Shown: positions 1-43,908 of the stretch, one piece after another
Position numbering within the stretch: the first letter of the stretch is position 1
Layout: the number at the start of each line of letters is the position of its first letter
IMG/VR virus record: IMGVR_UViG_3300044798_000207
Span: 1-43,908 of that record
Reading direction: 5' to 3' (one strand)
Length of the DNA stretch: 43,908 nucleotides
Source: a virus
Notes under the pieces: model-generated
Database searches by the model: none
Seen by the model: the letters and a program-made list of their open reading frames with translations, nothing else
What the model was told of the DNA's origin: nothing
Position numbers and translations under genes: made by a program

Positions 1-97
1 ACTCCAAAAAGAGCCACTGGGGCATTTAAACAAGCACCTCGAAGACTTAAAAGAGGCGGAAGAGATGGGGATTTTTCTCGATGGCAGTGATAATTAA
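1..97 (+). CDS. C-terminal end of ATP-grasp protein (repeat copy of 43782..43878)
   Basis: These bases repeat the last part of the ATP-grasp gene found whole at 42625..43878. The reading frame enters at base 2 and stops at TAA 95..97, overlapping the portal start by 17 bases. It is not a second gene: the window is circular and this is the overlap. Confidence 0.9.
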   Translation, partial: LQKEPLGHLNKHLEDLKEAEEMGIFLDGSDN

Positions 98-127
98 CGA
101 CGGCAAAGTAGGCAAAGAAGAGAAGAA
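1..127. repeat. 127-bp terminal direct repeat, left copy (circle junction)
   Basis: Bases 1..127 are identical to 43782..43908. The length equals a common maximum assembler k-mer, so the simplest reading is an assembly overlap of a circular or circularly permuted genome of 43,781 bp, not a packaged terminal repeat. The repeat cuts through coding sequence (ATP-grasp end and portal start), which supports an arbitrary cut point. Confidence 0.9.
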
Positions 128-1892
128 GGAAGTTACAACCTGGCTTACTCGTATTAATCACGGGGAGAAGTTTAGAGACGCCGACAACCGAAAAGTAGCC
201 TGGACGAACATGAAGAAATATTATCGGAACCAGTTTGCCGGTGATATTATGTCTGTTCCTTTGATTTACTCCCACGGCCGCCAGATGATTCCGTTTCTCT
301 ACTTCAAGAATCCTGTCGTGGAATGCACCCCCCTACAACGAGGCTTCGGGCACAAAGCCAAAATCCTTGAAGCCGTGGACAACATGCTCATTCGCGAAAT
401 GCGCGTTAAGGAGCAACTCAAACTCATCATACAGGACGCTTATTTATATGATTACGGCATTCGCAAAGTTGGCTATGATTCCGAATTTGGCTATGATGCT
501 ACCGGGTCGTTGTGGAAAGAGTTATTCGACGAGCTGGGAATTGAACTCACCAAAGAAGAAGCGGAAGAGTACAACACATACATTATCAGTGAGTTCCCAT
601 TTTTCCTTCGGGTTCCTCCCAAGCGATTTATTGTTGATCCTGATGTCGAAGGACCAACTTTAGACACAGCGCGTTGGGTCATTGAAGAATTCTACAGGCC
701 GCTGGAAGACGTTTTGGATGACGATAGGTATCATTTTCCTAAGAACCTTACTGCAACTCACATGATTAACAAGGATTCTTCCGGGAATACCGTAATAAGC
801 CCTAATAAAGAAGGACAGGTTGGTCTTGACATTGCCAAGAAGTCTGACATTGAACGAGTGAAAATGTGGGAGATTTGGGATAAGAAAAACCGAGAGGTTA
901 TGATTCTTGCTGATGGGCACTATGGTTTCGGTCGGCGCGTAGAAGACGTTTGGAATTTGCAGAATTTCTTTCCTTATGATCGCCTTTGCTTCAATCCTAT
1001 GTCGGATGAACATTATTCTGTCTCCGATGCCATGTATGTTGAGAAGCAACAAATCGAATACAACGATACCGTAAGTCAGGAAATGACTCATCGACGGCAC
1101 TCAAACAGAAAGATTCTGGCGCGAGAAGGCGCTTTTAGTGCTGAGCAGAAGAAGAATCTGCTATCAGGCAAAGCCGATGTTTTGGTCGAGACTCAGGTTC
1201 CTGTAGCCGAGATTACCCACCTAACCCCAAGCATGAGCCGTGACATCTACCAGGCCCGTGGTGACATTCGTACTGACATGATGGAAACCCTGGCTATGGG
1301 GCGCAATCAGATGTCTCAAGAGATGGGAAAGCGCAAGACTGCTTCTGAGGCTATGATTATTAACCAGTACACCGAGCTCCGCAGTGACGAGCGCCGGGAC
1401 ATTGTGGCGGACTTCATCGAACGGGCCATTCAGGATGTAAACACGCTGGTGTTCAAATTCTGGGACGTTCCCGACGTTATTGAGCTTGTTGGACAGGAAG
1501 GTGAGGCGTGGGCAGAGTGGACGGGAGCAGATTTGGAAGGCAGATACGCCGTACAGATCGTTCCGAACAGTGTTATGCCCCACACCAAAGAGCAATACAA
1601 GCAAAAAGTGGAGCATCTGTACAGCATTGTAACTGGAAATCCGTTCGTTAATTTGAAGGAAATGACACGATTACTTTTTGATGCTTACGAGGAATTCGAC
1701 ACAGAGAAACTTATTTTGAAGCAACAGGGAGAAGCGCCGAGCATGGCAGACTTCCGGCCTGGCCAGGCGAAGATGCAGGATGATGCTAAACCTCAACCCG
1801 AAGGTCAAATTAATCTTCAGGGGTCCCCTGAAGGAGCGATGGCCCAGGGGCAGAGGGAAATAGGCGGAGAACAAAAAGGAGGAAAGAAGTAA
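81..1892 (+). CDS. Portal protein (podovirus-type head-tail connector)
   Basis: 603 residues, the size of large podovirus portals. The portal forms the dodecameric ring at the capsid vertex through which DNA is packaged and ejected. Support comes from the acidic/aromatic N-terminal half, a long helical segment (about residues 330-480), a charged Q/G/P-rich tail, and position directly before scaffold and capsid genes. ATG at 81 overlaps the ATP-grasp stop by 17 bases, showing the late operon continues across the circle junction. No catalytic motif is expected. The call rests on size, composition and synteny. Confidence 0.85.
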   Translation: MAVIINDGKVGKEEKKEVTTWLTRINHGEKFRDADNRKVAWTNMKKYYRNQFAGDIMSVPLIYSHGRQMIPFLYFKNPVVECTPLQRGFGHKAKILEAVDNMLIREMRVKEQLKLIIQDAYLYDYGIRKVGYDSEFGYDATGSLWKELFDELGIELTKEEAEEYNTYIISEFPFFLRVPPKRFIVDPDVEGPTLDTARWVIEEFYRPLEDVLDDDRYHFPKNLTATHMINKDSSGNTVISPNKEGQVGLDIAKKSDIERVKMWEIWDKKNREVMILADGHYGFGRRVEDVWNLQNFFPYDRLCFNPMSDEHYSVSDAMYVEKQQIEYNDTVSQEMTHRRHSNRKILAREGAFSAEQKKNLLSGKADVLVETQVPVAEITHLTPSMSRDIYQARGDIRTDMMETLAMGRNQMSQEMGKRKTASEAMIINQYTELRSDERRDIVADFIERAIQDVNTLVFKFWDVPDVIELVGQEGEAWAEWTGADLEGRYAVQIVPNSVMPHTKEQYKQKVEHLYSIVTGNPFVNLKEMTRLLFDAYEEFDTEKLILKQQGEAPSMADFRPGQAKMQDDAKPQPEGQINLQGSPEGAMAQGQREIGGEQKGGKK

Positions 1893-2041
1893 TGGCAGAG
1901 AAACGGCCTTATTGTAACCGGCATCAGCGGAACAAGATATTTCGTGGCGGCAAGTGGATATGCCCTTTGTGTATTGCAGACAACACCGTTGATGACGAGC
2001 CCAAGTCTCCAGTGGCAAAAGCGATTGGAAAGCAGGCGTGA
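1892..2041 (+). CDS. Small cysteine-containing protein (49 aa)
   Basis: 49 residues. ATG shares its first base with the portal stop (TAATG) and follows an AAAGGAGG site, so it is probably translationally coupled. It holds a Cys-x2-His pair near residue 8 and a CPLC pair near residue 24, a possible single zinc site, with a charged C-terminus. It overlaps the next start as GTGA. Function unknown. Confidence 0.6.
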   Translation: MAEKRPYCNRHQRNKIFRGGKWICPLCIADNTVDDEPKSPVAKAIGKQA

Positions 2042-2463
2042 TTAAACTCAACATTCAGGTGATTCCCCATAAGGAGCAAGAAGCAGGAATTACGGGCGAA
2101 TGGTGGACGGATGAAGAAGGCGTGGTACAGATTCGTGTATCTCGTATGGGCGACGTTCGATACGAGGTGTTGCATATAGTGCATGAAGTGGCAGAATGGG
2201 CCGCTTCTTTAGTGCACCCAGAAATAATGAACGATGAGCTTACGGATGCTTATGATGAAGAGTTTCTTCGTAAGCGAGAAGCAAAAGAGTTGCCCGCGAA
2301 ACTGGAAGAGCCCGGATTCGGTCCTGGTTGTCCTTACGGCCCTGGGCATCACATTGCAACGGGGTTTGAACTTATTCTTTGTCCCAGCATGAATGTTAAT
2401 TGGATGGATTACCAGGCTCGGATTGACGAAGTAGCGTTTGAAGGAAAGGAGTTTAGTTGCTGA
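2038..2463 (+). CDS. Hypothetical protein with HxxHE motif
   Basis: 141 residues from GTG 2038, coupled to the upstream stop by a GTGA overlap. Residues about 46-50 read HIVHE inside a predicted helix, a possible metal-binding motif but not a complete HExxH protease signature. The C-terminal half has a Gly/Pro/His-rich segment with two Cys. It sits between portal and scaffold, where podophages often keep small non-structural genes. Function not recognised. Confidence 0.6.
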   Translation: MIKLNIQVIPHKEQEAGITGEWWTDEEGVVQIRVSRMGDVRYEVLHIVHEVAEWAASLVHPEIMNDELTDAYDEEFLRKREAKELPAKLEEPGFGPGCPYGPGHHIATGFELILCPSMNVNWMDYQARIDEVAFEGKEFSC

Positions 2464-2747
2464 TGCCGATCTATTCGTATTTCTGCTCAAATTGTAAAGG
2501 CACTTCCGAAGAATACCGTCAGCTTGCCGACCGTTTGAATACTGCAACTTGTCCAAATTGTGGATCTGTTGCAATGTTTGTGCTTACGTTTTCTGCTCGT
2601 CAGGGTCCGTCTTATCCATACATGGATACTAACATGGACCACAAGCCTGTTGAGATTACTTCTTTGAAGCAACGTAACAGAGAACTTAAAAAGCGAGGAC
2701 TCCAGGATTGTGGAGTTCGGAGAGGAAACCCAGGATCATGGATTTAA
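2463..2747 (+). CDS. FmdB-like zinc-ribbon protein
   Basis: 94 residues. The ATG at 2463 is chosen over the in-frame TTG at 2457 because it gives the family's typical opening MPIYSYFC. CxxC at residues 8-11 and CxxC near 31-34 form a zinc ribbon like FmdB-type proteins. The tail (KxRNxELKKxGL) matches the form common in phage versions near capsid genes. It overlaps the preceding stop and the next start. The role is unknown; a regulatory or assembly role is inference. Confidence 0.75.
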   Translation: MPIYSYFCSNCKGTSEEYRQLADRLNTATCPNCGSVAMFVLTFSARQGPSYPYMDTNMDHKPVEITSLKQRNRELKKRGLQDCGVRRGNPGSWI

Positions 2748-2926
2748 AACCAAAGAGAACGCTTATTGTGGAGCAGCTGGAAGACGATACCTACGCCTGC
2801 GCATACCAGGGCCTAACTGCCCGTCAGCAGCTCCTTCCAATGCTTCGGGCTGCGGAGAAACAGTTTCGCATTAATTTGAACAGAAGAGCCATTCAAATGA
2901 GCGAGGAGTCTGGAAAGCTTATTTAA
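2738..2926 (+). CDS. Small hypothetical protein (62 aa)
   Basis: 62 residues from ATG 2738, which overlaps the end of the zinc-ribbon gene by 10 bases; the site ahead is GAGGAAACCCAGGATC. The protein is mixed charged and probably helical, with no Cys or membrane segment. An in-frame TTG at 2708 exists but lacks a good site. Function not recognised. Confidence 0.55.
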   Translation: MDLKPKRTLIVEQLEDDTYACAYQGLTARQQLLPMLRAAEKQFRINLNRRAIQMSEESGKLI

Positions 2927-3001
2927 CACAATTGTTGTACAACGCCTTCGGGCGCATTCCGGGGCCGCCTCCCGTAAAGGGCGAGTAGTAGAAAGGATAA
3001 T
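2927..3001 (+). other. Short intergenic region with UUCG hairpin before scaffold gene
   Basis: It contains CGCCTTCGGGCG, a 4-bp stem closed by a UUCG tetraloop (about 2942..2953), preceded by the 8-bp palindrome TTGTACAA. No U-run follows, so it is not a standard intrinsic terminator. It may be an RNA-stabilising or processing hairpin ahead of the scaffold message. Confidence 0.4.
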
Positions 3002-3754
3002 ATGCCAGTAAGTGAATTAATTGCACAAGCTGCGGAAAAGGCTGCAAAAGACCTCAACCTCACTGAGGAAGAGGAAGTTGCCGAACAGCCCGGTGACGAA
3101 GAAGAAGCGTCTACGGAAGAGACAACCGAAGAGGAAATTGTTGAGGCGGAAGAAGGGGAAGAAAAACTTCCCTCCAAGAAACCCACCAAAACAGTTCCTA
3201 TTGAGCGCTTTAATGAAGTTTATAGCAAGATGAAGCAAATGGAGCGCTATGTACAGTTCATGGCGACTCAGCAACCAAAAGAACAACCTGTCGCAGAAAA
3301 ACCGGACCCGATTCCCGATCTGGACGAGCTTACAAACAAGGAACTTTATGCTTACATGGTAAAGACCCTTGGCAAAGAGATGAGAGGTGCGCTTAAAGAA
3401 GCAGTAAATCCTCTTGCTCAATTCGTTGATTCCTCCAAACAGGAACGGGCTGACAGGGACGTTGCTAGTGTTGCTGCTACTCACTCCGACTACTTCGACT
3501 ACGCCGAACCGATGATGGCGATTTCAAATCGCAATCCTGGTTTGACCGCAGAAGAAGTTTACTTTCTTGCTAAGGGCGACAAAGCCTCAGTAACCAAAAG
3601 TGTTGTCAAACGCCAGAAGGAAAAGATGCTGGCCAAGAAAAAGGCCAACGTCGAAAAGCGTTCGTCTCCCGAAGGCAAAATTTCTGAAAAAGCTGAATTC
3701 AAGACCGTCCGTGAGGCTGGAATAGCCTCAGCCAAGAAATTGGGCTTACTCTAA
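3002..3754 (+). CDS. Capsid scaffold protein
   Basis: 250 residues. The N-terminal 60 residues are extremely acidic (runs of E/D), followed by a helical, probably coiled segment (about 70-150) and a strongly basic C-terminus (RQKEKMLAKKK and on). An acidic start and basic end, highly helical, directly before the major capsid gene is the usual scaffold pattern; the basic end normally contacts the capsid protein during procapsid assembly. Start ATG 3002 follows AGAAAGGATA. No protease motif is seen. Confidence 0.8.
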   Translation: MPVSELIAQAAEKAAKDLNLTEEEEVAEQPGDEEEASTEETTEEEIVEAEEGEEKLPSKKPTKTVPIERFNEVYSKMKQMERYVQFMATQQPKEQPVAEKPDPIPDLDELTNKELYAYMVKTLGKEMRGALKEAVNPLAQFVDSSKQERADRDVASVAATHSDYFDYAEPMMAISNRNPGLTAEEVYFLAKGDKASVTKSVVKRQKEKMLAKKKANVEKRSSPEGKISEKAEFKTVREAGIASAKKLGLL

Positions 3755-3797
3755 TCTGCCTCAAGGAGTGGTCTTAGAAAATTGAAAGGAAAAACTA

Positions 3798-4772
3798 ATG
3801 CCAACTCCTACTTTAACCAGTGCAGAATATACACTGGATTCCCTGTACACAACTACCTGGCAGTCTGTTAAAAAGCAGGTTACGGACCAGATATTCAATG
3901 CCACGCCCTTTTTCTACGAGATGTACAAAGGTGAAAACATCGAGCGTGAAGACGGCGGGCGGTATATCGAAGAGCCGTTAATGTACGGGAAAAACGCGAC
4001 AATCGCGTGGATCGACAAAGGCGGAACCATCAGTATTGCCGATACCGATCCTCTGACCACAAGCACGTGGAACTGGCGCAACCTGGCCGGAACCGTTGTG
4101 CGGATGTGGGCTGACGATATGGCAAACTCTGGTATCCACAAGAAAATCGACTTAATGAATGCTAAGATCGAAAATCTGCGGCTTTCATTAATCGACCAGT
4201 TGGAGATTAATCTGTTCACCGCGCAGGCCGGTTCTGCGATGTCGGGGATTCCTGATATTATCCAGGCCGCTCTTCCTGCCGCTCAGTCTTTATCTCCCGG
4301 TGGACTCTCCAAAAGCACCTATCCTTGGTGGAGAAATCAGTATTTTGTCTCCACAGGTTCGTTCGCCGCTTTCGGCAAGTCCGACATGCGAACCATGTAT
4401 AACAACTGCTCCATTGGAAACGATCACCCGAATCTGATCCTAACCGAACAGACCGTGTTCGAATTCTACGAAGCAGAGGCTGAGGACATCCAGAGAATTA
4501 ATGATTCCTCCGCTGCTAACTTGGGCTTCCAGACGTTTCGGTACAAGGGCGCGAATATGTATTACAGCCCTCAGTGCCCGACTGGGTATATATACTTCTT
4601 GAACCTGAAGTATCTAAAGCTCAAAATTGACTCCAAAGCCGATTTCGATATGACCGAATGGAAGGTCATTCCTAATCAACTGGACCGTGTTGCGCAGGTA
4701 GTGTCGAGAATGGAACTTGTGTCCCGTAACAACAGGATGCAGGGGCTCATTGGGGGCATTACGGTTGCGTAA
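3798..4772 (+). CDS. Major capsid protein
   Basis: 324 residues, placed right after the scaffold. It looks like the HK97-fold capsid family of Gram-negative podophages: an N-terminal arm, a helix-rich segment LINxxxIDQLEINLF, a conserved-looking segment HPNLILTEQTVFEFYEAEAE (about 214-233, family usual 'PDLILTTQxxYDxYE') and a C-terminal beta segment ending IGGITVA. No N-terminal protease cleavage site is obvious. It is followed by a 227-nt non-coding stretch with several hairpins, suggesting a separately stabilised abundant message. Confidence 0.85.
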   Translation: MPTPTLTSAEYTLDSLYTTTWQSVKKQVTDQIFNATPFFYEMYKGENIEREDGGRYIEEPLMYGKNATIAWIDKGGTISIADTDPLTTSTWNWRNLAGTVVRMWADDMANSGIHKKIDLMNAKIENLRLSLIDQLEINLFTAQAGSAMSGIPDIIQAALPAAQSLSPGGLSKSTYPWWRNQYFVSTGSFAAFGKSDMRTMYNNCSIGNDHPNLILTEQTVFEFYEAEAEDIQRINDSSAANLGFQTFRYKGANMYYSPQCPTGYIYFLNLKYLKLKIDSKADFDMTEWKVIPNQLDRVAQVVSRMELVSRNNRMQGLIGGITVA

Positions 4773-4999
4773 TTGTGGTGTTGCAAGTTCAACCATACGG
4801 TGGTTGCAAATCTCATTTTCAAAGTTGAGTGGTTGAATTGTGCAATTTCGTTGTGGTATGTCGGCGTTTACTCGACATACTGTGTTCACTAAACACTGAA
4901 CGTTCATTTTTAGTGAACAGGATATTAACAAACTCCGAGGGGGTTGGGCCTGGGTCCACCCCCTTCTGAGGTAGCTTAATCCAAAGGAGGATTATTTAG
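4773..4999 (+). other. Structured 3' region behind the capsid gene (four hairpins)
   Basis: This 227-nt gap holds four inverted repeats in series: CAACCA/TGGTTG (4790..4806); GTATGTCG/CGACATAC (4856..4880, 8 bp, 9-nt loop); TGTTCACTAAA/TTTAGTGAACA (4883..4919, 11 bp, whose loop contains palindrome TGAACGTTCA); and AGGGGGT/ACCCCCT (4938..4964). None ends in a clear U-run. The arrangement could be a transcript stabiliser or attenuator, or in the third repeat a DNA operator, because its half sites match those at 32.7 and 35.0 kb. Confidence 0.6.
4938..4964 (+). terminator. Possible weak terminator hairpin after capsid gene
   Basis: Stem AGGGGGT/ACCCCCT with a 13-nt loop that can add further G-C pairs. 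It is followed by TTCTGAGG, not a U-tract. It may partly terminate or only protect the 3' end; the next gene starts 36 bases downstream with its own AAAGGAGG site. Confidence 0.35.
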
Positions 5000-5824
5000 A
5001 TGGGTGCTACAAAAGTAACATATTTTGAAGGAAAAGGACGGCAGATTCCTACGGGATTTCAGCCTGGTCCTGGTACTGTCGCTGTTGGACAGGGTATTTA
5101 CGATCAGAGCACAACGAAGAAACACGCTCTCGGTGAGCGGCTTCAGATTGGCAATCGCGTATTTTATTATGCAAAAGCCGGTGCTGCCCTGGTTGCTGGA
5201 ATGGTGAATGAGTCAGCGGTTTATGGTGGATCTTCTGGTACAATCCAGACGAACCTGACAGTCCCGACTGTTACAGACGGCTCAAACGCGGCTGGTCAGA
5301 ACAAAGTGACATTGACGATGGCGACGGATGCCGCAGCCCAGGACGCATTTGCTGATGGTTATCTCAGTGGGTATGATGGCGGCGCAGCTTATGGCGCTGG
5401 ACAGACCTACAGAATCAAAAGCAACGAAGCGGCTACTGCGGGCGGAGCTTTGAAGTTGACTCTGTACGACGACCTGGTAGTGTTGTTTACGGCTGGAACT
5501 GCTCACTGCAACGTAATTGCCAATGAGTTCAACGGCGTTAAGACCCTTCAGACAACCTCTGTTGGTTTCGTTGTTGGAGTGTCTTTGATCGTTGTGGCCT
5601 CTGGCTCTTACGGTTGGCTTCAGACCTACGGACCTTGCTGCTGCTTGGTCAATGGGACTGTTACCAACGAGACGGCCATAATTTTTGGTGTCACTGCAAC
5701 CGGATCGTTCGATGCTCAAGTCGCTGGTGGGTCTTCGCTGGCCACACCGCAGCTTGGATTTTTGATGCACGCTGCCATTGCCTCTACGAAATATGGCATG
5801 GTTTTTCTACAGATCATGACATAA
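5000..5824 (+). CDS. Abundant-type virion protein, duplicate copy 1
   Basis: 274 residues, rich in Ala/Gly/Thr/Val, predicted all-beta. It is clearly paralogous to the next gene: near-identical opening (MGATKV-YFEGKGRQIPTGF), shared blocks HALGERLQIGNRVFYY, TIQTNLTVPTVTDGSNAAGQ and LKLTLYDDLVV. It sits next to the capsid gene and has a strong AAAGGAGG site, pointing to a capsid decoration or head protein. The two copies diverge most after residue about 175. The exact role is inference. Confidence 0.7.
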   Translation: MGATKVTYFEGKGRQIPTGFQPGPGTVAVGQGIYDQSTTKKHALGERLQIGNRVFYYAKAGAALVAGMVNESAVYGGSSGTIQTNLTVPTVTDGSNAAGQNKVTLTMATDAAAQDAFADGYLSGYDGGAAYGAGQTYRIKSNEAATAGGALKLTLYDDLVVLFTAGTAHCNVIANEFNGVKTLQTTSVGFVVGVSLIVVASGSYGWLQTYGPCCCLVNGTVTNETAIIFGVTATGSFDAQVAGGSSLATPQLGFLMHAAIASTKYGMVFLQIMT

Positions 5825-5838
5825 AGGAGGAATGAAAA

Positions 5839-6669
5839 ATGGGTGCAACAAAAGTAAGTTATTTTGAAGGTAAGGGTCGCCAGATTCCGACTGGATTCAA
5901 TCCCGGTCCTGGCGCAAGGGTCGTTAGTCAGGGCATCTACGAGCAAAGTGCTACGAAGAAACATGCCCTTGGCGAACGCCTGCAAATTGGAAACAGAGTG
6001 TTTTACTATGCTCTTGCAGGTGCTGTTGCCCTAATTGCCGGACAGTTGTGCGAATCTGCTGCTTATGGTGGATCAAGTGCAACCATTCAGACCAACCTAA
6101 CTGTTCCTACGGTTACAGATGGGTCTAATGCTGCGGGGCAGAATAAGGTCACGGTGACGATGGCAACCGACGCAGCAACCCTCGATCAGTTCGCGGATGG
6201 TTACTTGAGTGTGTATGATGGAACCGCCGCTCAGGGTGTTGGTCAGACCTATCGGATCAAGAGCAATGAAGTAGCGACGGCTGCGGGTGCGCTGAAATTA
6301 ACCTTATATGACGATTTGGTGGTTGTACTCACGGCGGCAGGAGCTTATTGCAACGTGATTACCAATGAGTTTTACAAGGTTCTAATCTCCGCTGCGAACC
6401 CTGTGGGCTTCCCCATTGGGGTTCCTCTAATCGCCGTAACTGCCACTCAGTATGCTTGGCTGCAAACCTTCGGGCCTTGCGCTTGCTTGCTTGGTGGGAC
6501 TACTCCCATTAACGGAGAAGCGTTGACTCGGAGTACGGCTACGGCTGGAGCACTGCAAGTCCAGGTTGCAGGTAGTGGCTCACTTACCAATCCCGAAGTG
6601 GGATTTCTGATGCACCTTGCCTGTGCTGATACTGCATACGGCATGGTGAATTTGAAGATCATGGTGTAA
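5839..6669 (+). CDS. Abundant-type virion protein, duplicate copy 2
   Basis: 276 residues, about two-thirds identical by eye to the gene just upstream, in the same frame order and only 14 bases away with a AAAGGAGGAATG site. Differences are concentrated in the C-terminal 100 residues, including different Cys positions (CACL versus CCCL). A tandem duplication with divergence is the simplest explanation. The copies may form a mixed capsomer decoration or occupy different virion sites. A strong hairpin follows (6679..6701). Confidence 0.7.
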   Translation: MGATKVSYFEGKGRQIPTGFNPGPGARVVSQGIYEQSATKKHALGERLQIGNRVFYYALAGAVALIAGQLCESAAYGGSSATIQTNLTVPTVTDGSNAAGQNKVTVTMATDAATLDQFADGYLSVYDGTAAQGVGQTYRIKSNEVATAAGALKLTLYDDLVVVLTAAGAYCNVITNEFYKVLISAANPVGFPIGVPLIAVTATQYAWLQTFGPCACLLGGTTPINGEALTRSTATAGALQVQVAGSGSLTNPEVGFLMHLACADTAYGMVNLKIMV

Positions 6670-6678
6670 CAATTGACC

Positions 6679-6701
6679 GGGAGGGGCGAATAACCCCTCC
6701 C
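6679..6701 (+). terminator. Strong GC hairpin (GGGAGGGG/CCCCTCCC)
   Basis: Perfect 8-bp stem with a 7-nt loop (CGAATAA) ten bases after the stop of the second duplicate. No U-run follows, so it may be a stabiliser or partial terminator. A second weaker inverted repeat (CCGGAC/GTCC-CGG) follows before the next gene. Confidence 0.5.
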
Positions 6702-6747
6702 AATGCCGGACCCCTAACGTCCCGGAAAGAGGGGAGAGGAAAAGAAA

Positions 6748-7743
6748 ATGGTTTTAATTAAGAAAAGGAATTTCAAGCCTTATTTGTTAGACTGGCTGAT
6801 TCCCAAGTTGGGAGTTGGTATGGCAATAGGGAATATCTACCACATGGCTGTGGCTGGTAGTGCGATGGAACAAAGGTTGAAAGATAATGGCGTTCCAGAT
6901 AGTGAAATCTTTCATACCTTAGCAGCAGCTGAAGATGCAACAAAAGCAAATCAGAATGATGTAATTTGCGCTGCTCCTGGTCTTTACACCGAAACGGTAA
7001 TGACAACATGGGATAAGGCTAACACCCATCTGGTTGGATTGGGTGGTCCAGCGAATCGTGGATATGTTGGTGCTGGACGTGGAGTAGAGTTTTATACTGA
7101 AACCGTGACTGTTGTTGCTATTGTGCATCTTAGTGGTCCGAAATGTCAGTTCCATGATGCAACCTTTGCGAACAATGGAGCTGCTTCTGCTTGCTTAACG
7201 TCTTTCCAAGTTAACAGCTATGGAGAGCACCTCAAAAACTGTCAGTTTATGGGAGTCATGAATGACACCCAGGGTGCTGTATCGGGAGCAAGTTCTCTTG
7301 AGATTCAGCAAGGAACATATCTATTAGCAAAAGGTTGCACCATAGGTTCAACTGAGTGGGGCTTATATGCTTCGAACACCAATGCACCACTGTTGTTCTC
7401 TAATGCCTCTGGCTCTGGTCCTTCGGATGGACGGTTTGTTGCATGTAAAATTCAGCACTATCAGGCAGCGACAACTCGACCCTTGATTTATTGTGCAAGT
7501 TATGGTATGGATAGAGATTGGGTGTTTGATAGATGTGAATTTTACTCTTTCTCCGTCAACCATGCTACCGTTTGTGCTCAGATCATCACTAAGGCTGCCT
7601 ATGGACAAACTCACGATGTGCTCTTCAAAGATTGTGCTGGGTACAATGTTACGGCTTACAAAACGGCCTCTGATGGTTGCACGTGGGCTTCTGGTGGTGG
7701 TGCGGCAGCAGCCAAAACAGGTGTGGCAGTGGTTACCACGTAA
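6748..7743 (+). CDS. Parallel beta-helix virion protein
   Basis: 331 residues. From about residue 70 it shows the rung pattern of right-handed beta-helix (pectate-lyase-like) proteins: CQFHDATF, CQFMGVM, GCTIGS, ACKIQHY, RCEFYSF, KDCAGYN, each a Cys-x-hydrophobic strand spaced 25-40 residues apart. Such folds occur in head fibres, tail spikes and carbohydrate-binding virion proteins. The basic N-terminus (VLIKKRNFKPYLLDW) may be an anchor. It lies with head genes rather than the tail fibre at 39.4 kb. Enzymatic activity cannot be judged. Confidence 0.65.
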   Translation: MVLIKKRNFKPYLLDWLIPKLGVGMAIGNIYHMAVAGSAMEQRLKDNGVPDSEIFHTLAAAEDATKANQNDVICAAPGLYTETVMTTWDKANTHLVGLGGPANRGYVGAGRGVEFYTETVTVVAIVHLSGPKCQFHDATFANNGAASACLTSFQVNSYGEHLKNCQFMGVMNDTQGAVSGASSLEIQQGTYLLAKGCTIGSTEWGLYASNTNAPLLFSNASGSGPSDGRFVACKIQHYQAATTRPLIYCASYGMDRDWVFDRCEFYSFSVNHATVCAQIITKAAYGQTHDVLFKDCAGYNVTAYKTASDGCTWASGGGAAAAKTGVAVVTT

Positions 7744-7757
7744 TAGGAGGGTAAGAA

Positions 7758-7982
7758 ATGGCGGAAGCACTATCAGGATTGAAAGTCTATCCTACCTGGG
7801 AAATCTTAGAGCGCACAGATCCAGGTGAGTGGAGTGCGTTGGATGCTGCCAGTAAAGAACTTTATCATGGCATAATTAGTGCAGGTACAGTTCGCTTCAC
7901 TACTGGTAGTCTCGTAAGGGATGTTCTTTTAGTTTTGTTCCCTGTGGGGAGTATTACAGGAGACAAACTTCGCTTAATGTAA
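7758..7982 (+). CDS. Small hypothetical virion-region protein (74 aa)
   Basis: 74 residues with start ATG 7758 and a good AGGAGGGTAAGAA site, 14 bases after the beta-helix gene. Acidic in the middle, with a hydrophobic C-terminal third (DVLLVLFPVGSI). It is followed directly by an intrinsic terminator, so it ends a transcription unit. Function not recognised. Confidence 0.6.
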   Translation: MAEALSGLKVYPTWEILERTDPGEWSALDAASKELYHGIISAGTVRFTTGSLVRDVLLVLFPVGSITGDKLRLM

Positions 7983-7992
7983 ACCCTAACCT

Positions 7993-8017
7993 GGGGAGGG
8001 TTTAGCCCTCCCCTTTT
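7993..8017 (+). terminator. Intrinsic terminator
   Basis: GGGGAGGG/CCCTCCCC, a perfect 8-bp GC stem with a 5-nt loop (TTTAG), followed by TTTTC. It lies between the 74-aa gene and the adaptor genes, so it may end most head-gene transcripts and lower expression of the tail genes. This is the best classical terminator in the window. Confidence 0.7.
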
Positions 8018-8029
8018 CTGGAGCCTTAC

Positions 8030-8962
8030 ATGGCAAGCAAAGCATACGAACTTATATCTCATGTCAAAAAACTCTGCCTTATCTCCGGCACCACCGAAGA
8101 CGAAACCATCCTTCGGTTTCTAAATCTAACCCAATGGGAAATTTACAACTTAAATTTCCGATGGCGTTGCTTGGAAGCTTATCCAACAGTCTCAACCGCT
8201 ACCGGAGTGGCTTATGCTACCGTTCCTACAACTCTTGGAATGGTCTATGACGTTCGCCTGAGCCCAACAACGGCCTCTCCTTATGGTAAAATTTCCTACA
8301 TCGACCCACATAAATTCCAAGAACTTATTCCTCCTGATTCCGTACCAATCTCCGGTACGCCAAAATACTACACCTGGTGGAGTGGACGCTTCTACTTCTA
8401 CCCGACTCCAGATGCTGTTTATGTCCTGACTGTCTATGGGTATTCAAAACCCGTTGGCATGAAGGTGTATGCTACGGGAACTGCCACATATTCTGTCGTA
8501 ACCGTGACTGGCTCCGGTACTTATTTCTCCAACAACGCCAACGTCGACACAACCATGTCTTTTGCCTACCCCGCTGATGCCCGAAGTGATGGGGTTCTGC
8601 CGTGGTCTGCGATTTCAGCCGTGACCTCCAATACCCTCTTGACGATTGCAACTTATGGGGGCGTAACTGCTTCAGGAGCCTACGTTTGCTCCTCTGGCTC
8701 TTCCTTCCCAGAAGACTTCGATCAGATCCTCGTGCTCGGCGCTGCAATCATGCACACCGCCCGGCTGCGAGAAACAAATACTCAATTCATGGCCTGGCTA
8801 CAATCATCCTATAGCAAAGCCATGACAGGCTTACTCGATTCTCAAACCCATGTTCCCGACTACACTCCAGTTCTACAGCGCTATATGCCTGGCCAGCGGG
8901 ACATAATGGGAGATCCTATTAATAAAACTCCCGTACTTCCAAAAGAATTGTTGGGGGCTTAA
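8030..8962 (+). CDS. Head-tail adaptor protein, duplicate copy 1
   Basis: 310 residues. The N-terminal helical segment (KAYELISHVKKLCLISG, then LRFLNLTQWEIYNLNFRW) and the YYTWW-GRFYFYPTP block are typical of the phage adaptor family that sits between portal and nozzle in podophages (T7 gp11-like role). It is paralogous to the next gene. The C-terminal helices (SFPEDFDQILVLGAAIMHTA) may contact the portal clip. The function call is from family resemblance plus position before the nozzle gene. Confidence 0.65.
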   Translation: MASKAYELISHVKKLCLISGTTEDETILRFLNLTQWEIYNLNFRWRCLEAYPTVSTATGVAYATVPTTLGMVYDVRLSPTTASPYGKISYIDPHKFQELIPPDSVPISGTPKYYTWWSGRFYFYPTPDAVYVLTVYGYSKPVGMKVYATGTATYSVVTVTGSGTYFSNNANVDTTMSFAYPADARSDGVLPWSAISAVTSNTLLTIATYGGVTASGAYVCSSGSSFPEDFDQILVLGAAIMHTARLRETNTQFMAWLQSSYSKAMTGLLDSQTHVPDYTPVLQRYMPGQRDIMGDPINKTPVLPKELLGA

Positions 8963-10086
8963 TGGCAACAAAAACCTTTGAATTAATTGCTGCAATGAAA
9001 GACCTGTGTGGCTACACGGGAACCAGCCGGGACAACGCTCTCCTGCGCTGGCTCCAGTTGACTCAGATGAACCTTTACAATATGCCAAAGCCCTGGCGGG
9101 CGCTGGAAGGCACTCAGGATCTGTACACAACCGAATTGATGACTCTCGATGTTGCCCCGACGACCGCGTGGGCGGTGGGGGATACTATCGAGGGAAATAC
9201 AAGCACAGAAACCTGCGAGATTGTGGAAGTTTTGTCCACCACAACCTACAACGTCAAGAATCGCTCCGGCTCATTCACACTCGGGGAAGTCCTAACCAAC
9301 GGAACCACCACTGCCGATCAGGGACTCTTATTTCCGACCTTCGCCTGGAACAACTACACCACCGTCCCTTCCGATGTTGGCCTGATCTTCGACATGCGCC
9401 AAATGACTACCTCTCCCTACTCAAAGCTCATTTACGTCAACCCGCAAGTCTTCCACGAAATCGTTCCCCAGCCAACCGTATACGCATACAACCGGCCTCG
9501 TTATTACACGTGGTGGGGCGGACGCATATACTGGTATCCCATCCCCGACGACGACTACACCATAACGATGTACTACTACAAAAAGCCCGTGGACATGAAA
9601 CTGTACAGCGCAGGAACGGCTTCGGTTGTTACTGTTGCGGTAACAGGTGTCTCCACCGCCTTCTCCACAAACTCAAACGTGGTCGCTGGCATGTATTTTG
9701 CATTAACTGGGGATGTTCTCAGCAATGGGACCCTTCCGTGGGCGGAAATTGCTTCCATAACTTCAACCACGGCGCTTGTTTTGAAGTCTGCCTACCTTGG
9801 AGGAAAAAGTGGCACGGCTTATGCATGCTCCTCTGTTGTTACCTTCCCTCCAGAGTTTGATCTGTATTTGATCTATGCTTCGACCTTAATGGAGGCTATG
9901 CACCTTCCTGGAATGAAAGAATTGCGGGATGAACTCAAGATAAGTATAAGCGACATCCTCCCCGGCCTCATTCGCAACCAGACCTACATTCCCGACTACA
10001 TGGCCGTTATGGAGAACTTTAACCAACAGCCTATCATCCTTGGGGATGACTACGCTAAATTTCCGTTTATTATGTCTAATCCTTAA
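8962..10086 (+). CDS. Head-tail adaptor protein, duplicate copy 2 with inserted beta domain
   Basis: 374 residues; ATG shares a base with the previous stop (TAATG). It aligns over its length with the previous gene (TKTFELIAAMKDLCG, LRWLQLTQMNLYNM, RYYTWWGGRIYWYPIP, STAFSTNSNV) but carries an extra segment of about 60 residues near residues 60-115 with the pattern VGDTIEGNTSTE...GSFTLGEVLTNG, a small beta domain often seen as an insertion in phage structural proteins. Two adaptors in tandem could make a two-layer connector; this is inference. Confidence 0.65.
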   Translation: MATKTFELIAAMKDLCGYTGTSRDNALLRWLQLTQMNLYNMPKPWRALEGTQDLYTTELMTLDVAPTTAWAVGDTIEGNTSTETCEIVEVLSTTTYNVKNRSGSFTLGEVLTNGTTTADQGLLFPTFAWNNYTTVPSDVGLIFDMRQMTTSPYSKLIYVNPQVFHEIVPQPTVYAYNRPRYYTWWGGRIYWYPIPDDDYTITMYYYKKPVDMKLYSAGTASVVTVAVTGVSTAFSTNSNVVAGMYFALTGDVLSNGTLPWAEIASITSTTALVLKSAYLGGKSGTAYACSSVVTFPPEFDLYLIYASTLMEAMHLPGMKELRDELKISISDILPGLIRNQTYIPDYMAVMENFNQQPIILGDDYAKFPFIMSNP

Positions 10087-10098
10087 GGGGAACCCATA

Positions 10099-12543
10099 AT
10101 GCCAGATCAACAAAGTACAGCACAGGACTGGTATCCTCTAAAGCAAGCCGATTTCTCTGGTGGAGTTAACATCATTGACGATCCCGCTGACCTTGCCGAG
10201 AAGGAAGTGGCAGATACACTGAATGTGAGGTTAACTACCAAAAACACGGTAGAACAGCGCTTGGGATATACTGAATACAATACAAATGCTATTGGTGCAA
10301 GCACCGAGATTCGCAGTTTATTCCACTACAAAGACTACTCAGGGGCGCTGATTCCTCTGGCTCAATGCTCTGGCAATGCTCTCTACAAAGGCAGCGCGGC
10401 GTTTCCTGGCACAGCAGCCTCCTTTACTTCCATCTTCTCCGAAACCGCTTCCTCCACTCCGGCCTTTATTGATGCCATGTGGGGTACGCTAATCTACGTC
10501 AACGGCGTGGACGTTCCTCAAACCTGGGAGGGAACCTATGGAAAGTGTCAGGGGTTTAAAGTAACGGACGATATTGGAGTAACGTACCAAGACTACGGTA
10601 CGCGCGTATCTGACGAAGATCCTCTGACCTACGCGGTCATTACCGGATTGGATACAACCAAAGCAACCAATCACATTCTTATCAAGTCCCGCGTTCCTAA
10701 ACTCACCGGCATCAAGGTTGTAATGGATGGAACCAACGTCAATGCCGTTAAATCGGATTTGGTGGTTGAGTACCGTTCCACTGCGGGAGGTGGGGGAGCC
10801 GGTGCGTGGACGGAAATAACAGCGGGCTATGTCGACGGCACATCAACTGGCACTGGTGCAGATAGCATAACATTTGCTCAAAGCGGCGATGTCACCTGGA
10901 CTGAGATTACTATCGTTCCTGACATTATTGACAACTCCTATGGTTACTTTTTGCGTTTGAGTGTCACTGTTAAACTTAGTGTTACAGCAATCCGAATCCG
11001 CGCCGTCTATCTTTACTACAACATCCAACCCCTTCCTTCCTTCTGGGATGGGAAGTTTATCAAGCCAGATGGGTTCGTCAAAACCGTTGATACAAACGTA
11101 ACCTTCGTAGATTACACCCTTTTTGTCACCGACGACGCTTCGAGTACCGTGGCCGAGATGGGGGCCTTTCCCATAACCGCAGGATTCTTCTACATAAAAA
11201 GCGTCAAGAAGTTCCGGGCCGCCTTTCTTACAATGTCCGTCGAAGCCCTTCACGTTAATACAACCGCCTCAGTTTTGACGGCGAATTATTGGAACGGAAC
11301 GGATTGGACGGCCTTAACAATTATTGATGGAACCAGCGCAAACGGCAAGACTATGGCTCAGAGCGGTTTAATCTCTTGGGTTTGGCCTACGGCAGCAGAA
11401 ACTCGGCGCGTTGGGCAAGACACCGAACCCTTTCACGTTATTCAATTCGTAGTTAGTGCAACTGTTTCAACAGATGTTGATGTTGCTGAAGTTGAGATAA
11501 TTGAAGTTCAAGATGCACTTCGCCCGATGAAAGGTGCAATCTACCACAAGAACCGCCTCTTCATGTGGGGCCAGGCGGATGCTCCTAACTATCTCTTCTT
11601 CTCCAAGCAATACCTACCCGACGTTTGGACCGGGGATGATGCTGGCAATATAGGCATTCCGAGCGGCAAGCCCATTACGGCCTGTGCGCGATTCTACAAT
11701 GATCTCATGATTGCAACTGATGATGAGATATACATTCTGCAAGGTTACACACCAGCAACCTTCGGACTGCTCAAAATCAATACAGGCGGCATCGGAGTAT
11801 CAGCTCCTCACTCCGTAGTCTCCGTTGGCAAGATGATTTACTTCATGCACGCCACGGGGTTCTACCGCTTCGACGGGATAGGCATAATTTACCTGAGCAA
11901 AAACATCCGTAAGTTCTTTGACGACAAAGAAACCGCCCACTTCATTCCCGCTGCCCGGTATGAAGACATTCAAGGCCGCTTTCAGCGCGTATGGTCCTGC
12001 GTGGAATGGACTGTAAGCAAGGGAGCTGTGTCGGCAAACAACTTTGTTCTCATCTTCGAAATCGACCACGAAGGTTGGTGGTTTGATAACATGGTTATCT
12101 CCGCCTTCTTGAAGACTGAGGGCGCAACTTATCAGGACCTTTGGTATCACGGCGATTATGTGGGCAAGGTCTATCGAGACTACAACGGAACCAGTGATAA
12201 TGGAACGGCCATCAGCGCTTATGTCACCACTCGCGCCCTGCAAATTCCCGGTTACGTTGGTTGGACTATGGTTGTTCGGGGCGTTCGGGCGAAGTTAGAT
12301 GTGCAAACCGCTGGCTCCCTGACAGTCGAATATGCGCTTTCTGGAGCTACATCCTTTACTGCTTACGGAACCATGCTCATGACGGGCTCTGGTTATACCT
12401 TCGTGGTCCGTGACATCTACGATCCGCTTGTAGGAACGGCGATTCAATTCAAACTGTCTCAGGCAGTTAAGGATTATACTTTCAGCATTTCCGAATTTGA
12501 TGTCTTCGTTACTCCTGTTCGCAGCGTTGGCGTAGGTATCTAA
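10099..12543 (+). CDS. Tail nozzle / tubular protein (T7 gp12-like)
   Basis: 814 residues, beta-rich. The N-terminus WYPLKQADFSGGVN with DPADLAEKEVADTLNV and R-LGYTEYN is the characteristic opening of podophage nozzle proteins (a GG-N motif, then a 'Q/A..A..N' segment). The middle (about 470-650) has propeller-like repeats. The nozzle forms the short tail tube below the adaptor. It follows the adaptors directly and overlaps the next start (TAATG), as expected for tail assembly genes. Confidence 0.8.
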   Translation: MPDQQSTAQDWYPLKQADFSGGVNIIDDPADLAEKEVADTLNVRLTTKNTVEQRLGYTEYNTNAIGASTEIRSLFHYKDYSGALIPLAQCSGNALYKGSAAFPGTAASFTSIFSETASSTPAFIDAMWGTLIYVNGVDVPQTWEGTYGKCQGFKVTDDIGVTYQDYGTRVSDEDPLTYAVITGLDTTKATNHILIKSRVPKLTGIKVVMDGTNVNAVKSDLVVEYRSTAGGGGAGAWTEITAGYVDGTSTGTGADSITFAQSGDVTWTEITIVPDIIDNSYGYFLRLSVTVKLSVTAIRIRAVYLYYNIQPLPSFWDGKFIKPDGFVKTVDTNVTFVDYTLFVTDDASSTVAEMGAFPITAGFFYIKSVKKFRAAFLTMSVEALHVNTTASVLTANYWNGTDWTALTIIDGTSANGKTMAQSGLISWVWPTAAETRRVGQDTEPFHVIQFVVSATVSTDVDVAEVEIIEVQDALRPMKGAIYHKNRLFMWGQADAPNYLFFSKQYLPDVWTGDDAGNIGIPSGKPITACARFYNDLMIATDDEIYILQGYTPATFGLLKINTGGIGVSAPHSVVSVGKMIYFMHATGFYRFDGIGIIYLSKNIRKFFDDKETAHFIPAARYEDIQGRFQRVWSCVEWTVSKGAVSANNFVLIFEIDHEGWWFDNMVISAFLKTEGATYQDLWYHGDYVGKVYRDYNGTSDNGTAISAYVTTRALQIPGYVGWTMVVRGVRAKLDVQTAGSLTVEYALSGATSFTAYGTMLMTGSGYTFVVRDIYDPLVGTAIQFKLSQAVKDYTFSISEFDVFVTPVRSVGVGI

Positions 12544-13670
12544 TGGCCAAATCGGGCGAGCTCAAAATGCCCTACCTCTACGGAGAGGCCAGGAGCGCTT
12601 ATGAGACTCCTATGGAGTGGGAGAACCATTATGATGCTCCTGAAACAGAGAGTCAATGGAAGCAGCCCTATAAATATGAAAGCTACCCAAAGATGGAATG
12701 GGAGCTTGCTTGGCCAGGACAGGCTCCATACCCGCAGCCTCCAGGCGGAACCATTTACATTGACTGCGAACCAAAGGGGGATGCAGTTGGTGGAGGGGCG
12801 ACTGATCCTTGTTACTCTGGAATAAACTGCGGCCAGTGGGCATTTACCTGCGCACATAGAATTACAAAATTTGAGGTCCCGCAATCATTCGGCTGGATTC
12901 AAAGTATAAAATATGGGGCGAATGACACCGTAATCGTAACCGTCTGTTGGGATGAAGCAGCGCGAGCAGCCGGGGCCAAACTTGGAATTCACGCAATCGG
13001 GCCAAATGGCTTTGATTACGTTTCCTATGTTGACATGCAAAATTGCTGCCCGGACAAGTCCGTGTGTTCAAAGGTTTGTGGATACTGTGCTGCACTCGTA
13101 CTTAGTTACAGTTCTCAGCAAATGACTTGTACAGGAGGCAGCAGCACCCAAGCTCTTTCAGCTTCCGGGGGCGGAGGTAAGTATACTTGGTCCCTTTCGG
13201 GTGGAGGAAAGCTAAGCAAAACCAAGGGACCCACAACGGTTTACACAGCTCCAACAACAAACGAGAACTGCGTTAGTAATCCAACCATTACGCTCAGAGA
13301 TTGCTGTGGAATTCAGAAGACTTTGAAAATTGCTGTTACTTGTGTTACAGGAGGTACTGCATACAATGTTCTTTCTGATACTCAGGGAGGAGGCGGATGC
13401 GTTCACGTAATTCAGCAGAAAACTTACGGGTGTGCAGGTGAGACTGGTGCGACTATTGGTTGCGATAGCTGCGATTGTCAGACTTGTTCAAACTGCTGTT
13501 GCACCGCGGCTCCTTGGGAGTGCAATCTTCCTTGTTCTGGATTCTCTTGCACTCAAGCAGCTTTGATTGCCCGTTGTAACAGTTGCAGCACATGTACTCT
13601 CGGAATACACGATATACGAACAGCTCAACAGAAAACAGATGGTTGCTGCCCAGTGGCTTTACTAACATGA
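12543..13670 (+). CDS. Extremely cysteine-rich virion-region protein with Ig-like segment
   Basis: 375 residues with 32 Cys by count. Residues 1-65 are rich in E/Y/W/P and low in Cys. Most Cys lie after residue 75, including clusters CDSCDCQTCSNCCC (about 304-317) and several CC pairs. A middle segment (about 193-262: ALSASGGGGKYTWSLSGGG, then PTTVYTAPTTNENC) resembles small Ig-like/Big-type beta domains. It lies between nozzle and ejection genes, so a tail or surface role is likely; Cys clusters might bind metal or form disulfides after release. No known family assigned. Confidence 0.65.
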   Translation: MAKSGELKMPYLYGEARSAYETPMEWENHYDAPETESQWKQPYKYESYPKMEWELAWPGQAPYPQPPGGTIYIDCEPKGDAVGGGATDPCYSGINCGQWAFTCAHRITKFEVPQSFGWIQSIKYGANDTVIVTVCWDEAARAAGAKLGIHAIGPNGFDYVSYVDMQNCCPDKSVCSKVCGYCAALVLSYSSQQMTCTGGSSTQALSASGGGGKYTWSLSGGGKLSKTKGPTTVYTAPTTNENCVSNPTITLRDCCGIQKTLKIAVTCVTGGTAYNVLSDTQGGGGCVHVIQQKTYGCAGETGATIGCDSCDCQTCSNCCCTAAPWECNLPCSGFSCTQAALIARCNSCSTCTLGIHDIRTAQQKTDGCCPVALLT

Positions 13671-14047
13671 CACCACAAGAATTTTTACAGCGTGAAGAAG
13701 AGATCCGAAAGGCGAGTGCGGAATTCCCCGACATGGAGATGGGCGCTGCCTACGCAAAATGGAAAGAGGCCCGTGGGGAAGAGGCTGTATTTCTTCAGGC
13801 AGGAGATAAGAGTGTTGAGGATGCAAAAAGAGCCCTTATTGAAACCGCCTGGAAATTGTGTGAAAAGTGTGGGGGTAAGGCAATTCTTGAAAGTATTTGT
13901 GGAGGATGTGTTGAAGGCAAGAAAGGCTACAAATCGAAATTCACCTGTGAAGACTGCTTACACAGAGAACTCAGCAAAGAGGAATATATATGGTGGTTGA
14001 AGGAATTGTCTTCGCAGTTAAAGGAATCATCCTCACCGAGTGCCTAA
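13667..14047 (+). CDS. Small protein with zinc-binding Cys cluster
   Basis: 126 residues, ATG 13667 coupled to the previous stop by ATGA. The N-terminus is helical and charged (TPQEFLQREEEIRKAS). The second half carries CEKCGG, CGGC and CEDC, about six Cys in pairs, suggesting one or two zinc sites. It overlaps the next gene start by 58 bases. Function not recognised. Confidence 0.6.
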   Translation: MTPQEFLQREEEIRKASAEFPDMEMGAAYAKWKEARGEEAVFLQAGDKSVEDAKRALIETAWKLCEKCGGKAILESICGGCVEGKKGYKSKFTCEDCLHRELSKEEYIWWLKELSSQLKESSSPSA

Positions 14048-14301
14048 CGCGCGCCGCCCGAAGTTGGGGCATATTTGATAGTTTAAGATCAATTGTAGTG
14101 AGGATAAACTTCATTCGTAAACTTCTCGACTGCTTCGAGTGCACCAGCGTGTGGGTCGGAGCATTCGTTGTTCTTTATATTCAATTCTGTGAAATACCGT
14201 TTTTGACCTATTTATTAGTATTCAGTAGTATTGCCCGCTGGCTCAATGTATTCTATGAATACCTGGATGCTTGCAGGGCTGCAAGAGAAGGAGAAATTTA
14301 A
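13990..14301 (+). CDS. DUF1360-like membrane protein
   Basis: 103 residues with two or three hydrophobic segments (about 5-20, 54-68, 70-88). The segment LLDCFECTSVWVGAFV matches the 'C..CT.xWVG' signature of DUF1360-type membrane proteins found in Bacillus and phages. Likely sits in the host membrane. The start lies inside the upstream gene in another frame. The role in infection is unknown. Confidence 0.6.
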   Translation: MVVEGIVFAVKGIILTECLTRAARSWGIFDSLRSIVVRINFIRKLLDCFECTSVWVGAFVVLYIQFCEIPFLTYLLVFSSIARWLNVFYEYLDACRAAREGEI

Positions 14302-14302
14302 A

Positions 14303-14947
14303 ATGGCATACGCTCAACAGCCGCAATCTTACGCTTCTGAATCTGCATACGACCCGCAATCAGCGTACTACAATCCGTATGCGCTTGGCAATCAGGGCTT
14401 CTACATGCCCTCTGGACAGCAGGGAGGTTACGGCCAATCCAACGTCTCCACTGCCATTCAGGGCCAGGGCCAAGGATACCAAATCGGCGGAACGGGGACT
14501 CAGTATGGAACACAGGCGGGGCAGACCGGTCAAAATATGCAGAGCCAATACTTTCAGAGCTTGTATGCTCCTCAACAGTTAATGGCTCAGCAAAACCAAT
14601 ACCAGCAAGCTAACATTGCTACTGCCATTGCAAACGCCACAAGCACAATGGAAGGAATGGGCATTCCTGCAACCGGCGATTTGGGAAGTTTAGAAACCTG
14701 GGCTGAGCAAAAATCCGCCCTCGAATCCCAGACGATCAAGAAAAACAAGCAAGAAGCTGAGCGGACGATGGAAGATCAATGGGCTCGTAAAGGCTCTGCC
14801 TTGGGCTCCGAGCACGAGCGCAATGTAGCCGAAATCGAAGGCGCTTCCCTGGCCGCAATGCGCAGTTCCTCCATCGGCGCTGCGATTGATGCTTTCATGA
14901 AACGTCCTCAACTGTTAGCGCAGTTGATTCAGTCAATGAAGGGATAA
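14303..14947 (+). CDS. Putative internal/ejection protein, Q/Y/G-rich
   Basis: 214 residues. ATG 14303 is chosen because AGAAGGAGAAATTTAAA precedes it; an in-frame upstream start at 14231 would run into the membrane protein gene. Residues 1-105 are low complexity (Q, Y, G, S, A); 120-214 form a charged helix. The pattern and position (first of three genes before an 816-aa protein, then endolysin) fit podophage internal virion or ejection proteins such as T7 gp14-type. Sequence alone does not prove it. Confidence 0.55.
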   Translation: MAYAQQPQSYASESAYDPQSAYYNPYALGNQGFYMPSGQQGGYGQSNVSTAIQGQGQGYQIGGTGTQYGTQAGQTGQNMQSQYFQSLYAPQQLMAQQNQYQQANIATAIANATSTMEGMGIPATGDLGSLETWAEQKSALESQTIKKNKQEAERTMEDQWARKGSALGSEHERNVAEIEGASLAAMRSSSIGAAIDAFMKRPQLLAQLIQSMKG

Positions 14948-14957
14948 GGAGATAACG

Positions 14958-15932
14958 ATGCCTCAACAATCCTCTAACATTCCTGACATGTCTGCTATCC
15001 TTGGCCGCGCGTTGACTCTCGGAGAAGAGCGAACGGTTTGGCACGGTTTTGAAGAGCGCTTTGCAATTGATACTGAAGCTGCTCGCTTAAAGAACGAACA
15101 ACAGAAACTCCTGCACGAAGGCGAGAAACTCAAACAATCCCTTCTTGCCCGCGCAATCGAGTCCATGACTCCAGGTTGGGAGCGCGGTGGGCAGCGAGTG
15201 GACGTAGGCCAATTCCAAGGCCGTGATGTTGCCGTGGGTCCTGGTCCCATTGGAGGCGAGATTACTCCCGCTACTGGGCCTGGAGTACAATACCGACAAC
15301 CCGGCGCTGAACAGCAACGTATGGGACAGAGGCTTGTAGAAAAGGAATTGGGACTTACGGAAGATCCTGTGGTTGTGTTTGACCGGCAAATGGCGAAAAT
15401 GGAAGCTCAAGAAGAGATTCGTGGGAAACGGGAAGATGCCAGAGACGTAGCGCGTGAGAAACGGGAAGAGGCAAGGGAAACAAAAAGGACTGCGCGGGAG
15501 GAAACTGGTCAAGCAGCAAGGGCAGCACTGGAAACGCAAAAAGAAGCCGGAAAATACGCCCGTGACCTCGAAGATAAAATGCACGGCTCTCTCGACAAGG
15601 CCATGAACGCTTACACAACCATCAGGAAAGAAAAGGAGAGAGACCCTCAATTTAAACTACTCCCGCTCATAGAACAAAAATCTGTCCTCCAGGCCCTTGA
15701 CGAAGAATACAAAGATTGGATCGGAGCTATCACGCGTCGCTATCAAGGAACTGCCAAACGGTATGGACTGAAGGTGGAGATTCCTGAAGACTATAAAGCA
15801 ATCGTAGATCCTTCTGTAATGAGCCAAGAGCAAATTGCTCGATATAAAGGGCTATCCAAAAGTGAAAAACGAATTTTTGACAAAGCCTACGAAGACCGCT
15901 TCGGAAAGCCACACGGGTTGGGGAAGAAATAA
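14958..15932 (+). CDS. Putative internal virion protein, long coiled coil
   Basis: 324 residues. Residues about 145-215 are a highly charged helix (E/K/R/A heptads such as REKREEARETKRTAREE) predicted as coiled coil; both flanks are helical. AAGGAGATAACG precedes the ATG. It lies in the block of likely ejection proteins. Function inferred from position and composition only. Confidence 0.55.
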   Translation: MPQQSSNIPDMSAILGRALTLGEERTVWHGFEERFAIDTEAARLKNEQQKLLHEGEKLKQSLLARAIESMTPGWERGGQRVDVGQFQGRDVAVGPGPIGGEITPATGPGVQYRQPGAEQQRMGQRLVEKELGLTEDPVVVFDRQMAKMEAQEEIRGKREDARDVAREKREEARETKRTAREETGQAARAALETQKEAGKYARDLEDKMHGSLDKAMNAYTTIRKEKERDPQFKLLPLIEQKSVLQALDEEYKDWIGAITRRYQGTAKRYGLKVEIPEDYKAIVDPSVMSQEQIARYKGLSKSEKRIFDKAYEDRFGKPHGLGKK

Positions 15933-16600
15933 TGCCAAACGAAATTGACGCGCTTTTTGCCCAAGTAGCAGAGAAGCCTAAAAAGGAAACCTACCAACCG
16001 GCCAAGGGCGAAGAAGCAATTTTTGCTGCTCCCAAAAAGGGGCTATTAGACTACCTTGCTCCTCTGCTTCCCTTCTACAGCCAATTCACCGGCCAAACCC
16101 CCTGGCAATCTCCTGAGACTGCTATGGAAGCAATTGGCTGGGGAATGGGGGGGCTTATGCGCGGAGGAGGTATGGCCAAGACTGCCGCGCCAAAAGGCGC
16201 GTCTTCGATAAGCAAGGCGCTTGAAGAAATAGGAGCGGTTTTTGGAAAACGCGGAGGACTTCCAACAGGTCCTGTTGAACGCGGGTGGACTCGGCAAGGA
16301 GAGGTGTCTCCCATATCTGAGGGCATAAAACAACTTAAAACTGGAACAGGAGCACAACAGCTTGCCAGAGGCAGCATCGAAGCGCCAGCCAGTTCGCTTG
16401 CCGAACAGAAGCTCATTGAAACAACTGCCCAAAAACAGTTGCCTCAATACGCAGGTCCAACCGCCCCCAGAGGCATTCCTCAACCTTATGCTCCCCAAAG
16501 TTGGAGAGAACGAACGTTTCCAGGAACCATACAACGTGCACAAGACGTTATTGAGGATCTTTTCAGAGAAAGTCTTAGAGCCAAAGGGATGATAGAATAA
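15932..16600 (+). CDS. Putative internal virion protein (222 aa)
   Basis: 222 residues; the start shares a base with the previous stop (TAATG), as does its stop with the next start. There is one weakly hydrophobic Gly/Met-rich segment (about 64-82, IGWGMGGLMRGGGM) that could insert into a membrane, followed by low-complexity P/Q/A sequence and a charged C-terminal helix. Membrane-active small ejection proteins have such segments, but the function is not established. Confidence 0.5.
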   Translation: MPNEIDALFAQVAEKPKKETYQPAKGEEAIFAAPKKGLLDYLAPLLPFYSQFTGQTPWQSPETAMEAIGWGMGGLMRGGGMAKTAAPKGASSISKALEEIGAVFGKRGGLPTGPVERGWTRQGEVSPISEGIKQLKTGTGAQQLARGSIEAPASSLAEQKLIETTAQKQLPQYAGPTAPRGIPQPYAPQSWRERTFPGTIQRAQDVIEDLFRESLRAKGMIE

Positions 16601-19050
16601 TGGGCGTATTTGATACAGTATTAAGAACACTACAAAAGGTGCGCTGGCCTAATATGATGGCCGCGGCCGATGATGTTTTGGAGGGCGGCGCACGGGAATT
16701 CATGTCCGTGACTGCACCGGAGCTTAAAGCCTTTCGCAACTTTCTTCCCACAGAGGATGTTGGCAACTGGCTTCGAGAAGATTTGCCCAAAGCCGCCAAG
16801 GGAATTGTCTCGACGGCCAAAGGCGCTTTGCATGAATTCATGTCTCCTGATCTCCCCTTAGGGCGCAGTCAGGCTGGCAAGGAAGTGTATAACGTAGCGC
16901 TAAAGGCCGACTTGGATACAAGTTACGCCCGTGCAACGCTGCTCAATCCATTCGACAAACTTGCTCGAAAGGTAACTGAAGAGGGCTCAACCAAAGCTTA
17001 CAGAGCCATGGAGAACCCTTCCTTACTCAATACCCTCTCCAAAGACGAGCGCAATCTTGTCGATCACACCAAGAACAACTTCGACTTTCTGTGGAAATCC
17101 TACATCTACCACACCGTAGGTCGAGACAAGAACGACTTCAACAGAGTCATTCGCATGGCTGACAAAGGCTTAACTCCCGAAGAACTTGAGATTCTACCAG
17201 AGCATTTGCAAGAAGGCTACAGGCTGGCCAAGTCTACCATAAAAGACTACGTTCCTCATACGTGGAAGCGCGAAGATTTGATTCCTATGCTTGAAAACTC
17301 CCGTATGCAGAACGTACTTAAATACCAGAAAACCGAAAGCCCTGAAATCAAGAGTCGGCTGAAGAAGGTCATTGGCGAATATGACGACTCCCTCCGCAAG
17401 CTCAATGGCGGAGATCCCCTTTCCTATGACAACATCCCCAAGGAAGTTCTGTTTCGCCATGGTCTGCTTCGAAAAGGCGCTTTGGGCTATGAAGAAGACC
17501 TTGTGCGTTCCTACCGTTCCTACGTCTATCATTTAACCAAAAAGATGATCGAAGAGCCAGCCTTGAAGCGCATGGCGGAAAGCTACAACGCCCTTCCATT
17601 TGAACAACGCCCCTATGCTAAATGGTTTATTCGAGATTTCGCTGGTTTGAACGCAAAGTCTCCCTTGGATAGAATTGCAGGCGCAATTTCTTCTTTTGAA
17701 TATACGCGAGCACTTGGGTTTAATTTGCGTTCTCCCATAACTAACCTTACCCAACAACTCAACACCTGGGCTGATGCTGGTTTACCTTGGAGCATAAAAG
17801 GCTATGTTAGGGCTTTTACGAAAGAAGGAACTGAGCTTTGGGATAAGTCCAAATTGGCCGTACAAGTTCCCCAGGTTCTTACAGATCAACTTCACCCCGG
17901 AGCGGGCAAGGTAGAGAGGTTTAAAAGAATTGCAGGCACGTTGTTTAACATGGCTGAAATGGCCAACCGCAAGCACGCCTTTTTAACCTACCTCAGCAAG
18001 TACGAAAACAAATTTGGCGCTGGCGCTCCAGAAGCTTTTGAAGAAGCCATTAAGGGTGTGTATAGGACCCAATTTGCCTACGGCCGTGTTGGTATGCCCA
18101 AAGTCCTGCGGACTCCTGTTGGGCGAGTGGCTGGACAGTTTGGTTCTTTTACAATTAAGCAAATGGAGTTCTTGGGTAAGCAAATTAAGGAGCTTCCTGG
18201 AGATATTAAGAATGTTAGTCAGACTTTGTTTTCCCCCGAATTCAGCAAGAAGCGCGGGGAGGAGCTTTGGAAGATTGCTAAAGAAAACCCCTTGAAATTC
18301 ATCCAATGGGCGGGTATGGCGGAGGGCGGAAATGTTCTTATGGGCGACGTATTTGGCATTGATCTAAGCAACGCTCTTGGCTTTGGACTTTCCTTTGGTG
18401 AGGCCCTGGAGAGCTTCCGCTCCATGACCAAGGGCGAGTTCGATGAAATGTGGGCTCATGGCGCCATGGCCTTCTCTCAAGGCTCCGGTATCCTTCCCTC
18501 CGGCCCAGGACCTGGATTGCAGGCAGCGTTTAATATTGGCAAGGCCCTTAAAAGCGGAGAAGGCGTTGGAGAGGCTATTGTAAAAGAGCTTACTCCCGTA
18601 CAATGGACCCGCGTAGAAGACATTTTGGTTAGCATCAAAAATCGCGGTCTGGCCAGAGAAGAAGGCAATGTTCCCATTGGTAAAACCAAGGGCCTTCCTT
18701 TTTCTAAAGACCTCACCGACATCGGCTTCGAGCAGGGCATGGCCCGAACGGTCTCTGAAGCTGTCTTTAAGAGTAAACAGCGCACAGACGTATCAGAAAA
18801 GCAATTCAAACAGAGTCGAATGGACATCCTGGAGAGCAAACGCAAGCGGCTGATTGCTGAAATGATCGCCTCTGGCAAACAAGACCAGGCTCAAACGCTT
18901 ATAGAAAAATACGGTGTCGTTCCTACCCGCGATGCCATTTATGAAGCCGTCCTCCGCCGAACTGTTCCCAAGGGTCGGCGCCCGAAGCAACTTAAAGCCG
19001 ATGAGCGCCAATTGCTCAGGGAACTGCGCAAGGAAGTGGAGGAAGAATGA
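16600..19050 (+). CDS. Large internal/ejection protein (816 aa), LPD38-like C-terminal part
   Basis: 816 residues, mostly helical, the largest gene of the ejection block. Segment YVPHTWKRE (about 211-219) and the region about 400-530 (AEMANRKHAFLTYLSKYENK, then GRVAGQFGSFTIKQMEFLGK) resemble the C-terminal 'large polyvalent protein-associated' domains of giant internal virion proteins. No lytic transglycosylase or protease motif is evident. By analogy to T7 gp15/gp16 it may enter the host envelope during DNA delivery. Overlaps the next start by 4 bases. Confidence 0.55.
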   Translation: MGVFDTVLRTLQKVRWPNMMAAADDVLEGGAREFMSVTAPELKAFRNFLPTEDVGNWLREDLPKAAKGIVSTAKGALHEFMSPDLPLGRSQAGKEVYNVALKADLDTSYARATLLNPFDKLARKVTEEGSTKAYRAMENPSLLNTLSKDERNLVDHTKNNFDFLWKSYIYHTVGRDKNDFNRVIRMADKGLTPEELEILPEHLQEGYRLAKSTIKDYVPHTWKREDLIPMLENSRMQNVLKYQKTESPEIKSRLKKVIGEYDDSLRKLNGGDPLSYDNIPKEVLFRHGLLRKGALGYEEDLVRSYRSYVYHLTKKMIEEPALKRMAESYNALPFEQRPYAKWFIRDFAGLNAKSPLDRIAGAISSFEYTRALGFNLRSPITNLTQQLNTWADAGLPWSIKGYVRAFTKEGTELWDKSKLAVQVPQVLTDQLHPGAGKVERFKRIAGTLFNMAEMANRKHAFLTYLSKYENKFGAGAPEAFEEAIKGVYRTQFAYGRVGMPKVLRTPVGRVAGQFGSFTIKQMEFLGKQIKELPGDIKNVSQTLFSPEFSKKRGEELWKIAKENPLKFIQWAGMAEGGNVLMGDVFGIDLSNALGFGLSFGEALESFRSMTKGEFDEMWAHGAMAFSQGSGILPSGPGPGLQAAFNIGKALKSGEGVGEAIVKELTPVQWTRVEDILVSIKNRGLAREEGNVPIGKTKGLPFSKDLTDIGFEQGMARTVSEAVFKSKQRTDVSEKQFKQSRMDILESKRKRLIAEMIASGKQDQAQTLIEKYGVVPTRDAIYEAVLRRTVPKGRRPKQLKADERQLLRELRKEVEEE

Positions 19051-19289
19051 ATAAGTTCCCAATCACAAAAGATACCTTTGAAGGTTATGACTCAGAAAGT
19101 AAGCTGAATACTATGTTTGATTTAATGCTTGCGCAACACGAATGCTCATGTGAAACCATTGACAAACTTGATAGACTCGAAGTGAAGTACGAGCACAGGA
19201 AGAAATTTGACTCTGCGCTTTCAGGCACTTTGGGGCTTGTGGGCGGAGCCGTTGCAATGGCGTTCAAATACATTTTTGTGGGAAAGTAA
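19047..19289 (+). CDS. Small membrane protein, possible holin-type (80 aa)
   Basis: 80 residues: a charged helical N-terminal half with two close Cys and one C-terminal membrane segment (about 58-77, SGTLGLVGGAVAMAFKYIF). Layout resembles small XhlA-like phage membrane proteins. It lies two genes before the endolysin, so a lysis role is possible, but a better holin candidate exists at 41709..42107. Confidence 0.55.
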   Translation: MNKFPITKDTFEGYDSESKLNTMFDLMLAQHECSCETIDKLDRLEVKYEHRKKFDSALSGTLGLVGGAVAMAFKYIFVGK

Positions 19290-19290
19290 A

Positions 19291-20358
19291 ATGCCCGAAT
19301 TGCCTGGAATCATAGATCCTTCGGTTGGTACTTTTGCGGGAGAATTGCGTGAAGAACCTCAAAGAAGTCACATGGAGGAAGCGATTCGCCGTATCGTTGG
19401 GTACGATGTTCCTCCCATGGATCCTGAGATTCGCAATGCTGTTATGGGATTTGGTCCGGGGCAACTTCCAACTGCCGCGGGGATCTTTACTTCTAACATT
19501 GCCAACGCCGTTCGCAAGGGACTTGCAGAGCACTATCCCTCTACAGGAGGAAGTCGCCATGTTGCTCGGCTAATGGAGATGCTCAAAGAGGTTCCTCAAT
19601 CTGTAATGGACAGGATTGAAAAGTTTACCTTGACTGGAGAGCGGCCAATATACCCAAAGAAAACTGGCGGAACTGCATCTGCCCTTGGGGTTTATCATCC
19701 TATGGGAGAGCGAGAAAGTTTTCGCTGGGGACCTGAAGGAAAACGCGCAGAGGAAGTCAAAACAAAATCTCCGCGTCTCATGCCCGAAGTCGAAGCCCAG
19801 GGAATCGACCTTGCCACAGGACGAACTGGCTCAGATGTAGTTGATACCATTATTCATGAAATTGCAGGTCATGGAGTTGTTGGAGATATTCGCCGGAAGG
19901 TAGGCTGGAAAGGTTCTGAGCAACTTATTGATGTAGCAGGCAAAGATCCTTTTTTTGGTAAGTATCTTAAAGAAGGCAGGGAAGAACCCTTTGCACGCAT
20001 GACCGAAAGCATGCTTCCCGGAGAATATCAAGAACTCATGCAGCCCTATTTCCAGTCCTTAAAAGAATCTCCCGGAACACGCGTAACGGGACTACCCGAA
20101 CGCGAGCGTTTAGACAAAGCCATTCGCCGTGCAAGGGCGCGGGCAGTAAAGGAAAAGGGCGCTTCTAAGACAGCCGAGAAAATTCCCACAGTTGAAGGGC
20201 TCAAGTACAATGGCATCCAAAAGATCCCCGACTACCCCGATCAGTACGTCTTTACGGATAAGCAAACAGGAAGTACATTCTATACTTCCGACAAAACTCC
20301 AGCCAATCTTTTGAAGGAACGAGATAGGGTACGGGCCAAATACGAGGCGGTTGAATGA
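19291..20358 (+). CDS. Putative zinc metalloprotease-like protein (HExxGH)
   Basis: 355 residues; ATG 19291 is chosen over an upstream in-frame start inside the membrane protein gene. Residues 189-194 read HEIAGH, an HExxxH metal-binding motif with the Gly seen in M49-type (HExxGH) peptidases, with E222-region acidic residues downstream that could supply another ligand. The rest is not like known M49 enzymes. Position between the large ejection protein and the endolysin suggests a virion-associated enzyme. Activity unproven. Confidence 0.5.
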   Translation: MPELPGIIDPSVGTFAGELREEPQRSHMEEAIRRIVGYDVPPMDPEIRNAVMGFGPGQLPTAAGIFTSNIANAVRKGLAEHYPSTGGSRHVARLMEMLKEVPQSVMDRIEKFTLTGERPIYPKKTGGTASALGVYHPMGERESFRWGPEGKRAEEVKTKSPRLMPEVEAQGIDLATGRTGSDVVDTIIHEIAGHGVVGDIRRKVGWKGSEQLIDVAGKDPFFGKYLKEGREEPFARMTESMLPGEYQELMQPYFQSLKESPGTRVTGLPERERLDKAIRRARARAVKEKGASKTAEKIPTVEGLKYNGIQKIPDYPDQYVFTDKQTGSTFYTSDKTPANLLKERDRVRAKYEAVE

Positions 20359-20789
20359 TCACATGGACTCACATAATGTTGCATCATAGTCTAACCAAAG
20401 ACACAGCGACGGTTAGCTGGGATGCCATCCGCCGCTATCACATTGAGGTCAATGGTTGGAAGGATATTGGATACCATTTTGGAGTGGAGTTGGTTGGGTC
20501 TTCGTATCAGATACTTCAAGGGCGCAATCTCGCAACTCCAGGAGCACATTGCAAAGAGCAGTCAATGAATCGGTTAGCAATTGGAATCTGTGTTGTGGGG
20601 AACTTCGACCTTGCTCCGCCTCCGCCTGAGCAGCTAATTGCCCTGCGGTCATTGGTGAAGACGTTGATGCAGGAGCATAATATCCCTGTCGAGAACATTG
20701 TCCTTCATCGACAATACGCCACTTACAAATCTTGTCCAGGCAAACTTTTTCCTGTTGCGGAGTTTCTGGCTTCTCTGAATTCAGTTTAA
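20355..20789 (+). CDS. Endolysin: T7 lysozyme-like N-acetylmuramoyl-L-alanine amidase
   Basis: 144 residues, Amidase_2/PGRP fold. It cuts the bond between muramic acid and L-Ala in peptidoglycan. The zinc ligands of this family are visible: H10 (LHHS), H118 (LHRQ) and C127 (KSCPG), with K125 and Y40 (IGYHF) at the catalytic positions known from T7 lysozyme. No signal peptide, so release needs a holin. ATGA overlap with the upstream gene. The 3' 341 bases are antisense to the last early gene (20449..21042). T7 lysozyme also binds RNA polymerase, but no phage RNA polymerase is seen here. Confidence 0.88.
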   Translation: MITWTHIMLHHSLTKDTATVSWDAIRRYHIEVNGWKDIGYHFGVELVGSSYQILQGRNLATPGAHCKEQSMNRLAIGICVVGNFDLAPPPPEQLIALRSLVKTLMQEHNIPVENIVLHRQYATYKSCPGKLFPVAEFLASLNSV

Positions 20790-21042
20790 CCACATCGGGA
20801 TATTTTATTGTGTAATCCCGTTCGCATCCAGGACACCAAACTCTTCCTGTAAGTTTGTTTGCGGATAAAGGAGTTTGACAGACTTCGCAGACGCACACAC
20901 TTTCGATTTTTAATCCCACAGGTTCGTTGTCGAGAATGTTATCAATCCCAGAGGTTATTGCACTACAAACTGGGCACGAAAACAATCCTTCAGTTGACTC
21001 AAATGTGTGCTGACAGTGCCAACACCTTCGCTTAAATATCAT
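20449..21042 (-). CDS. Double zinc-ribbon protein reading into the endolysin gene
   Basis: 197 residues from ATG 21042 (AAGAGGAGGAG site). Residues 1-84 hold two CxxC/CxxC zinc ribbons (CWHC...CPVC and CEVC...CPGC). Residues 85-197 are encoded entirely antisense to the endolysin, and their low-information sequence looks like an accidental extension. The unique part ends almost exactly where the endolysin stops. Either the early message really reads through, or an ancestral stop was lost. A nucleic-acid or RNA-polymerase binding role is possible for the ribbons. Confidence 0.6.
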   Translation of the reverse strand: MIFKRRCWHCQHTFESTEGLFSCPVCSAITSGIDNILDNEPVGLKIESVCVCEVCQTPLSANKLTGRVWCPGCERDYTIKYPDVVKLNSEKPETPQQEKVCLDKICKWRIVDEGQCSRQGYYAPASTSSPMTAGQLAAQAEAEQGRSSPQHRFQLLTDSLTALCNVLLELRDCALEVSDTKTQPTPLQNGIQYPSNH

Positions 21043-21289
21043 GCTTCTTCTCCTCCTCTTTCTTAATCTCCCACGTTGCCGCAGGTGTAAACACCGGGAC
21101 CTCCGATACTGACAAAGCAATAATCTCCCTGTCACTCGGACACTGCTGAATGGCCTCCTGCATAGCCTTAATCAAACTCTCCACAACCAGAATAGCATCA
21201 AACCGCATTATCATCCCCGGATTCTTGATGTCCATGAGTCTTTGCCGCGTTGTGGATTGAACCATAAACCCTAACCTCTTTTCAAACAT
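21032..21289 (-). CDS. Hypothetical protein (85 aa)
   Basis: 85 residues from ATG 21289 with AAAGGAGAATCG ahead. Middle part helical (VVESLIKAMQEAIQQC), charged tail (KKEEEKKHD). Its end overlaps the next start by 11 bases. Not recognised. Confidence 0.55.
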   Translation of the reverse strand: MFEKRLGFMVQSTTRQRLMDIKNPGMIMRFDAILVVESLIKAMQEAIQQCPSDREIIALSVSEVPVFTPAATWEIKKEEEKKHDI

Positions 21290-21303
21290 TCGATTCTCCT
21301 TTC

Positions 21304-21525
21304 TTATTCGGAATAAACTTCTGTGTAAATGTAGATTCCATCTGCTGTTCGACCATCCAATGCGAACTCTCGAATCCTGAATTCGACATTTGCTGCTGGT
21401 TGAATTTTAGGTGGTGGCACTTTAAAATCTGGAAGTAAACCTTTTCGAATTACTCTTAGAGAAGGATCAACTTCCATGTACTGTTGACATCCACACCGCG
21501 TTCTTAATAGTGCTGTTCGTTTCAT
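21304..21525 (-). CDS. Hypothetical protein (73 aa)
   Basis: 73 residues from ATG 21525 (GAAGGAGATACAA). It starts MKRTALLRTRCGCQQYMEV and contains a basic N-terminus, a Pro-rich middle and a beta-type C-terminus. This form resembles small conserved early proteins of tailed phages. It starts in an ATGA overlap with the phosphoesterase stop. Function unknown. Confidence 0.55.
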   Translation of the reverse strand: MKRTALLRTRCGCQQYMEVDPSLRVIRKGLLPDFKVPPPKIQPAANVEFRIREFALDGRTADGIYIYTEVYSE

Positions 21526-22253
21526 TTGTATCTCCTTCCATTCGCCCAGAATTTATTCCTGATAATATAAACCTGTGTCTCCGAAAACTCCTTCGTCTTA
21601 TCGTCCACGTAAGCAAAGTTAAATCCATTAACCCAACGATTGGGGCGGTTCTTCAAGTAACTCGGATTCATTGTACAAAGACACCCACAGGAAGCGCCAG
21701 TATAGAACTGTGATATGTCTACGGGAGAAATGTCCGTGTACCTCTGAACGTCGTGCGTATGTCCATACAAAACCGTTTTGTGCACAGCATGTACAGTCTG
21801 AAAAGCATGATACTTTGTTGTGTAAAGCCCGTGCAAGTAGCAAAGGTGCTCGTTTACGTGGTAGGCTTGATTCACTGGAATGATTTGGATATCTTTAGGC
21901 AAGTTCTCTTCAAGTTCTATGAACCCCCGCAAGTTGGGGTCCGCGTTGGCTGCTTTTCTTAACCAATCTTCGTGATTCCCAACCAAGTATACAATCTTTG
22001 CCTTCGGTGCAGCTTTATGACAAGGCTGCAAGACCGTACGTGTAAGAGCCACGTAATTTTCAGCAAGCGTCCCGCCATCCAAAGCGCGGCTTTGGTCAGT
22101 GACAAAAGCACAAACCGCCGTCCAATCATGAACATCACCTCCAAGTATAATCTCCGTTGGCTTGAAGTCCTGAATAAACTCAAACACAGGACCCAGCGGA
22201 ATGTTGAATGGTACGTGGCAATCGAAAAGGGCCACTATTTTCCTATCACTCAC
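21522..22253 (-). CDS. Calcineurin-like metallophosphoesterase
   Basis: 243 residues from GTG 22253; AAGGAGAACCTAAA gives this start, and upstream in-frame residues belong to the HNH gene. All family motifs are present: DCHVPF (D-x-H), GGDVHDW (GDxxD-like), GNHED and YGHTHD. It binds two metals and hydrolyses phosphomono- or diesters; substrates range from nucleotides to RNA 2',3'-cyclic ends. It follows the HNH gene by a GTGA overlap and shares the operon with an RNA-ligase-like gene, so RNA end repair is one possible role. Confidence 0.8.
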   Translation of the reverse strand: MSDRKIVALFDCHVPFNIPLGPVFEFIQDFKPTEIILGGDVHDWTAVCAFVTDQSRALDGGTLAENYVALTRTVLQPCHKAAPKAKIVYLVGNHEDWLRKAANADPNLRGFIELEENLPKDIQIIPVNQAYHVNEHLCYLHGLYTTKYHAFQTVHAVHKTVLYGHTHDVQRYTDISPVDISQFYTGASCGCLCTMNPSYLKNRPNRWVNGFNFAYVDDKTKEFSETQVYIIRNKFWANGRRYK

Positions 22254-22636
22254 TTTAGGTTCTCCTTTTGATGTGGACAGTAACCAACGTGCCCGAAAGC
22301 AAAGTTGCAGTTCATGCACAACGTTCGATAGCCCGAAGGAAAATTATTCTTTACAAGCCATCTATAAAACGATGTGCCCCTTCCAGCACTTTTAAGTTCC
22401 TGTCGGTGTTTTTTCCCGCCCCCATTTATATGATCTATAGAAAGAAACTCTCTTTTGTTTTCCTTGCAACAAGCACATTCCAGCCCATAATGATTAAATA
22501 CTGCGTCCCGTTGCCTTTGGTGAAATCTATTGGCGCTTGCGCGATTTTCAGCGCGGTGCGTCGCCGCGTATTTTTTATGTTTTGCTTGATATTCTGCTTT
22601 GTGTGCTTGGTAATGTTTGTTGCTATACACACTCAT
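22250..22636 (-). CDS. HNH endonuclease (EndoVII-like)
   Basis: 128 residues. The N-terminal 45 residues are basic and helical (YQAHKAEYQAKHKKYAATHR). The nuclease core has CACC (54-57), LSIDHINGGG with D68-H69, and CMNCN (107-111), the zinc-bound beta-beta-alpha HNH layout of phage free-standing homing nucleases. It lies between the DUF3987 ATPase and the phosphoesterase, overlapping both by 4 bases, as expected of an element well fitted into the operon. Confidence 0.8.
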   Translation of the reverse strand: MSVYSNKHYQAHKAEYQAKHKKYAATHRAENRASANRFHQRQRDAVFNHYGLECACCKENKREFLSIDHINGGGKKHRQELKSAGRGTSFYRWLVKNNFPSGYRTLCMNCNFAFGHVGYCPHQKENLK

Positions 22637-23811
22637 TCTCTCTTCGTTCCTTTCAATCCATAATAAGTTCCAGTTCCCTTAACTTCCTTTCCAATCCTCC
22701 CCTCCACTTCCAAATTATACAAAACCTCCGTCAACTCTTGCGCTCGCATCCTTCCTCCATTCAAGTGCTGCAACTCCGACCTCGACAACCATCTTTCCCT
22801 CCGCGCGAGTTGGTCTACAATCCTTCCTCCATGCACCGCCATTGGAATTTGCCCAAGCAGTCTGTAAGCCTTCACCAAATTTATTTCGATTCGATTAACA
22901 ATTTCCAAACTCATTTCCAGATGGGGTGTCTCCAAAATCAAATCATCCGATTCGGACATAGCCAATAACAAAGTTACCTTCAACAAATTGGTATGCTTCC
23001 TTCCATGCCATCCATCCAACTCAGGGTCCTCCGGGCGGGGATTCCTTTTCTCGTACCACTCCTTGTACCAAATCCGCGCTTCTGGGGACAATCTATAAGC
23101 TTTAGGTTCGTTTGGATTGCAGGAAGCTGCAATTGTTTTCAAGTCTGCAATGAGATTATTTCTGAGAATCGCAGGAGCCTTTGGGTACGCAATCTTTCCT
23201 TTTGGTGTGTCCTGATAAATAATCCAAAGTCTGGGTGCAAATCCTGTTCCGCTTGCCGAAGCGGGAATCAAAGCAGCAAAGTCCGTTGGCGTAGTTCCCA
23301 AAAGCGTTACTATATAAGGGTTGGTTAAAGTAACCGGGCCTTTGCTTGCAGTCCTCTTGGTATAAACTCCCCGCCGCGCAGCATAGAATCTGGTTAAAAA
23401 AGGCACAAGTCCAGAATAGGCTTCATGCTTCGACAGGGCCACGCTCAATTCATCAGCAAAGACAAAGACAGTGGAGTTCCCATAAATGTCTACATTCTCT
23501 TCCCCTTGTAACCACAATCCTGCTTCCGTTATCTTCTCTGACATGGAATCAATACCAGCCAGTCCGGCCTCTTCAATAATTCCCTGCGCTATTTCCGTAG
23601 CTCCACCCTTCCGGCATTCGGCCGTTTTGGCCAGCAAAAGGGTATAGAGGTTCGGAAAGACCTTGTAGTGTTCAAATTCCAAGTATCGAGCGCCGTGTGA
23701 TGCTAATGACAAGCAGGTTAATCCACAAGCAAAATGGAACTCTTCTGGAGCCTCCTGTATCTGAGTATAATCCATATATGTTGACATAAAGCTTGGAGAA
23801 CATAGTCTCAC
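22633..23811 (-). CDS. DUF3987-type ATPase (primase/helicase-associated)
   Basis: 392 residues from GTG 23811 (AGGAGGACTGA ahead). The segment LLLAKTAECRKGGATEIA (about 59-76) matches a degenerate Walker A of DUF3987 proteins (usual '..GsRKSpa'), and TVFVFADELSVAL (about 114-126) fits Walker B with an acidic pair; KGPVTLTNPYIVTLLGTTP is also family-like. The C-terminus looks like a winged helix (RERWLSRSELQHL to the end). DUF3987 proteins act near phage replication genes, probably as helicase or loader. No separate DnaB or primase was recognised, so this may be the replicative motor. Confidence 0.65.
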   Translation of the reverse strand: MRLCSPSFMSTYMDYTQIQEAPEEFHFACGLTCLSLASHGARYLEFEHYKVFPNLYTLLLAKTAECRKGGATEIAQGIIEEAGLAGIDSMSEKITEAGLWLQGEENVDIYGNSTVFVFADELSVALSKHEAYSGLVPFLTRFYAARRGVYTKRTASKGPVTLTNPYIVTLLGTTPTDFAALIPASASGTGFAPRLWIIYQDTPKGKIAYPKAPAILRNNLIADLKTIAASCNPNEPKAYRLSPEARIWYKEWYEKRNPRPEDPELDGWHGRKHTNLLKVTLLLAMSESDDLILETPHLEMSLEIVNRIEINLVKAYRLLGQIPMAVHGGRIVDQLARRERWLSRSELQHLNGGRMRAQELTEVLYNLEVEGRIGKEVKGTGTYYGLKGTKRE

Positions 23812-23821
23812 TCAGTCCTCC

Positions 23822-24487
23822 TTAACCACGAAGAACACCTTCTTCGAATTGCTTTATAGCCGCGCGCAGGGCGGCTTGGGGCGGTTTGCTTTTTGGTTCA
23901 TCATCCTTCTCGATGGTCTTTTTGAACAGGCAATTTCCTGCGGTGTGGTAGATTACGACCCCCTCCGGCTTCATAAACCCCGGCGCTGCATAACTCCCAC
24001 TTCCCTCCAAAGCGCTGAGGGCCAAACTAACCACGTCCCACCCGAAGACTCCCACGGCGATCACAGGAACTACGTGGCAGCAAGCAGGCGGTGGTTTGAA
24101 TTCGGGTTTGGGCAATTTGCACCCGTCTCTTTGCCATGCGCCAATCTTAAACCTCTCAAACATTCCTTCATCCCAGCGGGTTACATTGAAAAGGGAAAAC
24201 CGCTTCTCCTTCAACCCATATCCTCGATTAATCCCCTGTCCCCACCATTCGCCAAAATGTAATCCGGGGCCGAGTTTAAAAAGTTCGGTTTCGTTTTCAT
24301 AGGCCCACTTAGCAAAGCCATGATTATCATTACTTGGTGTAATCCATCGAGAGCGAGAACCTACATTGAATGCAGGATAATCGAGCAAGCTAATGCGAAT
24401 ACAACCATTCGTCCCATCTATCTTCTCCGTCAGGATACAATCCCTGGAGAAGCGCGGAATTTTTGGAAACTCAATGAATTCGTTCAT
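23822..24487 (-). CDS. RNA-ligase-like nucleotidyltransferase
   Basis: 221 residues from ATG 24487 (ATGA overlap with the polymerase stop). Motif I is LTEKIDGTNG with the probable adenylated lysine K22; a motif III-like LFNV, motif IV EGVVIY and motif V LFKKT follow in order, matching the RNA_ligase (T4 Rnl2-type) domain. It would seal RNA ends using ATP; DNA nick sealing cannot be excluded but no BRCT or OB extension is seen. Placed between polymerase and DUF3987 ATPase. Confidence 0.7.
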   Translation of the reverse strand: MNEFIEFPKIPRFSRDCILTEKIDGTNGCIRISLLDYPAFNVGSRSRWITPSNDNHGFAKWAYENETELFKLGPGLHFGEWWGQGINRGYGLKEKRFSLFNVTRWDEGMFERFKIGAWQRDGCKLPKPEFKPPPACCHVVPVIAVGVFGWDVVSLALSALEGSGSYAAPGFMKPEGVVIYHTAGNCLFKKTIEKDDEPKSKPPQAALRAAIKQFEEGVLRG

Positions 24488-25671
24488 TTCAACTCCCCCC
24501 AATTCTCTCCCGTCTTGAGTTTAAGTGGTATGACCAGCACTTTGTTGTGAACAACCATCGGTGCGCAAATAGCAAGCTCCGCTGTAACTTTGAACACGTC
24601 CACATATTCCGGTAAGCATTGAGCCAAAAATCCATCGTGTGTTTGAATAAGCAATTCAGGCATAGGATCAAACAGAATTGTACTTGTTTCAAGCATTCCC
24701 ACAATTTCCATTTCCTTACATCCAAACAACCTCACCAGCCCCTGATTCAAATAATCCGCACACGTCGATTGAGGCACAAACGCCAGCATCTTCCTGACCA
24801 GATCCTCGTTAGGGCGACCCAGGAACAAGCGTCTTCTGCCGAGAGGAGTAACCAGTACCCGTTCTCCCGTAGGCCAATTTACAACCTTACCCAACGCATC
24901 AAGTTGAGGGAGAACCTTCGCCCGGATCTCCCGGTGAAAAGCCGGTATTCTTGGAAATCTTTTAAAGTATTGATTCCGAACTTCTTTAAAGATGGCCACA
25001 GAGCATTCGGCAACTTCGGCTCCATGCTTAACTCCGAGGCCATAATGAGTGCCATGAGTAATTCGCTTGCTTTTTCCATACGGCTTATCCGGTGAATTGT
25101 CTTCTTCAATTTCTTCTTCCTTCAGCCCATAAAGCTGACTGGCAATGTATTTATGAATGTTAGCATTGGGATTCTGACAAACCTTCATCAACTCCACTAC
25201 TTCAGCGTTCCAGTAGAATATTCTCGCTTCAGCCTGGCGTAAATCCCCTTCCACCAGGACCATACCCGGATCTGGAATAACGATTTTCCTAAACGCTTCG
25301 GGAAGGTTTTGCTGGTCCGTCCCAGTGTCATCATCAGTCTTGCGAGAAGAAAGCCGCCCAGTATCGGTAACAGTTTGTGAATACTTCGTGTGCATCCTTC
25401 CATCAGGGTCCAAAAGGCTTGGTCCATATTCTGCTCTTTCCTTGTCCGCTTTTCTGTAGTCTTCCAGGGCCTGAATGACCCCGGATTTATCCCGCTTCTT
25501 CAGGGCCTTAATTGCACTCTTACCAGTTGTAATCTTCTTCTTTTTGGTCTTCTTGTCAATGGTAAACTGCTCCGGCATCCCCAAGGTTTCATACAGTAAT
25601 GCAGCAACCTGCTTCGGGGAGTTAGGGTTGACTTCGTTTGAAGGAGATTTTACTTTCTTCGTTCGGGGCAT
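24484..25671 (-). CDS. DNA polymerase, family A: palm/fingers half of a split enzyme
   Basis: 395 residues from ATG 25671, which overlaps the stop of the small gene upstream (TAATG) with GGGAGGAG as site. It begins in the thumb (NPNSPKQVAALLYETLG, about 15-31) and then has TGRLSS (104-109), QNLP (121-124), motif A GDLRQAEAR (142-150; D143, E148), motif B from K202 to YG (210-211) and motif C QTHDG (343-347). Compared with E. coli Pol I, the F762 position is H206 and the motif C Glu (E883) is G347. The exonuclease half is a separate gene (25936..27249). Together they make the phage replicase. Confidence 0.88.
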   Translation of the reverse strand: MPRTKKVKSPSNEVNPNSPKQVAALLYETLGMPEQFTIDKKTKKKKITTGKSAIKALKKRDKSGVIQALEDYRKADKERAEYGPSLLDPDGRMHTKYSQTVTDTGRLSSRKTDDDTGTDQQNLPEAFRKIVIPDPGMVLVEGDLRQAEARIFYWNAEVVELMKVCQNPNANIHKYIASQLYGLKEEEIEEDNSPDKPYGKSKRITHGTHYGLGVKHGAEVAECSVAIFKEVRNQYFKRFPRIPAFHREIRAKVLPQLDALGKVVNWPTGERVLVTPLGRRRLFLGRPNEDLVRKMLAFVPQSTCADYLNQGLVRLFGCKEMEIVGMLETSTILFDPMPELLIQTHDGFLAQCLPEYVDVFKVTAELAICAPMVVHNKVLVIPLKLKTGENWGELK

Positions 25672-25949
25672 TACTCCTCCCATTCGAAAGTAACTTTAAG
25701 TGAGGTATTGGGGGGAATTCCACGCGGAATACAAATGGATTCGGTTGCTGCAAGAAAGCCTTGATTTGAAATTAAATTTATGGTTTTTGTTTTCTTCTCC
25801 CTTACAACCTCCCAATCATCCGCGCATAATTCTTCTTCGGTCCTTGCATAGAGCACGCGCGTTAAGGAGGTCAGCTTTACAAACATGTAACGAGCAGACT
25901 TAATTCTTTGCCCAAACTTTGCTTTCTTGTATGCTTCAATTATGTTCAT
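25671..25949 (-). CDS. DUF2829/Tad2-like small protein between polymerase halves
   Basis: 92 residues. The opening IIEAYKKAKFGQRIKSARY and the segment RTEEELCADDWEVV match the two most recognisable blocks of DUF2829 proteins ('..EAL.AlK.GkrV.R..' and '..lLAeDWev'), but the central part is shorter than usual and a 40-residue extension follows. Some DUF2829 members (Tad2) bind the signal nucleotide of Thoeris defence, so an anti-defence role is possible, not shown. The start overlaps the exonuclease gene by 14 bases. The C-terminus FEWEE encodes the ribosome site of the polymerase gene. Confidence 0.5.
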   Translation of the reverse strand: MNIIEAYKKAKFGQRIKSARYMFVKLTSLTRVLYARTEEELCADDWEVVREKKTKTINLISNQGFLAATESICIPRGIPPNTSLKVTFEWEE

Positions 25950-27249
25950 TTAATTCCTCCTTCTTCGTTAATAGATTCCACTTCTCCTTCGTCATCGTAT
26001 ACTTCTTCGCAACCTCCGCCCTAACCTCCTCCAAAGCTTCCTTGTTAATATTTACTCCTCGATTTCCCATCCCAAACAGGATATGAAACAAAGGCATTTG
26101 GTACTCACGAAAGAACGCCATTAAATTCAACTCCTCCAACTCCAACGCCAACTTCTGCCAAATTTCGGCTGTAACTGAAGCATGAAGAGCATTGTACCTT
26201 CCTCTCTTGTCATCCTCATTCCAACCTTTGGGGTGAAGAATCCCATCAAGGTTACAATAAATCGAAGCCAAGTAACCAAGATCATGGGGAAGCTCTGGAT
26301 ACAGGACGTGGTGGGCAAGCATGGTATCGGCGTACAACCGCCCGACTGGCATACCAATCTTTACCAGCTTGCCCATATCGTACGTTCCGTTTTGGGCAAC
26401 TAATAAATATGAATCCCGTAGTAATTGCCTGACATTTGTTTTAATTTCTTCTTTGCTTGGCCCCTGGTCCAGCGCAATGCTGATACTTGGACCTTCATCA
26501 AGAGCAAAAGCAATACGATCAATCCAAGATCCTTTATTTTCAATATCAAACGCAATGCAACGATGCCGTTGTAACGCCAACCCTTGAAGAAACTCCAAAG
26601 CATAATCATCCTCCCAAATTAACTGGCGTTCCGGGATTTCAAGTCCGCGTGTTTCGCTTTCCCTTTTGGCCTTCTTAATGTCAAGGATAAGCGTAATGCG
26701 CCCAGACCCGTACGTGTATTTAACACCACCTTCCCCTTCGCGTTCCTTTTTAGAAGGTTTGTCTCCCAATCTGAGTATGTAAGCGGGATGGAACGAGCAA
26801 AGTACCTTAACAGGTTCGGAAACCATTGTGAACGGATAAACGATACCTCTATGCTCCGTGATCCCCAACTTTCCAGCAAGAGCCTGCAAGGCAATGTTAC
26901 CCAATCCGAGAACGACATTAGGTTTCCAGAACTTAACCAAATCTTGTATTCCCTCAAAGCACTCCTCCCAGGTTATCCCTGTTTCACTCAGCCTCTCCGC
27001 AATATCCTCCGGGGGCCTTACGGGACTCACATTCGTCACAAAACAATTCTCCCTCTTCACTCCAGCCACAGGTAACACGGCATTTAGAAACCTCCCACTC
27101 TTCCCCACGAACGGCATCCGGGCCTTCTCCTCCTCCTGACCCGGAGCCTCTCCCACTATCCACAACTTTGACTTTGGATTTCCCGACCCCAAGCAGCTTA
27201 TTAGCTTGAGATTCGAGCATTTTTTTATTAGCGTATCGTACTTCTGCAT
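25936..27249 (-). CDS. UDG-like domain fused to 3'-5' exonuclease: N-terminal half of split SPO1-type DNA polymerase
   Basis: 437 residues from ATG 27249 (GAGAGGAGTTCG). Residues 1-165 are a family-4-type uracil-DNA glycosylase fold: GEAPGQEE (33-40), PFVGKSG (46-52), FHPAY (153-157). The four Fe-S cysteines of that family are not conserved (C11 present, others lost). Residues about 228-375 are a DnaQ/Pol I proofreading domain: Exo I FDIE (D235, E237), Exo II NGTYD (287-291), Exo III YNALH (352-356), where His replaces the metal-binding Asp. The tail (380-410) is the first thumb helix. This is the domain order of phage SPO1 polymerase, with the palm half encoded separately at 24484..25671. 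Confidence 0.82.
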   Translation of the reverse strand: MQKYDTLIKKCSNLKLISCLGSGNPKSKLWIVGEAPGQEEEKARMPFVGKSGRFLNAVLPVAGVKRENCFVTNVSPVRPPEDIAERLSETGITWEECFEGIQDLVKFWKPNVVLGLGNIALQALAGKLGITEHRGIVYPFTMVSEPVKVLCSFHPAYILRLGDKPSKKEREGEGGVKYTYGSGRITLILDIKKAKRESETRGLEIPERQLIWEDDYALEFLQGLALQRHRCIAFDIENKGSWIDRIAFALDEGPSISIALDQGPSKEEIKTNVRQLLRDSYLLVAQNGTYDMGKLVKIGMPVGRLYADTMLAHHVLYPELPHDLGYLASIYCNLDGILHPKGWNEDDKRGRYNALHASVTAEIWQKLALELEELNLMAFFREYQMPLFHILFGMGNRGVNINKEALEEVRAEVAKKYTMTKEKWNLLTKKEELNEHN

Positions 27250-27433
27250 CGAACTCCTCTCCACGGAATTGAACTATGGCAAAGCAATGCTCAAGATTGT
27301 GTTCTACGCCCTTCGGGGTCGGAATCTGTTTCTCCACCATCTGGGAGACGGTGTTCAGGTCCAGCAACTCTTGGTTCGTCATGAACTGCTTCTCGATTGC
27401 CAGGTTGATCCACTTCAACCTTTCTGGGGTCAT
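26984..27433 (-). CDS. Hypothetical protein overlapping the polymerase N-terminal gene out of frame
   Basis: 149 residues. ATG 27433 has a canonical AAGGAGGAAGAGC site, so initiation is likely real. The first ~61 codons are unique sequence (TPERLKWINLAIEKQFMTNQ and on); the last ~88 codons lie inside the UDG-exonuclease gene in another frame, with a Gly/Ser-rich stretch and several Cys (CDEC). The functional part may be just the N-terminus. A programmed frameshift into the polymerase frame is possible but no clear slippery site was identified. Confidence 0.45.
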   Translation of the reverse strand: MTPERLKWINLAIEKQFMTNQELLDLNTVSQMVEKQIPTPKGVEHNLEHCFAIVQFRGEEFDAEVRYANKKMLESQANKLLGVGKSKVKVVDSGRGSGSGGGEGPDAVRGEEWEVSKCRVTCGWSEEGELFCDECESRKAPGGYCGEAE

Positions 27434-27626
27434 GCTCTTCCTCCTTGTTTGATGTTCCGCCGAGAACCGAATCCTTATAATCAGCCTTCGCCTTCTCCAA
27501 AAAGTTCCTCATCAATTCCGTCAATATCCGCGTCTCTGACTTCCTTGGCAGAAGCGCGAAGAAAGCCTTCCAGTGGGCCTTTAACTCATGGTCTACTTCA
27601 AAGTGCATTTGGGCTCTGTTGGACAC
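27291..27626 (-). CDS. Putative ribbon-helix-helix protein
   Basis: 111 residues from GTG 27626 (AGGAGGGAATTATA). Residues about 7-45 (MHFEVDHELKAHWKAFFALL, then SETRILTELMRNFLEK) have the strand-helix-helix pattern of RHH DNA-binding proteins. After residue ~64 the frame overlaps the next gene (27433) by 143 bases and becomes low-information charged sequence. It could be an early regulator binding the operator-like repeats, which is inference. Confidence 0.45.
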   Translation of the reverse strand: MSNRAQMHFEVDHELKAHWKAFFALLPRKSETRILTELMRNFLEKAKADYKDSVLGGTSNKEEEHDPRKVEVDQPGNREAVHDEPRVAGPEHRLPDGGETDSDPEGRRTQS

Positions 27627-27808
27627 TATAATTCCCTCCTCCTCTTCGTTACGAACTTTTCGATGCGATCTATACTCTCGTCCCGCTCTTCTCCGAGGTC
27701 TCGTGTAAGTATATCAAGTAATTCTCCTAATAGCAAGCGAGTATGTTCGTCTTTTGCCGCTTCTTTTTCCTTTTCTTTGTCGTTCATGTATTGTCTATCA
27801 AGGGTCAT
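27626..27808 (-). CDS. Small charged helical protein (60 aa)
   Basis: 60 residues, highly charged and probably one long helix (NDKEKEKEAAKDEHTRLLLG). ATG 27808 overlaps the previous gene end by 4 bases; its TAG overlaps the next GTG. GGAGCATACACA precedes. Function unknown. Confidence 0.5.
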   Translation of the reverse strand: MTLDRQYMNDKEKEKEAAKDEHTRLLLGELLDILTRDLGEERDESIDRIEKFVTKRRREL

Positions 27809-27999
27809 TGTGTATGCTCCTCTATGCTTGGTAACTCAAACGTCTTGGCAATGAAACAGCGAAAATCACACACCTCCGTACGCTCGAACTCCTTGAGCAA
27901 AACCTCCATCAAAATCTCTTCACTCAAGAATCCAACTCCGGTAAAAACTGCCGGACCGTTTGGTACTGGATAGCTTGTAACGACTGTTAAAACGGGCAT
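27805..27999 (-). CDS. Hypothetical protein (64 aa)
   Basis: 64 residues from ATG 27999 with GTGGAGGAAGT ahead. N-terminal third hydrophobic/beta (MPVLTVVTSYPVPNGPAVF), then an amphipathic helix and a short acidic tail. First gene after the structured RNA region. Not recognised. Confidence 0.5.
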   Translation of the reverse strand: MPVLTVVTSYPVPNGPAVFTGVGFLSEEILMEVLLKEFERTEVCDFRCFIAKTFELPSIEEHTQ

Positions 28000-28020
28000 A
28001 CTTCCTCCACTTTTTCAATT

Positions 28021-28129
28021 GCCCCCGTGCCGGATTTGAACCGGCGTAGCATTTTGTTCTCTAAGGTACTATCCGGTCTTCTCTTAGAGCCATTTATTTC
28101 TGCTGCTCAACCACCACGCCGACGGGGGC
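28021..28129 (-). tRNA. tRNA-like RNA with perfect acceptor and T arm, expanded interior
   Basis: Read on the minus strand, 109 nt: an 8-bp acceptor-type stem GCCCCCGT/ACGGGGGC and directly inside its 3' side a canonical T arm GCCGG-TTCAAAT-CCGGC. The interior is not a normal tRNA: about 32 nt in place of the D arm, a 7-bp stem CTCTAAG/CTTAGAG with a 17-nt loop, and a 13-nt linker. No CCA and no assignable anticodon. It may be a degenerate or intron-bearing tRNA or a tRNA mimic. Treat the isotype as undetermined. Confidence 0.5.
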
Positions 28130-28135
28130 GAAGTT

Positions 28136-28204
28136 GCTTCCGTGGAGAGTACCCTTTACGGCCCACGCTCTCTTTCTACCGCACGCTTTAGGGATCACGG
28201 AAGC
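28136..28204 (-). ncRNA. 69-nt folded RNA element next to the tRNA-like RNA
   Basis: Ends pair perfectly over 9 bp (GCTTCCGTG/CACGGAAGC); inside, CCCT/AGGG and CGG/CCG pairs are possible. It is tRNA-sized but has no T-loop sequence, so it is not a standard tRNA. It ends 6 nt from the 109-nt tRNA-like element, in a 213-nt gap (28000..28212) without a gene in a gene-dense operon. Confidence 0.45.
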
Positions 28205-28212
28205 TTCTTTGT

Positions 28213-28626
28213 CTACTCCTTAATCGGCGTAAGTGCCTGGATCTCATTCTTCGTCACACCTTCATATTCGCTGACCTTCAACTTGCCGATGCAATGCTGC
28301 CCAATGGCCACATCGGTGTCAAACGCCGACCCGCTGCAAGCCATGGGAAAGGCCCTTCGCAGCATGGCCATGAACCCCGTACCTTTGACGGCGTTGTAAT
28401 CCTTGGGGAACTTGCCTTTGTGCACGGACTTCTGTGGGTCCTCGTCGTCGATCTGAAAGGCAACCTTCATGTACCTATTGCCTGTCTTTTCGCTGGTAAA
28501 GAATGGTGTTCCGCTTGCTTCGTCCATCCTGACGGCCACCAACTTTAGCCTATACTTGCCACTGGGAGCAACTCCCAATATCTCCTCTTCTTGTTGCTCT
28601 GTCATCTCTGTATCAACTAACGGCAT
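28213..28626 (-). CDS. Putative ssDNA-binding-type early protein (DUF669-like)
   Basis: 137 residues. ATG 28626 is chosen (GGGAGGTGATTGAGA ahead); an in-frame TTG lies two codons upstream. Pattern APSGKYRLKLVAVRMDE, then MKVAFQIDDEDP, then a helix, resembles DUF669-type proteins that act as phage ssDNA-binding proteins and often lie next to Sak4-type recombinases, as here. No acidic tail typical of SSB is present. The call is tentative. Confidence 0.5.
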   Translation of the reverse strand: MPLVDTEMTEQQEEEILGVAPSGKYRLKLVAVRMDEASGTPFFTSEKTGNRYMKVAFQIDDEDPQKSVHKGKFPKDYNAVKGTGFMAMLRRAFPMACSGSAFDTDVAIGQHCIGKLKVSEYEGVTKNEIQALTPIKE

Positions 28627-28816
28627 TCTCAATCACCTCCCTTTGTTTTTTGCATTCTTCGTCATACGGCCCGTAGATTTCATACAAAACCTGTCCCGTA
28701 GAAACTTCAAGAAGATCCAGCAATGCGTGAGCTTCCTGCGGAGTTTCCAAAACCAGCGTTATTGCCCTGTACGGCGGTAGGTGTCTTGGGACTTCTTGTG
28801 TAAAAGCTCTTGCCAT
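28613..28816 (-). CDS. Hypothetical protein (67 aa)
   Basis: 67 residues from ATG 28816 (GGGAGGATGAA). Two short strands and two amphipathic helices (PPYRAITLVLETPQEAHALL). Ends 14 bases inside the next gene. Not recognised. Confidence 0.5.
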   Translation of the reverse strand: MARAFTQEVPRHLPPYRAITLVLETPQEAHALLDLLEVSTGQVLYEIYGPYDEECKKQREVIENAVS

Positions 28817-28843
28817 TTCATCCTCCCTTTGCTTGAATTTTTT

Positions 28844-29032
28844 TTAGGCCGCAATAATGCTGATCTTCTGTACGGTCTCTGTGGCGTCGTCTTCCAAGAG
28901 ATTATTCTGGGCCGCAATTTTGGTTTTGTAGACTAAAAGAGCATCAAGATCATCGACAACGACTCTCCCCTTCTTGTCCAAAATTGCATAAGCCACTTTC
29001 AACAGATTAACTCCTTCGCAACATCCCTTCAT
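28844..29032 (-). CDS. Hypothetical protein (62 aa)
   Basis: 62 residues from ATG 29032 (AAAGGAGGTGGAGAAAC). Begins MKGCCEGVN; mixed beta/alpha. 15 bases separate it from the upstream gene. Not recognised. Confidence 0.5.
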   Translation of the reverse strand: MKGCCEGVNLLKVAYAILDKKGRVVVDDLDALLVYKTKIAAQNNLLEDDATETVQKISIIAA

Positions 29033-29047
29033 GTTTCTCCACCTCCT

Positions 29048-29308
29048 TTATTCCTCCCACTCGAAGGTTATTTTTGTGAATTCTCTTGGTTTACCGGTTA
29101 TATAATCATGAAACAATTCTGCTGTTAGACGCGCCTCCTTTGAACTGCCCCCAATGTCCTTCCCAGCAAAAGAAGCTCCAGTGACAACAACTGTCGTTTT
29201 CTTATTCCGAAGTTCTGGAATCAACTCTTCCAAAGCAACGCGGGCTTCTGGATATACAGCCAATATTTGTCTTGCTGTTGGAATATAAATTTCACGACAA
29301 TAGTTCAT
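29048..29308 (-). CDS. Hypothetical protein ending TFEWEE (86 aa)
   Basis: 86 residues, ATG 29308 in ATGA overlap with the upstream stop. The last residues ITFEWEE match the end of the unrelated gene 25671..25949 (VTFEWEE). In both cases the codons for these residues contain GGGAGGA, so the protein end doubles as a possible ribosome-binding purine tract. Otherwise unrecognised. Confidence 0.5.
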   Translation of the reverse strand: MNYCREIYIPTARQILAVYPEARVALEELIPELRNKKTTVVVTGASFAGKDIGGSSKEARLTAELFHDYITGKPREFTKITFEWEE

Positions 29309-29487
29309 TCTGTCTCACCTCCCGCCGTTTCTGTATTTGGTACATCTAAATCTTCTATGGCTTCTTTTAATACTTTAGCAAATGCTCTGCACTCGTCTAC
29401 ATCCAAAAATCCCAGATCAAAGCGCGCATTTTCGATTTCCACATGTACTTTTTTGTAGGCAGCGTACTTTTTTATAAAAATTTTCAT
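29305..29487 (-). CDS. Hypothetical protein (60 aa)
   Basis: 60 residues from ATG 29487. Beta strand (KIFIKKYAAYKKVHVEIENA), then an acidic helix. ATGA overlaps at both ends couple it to the Sak4-like ATPase gene upstream and the next gene. Its end codons include GGGAGGTGA, the site for the next gene. Not recognised. Confidence 0.5.
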   Translation of the reverse strand: MKIFIKKYAAYKKVHVEIENARFDLGFLDVDECRAFAKVLKEAIEDLDVPNTETAGGETE

Positions 29488-30308
29488 TCTTGCGCGCTCC
29501 CTTCTGCATCGGGATTCACTCCGCCCAACTTTTCAAGCCTGGTCAACAACTCCAATCCTTCCGTTGCCACCTCCTCCTTCTTCAAATTCCCCCAATCGGC
29601 CGGGGTCTGTCCAATGTACCCAAAAAACTTCGTCCACGTAAACTCCTGAATCCGGGGAGGCAGCGCCGGAAATTGGCTCTTTCCTAAAGGCGGCATGAAC
29701 AAAGCGTCTGGGAGTTTCTTGTTCGCCTCCCTGGTCAGCACTGCTACCGCTTGACAAATCTGCCAAATTGGAGCCAGGAACTTTGCTTGCTGCCTCCCGG
29801 TGGGCTTGTTGCCTACAAATTCTCCTCTGGTGTGAATGGTGAAAATGCAACTTTTCGTTAATCTAACCAGGATCTTCAACAACTCCCTCAACAAAGTCTT
29901 CTTCGCCCTTCCCCACATAAAGGAAATGTTTTTCTCTTTGTAAGCATCCGACAACGAAGGATCCTCCCACGTATTCTCGATAATCTTATCCTGAATAAGC
30001 TCTACAGTATCAATAACCGTAATACGCTTTTTGGGTGTCTCCCTTTTTTCGATCTTCGTAACCAAAGCATCGAAGAATTTGAGGATGTGATCAATATCCA
30101 AGCATGTCTCAAGCGTGAAGATGTTCTGGTACTGTTCCAGCATCAAATAGGGCTCTACACTTCCGTGCGTGTCTATGACCAACAATTCATCCTTGGGCAC
30201 TCCAGCCTTCCGGGCCATAACCAATAGGTCCAAACACGCCAGGGTCTTGCCCACGCCGAATGCTCCGGCCAGTCCCATCGCTCTGAATGGTAACTTGAAT
30301 TCTCCCAT
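29484..30308 (-). CDS. Sak4-like RecA-fold ATPase (AAA_24 type)
   Basis: 274 residues, ATG 30308 with GAAGGAGGTTTA. Walker A GAFGVGKT (15-22) and Walker B ITVIDTVE (96-103) with the spacing of phage RecA-core single-strand annealing/ATPase proteins (Sak4 group). C-terminal 60 residues are variable. It would bind ssDNA and promote recombination or replication restart, probably with the small ssDNA-binding candidate at 28213 and the nuclease at 30398, a common trio in phage recombination modules. Confidence 0.7.
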   Translation of the reverse strand: MGEFKLPFRAMGLAGAFGVGKTLACLDLLVMARKAGVPKDELLVIDTHGSVEPYLMLEQYQNIFTLETCLDIDHILKFFDALVTKIEKRETPKKRITVIDTVELIQDKIIENTWEDPSLSDAYKEKNISFMWGRAKKTLLRELLKILVRLTKSCIFTIHTRGEFVGNKPTGRQQAKFLAPIWQICQAVAVLTREANKKLPDALFMPPLGKSQFPALPPRIQEFTWTKFFGYIGQTPADWGNLKKEEVATEGLELLTRLEKLGGVNPDAEGSAQE

Positions 30309-30397
30309 TAAACCTCCTTCTACACAAGCGCTTTTGCCTTAAATCCGCGTCTTTTGCTCGGCTGTGGGTCTTTGCCCATCCGAAAATCGTAAAGTGA
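30309..30397 (-). other. 89-nt gap between nuclease and ATPase genes
   Basis: No gene over 20 codons. Two tiny minus-strand frames exist: a 20-codon frame starting in an ATGA overlap with the nuclease stop, and a 19-codon basic frame (MGKDPQPSKRRGFKAKALV). Neither has a good ribosome site, so neither is called. It holds the site for the ATPase gene. Confidence 0.4.
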
Positions 30398-31243
30398 TCA
30401 TTCTGGTTTGAGCTCCTTTTTGTTAAACTGCATTTCCGCCATAACCTTCTTCTCTTCATCCGAACACAAGCATAAACTCTTATACTCACACCCTCCGAAC
30501 GTACCGCAGGCTTGAGGAGCGTTTTTGGGCCAATATTCAATGTCTTGATAGTGCATTATATCTTGCGCTACTTGAATGACATCCTTCTCAAACTCCTCAA
30601 TCAAAAAGTCCTCCACCGTAATCGGGTCCCGGATAAACACGGACTTCGGCGGGTCTGCTTTTACTTTGGGATATATAAGGCCTTTGACAGAGTTCTTATG
30701 CAACCATGCAATCGTAACTATGACCTTCCTTACCTTCTCCCCCAGGATCTTGGATTCCAGCCACAAGTAGCCACATATTTGATTATTAGGTTCATCAACA
30801 AACATTCCAGGGAAGGTTGAGGTTTTATTTTCCTGTATGGCGCGAGTATCTCCAAAATAGCCTCTTCGATCTTGCTTTCCGACGAAGTCCACGCCTTCGC
30901 AGAGAGGATATGACAAAAGGATCTCGCCGCCGTTGTCAGTCCATTGCTCCTTCCCAAAGAATTCCTTTTCATACGCCCTCAACAACTCCTCCATTTTCTT
31001 CTTATTGCGCACAAGTTTCGTAGTATCCAACCCCTCAAAAGGTTCCCACAGGCTCAAAGCACCCGCCAAGGCCAATTCTATATCGCGTGTTTCGTATAGA
31101 ACGGTCAGCCCTTTTTGATAGATCCTTCCAAATTCCAGGGCAATGCGTGGGCCCGTGGGAACCAGCCTTTGATTGTAGGAATAATCATACTTCCGATGAC
31201 ACAACTGAAACAACCCCATGCTTGTGGGACTCAATCTAAGCAA
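30398..31243 (-). CDS. PD-(D/E)XK nuclease, Cas4/RecB type with Cys cluster
   Basis: 281 residues from TTG 31243; AAGGAGTAACTGAAA supports this start, which yields the typical opening LRLSPTSMGLFQLCHRKYDY (residues 2-20). Catalytic elements: D125 region (GKQDRRG) and E138-x-K140 (QENK). C15 with C-terminal CGTFGGC...C (about 249-262) matches the four-Cys Fe-S pattern of AddB/Cas4-like exonucleases. It probably resects DNA ends for recombination with the adjacent Sak4-like ATPase. Confidence 0.75.
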   Translation of the reverse strand: MLRLSPTSMGLFQLCHRKYDYSYNQRLVPTGPRIALEFGRIYQKGLTVLYETRDIELALAGALSLWEPFEGLDTTKLVRNKKKMEELLRAYEKEFFGKEQWTDNGGEILLSYPLCEGVDFVGKQDRRGYFGDTRAIQENKTSTFPGMFVDEPNNQICGYLWLESKILGEKVRKVIVTIAWLHKNSVKGLIYPKVKADPPKSVFIRDPITVEDFLIEEFEKDVIQVAQDIMHYQDIEYWPKNAPQACGTFGGCEYKSLCLCSDEEKKVMAEMQFNKKELKPE

Positions 31244-31478
31244 TTTCAGTTACTCCTTCCGGCAGTGAAGCAATTGCTTCCTTCAACATCTCAACAAACC
31301 CTCCAGGGTCATCTTCATAATGAAGAGCAAGCAAGCACTCGCCCCAATCCTGATCTGTTAATCGAAGTGTGATACAATTTCCCTTTCCTTCGCCCCTGAA
31401 TTTAGCTTCAACCTTTTCCCACCGTCTTATTTTCTCCCCAGAGGTAAAACCCGGATGAATGTTTTGGTTTACTCTCAT
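31236..31478 (-). CDS. Hypothetical protein (80 aa)
   Basis: 80 residues from ATG 31478 (GGGAGGAGGGATTGT; ATGA overlap with the zinc protein upstream). Mixed alpha/beta, acidic, with ITLRLTDQDWGECLLALHYE. Its last codons supply the site of the nuclease gene. Not recognised. Confidence 0.5.
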   Translation of the reverse strand: MRVNQNIHPGFTSGEKIRRWEKVEAKFRGEGKGNCITLRLTDQDWGECLLALHYEDDPGGFVEMLKEAIASLPEGVTEIA

Positions 31479-31597
31479 ACAATCCCTCCTCCCTTCTTGC
31501 TTTTACACTTCTTACAAACCCTAAATTCAGGCTTGCGGTTGTTTTCCTTCTTGGCCTTGCACACGGGACAGACGCTAACATAAAGCTTTTTGGTCAT
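31475..31597 (-). CDS. Zinc-ribbon microprotein (40 aa)
   Basis: 40 residues, basic, with CPVC (10-13) and CKKC (28-31), a minimal zinc ribbon. AAGGAATAGTA ahead of ATG 31597; the stop overlaps the next start as ATGA. One of several such mini zinc proteins in this genome. Function unknown. Confidence 0.6.
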   Translation of the reverse strand: MTKKLYVSVCPVCKAKKENNRKPEFRVCKKCKSKKGGGIV

Positions 31598-31599
31598 TA

Positions 31600-31815
31600 C
31601 TATTCCTTAAATGAAAGGCAAGCAAGCAATTCTTTTTCTTCGTCTGTAAGCCTTTTATTTACCCAAATTAATTGCATTTCCCTTTGCATGCGCGTTCCCC
31701 AAGTGTTTATTTCTTTTATAAAGGCTTTAAAGAAATCCGCTTGTACGCTTTCATCATCATTGGCCAAGACAGCTCCCAAGAATTTCCAATCATAAATTAT
31801 TCCTTGTTTAGGCAA
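31600..31815 (-). CDS. Hypothetical protein (71 aa)
   Basis: 71 residues from TTG 31815 (GAGGGTTGAAAA ahead; no ATG gives a longer frame). Helical, amphipathic. Separated from the upstream 59-aa gene by 47 bases containing a small hairpin (GCAAGA/TCTTGC, 31836..31857). Not recognised. Confidence 0.45.
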   Translation of the reverse strand: MPKQGIIYDWKFLGAVLANDDESVQADFFKAFIKEINTWGTRMQREMQLIWVNKRLTDEEKELLACLSFKE

Positions 31816-31862
31816 TTTTCAACCCTCTACTATAAGCAAGAAATTTCACTGTCTTGCAATTG

Positions 31863-32042
31863 TTATGCCTTCTTTGGATAGCACAACCCCGCCTCGATTA
31901 GCGCCTGTGCGTTCCTCCCATAACACCCTTGAAGTGTCCACGCCATACCATTGTCAATCAACTCCTGGAAGAATGCAACTGCTTCCTCTTGGTCCATTTC
32001 CCCGCTTTCCCAATCCATTATCTTATCAACTAAATTTACCAT
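31863..32042 (-). CDS. Conserved phage early protein (59 aa)
   Basis: 59 residues, ATG 32042 with AGGGAG site. Sequence pattern IMDWESGEMDQEEAVAFF, then LIDNGMAWTLQGCYGR and LIEAGLCY is instantly familiar from a widespread small phage protein ('ESGEL..ee.l.LFq.LidtGlawqLQGsYGR'). Function unknown, but conservation across unrelated phages marks it as a real gene. Confidence 0.7.
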   Translation of the reverse strand: MVNLVDKIMDWESGEMDQEEAVAFFQELIDNGMAWTLQGCYGRNAQALIEAGLCYPKKA

Positions 32043-32063
32043 TTTGCTTTTCTCCCTTCAAAA

Positions 32064-32128
32064 ACTCCCCCTCCCTATGTTCTTAGGGTGCTTTTCTCCC
32101 TTGCGCACTCATTCAAGAAAGGGGGAGT
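32064..32128 (-). repeat. Nested inverted repeats between two early genes
   Basis: ACTCCCCCT (32064..32072) and AGGGGGAGT (32120..32128) form a 9-bp long-range stem; inside, CCCTA/TAGGG (32073..32088) makes a small hairpin. On the minus strand this lies between the 107-aa and 59-aa genes and could attenuate or protect the message. No U-run. Confidence 0.45.
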
Positions 32129-32133
32129 ATTGG

Positions 32134-32457
32134 TTAGTTCTTCCCAAATACCCCAACATAAACTTGAAACTCCCCGCTTTCGATGACAGCATACCCTTTG
32201 CCGACTTCCAGCTTTTGAAGGAACTGCGCGGCAGTCAATGCTGCCTCCCCTGGCGCGCCAAACCCACTCGAATCAACAAACAACCCATCCTCAATGTACC
32301 ATCCCTCCGGCACGTAACTTCCCAAGAACGGAATGGTTTTGCAAAAGTCTACACTCCGATCTTCTTCTGTTTTGAAGAGTTTGGGAACCTTTTTGGCTTT
32401 CTTTGCCTTGATCCCCGCTTCGTCCGCATACGCTCGAATCTGTTCTCCACTGATCAT
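32134..32457 (-). CDS. Hypothetical protein (107 aa)
   Basis: 107 residues from ATG 32457 (GGGAGGTAAGGGAAG). Basic N-terminus (KAKKAKKVPKLFK), C-terminal beta segment (GKGYAVIESGEFQVYVGVFG). No motif recognised. The stop lies next to a nested inverted repeat. Confidence 0.5.
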   Translation of the reverse strand: MISGEQIRAYADEAGIKAKKAKKVPKLFKTEEDRSVDFCKTIPFLGSYVPEGWYIEDGLFVDSSGFGAPGEAALTAAQFLQKLEVGKGYAVIESGEFQVYVGVFGKN

Positions 32458-32463
32458 CTTCCC

Positions 32464-32658
32464 TTACCTCCCTTCTTCGTTTGTTAATCCACAAGCCCGA
32501 TAAAACCTTTCTCGATCAAAAGTCCCGTTAAAGCTCCGGCATACGTCCGCAATTTCCCGACAATCGCCCTGCCACTGAATGAACTTATTTTCCCAATTTG
32601 GCTCGGGACGATTGTACTTCAACGCCTCTGCCAACGCCCTAAAATGTTTCCCTATCAT
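32464..32658 (-). CDS. Conserved phage early protein (64 aa)
   Basis: 64 residues. ATG 32658 is preferred (GGAGGGAGAAACC) over the upstream in-frame codon at 32703. The segment IGKHFRALAEALKYNRP plus CREIADVCRSFNGTFDRERF is typical of a small family common in tailed phages ('..IAdvLr..nprFDRerFl.aCG'). Function unknown. Confidence 0.6.
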   Translation of the reverse strand: MIGKHFRALAEALKYNRPEPNWENKFIQWQGDCREIADVCRSFNGTFDRERFYRACGLTNEEGR

Positions 32659-32740
32659 GGTTTCTCCCTCCTGTTTACTACTTAGCAACTCCCATGCCAA
32701 CAACCTTTGCTGATTTCATTGTGTTTTTTACTTCTCTTGC

Positions 32741-32754
32741 GTTCATTTTTGAAC
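32741..32754. promoter_or_regulatory. Operator-like palindrome GTTCA-N4-TGAAC (site 3)
   Basis: GTTCA-TTTT-TGAAC: same half sites and spacing as the two sites at 35018 and 35065. It lies just after the 35-aa membrane microprotein in the early block. Confidence 0.45.
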
Positions 32755-32755
32755 A

Positions 32756-32863
32756 TTATTGTACAATCTTCGCAATAATATAAATAATCACCCACCACAA
32801 CACAAGCGCCGGAATGATTAAAACCTTAACACAACGCAGACTCATTTTAGGCTTTTGGTTCAT
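32756..32863 (-). CDS. Single-pass membrane microprotein (35 aa)
   Basis: 35 residues from ATG 32863 (AAAGGGGAAAAA). Basic start (MNQKPKMSLRCVK), then one strongly hydrophobic segment (VLIIPALVLWWVIIYIIA). Likely a tiny inner-membrane protein. Two overlapping 22-24 codon frames follow on the minus strand to 32686; they have no ribosome site and are not called. Confidence 0.5.
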   Translation of the reverse strand: MNQKPKMSLRCVKVLIIPALVLWWVIIYIIAKIVQ

Positions 32864-32992
32864 TTTTTCCCCTTTCTAAACTTACTGCGAAGAAATGTAT
32901 CGCTCCTTCTCAAATCCCCTTTAGTTTCAATATGCCGACCTCTGTACAACATGACTTTATTAGAGTTGAGTCTAAAAAAGTCATGCCCATAC

Positions 32993-33007
32993 TATCACAT
33001 TGTGATA
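32993..33007. promoter_or_regulatory. Perfect palindrome TATCACA-T-TGTGATA
   Basis: 15-bp perfect dyad, a typical dimeric-repressor or CRP-like operator layout, 12 bp from the tandem repeats. Confidence 0.5.
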
Positions 33008-33018
33008 CATTCTCAAAA

Positions 33019-33060
33019 GTGTGTCTTTTTTGCAACACTTTGTGTGTCGTTTTTGCAACA
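33019..33060. repeat. Tandem 23-bp-period repeats (iteron-like)
   Basis: GTGTGTC-T-TTTTTGCAACA (33019..33037) and GTGTGTC-G-TTTTTGCAACA (33042..33060): 18 of 19 bases identical, start-to-start distance 23 bp (about two helical turns), placing bound proteins on the same face of the DNA. Confidence 0.65.
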
Positions 33061-33280
33061 GTGGGGCATAATGCCACAGGGAATATTTTACCCGTACTAA
33101 GCTAACTCTATGATTTTATTCACTGCCATTTTTACTCCTGTACAGACGGCCTTCAAAATTGGTGGCGATTTTGACACAGTATGAATGATTCCGCATACTT
33201 GCAAACCGATTTTGACCGACAGACCGACAGTTCTCCATCCGCAGATTTTGCTTTTCGTCTGTACAACATTTCCTTTCTCC

Positions 33281-33307
33281 ATAAATATATATTTTATATA
33301 ATAATAT
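33281..33307. other. 27-bp uninterrupted A/T tract
   Basis: Pure A/T sequence of alternating TATA type, the most easily melted part of the window, flanked by TACAGACG boxes on both sides (33256 minus, 33350 plus). Candidate DNA-unwinding element. Confidence 0.5.
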
Positions 33308-33589
33308 CAACGAGTTAGCCTTTTAGGTGCAAGTTTAGATTTAAACTTCTACAGACGAAAATTGCCTTTTTTCTGTGGAGGCATGTCGAATCATGTCGGT
33401 CGGTGTTGATTTTATTGAGCTTTTTTTCGATCTGTACGAAAATCTGTATGTTTGCGTATATGTATACATACTTATACATCACTTCTCTGCGTATGTTCCT
33501 GCAATCATTCCCTTTTCTTGCTTTTTAAAAGTCCTTAGCAAGTTACTGCTGGTTATTAAGATGGGGACTTTTTGGGAATAAACGGGATT

Positions 33590-33718
33590 TTATTTTGCTT
33601 GGTAGCGAACAATATATTCAAAACCTCTAAATATAAGTTCTGTTTTAACTCCTTGTTTTCTTAACTTGCGAATTACCTTTAAAGCTTCCCTTTTACTTTT
33701 AAATGCAATTCCTATCAT
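33590..33718 (-). CDS. Basic microprotein (42 aa)
   Basis: 42 residues from ATG 33718 (GGGAGGTAAAAGGAAA). MIGIAFKSKREALKVIRKLR and then beta strands; very basic, alpha/beta, perhaps nucleic-acid binding. Not recognised. Confidence 0.55.
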   Translation of the reverse strand: MIGIAFKSKREALKVIRKLRKQGVKTELIFRGFEYIVRYQAK

Positions 33719-33736
33719 TTTCCTTTTACCTCCCTT

Positions 33737-33892
33737 TCAATAACGTTTATTTAAAGTAAAAACATCAATCCTACAAATTTCTTTCTTTGCTATGATTTCT
33801 AAATCTTTTTGTGCTTTCTTTTTTGTTGCATAAATGCCCACAAGTCTATAATCTTGATAATCTCCTCTGCTAAGAACGTAAACCTTTTTCAT
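33737..33892 (-). CDS. Small DUF7336-like protein (51 aa)
   Basis: 51 residues, ATG 33892 with AAAGGAAGGTAAAAAGCC. Opening KKVYVLSRGDYQDYRLVGIY followed by ATKKKAQKDLE resembles small phage/host proteins of the type 'yvL....dy...gvYst.e.A'. Overlaps the zinc microprotein end by 23 bases. Function unknown. Confidence 0.55.
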   Translation of the reverse strand: MKKVYVLSRGDYQDYRLVGIYATKKKAQKDLEIIAKKEICRIDVFTLNKRY

Positions 33893-34040
33893 GGCTTTTT
33901 ACCTTCCTTTCCCAAATTTTTCCCGTCCACAACATTACGCCTTTGCAATCCGGGCAGGCTTTTGGCACTCGAAGCAAGTGAACCCAAAGCCCCCTGCAAT
34001 TCAAACATTCATAGATTTTGAATTTTCTTCTTCTATCCAT
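33870..34040 (-). CDS. Zinc-ribbon microprotein (56 aa)
   Basis: 56 residues from ATG 34040; CLNC (12-15) and CPDC (29-32) flank a beta hairpin, a classic zinc ribbon, followed by a basic tail. No strong ribosome site is visible, so translation may be coupled or weak. Overlaps the next gene in another frame. Confidence 0.5.
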   Translation of the reverse strand: MDRRRKFKIYECLNCRGLWVHLLRVPKACPDCKGVMLWTGKIWERKVKSHEKGLRS

Positions 34041-34052
34041 TAAATTACCAGT

Positions 34053-34154
34053 TTAAAGCTTCTTAATTAAAAGCAATGTTCCAATTAAAATTGCAAGCGA
34101 GCAGATAATAATTCCAGCTCCCGCGCAATATGTCATAAAGTCAATCGCTATCAT
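34053..34154 (-). CDS. Single-pass membrane microprotein (33 aa)
   Basis: 33 residues from ATG 34154, inside the end of the 60-aa gene. Almost entirely one membrane segment (GAGIIICSLAILIGTLLLI) ending KKL. Likely a tiny membrane protein; role unknown. Confidence 0.45.
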   Translation of the reverse strand: MIAIDFMTYCAGAGIIICSLAILIGTLLLIKKL

Positions 34155-34323
34155 CTTCTTTTACTCCTTTCAAATCTTCGTATAATTTGGATATTTCACG
34201 TTTTATTTTTGTTTCAAGGTGAATCTGCCAATTTTTTCCTATAATCAGCGTATTTTCTTCCCCATAAATTCGGGCTGATATAGGTAGACATTCCAAATCG
34301 CGTATTAATTGCCCAACGGTCAT
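34141..34323 (-). CDS. Hypothetical protein (60 aa)
   Basis: 60 residues from ATG 34323 (AGAGAGGTAAAAAATC). Opening TVGQLIRDLECLPISARIYG resembles the 'tvgelie.L...d.~~~v' start of many small phage early proteins; an acidic C-terminal helix follows. Not otherwise recognised. Confidence 0.55.
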   Translation of the reverse strand: MTVGQLIRDLECLPISARIYGEENTLIIGKNWQIHLETKIKREISKLYEDLKGVKEDDSD

Positions 34324-34357
34324 GATTTTTTACCTCTCTTTCTTGGTTTGGGTTGAA

Positions 34358-34624
34358 TTAAATAAACTCTGCTTTGACTTCCTGTTCTGTTAGTAATATG
34401 CTTTCTTGCTCATTAAACAGTTTTATATCCTGACAGAGTGCTTTGATGTCATTCGCGTTCTCAATGGTATTCTCTACCAAGAGCTCAATAACAATCCCAT
34501 CTTCTTGCTTTCCTTCCCAATAGCCAGTAGTTTCGTAGATTGTAAATCCTTTAAAGCTTCTACTTACTTCCTTTTCAAGCTTCCTTCGATTTTTATTCTC
34601 TGTGTAAATCCGATACAGTTTCAT
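34358..34624 (-). CDS. Conserved-type early protein (88 aa)
   Basis: 88 residues from ATG 34624 (GGGAGAATAAAACC). MKLYRIYTENKNRRKLEKEV, then FTIYETTGYWEGKQEDGIVI is typical of a small conserved phage protein with a ferredoxin-like beta-alpha-beta layout. The region just upstream holds a TATAAT-rich inverted repeat that may be its promoter. Function unknown. Confidence 0.6.
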   Translation of the reverse strand: MKLYRIYTENKNRRKLEKEVSRSFKGFTIYETTGYWEGKQEDGIVIELLVENTIENANDIKALCQDIKLFNEQESILLTEQEVKAEFI

Positions 34625-34651
34625 GGTTTTATTCTCCCTTCTTGGTTAGAA

Positions 34652-34675
34652 TTGTATACATTATACATTATACAA
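34652..34675 (-). promoter_or_regulatory. Inverted repeat TTGTATA/TATACAA with TATAAT boxes
   Basis: Arms TTGTATA (34652..34658) and TATACAA (34669..34675). On the minus strand the sequence contains TATAAT twice, 30-50 bp upstream of the 88-aa gene. No good -35 element at 17 bp, so an activated promoter or a repressor-covered -10 is possible. Confidence 0.4.
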
Positions 34676-34679
34676 CGAT

Positions 34680-34739
34680 TCATCCATCGAGGTATCTTAG
34701 GAGCCCATAGATAATGACAATAAGCATTGCAATCAACAT
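34680..34739 (-). CDS. 19-residue membrane peptide
   Basis: 19 residues (MLIAMLIVIIYGLLRYLDG) from ATG 34739 preceded by a strong GGGAGGGAAT site. A single hydrophobic helix with a short polar end. The strong site argues for real translation; it could also act as a leader peptide for the following gene. Confidence 0.45.
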   Translation of the reverse strand: MLIAMLIVIIYGLLRYLDG

Positions 34740-34761
34740 ATTCCCTCCCCTCTCTCTTAGT

Positions 34762-34932
34762 TCATTGCGGTGTACACTTGGGCCATCGTGGTGTACGTTC
34801 CGGATCAAAATCGCTACCATCTACTTCTGTAATGTGGCACTCAATAATGGTTTTGATCTTATTCCCCCAATACTCACACTCTTTAGTATCAGTGTTATAG
34901 TACATACATTTTTTACAGTAATTCTTTTTCAT
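34762..34932 (-). CDS. Cysteine-rich microprotein (56 aa), first early gene
   Basis: 56 residues from ATG 34932 with AATGGAGGTAAACGAAG. Five Cys (CKKC at 6-9, then C19, C32, C53) suggest one metal site. It is the first gene of the leftward block, so its upstream sequence should contain the main early promoter. Function unknown. Confidence 0.6.
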   Translation of the reverse strand: MKKNYCKKCMYYNTDTKECEYWGNKIKTIIECHITEVDGSDFDPERTPRWPKCTPQ

Positions 34933-35017
34933 CTTCGTTTACCTCCATTCTGGTATAATACACAGCAAGCATCATGCCAATACTTACCCATTGAAATCAT
35001 TACACAATCCATTGCGA

Positions 35018-35035
35018 GTGTTCATAAATGAACAC
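35018..35035. promoter_or_regulatory. Operator-like palindrome GTGTTCAT-AA-ATGAACAC (site 1)
   Basis: 18-bp perfect dyad, core TGTTCA-N4-TGAACA, 85 bp upstream of the first early gene. Confidence 0.6.
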
Positions 35036-35064
35036 AACCATCGTACAATTACGAACACTCCTAT

Positions 35065-35080
35065 TGTTCAATCATGAACA
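35065..35080. promoter_or_regulatory. Operator-like palindrome TGTTCA-ATCA-TGAACA (site 2)
   Basis: Same half sites and spacing as site 1, start 47 bp further on. Two matching dyads in the divergent region suggest a cooperative regulator of the early/late switch. Confidence 0.6.
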
Positions 35081-35235
35081 CATGACAAGTTCAAATCTAA
35101 ACTTCTATGGTCATGCTCGCGCCCGTACGCAAGAGCCTACCCGCCTCTTCGCCAGCATACCCCCACCACCGCCCCCTCCACCCCGCGCTGACTACAAGAG
35201 CCCTCCACAATCCAGACCACAAATTGCCTCTTCTG

Positions 35236-35243
35236 TACAGACG
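35236..35243 (+). repeat. TACAGACG box, distant copy
   Basis: Part of a 13-mer CTGTACAGACGGC (35233..35245) that occurs identically at 33138..33150 in the candidate origin, linking the two control regions. Confidence 0.5.
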
Positions 35244-35572
35244 GCGGTATCCCGACAATAATACCGACAAAGTGTCGTGATAGAACAGACTTGGTAGTGG
35301 GTAGCATTTATTACTACAATCGCAGTCAAAATTACCATATGGGAATAATATGGAGGAATTGGTGGATTGTTGACGGGAATGTTACCGTAGTGGAACAAAT
35401 TACCTGCATTTATTGAGAAGTGTTGGGAAGAGCAAAAAGTAACGAAATGAGTTACTATCTGCGAAAGGTGATAATGCTATCGTGAAAGGGTGATAGGAGA
35501 GTTGGCATGAATGTTGCAAGGTGGGAGAAAAGTCGGAGTATAGTAGAGGATAGAAGTTTAGAGTTGTACAGT

Positions 35573-35647
35573 GGGCGGTTGGTGTAATTGGGAGCATAGT
35601 AGCCCTGCACGCTTCTGGCAAGAGTTCGAATCTCTTACTGTCCACCA
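35573..35647 (+). tRNA. tRNA-Ala (TGC), CCA encoded
   Basis: Acceptor GGGCGGT/ACTGTCC with the alanine identity pair G3-U70, A73 and encoded CCA; D arm with A14, A15, G18 G19, A21; anticodon stem GTAGC/GCTTC (one mismatch); loop CCTGCAC, anticodon TGC; T arm AAGAG-TTCGAAT-CTCTT. Position 33 is C instead of the near-universal U, which may lower decoding efficiency. First element of the rightward block. Confidence 0.75.
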
Positions 35648-35654
35648 AAAGTTT

Positions 35655-35730
35655 AGCGGAGTAGCATCAATGGTAGATGTCCAGGTTCATACCCTGGGGG
35701 TTGGTGGTTCGATTCCACTCTCCGCAACCA
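35655..35730 (+). tRNA. tRNA-Met (CAT), CCA encoded
   Basis: Seven bases after tRNA-Ala. Acceptor AGCGGAG/CTCCGCA with a mismatch at 1-72 (A-A), A73 and CCA; D stem GCATC/GATGT; anticodon arm CCAGG-TTCATAC-CCTGG, anticodon CAT; T arm GGTGG-TTCGATT-CCACT. An open 1-72 pair is a bacterial initiator feature, but the three G-C pairs of initiator anticodon stems are absent. Could also be a lysidine-type Ile tRNA. Confidence 0.8.
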
Positions 35731-35751
35731 AATAGCTTTTTGGGAGGAATT

Positions 35752-36261
35752 ATGAGCGCTGGACTTCCAGCAAAAAATCGCCGTATGGCCTTGATGGAGT
35801 TAATGATCCTGCACCCGGAGTTGCCGGGGAAGGAAATTGGCGCTATGGTACAGTTGTCGAAGTCGAGAACCTCAGCCATAATGCACGATCCTGTATTCGT
35901 GTTGGCGCTTGAGAAGTATCGAGAGCAGCATTCGGATAAGGTCAGTGACTTGCGGGCGGAGCTGGATAATCAGATTAAGGATGCAACCAGATCGGCTATT
36001 CAGGCCAGTAAAGAGATAATCGAACACAAAGGCGATGACATGCCTATAGTTGTGAAGCAGGCAAGCATAAGCCAGATTCTCGCTCAGGGGCATGCGAAGG
36101 CGATTGAGCGGAGCGCTCATATGGAGATTCCAGTTCCACAGGAGTTAATAAGGGAGCTGTTGTCAGTAAGTAGGGAAATGCTCACCCCGCTGGTCCCCGT
36201 TAAACGTTTGGAGAAGATTCATGAGGAAGATTCCGAAATCGTGGATGTACCAACCAATTGA
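35752..36261 (+). CDS. Terminase small subunit
   Basis: 169 residues. ATG 35752 (GGGAGGAATT) is used; a longer frame would begin inside tRNA-Met. The N-terminus has an HTH-like unit (MALMELMILHPELPGKEIGA, then LSKSRTSAIMHDPVF), the middle is a long helix (oligomerisation), the end acidic, as in phage small terminases that bind the packaging site. It lies three short genes before the large subunit. Confidence 0.75.
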   Translation: MSAGLPAKNRRMALMELMILHPELPGKEIGAMVQLSKSRTSAIMHDPVFVLALEKYREQHSDKVSDLRAELDNQIKDATRSAIQASKEIIEHKGDDMPIVVKQASISQILAQGHAKAIERSAHMEIPVPQELIRELLSVSREMLTPLVPVKRLEKIHEEDSEIVDVPTN

Positions 36262-36490
36262 AGTTATATGGACGGACACGACGGCTGATGGAAGCGGATG
36301 GGAGTTGGCGAGTGAATTTTCGTTTAAGGAATTCGAACCTTCTTTATACCACTCAACCATCGGAAGGTATATTGGTCATTCCAAAACATGTTTATGTGTT
36401 TGCCAATCCTTCCGAAGTTTGGATGGAATGTGCGGGGGCCGTTTCGCGATTCCAATCGGAACGGTCTGTCACATACGGAGGTTGAAATGA
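36221..36490 (+). CDS. Conserved-type small phage protein (89 aa)
   Basis: 89 residues, ATG 36221 with TGGAGAAGATTC, overlapping the small terminase by 41 bases. Pattern PIEVIWTDTTADGSGWELAS, then STIGRYIG and AIPIGTVCHIRRL matches a frequent small beta-barrel-like phage protein ('V.W.Da....GW.....vGyl......IP...V..I..L') found between terminase genes. Role unknown. Confidence 0.6.
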   Translation: MRKIPKSWMYQPIEVIWTDTTADGSGWELASEFSFKEFEPSLYHSTIGRYIGHSKTCLCVCQSFRSLDGMCGGRFAIPIGTVCHIRRLK

Positions 36491-36648
36491 AGATATTTGT
36501 ATGCAATGAAGTACCAGAAGGATATATTTGGTTTCTTTCTGCCAAACAATTTAATCTTATCAAGGAGAGATGCCGTGAAGTGTCCACGCTGTGGCAGCAA
36601 GAAATTCAACCGCCTGGGGAACAAACTGTTCAAGTGCCGGAATTGTAG
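36487..36648 (+). CDS. Hypothetical protein (53 aa)
   Basis: 53 residues, ATG 36487 in ATGA overlap with the upstream stop. Starts MKIFVCNEVPEGYIWFLSAK; the last 24 codons overlap a zinc-ribbon microgene in another frame. Not recognised. Confidence 0.5.
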   Translation: MKIFVCNEVPEGYIWFLSAKQFNLIKERCREVSTLWQQEIQPPGEQTVQVPEL

Positions 36649-36667
36649 TAAGCTGGTTACGAAATGA
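36575..36667 (+). CDS. Zinc-ribbon microprotein nested between terminase genes (30 aa)
   Basis: 30 residues from GTG 36575, with an excellent AAGGAGAGATGCC site. CPRC (3-6) and CRNC (21-24) define a complete minimal zinc ribbon with basic surroundings. It lies mostly inside the 53-aa gene in a different frame, and its stop overlaps the large terminase start (ATGA), so it probably couples terminase translation. Confidence 0.65.
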   Translation: MKCPRCGSKKFNRLGNKLFKCRNCSKLVTK

Positions 36668-38208
36668 ATCTTGAGGAGGTCCGACAGGCGTTTGCCAAAT
36701 TGGGAAGAGATAATCTCTACTTCCTTACCCGTGCAATCCTGTATCCTCCCCGGACTTCCTCCAGACCCCCATTTGTATACAACGATCAATTGCACAGAGA
36801 GCTTACGGGCGTACTGGAAGATCCGAACTTTACCAAGAAGCTGATCCTGGTTCCCCGTGGGCATTTCAAGACTACTTTAATCAAAGCTTGGGCAATTCAA
36901 CGAGTATTGCGGAATCCAGAAGAACGAATATTATTCCTGTCGGGTTCAGATTTAAACCCGAAAAGATCCGTACAGCACATTGAATCGGTGTTCGAAAAAA
37001 ATGCTTTGTTTAGATGGTTGTATCCAGAAATAATTCCAGACTTCAACTCTACAACCTGGTCGAAGACTGAAGCTACCATTAAACGAAAGCAAAGTTGGCC
37101 TGAGCCCACGTTTGACTCTGCTGGTTTTGGTACTATGCTTCCGGGCAGACACTATAGTGCTCTCGTCAAGGATGACATTGTAAATGATAAGAATTCCGCT
37201 ACTCCCGAACTTGAAGACCAGGTTATTGAATGGGATGCTTCAACTGTTCCTCTATTTGACTCCCCTGAAGATCCCGCGAATACTGAGATCGTCATTGGTA
37301 CGCCATGGACCCATACGGATGCGTACGCTGTAAAGAGAAGGGACCCGGACTTTGCGCTCTATGTTCGGCACGCTTTGGAGACAGAAGGGAAGCCCGATTA
37401 TGATAATGGACAGCCGATATTTCCTGAACGATTTACCAAAGAGAGAATCTACAGAATCCGAAAGCGTCTGGAAAACGATGATCTGTTCTTCTGTCAATAT
37501 ATGTGCGACCCTCACGGCGGTGGGTCAGGCGACTTCCAACGGGATTATATTCAATACTATGAAGAAACGCCGAAGCAATTGGCAATCAGCGTAACAATCG
37601 ACCCTGGAGGATTGCGGGCGCATTCGGATAGCGCAGCGTTTACGGTTGTGGGAGTTGATCCGAATAACGATTGGTATGTATTGCTGGCTTACAAACGCCG
37701 GATGAATCCCCGTGAACAGATTGAAGAACTGTTTAATATTTATGAACAGTACCCAACCGTGCACACGATTGGAATAGAAACAGTTGCTTGGCAGAAGGCT
37801 CTGAAGTTCTTCGCTGAAGAGGAAATGAGAAAACGGGGCACGTTCCTTCCAATAAAGGAACTCCGAACCGATACAAGAGTATCAAAACCTATGCGTATAC
37901 GTGGGCTGATTCCCCGGTTTAGTAACCGCACAGTATTCACGAAAAAACACATGACAGCGCTGGAGGATGAGCTTTTCTGCCGAGTAAAATCAGATGACTT
38001 AAAGGATGCGCTGGCGTATCAGTTGCAAGTGGCGACTTTTAGGCCAGTAATTCGCCCAGCCCATGTGGTGAATCCTTTTTCCATCGAGGCAGTCTTGGCA
38101 GAGTTGGCTCACAGGAAGTTGGGGGAGAATACAATCGAGAAGCATTTGGTGGATACCTTTTATTCAGATCCACGGAATACATTTAAACAGTTACAGGAGG
38201 CAAATTAA
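36664..38208 (+). CDS. Terminase large subunit
   Basis: 514 residues. ATPase: Walker A variant PRGHFKT (64-70), Walker B YSALVKDD (about 164-171), then a coupling segment IVIGTPWTHTDAY. Nuclease: SVTIDPGG (D near 304) with later acidic positions GIETVAW (about 366-372) and DDLKDALAYQ (about 444-453), the RNase H-like metal triad. It pumps DNA into the procapsid through the portal and cuts concatemers. ATGA overlap with the zinc microgene and TAATG overlap with the next gene. Confidence 0.93.
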   Translation: MNLEEVRQAFAKLGRDNLYFLTRAILYPPRTSSRPPFVYNDQLHRELTGVLEDPNFTKKLILVPRGHFKTTLIKAWAIQRVLRNPEERILFLSGSDLNPKRSVQHIESVFEKNALFRWLYPEIIPDFNSTTWSKTEATIKRKQSWPEPTFDSAGFGTMLPGRHYSALVKDDIVNDKNSATPELEDQVIEWDASTVPLFDSPEDPANTEIVIGTPWTHTDAYAVKRRDPDFALYVRHALETEGKPDYDNGQPIFPERFTKERIYRIRKRLENDDLFFCQYMCDPHGGGSGDFQRDYIQYYEETPKQLAISVTIDPGGLRAHSDSAAFTVVGVDPNNDWYVLLAYKRRMNPREQIEELFNIYEQYPTVHTIGIETVAWQKALKFFAEEEMRKRGTFLPIKELRTDTRVSKPMRIRGLIPRFSNRTVFTKKHMTALEDELFCRVKSDDLKDALAYQLQVATFRPVIRPAHVVNPFSIEAVLAELAHRKLGENTIEKHLVDTFYSDPRNTFKQLQEAN

Positions 38209-38549
38209 TGAAAGGTGCGGCTACGTATTTTGCAACGGGGTTGGATGAATCTCCTCTCGTGTTGGTTGGCGCAGGACCCCTTGGGATAGCGAATTTCTTT
38301 ATTTATAACAACGATTCCGCTGCGGGATTCGTGCAGTTTTTTAATGCTGCGGCTATTGGGGATGTAACTTTGAATTCAACTGTACCAGACTTCGTTGTGG
38401 GGATTGCTGCTACAAGTTGGGCGCAAGGGCAAATGAGTATTCCGCTGATGTTCACGAAGGGAATCGTTATGGCCTTTACTACAACCGCAACTGGCGCTGG
38501 AGCAACAAGTTCGACGGCTGAAGTCAACTTAGGGTTAGTGCGACCGTAA
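38208..38549 (+). CDS. Small virion-type protein (113 aa)
   Basis: 113 residues, beta-rich and hydrophobic with Ala/Gly/Thr/Val (AGPLGIANFFIYNNDSAAGF). Such short all-beta proteins next to phage fibre genes are often head or tail accessory proteins. Stop/start overlaps of TAATG type on both sides. Function inferred from context. Confidence 0.5.
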   Translation: MKGAATYFATGLDESPLVLVGAGPLGIANFFIYNNDSAAGFVQFFNAAAIGDVTLNSTVPDFVVGIAATSWAQGQMSIPLMFTKGIVMAFTTTATGAGATSSTAEVNLGLVRP

Positions 38550-38710
38550 TGGCTACCGGAATTCGCATCGTCCATCGGTCGCTGAATAGCATTGCCGTTT
38601 TGGATAACGTCATGCAGGCGCTGGAGAAACAGCTTCCCTGGTGGATGCGATGGGCGGTTTATGGCCGGGTGAGGAAGATTATCCTTGACTCCGTGGGGGA
38701 TTTGTTATGA
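38549..38710 (+). CDS. Hypothetical protein (53 aa)
   Basis: 53 residues, basic and helical with a Trp-rich middle (QLPWWMRWAVYGRVRKII). TAATG start and ATGA end overlaps fix its frame. Possibly membrane-interface binding. Not recognised. Confidence 0.55.
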   Translation: MATGIRIVHRSLNSIAVLDNVMQALEKQLPWWMRWAVYGRVRKIILDSVGDLL

Positions 38711-39012
38711 CTACAAGGGTTCTTCCTTCATATTATTCCCCAACGGGATTTCAGAAGCTAACAGTAAGTTCGTCTGCGGTGGGATTTACCCTCCCTTCGG
38801 CTCCCCAGACCCGTGCGGTCATTTTTACCGTCGAGAATAACCCAATTCGTATGAAAGTGGATACAGGAACTGTATCGGCTACGGATGGGCTTCTTCTTTA
38901 CGTTGGAGATGAAGTTGAGTTGACGAACGTAGAAATGATTAATAATTGCAGGTTGATTGCACAGAGTTCGGATGGACTGGTACAGATTCAGTACTTTGGT
39001 GGGGGCGTGTAA
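38707..39012 (+). CDS. Small beta-rich virion accessory protein (101 aa)
   Basis: 101 residues, predicted all-beta (RAVIFTVENNPIRMKVDTGT), of a type frequent in phage fibre regions. Ends QYFGGGV; the codons for this end (GGTGGGGGCGT) are repeated at the end of the following EndoVII gene, so the native 3' junction seems to have been interrupted by that insertion. Confidence 0.55.
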   Translation: MTTRVLPSYYSPTGFQKLTVSSSAVGFTLPSAPQTRAVIFTVENNPIRMKVDTGTVSATDGLLLYVGDEVELTNVEMINNCRLIAQSSDGLVQIQYFGGGV

Positions 39013-39410
39013 CCATTGGAAACCACTAAGAAAGTTTGTGCCCATTGCCATATCGAGAAATCTATAAATGCTTTTGCCTTTAACAAAAGGTATAAAGACG
39101 GAAGAGCTAATAGATGTAAAACTTGCAACAATGCACACATGAAAAAGTATTTGGAAGAACACCGGGAAGAATGTGGTGTGAGAGTTAAAAAATGGGTTTT
39201 GAAAAAGAAAGAAAAAGTAGCGGGAAGGTTGAAACCCCGGTTTTGTGAAGTTTGTGGAAAAGAAGGACGTATTGTGTTCGATCATGATCATATAACCAAA
39301 AAGTTTAGGGGTTGGATTTGCAATGAGTGCAATGCGGCTCTTGGTATGGTAAAAGATAATCCTGTTGTTTTGGATCGTTTGCGCCAATATATTCTTACGG
39401 GTGGGGGCGT
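38998..39410 (+). mobile_element. EndoVII gene insertion flanked by 11-bp direct repeat
   Basis: GGTGGGGGCGT occurs at 38998..39008 and again at 39400..39410, bounding a 402-bp unit that contains only the EndoVII-type nuclease gene. Removing the unit recreates GGCGTATGA, that is, an ATGA stop/start overlap between the 101-aa gene and the fibre gene, the junction style used throughout this operon. Confidence 0.7.
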
Positions 39411-39414
39411 ATGA
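39016..39414 (+). CDS. Recombination endonuclease VII-type HNH homing nuclease
   Basis: 132 residues from TTG 39016. N-terminal zinc site CAHC (8-11) with CKTC (34-37), a basic linker, then CEVC (77-80), DHDH (89-92) and the hallmark FRGWICNECNAALG (97-110) with CxxC at 102-105. It cuts DNA at branched or specific sites; free-standing copies behave as homing elements. The start has no strong site, and the stop overlaps the fibre start. Confidence 0.88.
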   Translation: METTKKVCAHCHIEKSINAFAFNKRYKDGRANRCKTCNNAHMKKYLEEHREECGVRVKKWVLKKKEKVAGRLKPRFCEVCGKEGRIVFDHDHITKKFRGWICNECNAALGMVKDNPVVLDRLRQYILTGGGV

Positions 39415-41039
39415 TTACGGGTCGAGGTATTATTACAGGCCGAAACCAAGGCAAGACTCCCCATGATCCTTTGACCATTGGATCTGATGCTGAACACACG
39501 CTTTTAGTTCAGGTTCTCTCAGGTGCAGACGCAGCGCCAACGCAAAAGGGTCATATTACGCTTGCGGGGGAATTGACCGGAACGGCAGCACTTCCCACTA
39601 TTACCTCAACTCATTCTGGTAGTGCGCATCACGCAGCGATTACTCTCAAGACTGGCCACGATGCAGCACTCACCCTTTCAGGCCAAGAACTTGATTTGGC
39701 TGATGTACTTACTCCAACTGAGCATACCAACATTGGCAGTGGATCACCTCATCATGCCGCAGTGACTCTGGCCACGGGTGGAGATACCCTTCTTGGTTTA
39801 TCTGGTCAGGCGTTGGATTTGGACACGCAGGCAGCTAATCTTGGGCTTTTTGGTCCAGTTTCGGGTGATCCTGCTGCGCCGACTTTCCGAGCCTTGGCGA
39901 ATGCTGATTTTCCTGCAACTCTGAACCCAACCCTTGCTGGGTTGGGTGCTACTCCAATAGTGACCAGTTATGCCGGTCCGCACGCTATTGGTGGGGCTGC
40001 TGATTCAAGTATACAACTTTGGTTGCGCGGGAGTTTAGTAGCATCCAGTGGTCCTGCGGCTTTGTATATAAGCACAAATATAACCCCTGGCGGAACGAAT
40101 CAGGGGGCAGAGGCAATGCTTTTGAACCCAACCATAAATATGGTTGCAGGACAAACTCATACGAGGTTTATGTCATTACAACTTGTTGCTCCAACAATTG
40201 TTGCGGCTTCTGGAGCTACGGTTACCGAAGCAACGACTCTTAGAATTAATTCTGCACCTACGGCTGGAGTTAGCAATTACGCAATTAATGTCGTTGCAGG
40301 TGCTTCCAAATTTGGAGCCTTGACTGCCTCCCTTCCAATCATAACCGACTCCGACAAGGTTCTGGCCAGTCTTGCCTACACCGGCGCGACAAGTTTTCGG
40401 AAGAATCTTGGTTTGGAGACGGATGATAGCCCAACCTTCAACCAAGGCAACTTCACAACCCTGCACACCACCACCATTCTTGCAGACCACATTGGAGAAC
40501 ATGCCTCAGCGCATACAGTAGTTTTTGATAATACCGTATTATTGCCAGCGGTTACCAATATTAGAGGAACAAATCCAACGGTATACATTGGCACTAATTC
40601 AGATCCCGAAACAGCAACGTTAAGTCTGGGTTATCAAGCGATTCCATCCTTTGCTTTAAAATATACAACAACGGATGCAGTTTCGTATATTGATATGCTC
40701 TATGTGCCTGTAAATGGGACTCCTTACGGGGATTTAAATATAAGGACAAAGAATCCGAGTAGCGTTTCAACAAGCAGAATCTATATTGTTGCATACACTG
40801 GCAAGGTTGGATTTGGCGGAAACACCGCTCCAGCGGAGGTTGTTGATGTAATAGGTAATCTCAACGCTACTGGCGTTCTCAAAATTGACGACGTGCAGGT
40901 GGTTTCTAATCAGGTGGTGGATGCCACGATTGACAATTCAATAGAAGCCGCGTTTACGACACTTTATCCATTAGCAAGTGCACTCTTGAATGGCATACGA
41001 ACTGCTCAGAAAACTCATGGTTTAATGGCAGCATCATAA
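39411..41039 (+). CDS. Tail fibre / receptor-binding protein
   Basis: 542 residues, Gly/Thr/Ala-rich. Residues about 65-140 contain two copies of a fibre repeat: HHAAITLKTGHDAALTLSGQ and HHAAVTLATGGDTLLGLSGQ, followed by QLDL-type strands, a pattern common in phage fibres. The middle (about 190-450) is repetitive beta, the C-terminus (GVLKIDDVQVV, then a helix) may trimerise. It would recognise the host surface. ATGA-type start; an AAAAGGAGG site for the next gene follows. Confidence 0.75.
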   Translation: MITGRGIITGRNQGKTPHDPLTIGSDAEHTLLVQVLSGADAAPTQKGHITLAGELTGTAALPTITSTHSGSAHHAAITLKTGHDAALTLSGQELDLADVLTPTEHTNIGSGSPHHAAVTLATGGDTLLGLSGQALDLDTQAANLGLFGPVSGDPAAPTFRALANADFPATLNPTLAGLGATPIVTSYAGPHAIGGAADSSIQLWLRGSLVASSGPAALYISTNITPGGTNQGAEAMLLNPTINMVAGQTHTRFMSLQLVAPTIVAASGATVTEATTLRINSAPTAGVSNYAINVVAGASKFGALTASLPIITDSDKVLASLAYTGATSFRKNLGLETDDSPTFNQGNFTTLHTTTILADHIGEHASAHTVVFDNTVLLPAVTNIRGTNPTVYIGTNSDPETATLSLGYQAIPSFALKYTTTDAVSYIDMLYVPVNGTPYGDLNIRTKNPSSVSTSRIYIVAYTGKVGFGGNTAPAEVVDVIGNLNATGVLKIDDVQVVSNQVVDATIDNSIEAAFTTLYPLASALLNGIRTAQKTHGLMAAS

Positions 41040-41051
41040 AAAGGAGGATTT

Positions 41052-41249
41052 ATGGTATTCGACAAAGAAGAACAACGTAAAATCATCTTAGAACTCTTGG
41101 ACAGTGTGACCATTCCTGGAAAGGCAATGGACGTTTTATTCGCCTTCAAACAGCAGGTAATTGCAGGCGAAGTTAGGAAAGTGGAACTAAAGGAAGATCC
41201 GCTTCCAGGCGGGCATAGAAGTCAATGTCCTGACGAATTAGGTGTTTGA
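41052..41249 (+). CDS. Small hypothetical protein (65 aa)
   Basis: 65 residues from ATG 41052 (AAAGGAGGATTT). Helical N-terminal two thirds (EEQRKIILELLDSVTIPGKA), charged tail. Precedes the lysis-region genes. Not recognised. Confidence 0.55.
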   Translation: MVFDKEEQRKIILELLDSVTIPGKAMDVLFAFKQQVIAGEVRKVELKEDPLPGGHRSQCPDELGV

Positions 41250-41707
41250 TGAAAAAGTTGTCTGTCTTGCTGGTTGTAATTTTTGTGCTTCTATTCAGTT
41301 GCGCAGGCTTGAACCTAAACAAATCCGACTCGCGTGAAGTGAAGTTCGGTCCCGTTTCCTATACGATGCCACTGGCCGTTCCTGACTTTTCCGAATGGAC
41401 TGGAACTCCTGCTCCAATACTGATGTCTCAGCGACTCGACGTTGTGCGCTGGTTTGCATCTAATCCCAACAACTCTGATGAGAATGTTCTGATGCTGGTT
41501 GCTTTGGAAAATCACGATCAGCCTTACATGATCGGCGTTGCGCATACGCCGTCTGTTAAACTTGGCAAGCGCAATTTTTATGCTGACAAGCAGTACGTAC
41601 TAACCGGCAAACCTTCCTTTGTGTTGAGTTTTGTTGATGAACCCCCGAATGTGGCGAAGTTTATTGTGATGAAACAGTTACAACTTACACCGAAGATGGA
41701 GATTTAA
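41249..41707 (+). CDS. Lipoprotein (152 aa), possible spanin-like role
   Basis: 152 residues. ATG 41249 shares a base with the preceding stop. Signal peptide MKKLSVLLVVIFVLLFSC with lipobox LFSC (Cys 18), so it should be lipidated and, in a Gram-negative host, sorted to the outer membrane. The mature part is beta-rich. Next to the holin gene it could serve lysis (outer spanin) or block superinfection; its length exceeds usual o-spanins, so the role stays open. Confidence 0.65.
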   Translation: MKKLSVLLVVIFVLLFSCAGLNLNKSDSREVKFGPVSYTMPLAVPDFSEWTGTPAPILMSQRLDVVRWFASNPNNSDENVLMLVALENHDQPYMIGVAHTPSVKLGKRNFYADKQYVLTGKPSFVLSFVDEPPNVAKFIVMKQLQLTPKMEI

Positions 41708-41708
41708 G

Positions 41709-42107
41709 ATGGCCTTTGATCCCATAACAGCAGTTGCGGATTTTGCCGGAAAGGTTGTGGATAAGCTCTTTCCCGACAAAACCGAAGCGGCAAAAGCCAA
41801 GGCAGCTCTTGATCTCGTTGGTTTGCAGCAAGACTTTCAGCTCTTACAGGGGCAAATGCAAATCAACGTGGAGGAAGCCAAGAGCACGAGCGTATTTGTT
41901 GCTGGCTGGCGGCCTTTTGTGGGTTGGGTCTGTGGCTGCGGATTTGCCTGGACTTTTGTTGCGGGTCCATTCTTGATGTTTGCTTTGAATGCGTTAGGCC
42001 ACGAGGTCAGTCTTCCAGTCCTCGATTACAGTGAACTCTCTACGCTTCTGCTTGGTATGCTCGGTCTTGGTGGAATGCGCAGTTATGATAAGCGAAATGG
42101 AAAATAA
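41709..42107 (+). CDS. Holin, three-transmembrane type
   Basis: 132 residues. N-terminal amphipathic helices (FAGKVVDKLFPDKTEAAKAK), then AGWRPFVGWVCGCGFAWTF, a second hydrophobic segment (VAGPFLMFAL) and LSTLLLGMLGLGGMRSYDK. The 'GWRPFvGW..g..w' and 'LLxGmLGLGGmR..eK' blocks are hallmarks of the Holin_3TMs family. It would open the inner membrane for the endolysin encoded at 20355..20789, far away in the same late block. Confidence 0.8.
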   Translation: MAFDPITAVADFAGKVVDKLFPDKTEAAKAKAALDLVGLQQDFQLLQGQMQINVEEAKSTSVFVAGWRPFVGWVCGCGFAWTFVAGPFLMFALNALGHEVSLPVLDYSELSTLLLGMLGLGGMRSYDKRNGK

Positions 42108-42297
42108 ATTGGTTTTGGTCATTCTGGCCCTCTGGTGTTTGGGTTTGACTATTGGATTTGGATTGGCTCTTCACGAACTAATCCAAACCAAAGAGCAGGC
42201 AGTAGTGGCGCAGAGCGTAAGTATGCGAGCGAATGATAATACAGACAAGTGGGCAAGAGAATACGCGCATCATGTGCGTCTATATCACGAAAAATAA
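42085..42297 (+). CDS. Single-pass membrane protein, possible inner spanin
   Basis: 70 residues from ATG 42085 (a second in-frame ATG at 42097). An N-terminal membrane anchor (LVLVILALWCLGLTIGFGLA) and a soluble helical remainder fit an i-spanin/Rz layout, but it is short and overlaps the holin end by 23 bases. Not proven. Confidence 0.5.
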   Translation: MISEMENKLVLVILALWCLGLTIGFGLALHELIQTKEQAVVAQSVSMRANDNTDKWAREYAHHVRLYHEK

Positions 42298-42309
42298 AGG
42301 AGAACAAAA

Positions 42310-42501
42310 ATGGGTAGTTTGAAGAGTAAGAAAATGGATTTAGTGTCCCCTGCGCAGAACGCCGACCCAAAGGGCGGACCTGGCGGATCTAAGAATTCGC
42401 CTTCATTTGGTGGGAAGCAGGGCAAGGGAACCAAGAGTCATTTTGCGATGGAAGGACCTGATCGCGCAGGCGGTGGATGGACTGTTGGCAAGGGCAAATA
42501 A
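42310..42501 (+). CDS. Gly/Lys-rich small protein (63 aa)
   Basis: 63 residues, low complexity (G, K, S, P), probably disordered; AAGGAGAACAAAA precedes ATG 42310. No motif. May be a virion minor protein or nucleic-acid-binding tail. Confidence 0.5.
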   Translation: MGSLKSKKMDLVSPAQNADPKGGPGGSKNSPSFGGKQGKGTKSHFAMEGPDRAGGGWTVGKGK

Positions 42502-42502
42502 A

Positions 42503-42628
42503 ATGAAAAGGTTTTTTGGCCTTATAGCCGAAATTCTTTTTTGGCCTTTTGCTATTGCCTTTGTTCTTGCGCTTGCACCTATGGCTTTGGCTGCTTGGCT
42601 TGCCAAAAATGAGGCTATATTCGATTGA
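42503..42628 (+). CDS. Membrane microprotein (41 aa)
   Basis: 41 residues from ATG 42503, two bases after the previous stop. Basic start then a long hydrophobic segment (LIAEILFWPFAIAFVLALAP). Its stop overlaps the TTG start of the ATP-grasp gene. Another candidate lysis accessory protein. Confidence 0.5.
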   Translation: MKRFFGLIAEILFWPFAIAFVLALAPMALAAWLAKNEAIFD

Positions 42629-43878
42629 CCTACTCCAAATGGAAAGCTCTCGTATGTGATCCAGGCGGTCACATGGTCGAACAGGCCATCAGGCTGGGCC
42701 GCGATTTGGCCAAAGTCTACTACTATACTCCTTGGCAGAAGGGCTGGCCCGTTTACGAGGATGTCGCGCTTGGCGAGGGCATGGAGAACATCACACGTGA
42801 AAACAACTTCTTCAAGCGATTGGATGAAGTTGACCTGGTGATGTTCACCGACATTGGCCTTGGGGATCTTGCACAATGGCTGCGAAGAAAAGGTCATCGA
42901 GTCTTCGGAGCGGCGGGGGCTGAGGAGTTGGAGTTAAATAGATTCCTCTTGCAGGAGAAGCTGAAGGAGTTTGGGTTGCCAACGAAGCACACAGAACTGG
43001 TGCGCGGAACCGACAACCTCCGCTTATACATTCAAAAGCACCCCGGCAAATGGATCAAGATGAATATCTTTCGAGGCAATGCTAATACTTTCTACGCTAA
43101 AAGCGTAGGCGCAATTGACCAAAAGCTCTGCAAGCTCGAATTTGAAATGGGTCCACACGCTCAAACCCTTCCATTTATGGTTTGCGATCCCATCGAGGGC
43201 ATCGAGACGGGAATGGACGGCTTCTTCGGTTTGCATGGTTTTGTCTATCCAACCCTGTGGGGATTCATGCAGGATACGACCTATTTGGGAAAATACTCCT
43301 GGAATCCTCCGTTGGTAATTGGCTCAAATATGGCTCAATTGACTCCACTGCTTACTTCCTATTCCTACAAAGGTCCAATCTCCACGGAGGTTCGCACCGC
43401 GGATGGTCTGAAGGGGTATTTGACTGATCTAACCTGTAGATTTGCCTCTCCGCTTGCGGTCATTCACACGGAGGGAATCAAGAACTATACAGAAGTCATC
43501 TGTCAACTTGCTGATGGCATGGAGCCAGTAATTGAACCAAGAGCCAAATATGTTGGTTGTGCGCTCCTTCCAACTCAGGAGCCTGAAAAGACCTGGACGC
43601 ATTTGGACTTGGGTTCGGCAGATCGCTCCAAGGTCAAATTAATGCGAGCAGCCAAATACAAAGGCGAATACTACGCCGTTAAGGGCGAGGAGAATGGATT
43701 CATCATCATAGGCTTAGGCAATTCATTACAGGCTGTAATTGATAGTATTCAAGAAACCGGAGCGAAAGTATCAGCCTCCGAACTCCAAAAAGAGCCACTG
43801 GGGCATTTAAACAAGCACCTCGAAGACTTAAAAGAGGCGGAAGAGATGGGGATTTTTCTCGATGGCAGTGATAATTAA
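42625..43878 (+). CDS. ATP-grasp ligase-like protein (PurD-like fold)
   Basis: 417 residues from TTG 42625 (GAGG ten bases ahead; opening KWKALVCDPGGHMVEQAI fits the N-terminal Rossmann-like lobe of this family). Residues about 100-140 (GAAGAEELELNRFLLQEKLK, then GLPT) resemble the PurD/ATP-grasp lid entry, and PIEGIETGMDGFFG plus FMQDTTYLGKYSW echo the metal and substrate loops. ATP-grasp enzymes join a carboxylate to an amine via an acyl phosphate. In a virion operon immediately before the portal the substrate is unclear: a protein/peptide modification or a DNA-base modification are both possible. Confidence 0.6.
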   Translation: MTYSKWKALVCDPGGHMVEQAIRLGRDLAKVYYYTPWQKGWPVYEDVALGEGMENITRENNFFKRLDEVDLVMFTDIGLGDLAQWLRRKGHRVFGAAGAEELELNRFLLQEKLKEFGLPTKHTELVRGTDNLRLYIQKHPGKWIKMNIFRGNANTFYAKSVGAIDQKLCKLEFEMGPHAQTLPFMVCDPIEGIETGMDGFFGLHGFVYPTLWGFMQDTTYLGKYSWNPPLVIGSNMAQLTPLLTSYSYKGPISTEVRTADGLKGYLTDLTCRFASPLAVIHTEGIKNYTEVICQLADGMEPVIEPRAKYVGCALLPTQEPEKTWTHLDLGSADRSKVKLMRAAKYKGEYYAVKGEENGFIIIGLGNSLQAVIDSIQETGAKVSASELQKEPLGHLNKHLEDLKEAEEMGIFLDGSDN

Positions 43879-43908
43879 CGACGGCAAAGTAGGCAAAGAA
43901 GAGAAGAA
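43782..43908. repeat. 127-bp terminal direct repeat, right copy
   Basis: Identical to 1..127. See the left copy. Confidence 0.9.
43862..43908 (+). CDS. Start of portal gene (repeat copy of 81..127)
   Basis: The first 15 codons of the portal gene, cut by the window end. The complete gene is at 81..1892. Confidence 0.9.
   Translation, partial: MAVIINDGKVGKEEK

Follow-up and report, generated by a model that had tools for sequence, protein, structure and literature searches.

A phage UDG-exonuclease-PolA replicase divided into two genes at the thumb, with a small gene between them

The DNA considered here, called the window throughout, is a viral stretch of 43,908 nucleotides (IMG/VR record IMGVR_UViG_3300044798_000207, positions 1 to 43,908). 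A check of its open reading frames shows that the UDG-exonuclease-PolA replicase is encoded by two genes on the minus strand (window 24484-27249), named here the N half and the C half, and that a small gene, the mid gene, lies between them (Table 1). The domain order is that of the SPO1-type UDG-exonuclease-PolA enzymes, with the gene divided rather than single, and the phrog_17 DNA polymerase profile spans the N half and then the C half, in this order. All three ORFs are preceded by a Shine-Dalgarno-like string: the ATG of the N half by GGAGAGGAG, the start of the mid gene by AAGGAGG, and the C half, which has an ATG of its own, by GGGAGGAG. The mid gene overlaps the C half by 1 nt, in a TAATG at position 25671 (-). 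An earlier reading of the locus, made from the letters alone (the sequence-only reading), had described a polymerase in two genes with good starts and a 92-codon gene between them, linked by 14-base and TAATG overlaps; these features are all present, and the domains of the two halves match those it had assigned.

Table 1. Features of the divided polymerase locus and its downstream neighbour (window positions).
Feature	Position	Strand	Evidence
N half, 437 aa: UDG domain, 3'-5' exonuclease, thumb helix H	25936..27249	-	profiles, structure
Type-4 UDG-like domain, residues 21-166	26752..27189	-	PF03167 E=2.6e-22; PDB 1ui0 E=6.6e-25
3'-5' exonuclease domain, ExoI D235/E237 and ExoII D291 present	26113..26616	-	PF01612 E=4.9e-7; custom HMM
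ExoIII catalytic position, codon CAT = His356 (YNALH)	26182..26184	-	relatives Asp; sister GAT
Thumb helix H, residues 403-436, last N-half element	25942..26043	-	AF2 model, alignment
N-half stop / mid-gene start overlap, 14 nt, ATGAACATAATTGA	25936..25949	-	sequence
Intervening (mid) gene, 92 codons, weakly Tad2-like	25671..25949	-	homologue, PF11195 score, GC
C half, 395 aa: 14-aa leader rich in lysine, thumb from helix H1 on, palm and fingers	24484..25671	-	PF00476 E=5.5e-37; AF2 model; Foldseek
Palm motif A Asp143 (GDLRQAEAR)	25243..25245	-	invariant column
Palm motif C Asp346 (THDG)	24634..24636	-	invariant column
RNA ligase gene, directly downstream, ATGA overlap with C half	23822..24487	-	PF09414 E=3.1e-8, phrog_548 E=1.1e-23

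The two halves share a reading frame, yet four in-frame stops separate them; one indel or one stop codon would not account for such a break, and a simple frameshift is ruled out. The junction contains about 250 nt of extra, low-GC DNA (GC content is 40.5% in the mid gene and 46% in both halves), and the only repeats found there were short pairs at chance level. No residue of the fused relatives is missing from the window polymerase, which has 19 extra ones; the extra residues at the junction termini number about 8 and 14. An assembly or sequencing artefact, i.e. a chimera or an indel, might be suspected, as the window is a single metagenomic record, the only one that carries this break, and the polymerase of its sister phage (described below) is fused. 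However, such an error would need to have produced a 92-codon gene that has a full-length homologue elsewhere, and also to have supplied Shine-Dalgarno sequences and neat overlaps at both ends, in a place where the flanking halves abut without loss. We consider an artefact very unlikely; the four stops, the complete set of polymerase residues and the homologue of the insert speak for a genuine gene arrangement and not a sequencing frameshift, as had been proposed.

The position of the break was determined by alignment with E. coli Pol I, T7 gp5 and fused relatives. It lies between thumb helices H and H1, close to residue 568 of E. coli Pol I. The N half stops after helix H, and 14 residues of the C half precede helix H1 (NPNSPKQV). 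Alignment and the AF2 model of helix H both agree with the earlier placement of the split in the thumb, with the first thumb helix in the N half. Modelled separately with AF2, each half gives a confident structure, with pLDDT values of 93.5 for the N half and 91.0 for the C half. According to the alignment, the H-H1 loop at the break is the loop that holds the thioredoxin-binding insertion of T7 polymerase, which we take to be about residues 262-333 of gp5. The two enzymes are alike in that both have extra sequence at this position, but the T7 insertion is covalent within one chain and binds thioredoxin, whereas the window polymerase is broken there.

The C half matches the DNA_pol_A profile PF00476 over residues 12-393 (E=5.5e-37, 128 bits against a cut-off of 34.3). 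The characteristic family A residues are present (motif A D143, O-helix K202, motif C H345-D346), and every invariant column of the family is kept; the C half deviates at two nearly invariant columns, N119 and N209. Foldseek searches with the C-half model found KlenTaq and Bst Pol I (TMq 0.67-0.75, E down to 1.7e-20), and the fold is the right-hand fold, judging from these matches and from the AF2 model. The polymerase domain has not changed significantly faster in the window lineage than in the sister lineage (29 vs 26 changes, p=0.69). Taken together, the C half looks functional as a polymerase, and the enzyme is presumably active.

The 3'-5' exonuclease gives a different picture. Foldseek searches with the N-half model found type-4 UDGs (1l9g, 1ui0) and Klenow-type enzymes. 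As compared with the DEDDy pattern (D, E, D, D plus the motif III Tyr), D235, E237, D291 and Y352 are present and the fourth Asp is His356. The window has the only His among 75 resolved sequences, the 74 others all having Asp at the ExoIII position; at one additional locus the base is ambiguous. In DEDD exonucleases the loss of a catalytic Asp should cripple proofreading, and since the ExoIII Asp is replaced by His, proofreading by the window replicase is probably weak or absent. The exonuclease domain has accumulated 11 changes in the window lineage as opposed to 4 in the sister lineage (p=0.07). The locus had been called a working split replicase; the polymerase half does look functional, but the exonuclease is probably inactive, so "working" most likely refers to the polymerase only.

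These observations raise the question of whether the polymerase as a whole is decaying, i.e. whether an insertion broke the gene, the exonuclease is degrading and the phage depends on the host replicase. The Asp to His change at ExoIII, the faster change in the exonuclease domain and the long branch of the window polymerase in the tree would fit such a scenario. On the other hand, the two reading frames run uninterrupted for 395 and 437 codons, their ribosome-binding sites are good and their overlaps tight, the polymerase has kept every invariant residue, the rate of the polymerase domain is not raised, and the window proteins that were scanned include no other recognisable DNA polymerase. Decay is thus an unlikely explanation in our opinion.

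The closest relative of the window is the IMG/VR phage IMGVR_UViG_3300018057_000020 (43,276 bp), the sister phage, whose major head protein is 81%, portal 64% and TerL 56-58% identical to those of the window. The two phages are similar in size, both encode a UDG-exonuclease-PolA replicase, and their structural genes are 36-81% identical. In contrast to the window, the sister has, in the equivalent position, a single polymerase gene of 804 aa, with an Asp at ExoIII and no mid gene. Because the nearest relative has one continuous frame, the comparison of the two sequences indicates that the thumb split is derived in the window lineage. The sequence-only reading had held that a relative with a continuous polymerase frame would count against it; such a relative exists, but what it points to is a derived split, not an artefact. 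It had also suggested looking for the same split in related genomes. The comparison covered about 150 distinct IMG/VR contigs and about a dozen named phages and gave no other genome broken in the thumb; breaks occur at other sites instead. One locus, L085, was considered as a second thumb split and rejected; it has a deletion and a frame change, lacks a usable start and is likely an artefact. In the window, the split polymerase is followed by RNA ligase, DUF3987/primase-like and HNH-like genes (22250-24487 (-)), and no RNA ligase or HNH counterpart was found in the sister phage in the interval from the polymerase gene to the DUF3987 gene.

The 92-aa mid protein has a full-length homologue in an unrelated 90-kb contig, L126 (31% identity, E=2e-11). 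The homologue ends in TKITIEWEE, and the tail common to the two proteins is of a T-[IV]-T-[FI]-EWEE-like type. Against the Tad2-like profile PF11195 the mid protein scores 14.3-14.8 bits, below the cut-off of 25 and over the C-terminal part of the model only. No tblastn match was found in named phages, and none in 17 related records (the sister phage and 16 others). The coding end of the mid gene, GGGAGGAGTAATG, also supplies the ribosome-binding site and the overlapping start of the C half. On this sequence evidence the foreign insert is most plausibly a small, mobile phage gene, and its protein is most likely a passenger. Another small low-GC gene of the window, at 29048-29308 (-), has a TFEWEE C-terminal tail and a DNA tail, TCGARTGGGAGGARTAA, in common with the mid gene.

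Homing endonucleases are known to split T4-type genes (PMC2988022), and an HNH-like gene (22250-22636) lies about 2 kb downstream, so one might suppose that the mid gene is the remnant of a homing endonuclease gene or that the HNH gene was acting at this site. Yet the insert gave no endonuclease match, and its homologue belongs to a different small phage protein family, which makes a homing event a rather improbable origin of the break. Phage polymerase genes often carry introns, and the distant loci L001 and L002 look intron-interrupted in the palm; the intervening sequence might accordingly be removed as a group I intron or a split intein, restoring one chain. This we hold to be extremely unlikely. 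There was no Rfam match to a group I intron in 25400-26200 even at E<=1, the C half has a Shine-Dalgarno sequence and an ATG of its own, the insert is occupied by a gene in another frame, and neither terminus has an extra protein segment of intein length, those present being too short for a split intein. One could also speculate about an obligate multi-chain replicase whose third subunit is the 92-aa protein, translated from the same coupled message. Bound to the broken thumb tip like thioredoxin to the T7 thumb, it would make up in processivity for an exonuclease that no longer proofreads, but we give this idea little credence.

Splits of UDG-PolA replicases were also surveyed elsewhere. The survey searches were pattern-based and used HMMs built from nine sequences; two wide alignments (A1, A2) proved too divergent for scanning, and direct scans with the halves alone retrieved little or nothing. 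Split PolA recurs in the Kuura clade, ctLwi270, MEP401 and VS-ABTNL-3, and PolA splits arose at least five times, independently and at different sites. On the tree, a quick one with long branches, the split label needs 8 changes as opposed to 28 expected for shuffled labels, so the split appears clustered, as one inherited clade plus isolated events. Two distant loci, L001 and L002, have inserts of about 1 kb near the O-helix and downstream pieces without a good start codon, and look intron-like.

The inherited clade consists of Caulobacter phage Kuura and some 30 IMG/VR relatives. Here the break is inside the exonuclease, between ExoII and ExoIII (L005, L018, L020, L022, L024-L026, L033, L034, L039, L043, L045-L051, L053, L058, L064, L070, L077, L081, L086-L090, L096, L097). 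The N piece carries ExoI and ExoII, whereas the ExoIII YxxxD belongs to the C piece in 31/31 cases, at a near-constant distance from the thumb in all 31. The junction varies from no intervening gene up to several small genes, and the set of these genes also varies. In L039 the UDG-exonuclease and polymerase halves are on opposite strands, at 703-1722 (-) and 3011-4534 (+), so they are truly separate genes there. The retention of a composite exonuclease site in all 31 across this divergence would be hard to explain if the halves did not assemble, and we regard this putative two-chain site as the strongest indirect sign that the halves of a split PolA come together.

It is instructive to compare the window with other split replicases. 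Firstly, in the OM43 phages MEP401/402, and in most of the metagenomic phages related to them, PolA is split and a small ORF separates the pieces (PMC10580990). MEP401/MEP402 (OP830906), phages of about 43 kb, resemble the window in having a family A polymerase in two ORFs with a small unknown ORF between them, but MEP401 is broken just ahead of palm motif A, at about E. coli 699/700, rather than in the thumb, and its pieces gave no recognisable UDG domain, unlike the window N half. Secondly, Kuura and its relatives are similar to the window in that UDG-exonuclease-PolA is encoded by two genes, which variable small genes separate; the difference is that their break is within the exonuclease and inherited in a clade, while that of the window is in the thumb and found in a single record. 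The main text of the Kuura paper reports only a DNA polymerase and does not mention the split (PMC9959647). Thirdly, podovirus ctLwi270 (MW202554), whose TerL is the closest to that of the window among annotated phages (31%), also has two polymerase genes with a short ORF between them, but is broken at the exonuclease/polymerase boundary. The intervening ORF of ctLwi270 (L007:2902-3126) looks like an NrdR-type zinc ribbon, and HMO-2011 polymerases have a zinc-binding partial DnaJ domain at the same exonuclease/polymerase boundary. Vibrio phage VS-ABTNL-3 (gp29/gp28/gp27) likewise has UDG-exonuclease-PolA in two genes with one gene between them, but its break is near E. coli 684/685 as opposed to 568.

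A split phage replicase is also found in Aeromonas phage 25, where the halves of the T4-type PolB, gp43A and gp43B, co-purify and the polymerase is active (PMC2988022); that enzyme belongs to family B and is associated with a homing endonuclease, whereas the window polymerase belongs to family A. The precedents of MEP401/402 and gp43A/43B, together with the recurrence of splits in relatives, make the two-chain replicase proposed in the sequence-only reading plausible. Although split replicases are known, the thumb site, the probable loss of the exonuclease and the composite-site clade appear to be undescribed in the literature searched.

Our preferred explanation, which we consider probable, is that a mobile small gene was inserted into a permissive thumb loop and gave rise to a self-assembling two-chain polymerase whose exonuclease is probably weak or absent. 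In a recent ancestor the replicase would have been one gene, and the small phage gene would have entered the flexible thumb-tip loop between helices H and H1. It would have brought a start of its own, and its end, GGGAGGAGTAATG, would double as ribosome-binding site and overlapping start for the C half. The halves would then be made from one message by coupled translation and would assemble non-covalently, through helix H, into a polymerase. The break is probably tolerated, since other family A enzymes have insertions in this loop. The polymerase site is intact and entirely in the C half; the exonuclease site is entirely in the N half and retains three of its four carboxylates.

The window would be a compact system for testing whether a PolA still works when severed at the tip of the thumb. 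It adds a new break site with a rationale of loop tolerance and an exonuclease that looks inactivated. The survey reaches further: with its repeated breaks and its composite-site clade, it makes self-assembling split replicases directly testable and may also explain polymerase pieces that are annotated as hypothetical proteins, as in Kuura.

Two other features of the window may be mentioned. The genes at 5000-5824 and 5839-6669 (+) are tandem paralogues that both match one sister gene with 55-58% identity, and tRNA-Ala and tRNA-Met genes lie side by side at 35573-35730 (+).

Follow-up and report, generated by a model that had tools for sequence, protein, structure and literature searches.

The locus and its setting

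The virus record analysed here (hereafter the window, i.e., the whole stretch of 43,908 bases) is probably a closed genome because its first and last 100 bases have about 70 bases in common. On the plus strand, profile matches identify a major head protein (3798-4772) and a terminase (36664-38208), and a partial match points to a portal protein (81-1892). Replication genes form an operon on the minus strand: nuclease, ATPase, UDG-exonuclease, polymerase, RNA ligase and primase-like. In this operon, 213 nt (28000-28212) separate two minus-strand genes without family match: an upstream gene (28213-28632; 139 aa counted from the first TTG), whose product is perhaps an ssDNA-binding protein given its place among replication genes, and a downstream gene of 64 aa (27805-27999). 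The initial annotation described two folded, tRNA-sized elements in this gap of an otherwise gapless operon, and both elements were indeed placed within 28000-28212. The description of the operon holds from 30308 down to 20449, since the 18 other junctions are all spaced by at most 27 nt (for the ORFs as chosen), but not farther upstream, where there are gaps of 89, 91, 100, 206 and 254 nt and the choice of genes is less certain. Between the chosen ORFs, the 206- and 254-nt gaps correspond to 32704-32909 and 33483-33736, both upstream in the minus-strand operon. No intrinsic terminator was matched on the minus strand between 27200 and 29600.

ARAGORN calls only a tRNA-Ala, with an encoded CCA, and a tRNA-Met in the window, both at 35.6 kb. 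The RNA ligase gene (23822-24502; Pfam PF09414, phrog_548) has neither a PDB-sequence match nor an NCBIfam match, so a role in tRNA repair is unsupported. An 88-aa ORF (34358-34624) matches DUF3574 above the Pfam cut-off and S-AdoMet lyase below threshold; it and the RNA ligase gene are possible counter-defence genes. In the window, two genes share the family A DNA polymerase between them (24484-27264): one has UDG and 3'-5' exonuclease domains (25936-27264), the other the polymerase domain (24484-25683), and a 92-aa ORF in between overlaps both. Record MW202554 likewise has two adjoining polymerase genes. In the same record (L004, 32005-34542) the terminase large subunit gene appears by eye to be interrupted by an intein: a first gene with an intein-like ...VVSGYLSRNC stretch is followed by a second 'terminase large subunit' gene.

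Anatomy of the gap

Defined parts take up the whole gap. Reading along the minus strand from the stop codon of the upstream gene, there are 8 nt (ACAAAGAA), element 2, the linker AACTTC, element 1 and a leader (AATTGAAAAAGTGGAGGAAGT) that runs into the ATG at 27999. Element 2 (28136-28204, 69 nt) is closed by a perfect 9-bp stem (GCTTCCGTG/CACGGAAGC, 9/9 pairs). The 6-nt linker (28130-28135) forms a single-stranded 5' leader to the acceptor of element 1, and an RNase P cut is predicted at its 3' end. Element 1 (28021-28129, 109 nt) has an 8-bp acceptor whose 5' strand (GCCCCCGT, 28122-28129) and 3' strand (ACGGGGGC, 28021-28028) pair at 8/8 positions and lie 93 nt apart. Its T arm (GCCGG-TTCAAAT-CCGGC, 28029-28045; 5/5 pairs in the stem) stacks directly on the acceptor, giving 13 stacked pairs by sequence. 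These dimensions agree to the base with those first reported for both elements (109 nt with a perfect 8-bp acceptor and canonical T arm for the one and, 6 nt away, 69 nt with a perfect closing stem of 9 bp for the other). The interior of element 1 is known from folding: a middle arm (28059-28089) with a 7-bp stem (CTCTAAG/CTTAGAG) and a 17-nt loop (AGAAGACCGGATAGTAC), and a weak, doubtful D-like hairpin (28108-28121) with G-U in two of four pairs. The 21-nt leader (28000-28020) carries the ribosome-binding GGAGG and lies directly before the start codon.

Element 1 beyond chance

We used a strict descriptor (exact 8-bp acceptor, exact 5-bp T stem, TTCRANN loop), which matches once in the window, at element 1, and once over 300 dinucleotide-shuffled windows; with the acceptor relaxed to 7 bp, the 300 shuffled windows give 2 matches. 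Scanning with it revealed no second T-arm/acceptor element elsewhere in the window. The folding-energy signal of the gap elements is modest: z is -2.20 for element 1 (7/200 shuffles as good), -1.34 for element 1 with its 3' leader (16/200), -2.04 for element 2 (5/200) and -1.28 for the whole gap (21/200). Since its tRNA-like geometry is rare in shuffled sequence, element 1 is beyond chance by that geometry. Closed stems of this strength located 2-12 nt before the acceptor, where that of element 2 lies, arose in 6/300 shuffles, and element 2 is only suggestive on its own.

Known RNA classes

Element 1 shares with tRNAs an acceptor stacked on a T arm with a TTCRANN loop. With default settings, ARAGORN calls no tRNA on it; runs with introns or low thresholds gave, among the output listed, only poor and implausible folds. 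An anticodon arm was looked for as a hairpin of at least four pairs with a 7-nt loop, and in element 1 the T arm alone fits that description. The interior is expanded and non-cloverleaf, as had been claimed. No Rfam family reaches its threshold in the 213-nt gap, and the covariance search that had been suggested stayed below threshold, matching 18 nt of the T arm alone (13.2 bits; gathering score, 29). There is no encoded 3' CCA, the acceptor being followed by AATTG.

The tmRNA mode of ARAGORN and Rfam give no tmRNA call for element 1, and a tmRNA-like tag frame read by eye in the window was dropped for want of such a match. For tRNA-Sec, there is no Rfam match up to an E-value of 10 and no UCA anticodon arm. 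We did not file element 1 as tRNA, tmRNA or tRNA-Sec because defining features were looked for and are lacking. Among the features of RNase P substrates, the coaxial acceptor/T-arm helix and the single-stranded 5' leader are both present, and the 3' RCCA contact is absent. Element 1 appears to keep the parts recognised by tRNA-maturing enzymes without a recognisable anticodon.

Search for homologues

DNA-similarity and flanking-gene searches of viral loci, phages and plasmids returned no alignable homologue of element 1. The upstream gene and the ATPase retrieved nothing, the polymerase retrieved two viral loci at 28-29 percent, and a terminase motif pattern had no match. At the DNA level, element 1 has only short matches in phages and plasmids (at most 27 percent of the query). 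Four of these were inspected and set aside: three are ordinary tRNAs (L100-L102) and one is a T-arm minihelix (L099). Element 2 also has only short matches (23 nt among those listed), most of which fall within genes, such as tail-fibre genes. A pattern combining D arm and T arm matched 8 stretches, with an ARAGORN tRNA at or beside the match in 7/8 and one uncalled (L095). Because no homologue of element 1 was found, the stems of the window have no covariation of their own. The element can be likened to those of other phages by kind, place and anatomy, with no alignable sequence.

Some smaller structures were seen on the way. The minihelix of Microbacterium phage Appa (L099, about 1185-1228) is by eye an unannotated acceptor plus T arm with no other arms, lying between two genes. 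Another small minihelix (L120, 1779-1822) has one extra hairpin, and a third (L183, 7925-7968) is 44 nt long.

RNAs of the same kind at terminase-related loci

We considered as being of the same kind the elements with T arm and acceptor whose interior is unrecognised by ARAGORN. In 80 IMG/VR loci fetched by terminase similarity alone (24-34 percent identity; 931 kb), there are five such elements (L044, L058, L061, L075 and L079) and six ARAGORN tRNAs; the strict scan found none in the other 75/80 loci, many of them fragments. A wider set, which includes the window, comprises 102 sequences (1.17 Mb), of which 12 (L091-L102) were fetched by T-arm patterns or T-arm similarity. It has 8 elements outside ARAGORN tRNAs, two of them (L094, L098) from the T-arm-fetched sequences, against 2, 0, 0, 0, 1, 1, 0 and 1 in eight shuffled sets (mean 0.6). 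The T-arm motif was also sought in 26 records behind the terminase loci: it occurs in 13/26 records at 22 places, 12 of which have a T stem of at least four pairs. ARAGORN was applied to 12/22 of these places, and two odd elements were newly found (L134 and L142). The latter is a second element of the phage that carries the L107 element, and by eye it has a GCAA tetraloop at the position of the anticodon loop.

The location of these elements recurs. Those of L058, L061, L075 and L079 are on the strand opposite to the terminase, about 8.0, 6.6, 3.3 and 7.9 kb upstream of it, and that of the window is likewise on the opposite strand, 8.5 kb upstream. The L044 element, also 3.3 kb upstream, shares the strand of the terminase and seems nearer to an ordinary tRNA. 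A flanking gene is common to L058, L061 and L079 (55-66 percent pairwise). Scanning with it recovered these contigs, numbered L103, L106 and L105, respectively, and also L104, L107 and L108; the L104 element is that of L106. No element was found in the corresponding gap of L068, which has a more distant copy of the gene, nor by strict scan in MW202554, which has polymerase, primase and terminase genes in common with the window.

In the L103-L107 clade, only 0-1 nt separate the 7-bp acceptor from a first hairpin, where a two-base linker would be usual; the middle arm and the T arm follow. The odd elements of L103, L105, L106, L107 and L075 have no Rfam match up to an E-value of 1. The middle arms of L105 and L107 carry the identical loop TACGGCCATC on unrelated stems; this loop is also that of Erwinia phage Faunus, again within a different stem, and is absent from the middle arm of the window. 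In L108, the slot of the L105/L107 odd element is taken by a tRNA-Tyr called by ARAGORN, for which Rfam has only a sub-threshold tRNA-Sec match (35.9 bits against a gathering score of 47). It stands behind the same upstream stem-closed block, with a 4-nt linker. The closing stem of this block shows one compensatory pair among L105, L107 and L108 (TAGG/CCTA to CAGG/CCTG). The block ends 4-5 nt before the acceptor in these three, as compared with 6 nt for element 2. It resembles element 2 by position and, in L105 and L108, also by its nine-pair closing stem (there with one bulge), a likeness that need not reflect homology. Such a neighbour is not general among like elements: in a test of the upstream stem over 12 regions, an equally strong stem arose in 6 of 300 shuffles for the window, 7 for L107 (from a different stem, outside the shared block), 28 for L105 and 36 for L108, and in at least 82 for the other 8.

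Elements in cultivated Chaseviridae

A pattern combining TACGGCCATC with a T arm matched 7 stretches of viral contigs, including three odd tRNA-like RNAs (two already known and a new one, in Faunus) and one ordinary tRNA-Thr. In bacterial and archaeal genomes the same pattern matched 35 stretches, all of which lack a long odd interior; two are at ARAGORN tRNAs and one is the 44-nt minihelix of L183. Faunus (L116) and E. coli phage 4HA13 are both cultivated members of the Chaseviridae. By strict scan, Faunus has four plus-strand elements in a gene-free stretch (11.57-12.63 kb). A fifth match, on the minus strand and away from this stretch, seems fortuitous. Among the four elements, one is just above the Rfam tRNA threshold (31.1 bits, gathering score 29) and is uncalled by ARAGORN. 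E. coli phage 4HA13 has one element by strict scan and two by relaxed scan. Where Faunus and 4HA13 elements have this interior, their first hairpin begins 3-4 nt after the acceptor, and one element of each phage ends in ACCA.

The gene-free block of Faunus matched 212 phage records. Among the 50 matches listed, two short stretches of the block (L116 1475-1577 and 1736-1826) reappear in phages that are not related, and the second of them is there next to tRNA genes. Where these stretches recur, annotations are absent or consist of small ORFs, tRNA-OTHER, tRNA-Phe or tRNA-Ser, and we regard the stretches as candidate mobile RNA modules. On the minus strand of the same locus (1886-2140), a hypothetical protein is annotated antisense to the tRNA-like RNA at 2042-2138 and is probably spurious. 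A near-invariant stretch of about 35 nt (GCCTCGCAGTTTTCAGTCTGCGTTATCAAAACTG in PP101) lies upstream of or near the tRNA-like slot in 6/6 aligned phages (L116-L121); by eye, it could fold as an H-type pseudoknot.

Compensatory changes and possible pairing with the upstream element

We compared 12 acceptor and T-stem pairs in each comparison and counted the double changes that keep pairing. There are three between L105 and L107 (with one pair broken), two between L103 and L106, one between Faunus and PP101 (plus one one-sided change), one between PP101 and 4HA13 (plus two one-sided), and none between Faunus and 4HA13 (one one-sided). The T stem of L107 has 4/5 pairs and the T loop of PP101 is changed. 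Only L107, PP101 and 4HA13, found via sequence or context, are free tests of covariation, because most of the others were selected for pairing (L103, L105, L106, L075 and Faunus were found via pairing criteria). The initial annotation had made its case depend on compensatory changes in relatives; among elements of the same kind, these are present in both the acceptor and the T stems.

In the window, the upstream element (28136-28204) can pair with the loop of the middle arm (28059-28089) at 9/10 positions, which we note as an observation without taking it as evidence for a mechanism. We compared this pairing with 500 shuffles in each of 7 cases. It was equalled in 30/500 shuffles for the window, 0/500 for L105 (12 pairs with one bulge) and 5/500 for 4HA13 (L118; 8 pairs), and it was not notable in Faunus (119), L107 (324), L106 (442) and L103 (496 of 500).

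A proposed processing signal in the operon

RNase P, the 3' processing enzymes and the CCA enzymes read the acceptor and T arm of tRNAs. Since the enzyme-read parts are preserved in element 1 and the decoding part appears to be lost, we regard it as a putative hook for tRNA maturation. The reading we favour, though at slightly less than even odds, is that it is a non-decoding tRNA-like RNA kept for these enzymes, above all RNase P, which would punctuate the operon while element 2 shields the upstream mRNA end. This reading builds on the anatomy of the gap, the absence of a callable tRNA, the phage RNAs of the same kind with their compensatory acceptor and T-stem changes, and the ARAGORN tRNA in the slot of one relative. 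Transcription of the gap, cutting by RNase P, stabilisation of the product and lack of decoding are predicted. The early transcript would be cut on both sides of the acceptor, by host RNase P at the 5' end and by a 3' tRNA-processing nuclease at the 3' end, which would free a small stable RNA, possibly with a further role, and split the operon. The upstream message would then end a few bases past the strong stem of element 2, shielded from 3'-5' exonucleases, and the downstream message would begin about 20 nt before the start codon with its ribosome-binding site intact. We prefer processing, i.e., punctuation with protection of the upstream mRNA end, because the gap is wholly used between the stop codon and the ribosome-binding site. 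Among the roles initially suggested, a processing signal is the one that, as a prediction, fits the anatomy best. Against it stands the lack of CCA at element 1, which the phage does encode in its own tRNA-Ala: according to reviews of its substrates (PMC4919922, PMC11143913), RNase P cutting is favoured by a 3' CCA, and T4 has tRNA precursors that lack CCA and are cut more efficiently when it is present.

Punctuation alone leaves unexplained the 109-nt interior and the loop TACGGCCATC of L105, L107 and Faunus. For this reason, the main rival is that element 1 is a mimic or decoy that occupies a host factor or a tRNA-reading defence enzyme, with the large middle arm as bait; the targets could be anticodon nucleases, other tRNA-cleaving toxins, EF-Tu or modification enzymes. 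We regard this as possible but rather doubtful. A tRNA mimic in the sense of an acceptor and T arm without decoding parts, as initially proposed, is supported by the anatomy and strengthened by the phage elements of the same kind with compensatory changes. This rival is also favoured by the constancy of the loop while the stem around it differs, the ACCA ends of one 4HA13 and one Faunus element, the 88-aa ORF with its sub-threshold S-AdoMet-lyase match (its DUF3574 match passes the cut-off), and the RNA ligase gene in the same early operon. This last gene is the only positive sign for the more specific idea of a decoy for anticodon nucleases, and it matches neither PDB sequences nor NCBIfam; the interior of the window element, having neither an anticodon-like 7-nt hairpin nor the loop TACGGCCATC, argues against a mimic or decoy role.

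It is unlikely that element 1 is a degenerate tRNA gene, drifting without current function. The tRNA-like acceptor and T arm and the tRNA-Tyr in the equivalent slot of L108 would be expected of such a relic. Decay is hard to reconcile with an acceptor paired at 8/8 positions and a T stem at 5/5, with compensatory changes between homologous pairs of like elements, and with the presence of the same kind of RNA in distantly related phages. An odd tRNA that still decodes, with a small intron, a wide anticodon arm or a selenocysteine-like 8/5 branch, is quite improbable: bacterial tRNA-Sec does combine an 8-bp acceptor with a 5-bp T stem, as element 1 does, but the ARAGORN runs described above yielded implausible folds or, in tmRNA mode, nothing among the output listed, and Rfam sees the T arm only and no tRNA-Sec. 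Chance folding of a gene-free spacer would agree with the unexceptional energy of the whole gap (z of -1.28) and is very improbable given the descriptor tests on the window and on the 102-sequence set, each against shuffles, and given a gap without spare sequence. The tRNA piece usually borne by attP sites is the T arm with the 3' acceptor strand, both present in element 1. Integration leaves tRNA fragments (PMC9897764), and yet an attP site carrying the 3' half of a host tRNA is extremely improbable here, as element 1 has its two acceptor strands, with 93 nt between them, no integrase was named among the ORFs scanned (39 with Pfam, 19 with PHROGs, a subset of those in the window) and the element lies inside the replication operon.

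A possible wider set of phage RNAs

Beyond the processing role preferred for the window, we tentatively suggest that many tailed phages might carry unannotated anticodon-less tRNA-like RNAs, often with an upstream structured partner that in some cases can pair with the middle-arm loop. These RNAs would be made by host tRNA-maturation enzymes and act as processing cassettes of operons, as mimics occupying tRNA-reading host factors, or as both; the window would be an early-operon member with its own interior. The annotation of phage tRNAs depends on cloverleaf finders, and these RNAs are passed over. At the 80 terminase-related loci they are about as numerous as ARAGORN tRNAs (five and six), and 4HA13, in whose genome no tRNA genes are present according to a statement in its paper (PMC9699118), yet has the elements described above. 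No account of such RNAs turned up in the open-access literature searched. If they are processed by RNase P, phages cut operons by tRNA punctuation; if they are mimics, they are candidates for RNA counter-defence.

Comparison with known systems

Like the tRNAs of RF00005, element 1 stacks its acceptor on a T arm whose loop is TTCAAAT; it differs from them by its 8-bp acceptor, its 109 nt, its lack of an encoded CCA and of any D or anticodon arm that can be called, and its score below the gathering threshold. It shares an extended acceptor branch with tRNA-Sec and allo-tRNAs. Element 1 differs from both groups in being 8/5 without an anticodon arm, allo-tRNAs being 8/4 or 9/3.

The closest likeness in anatomy is to the phage RNAs of the same kind. 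Those of Chaseviridae and of L058, L061, L075, L079 and L107 have, as in the window, an acceptor and T arm, a hairpin 0-4 nt after the acceptor and a location in a gene-free gap, and all except that of L075 have a long middle arm. The position on the opposite strand, 3-8 kb upstream of the terminase, is shared by L058, L061, L075 and L079. They differ from the window in their 7-bp acceptors, in the ACCA that some encode and, for L105, L107 and Faunus, in the loop TACGGCCATC.

Several tRNA-like RNAs are cut within longer transcripts. In MALAT1, a protective fold lies just upstream of the tRNA-like element. The reviews cited above list mRNAs, phage M3 and C4 RNAs, t-elements and MALAT1 as RNase P substrates (PMC4919922, PMC11143913). 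M3 and C4 RNA are phage small RNAs, as are the tRNA-like molecules of T-even phages, which are mentioned in the title of a reference; M3 and the T-even molecules are likened to element 1 by description, and no Rfam family reached its threshold in the gap of the window. Plant mitochondrial t-elements and MALAT1/mascRNA, as described there, are similar in that a tRNA-like element within a longer transcript is cut there by RNase P (and, in MALAT1, also by RNase Z). They are eukaryotic or organellar, whereas the cutting at element 1 is predicted and the fold upstream of it is closed by a stem, not by a triple helix. By analogy, element 1 may work like these tRNA-like substrates of RNase P (t-elements, MALAT1, phage M3 and C4 RNA), with predicted cutting at its acceptor.
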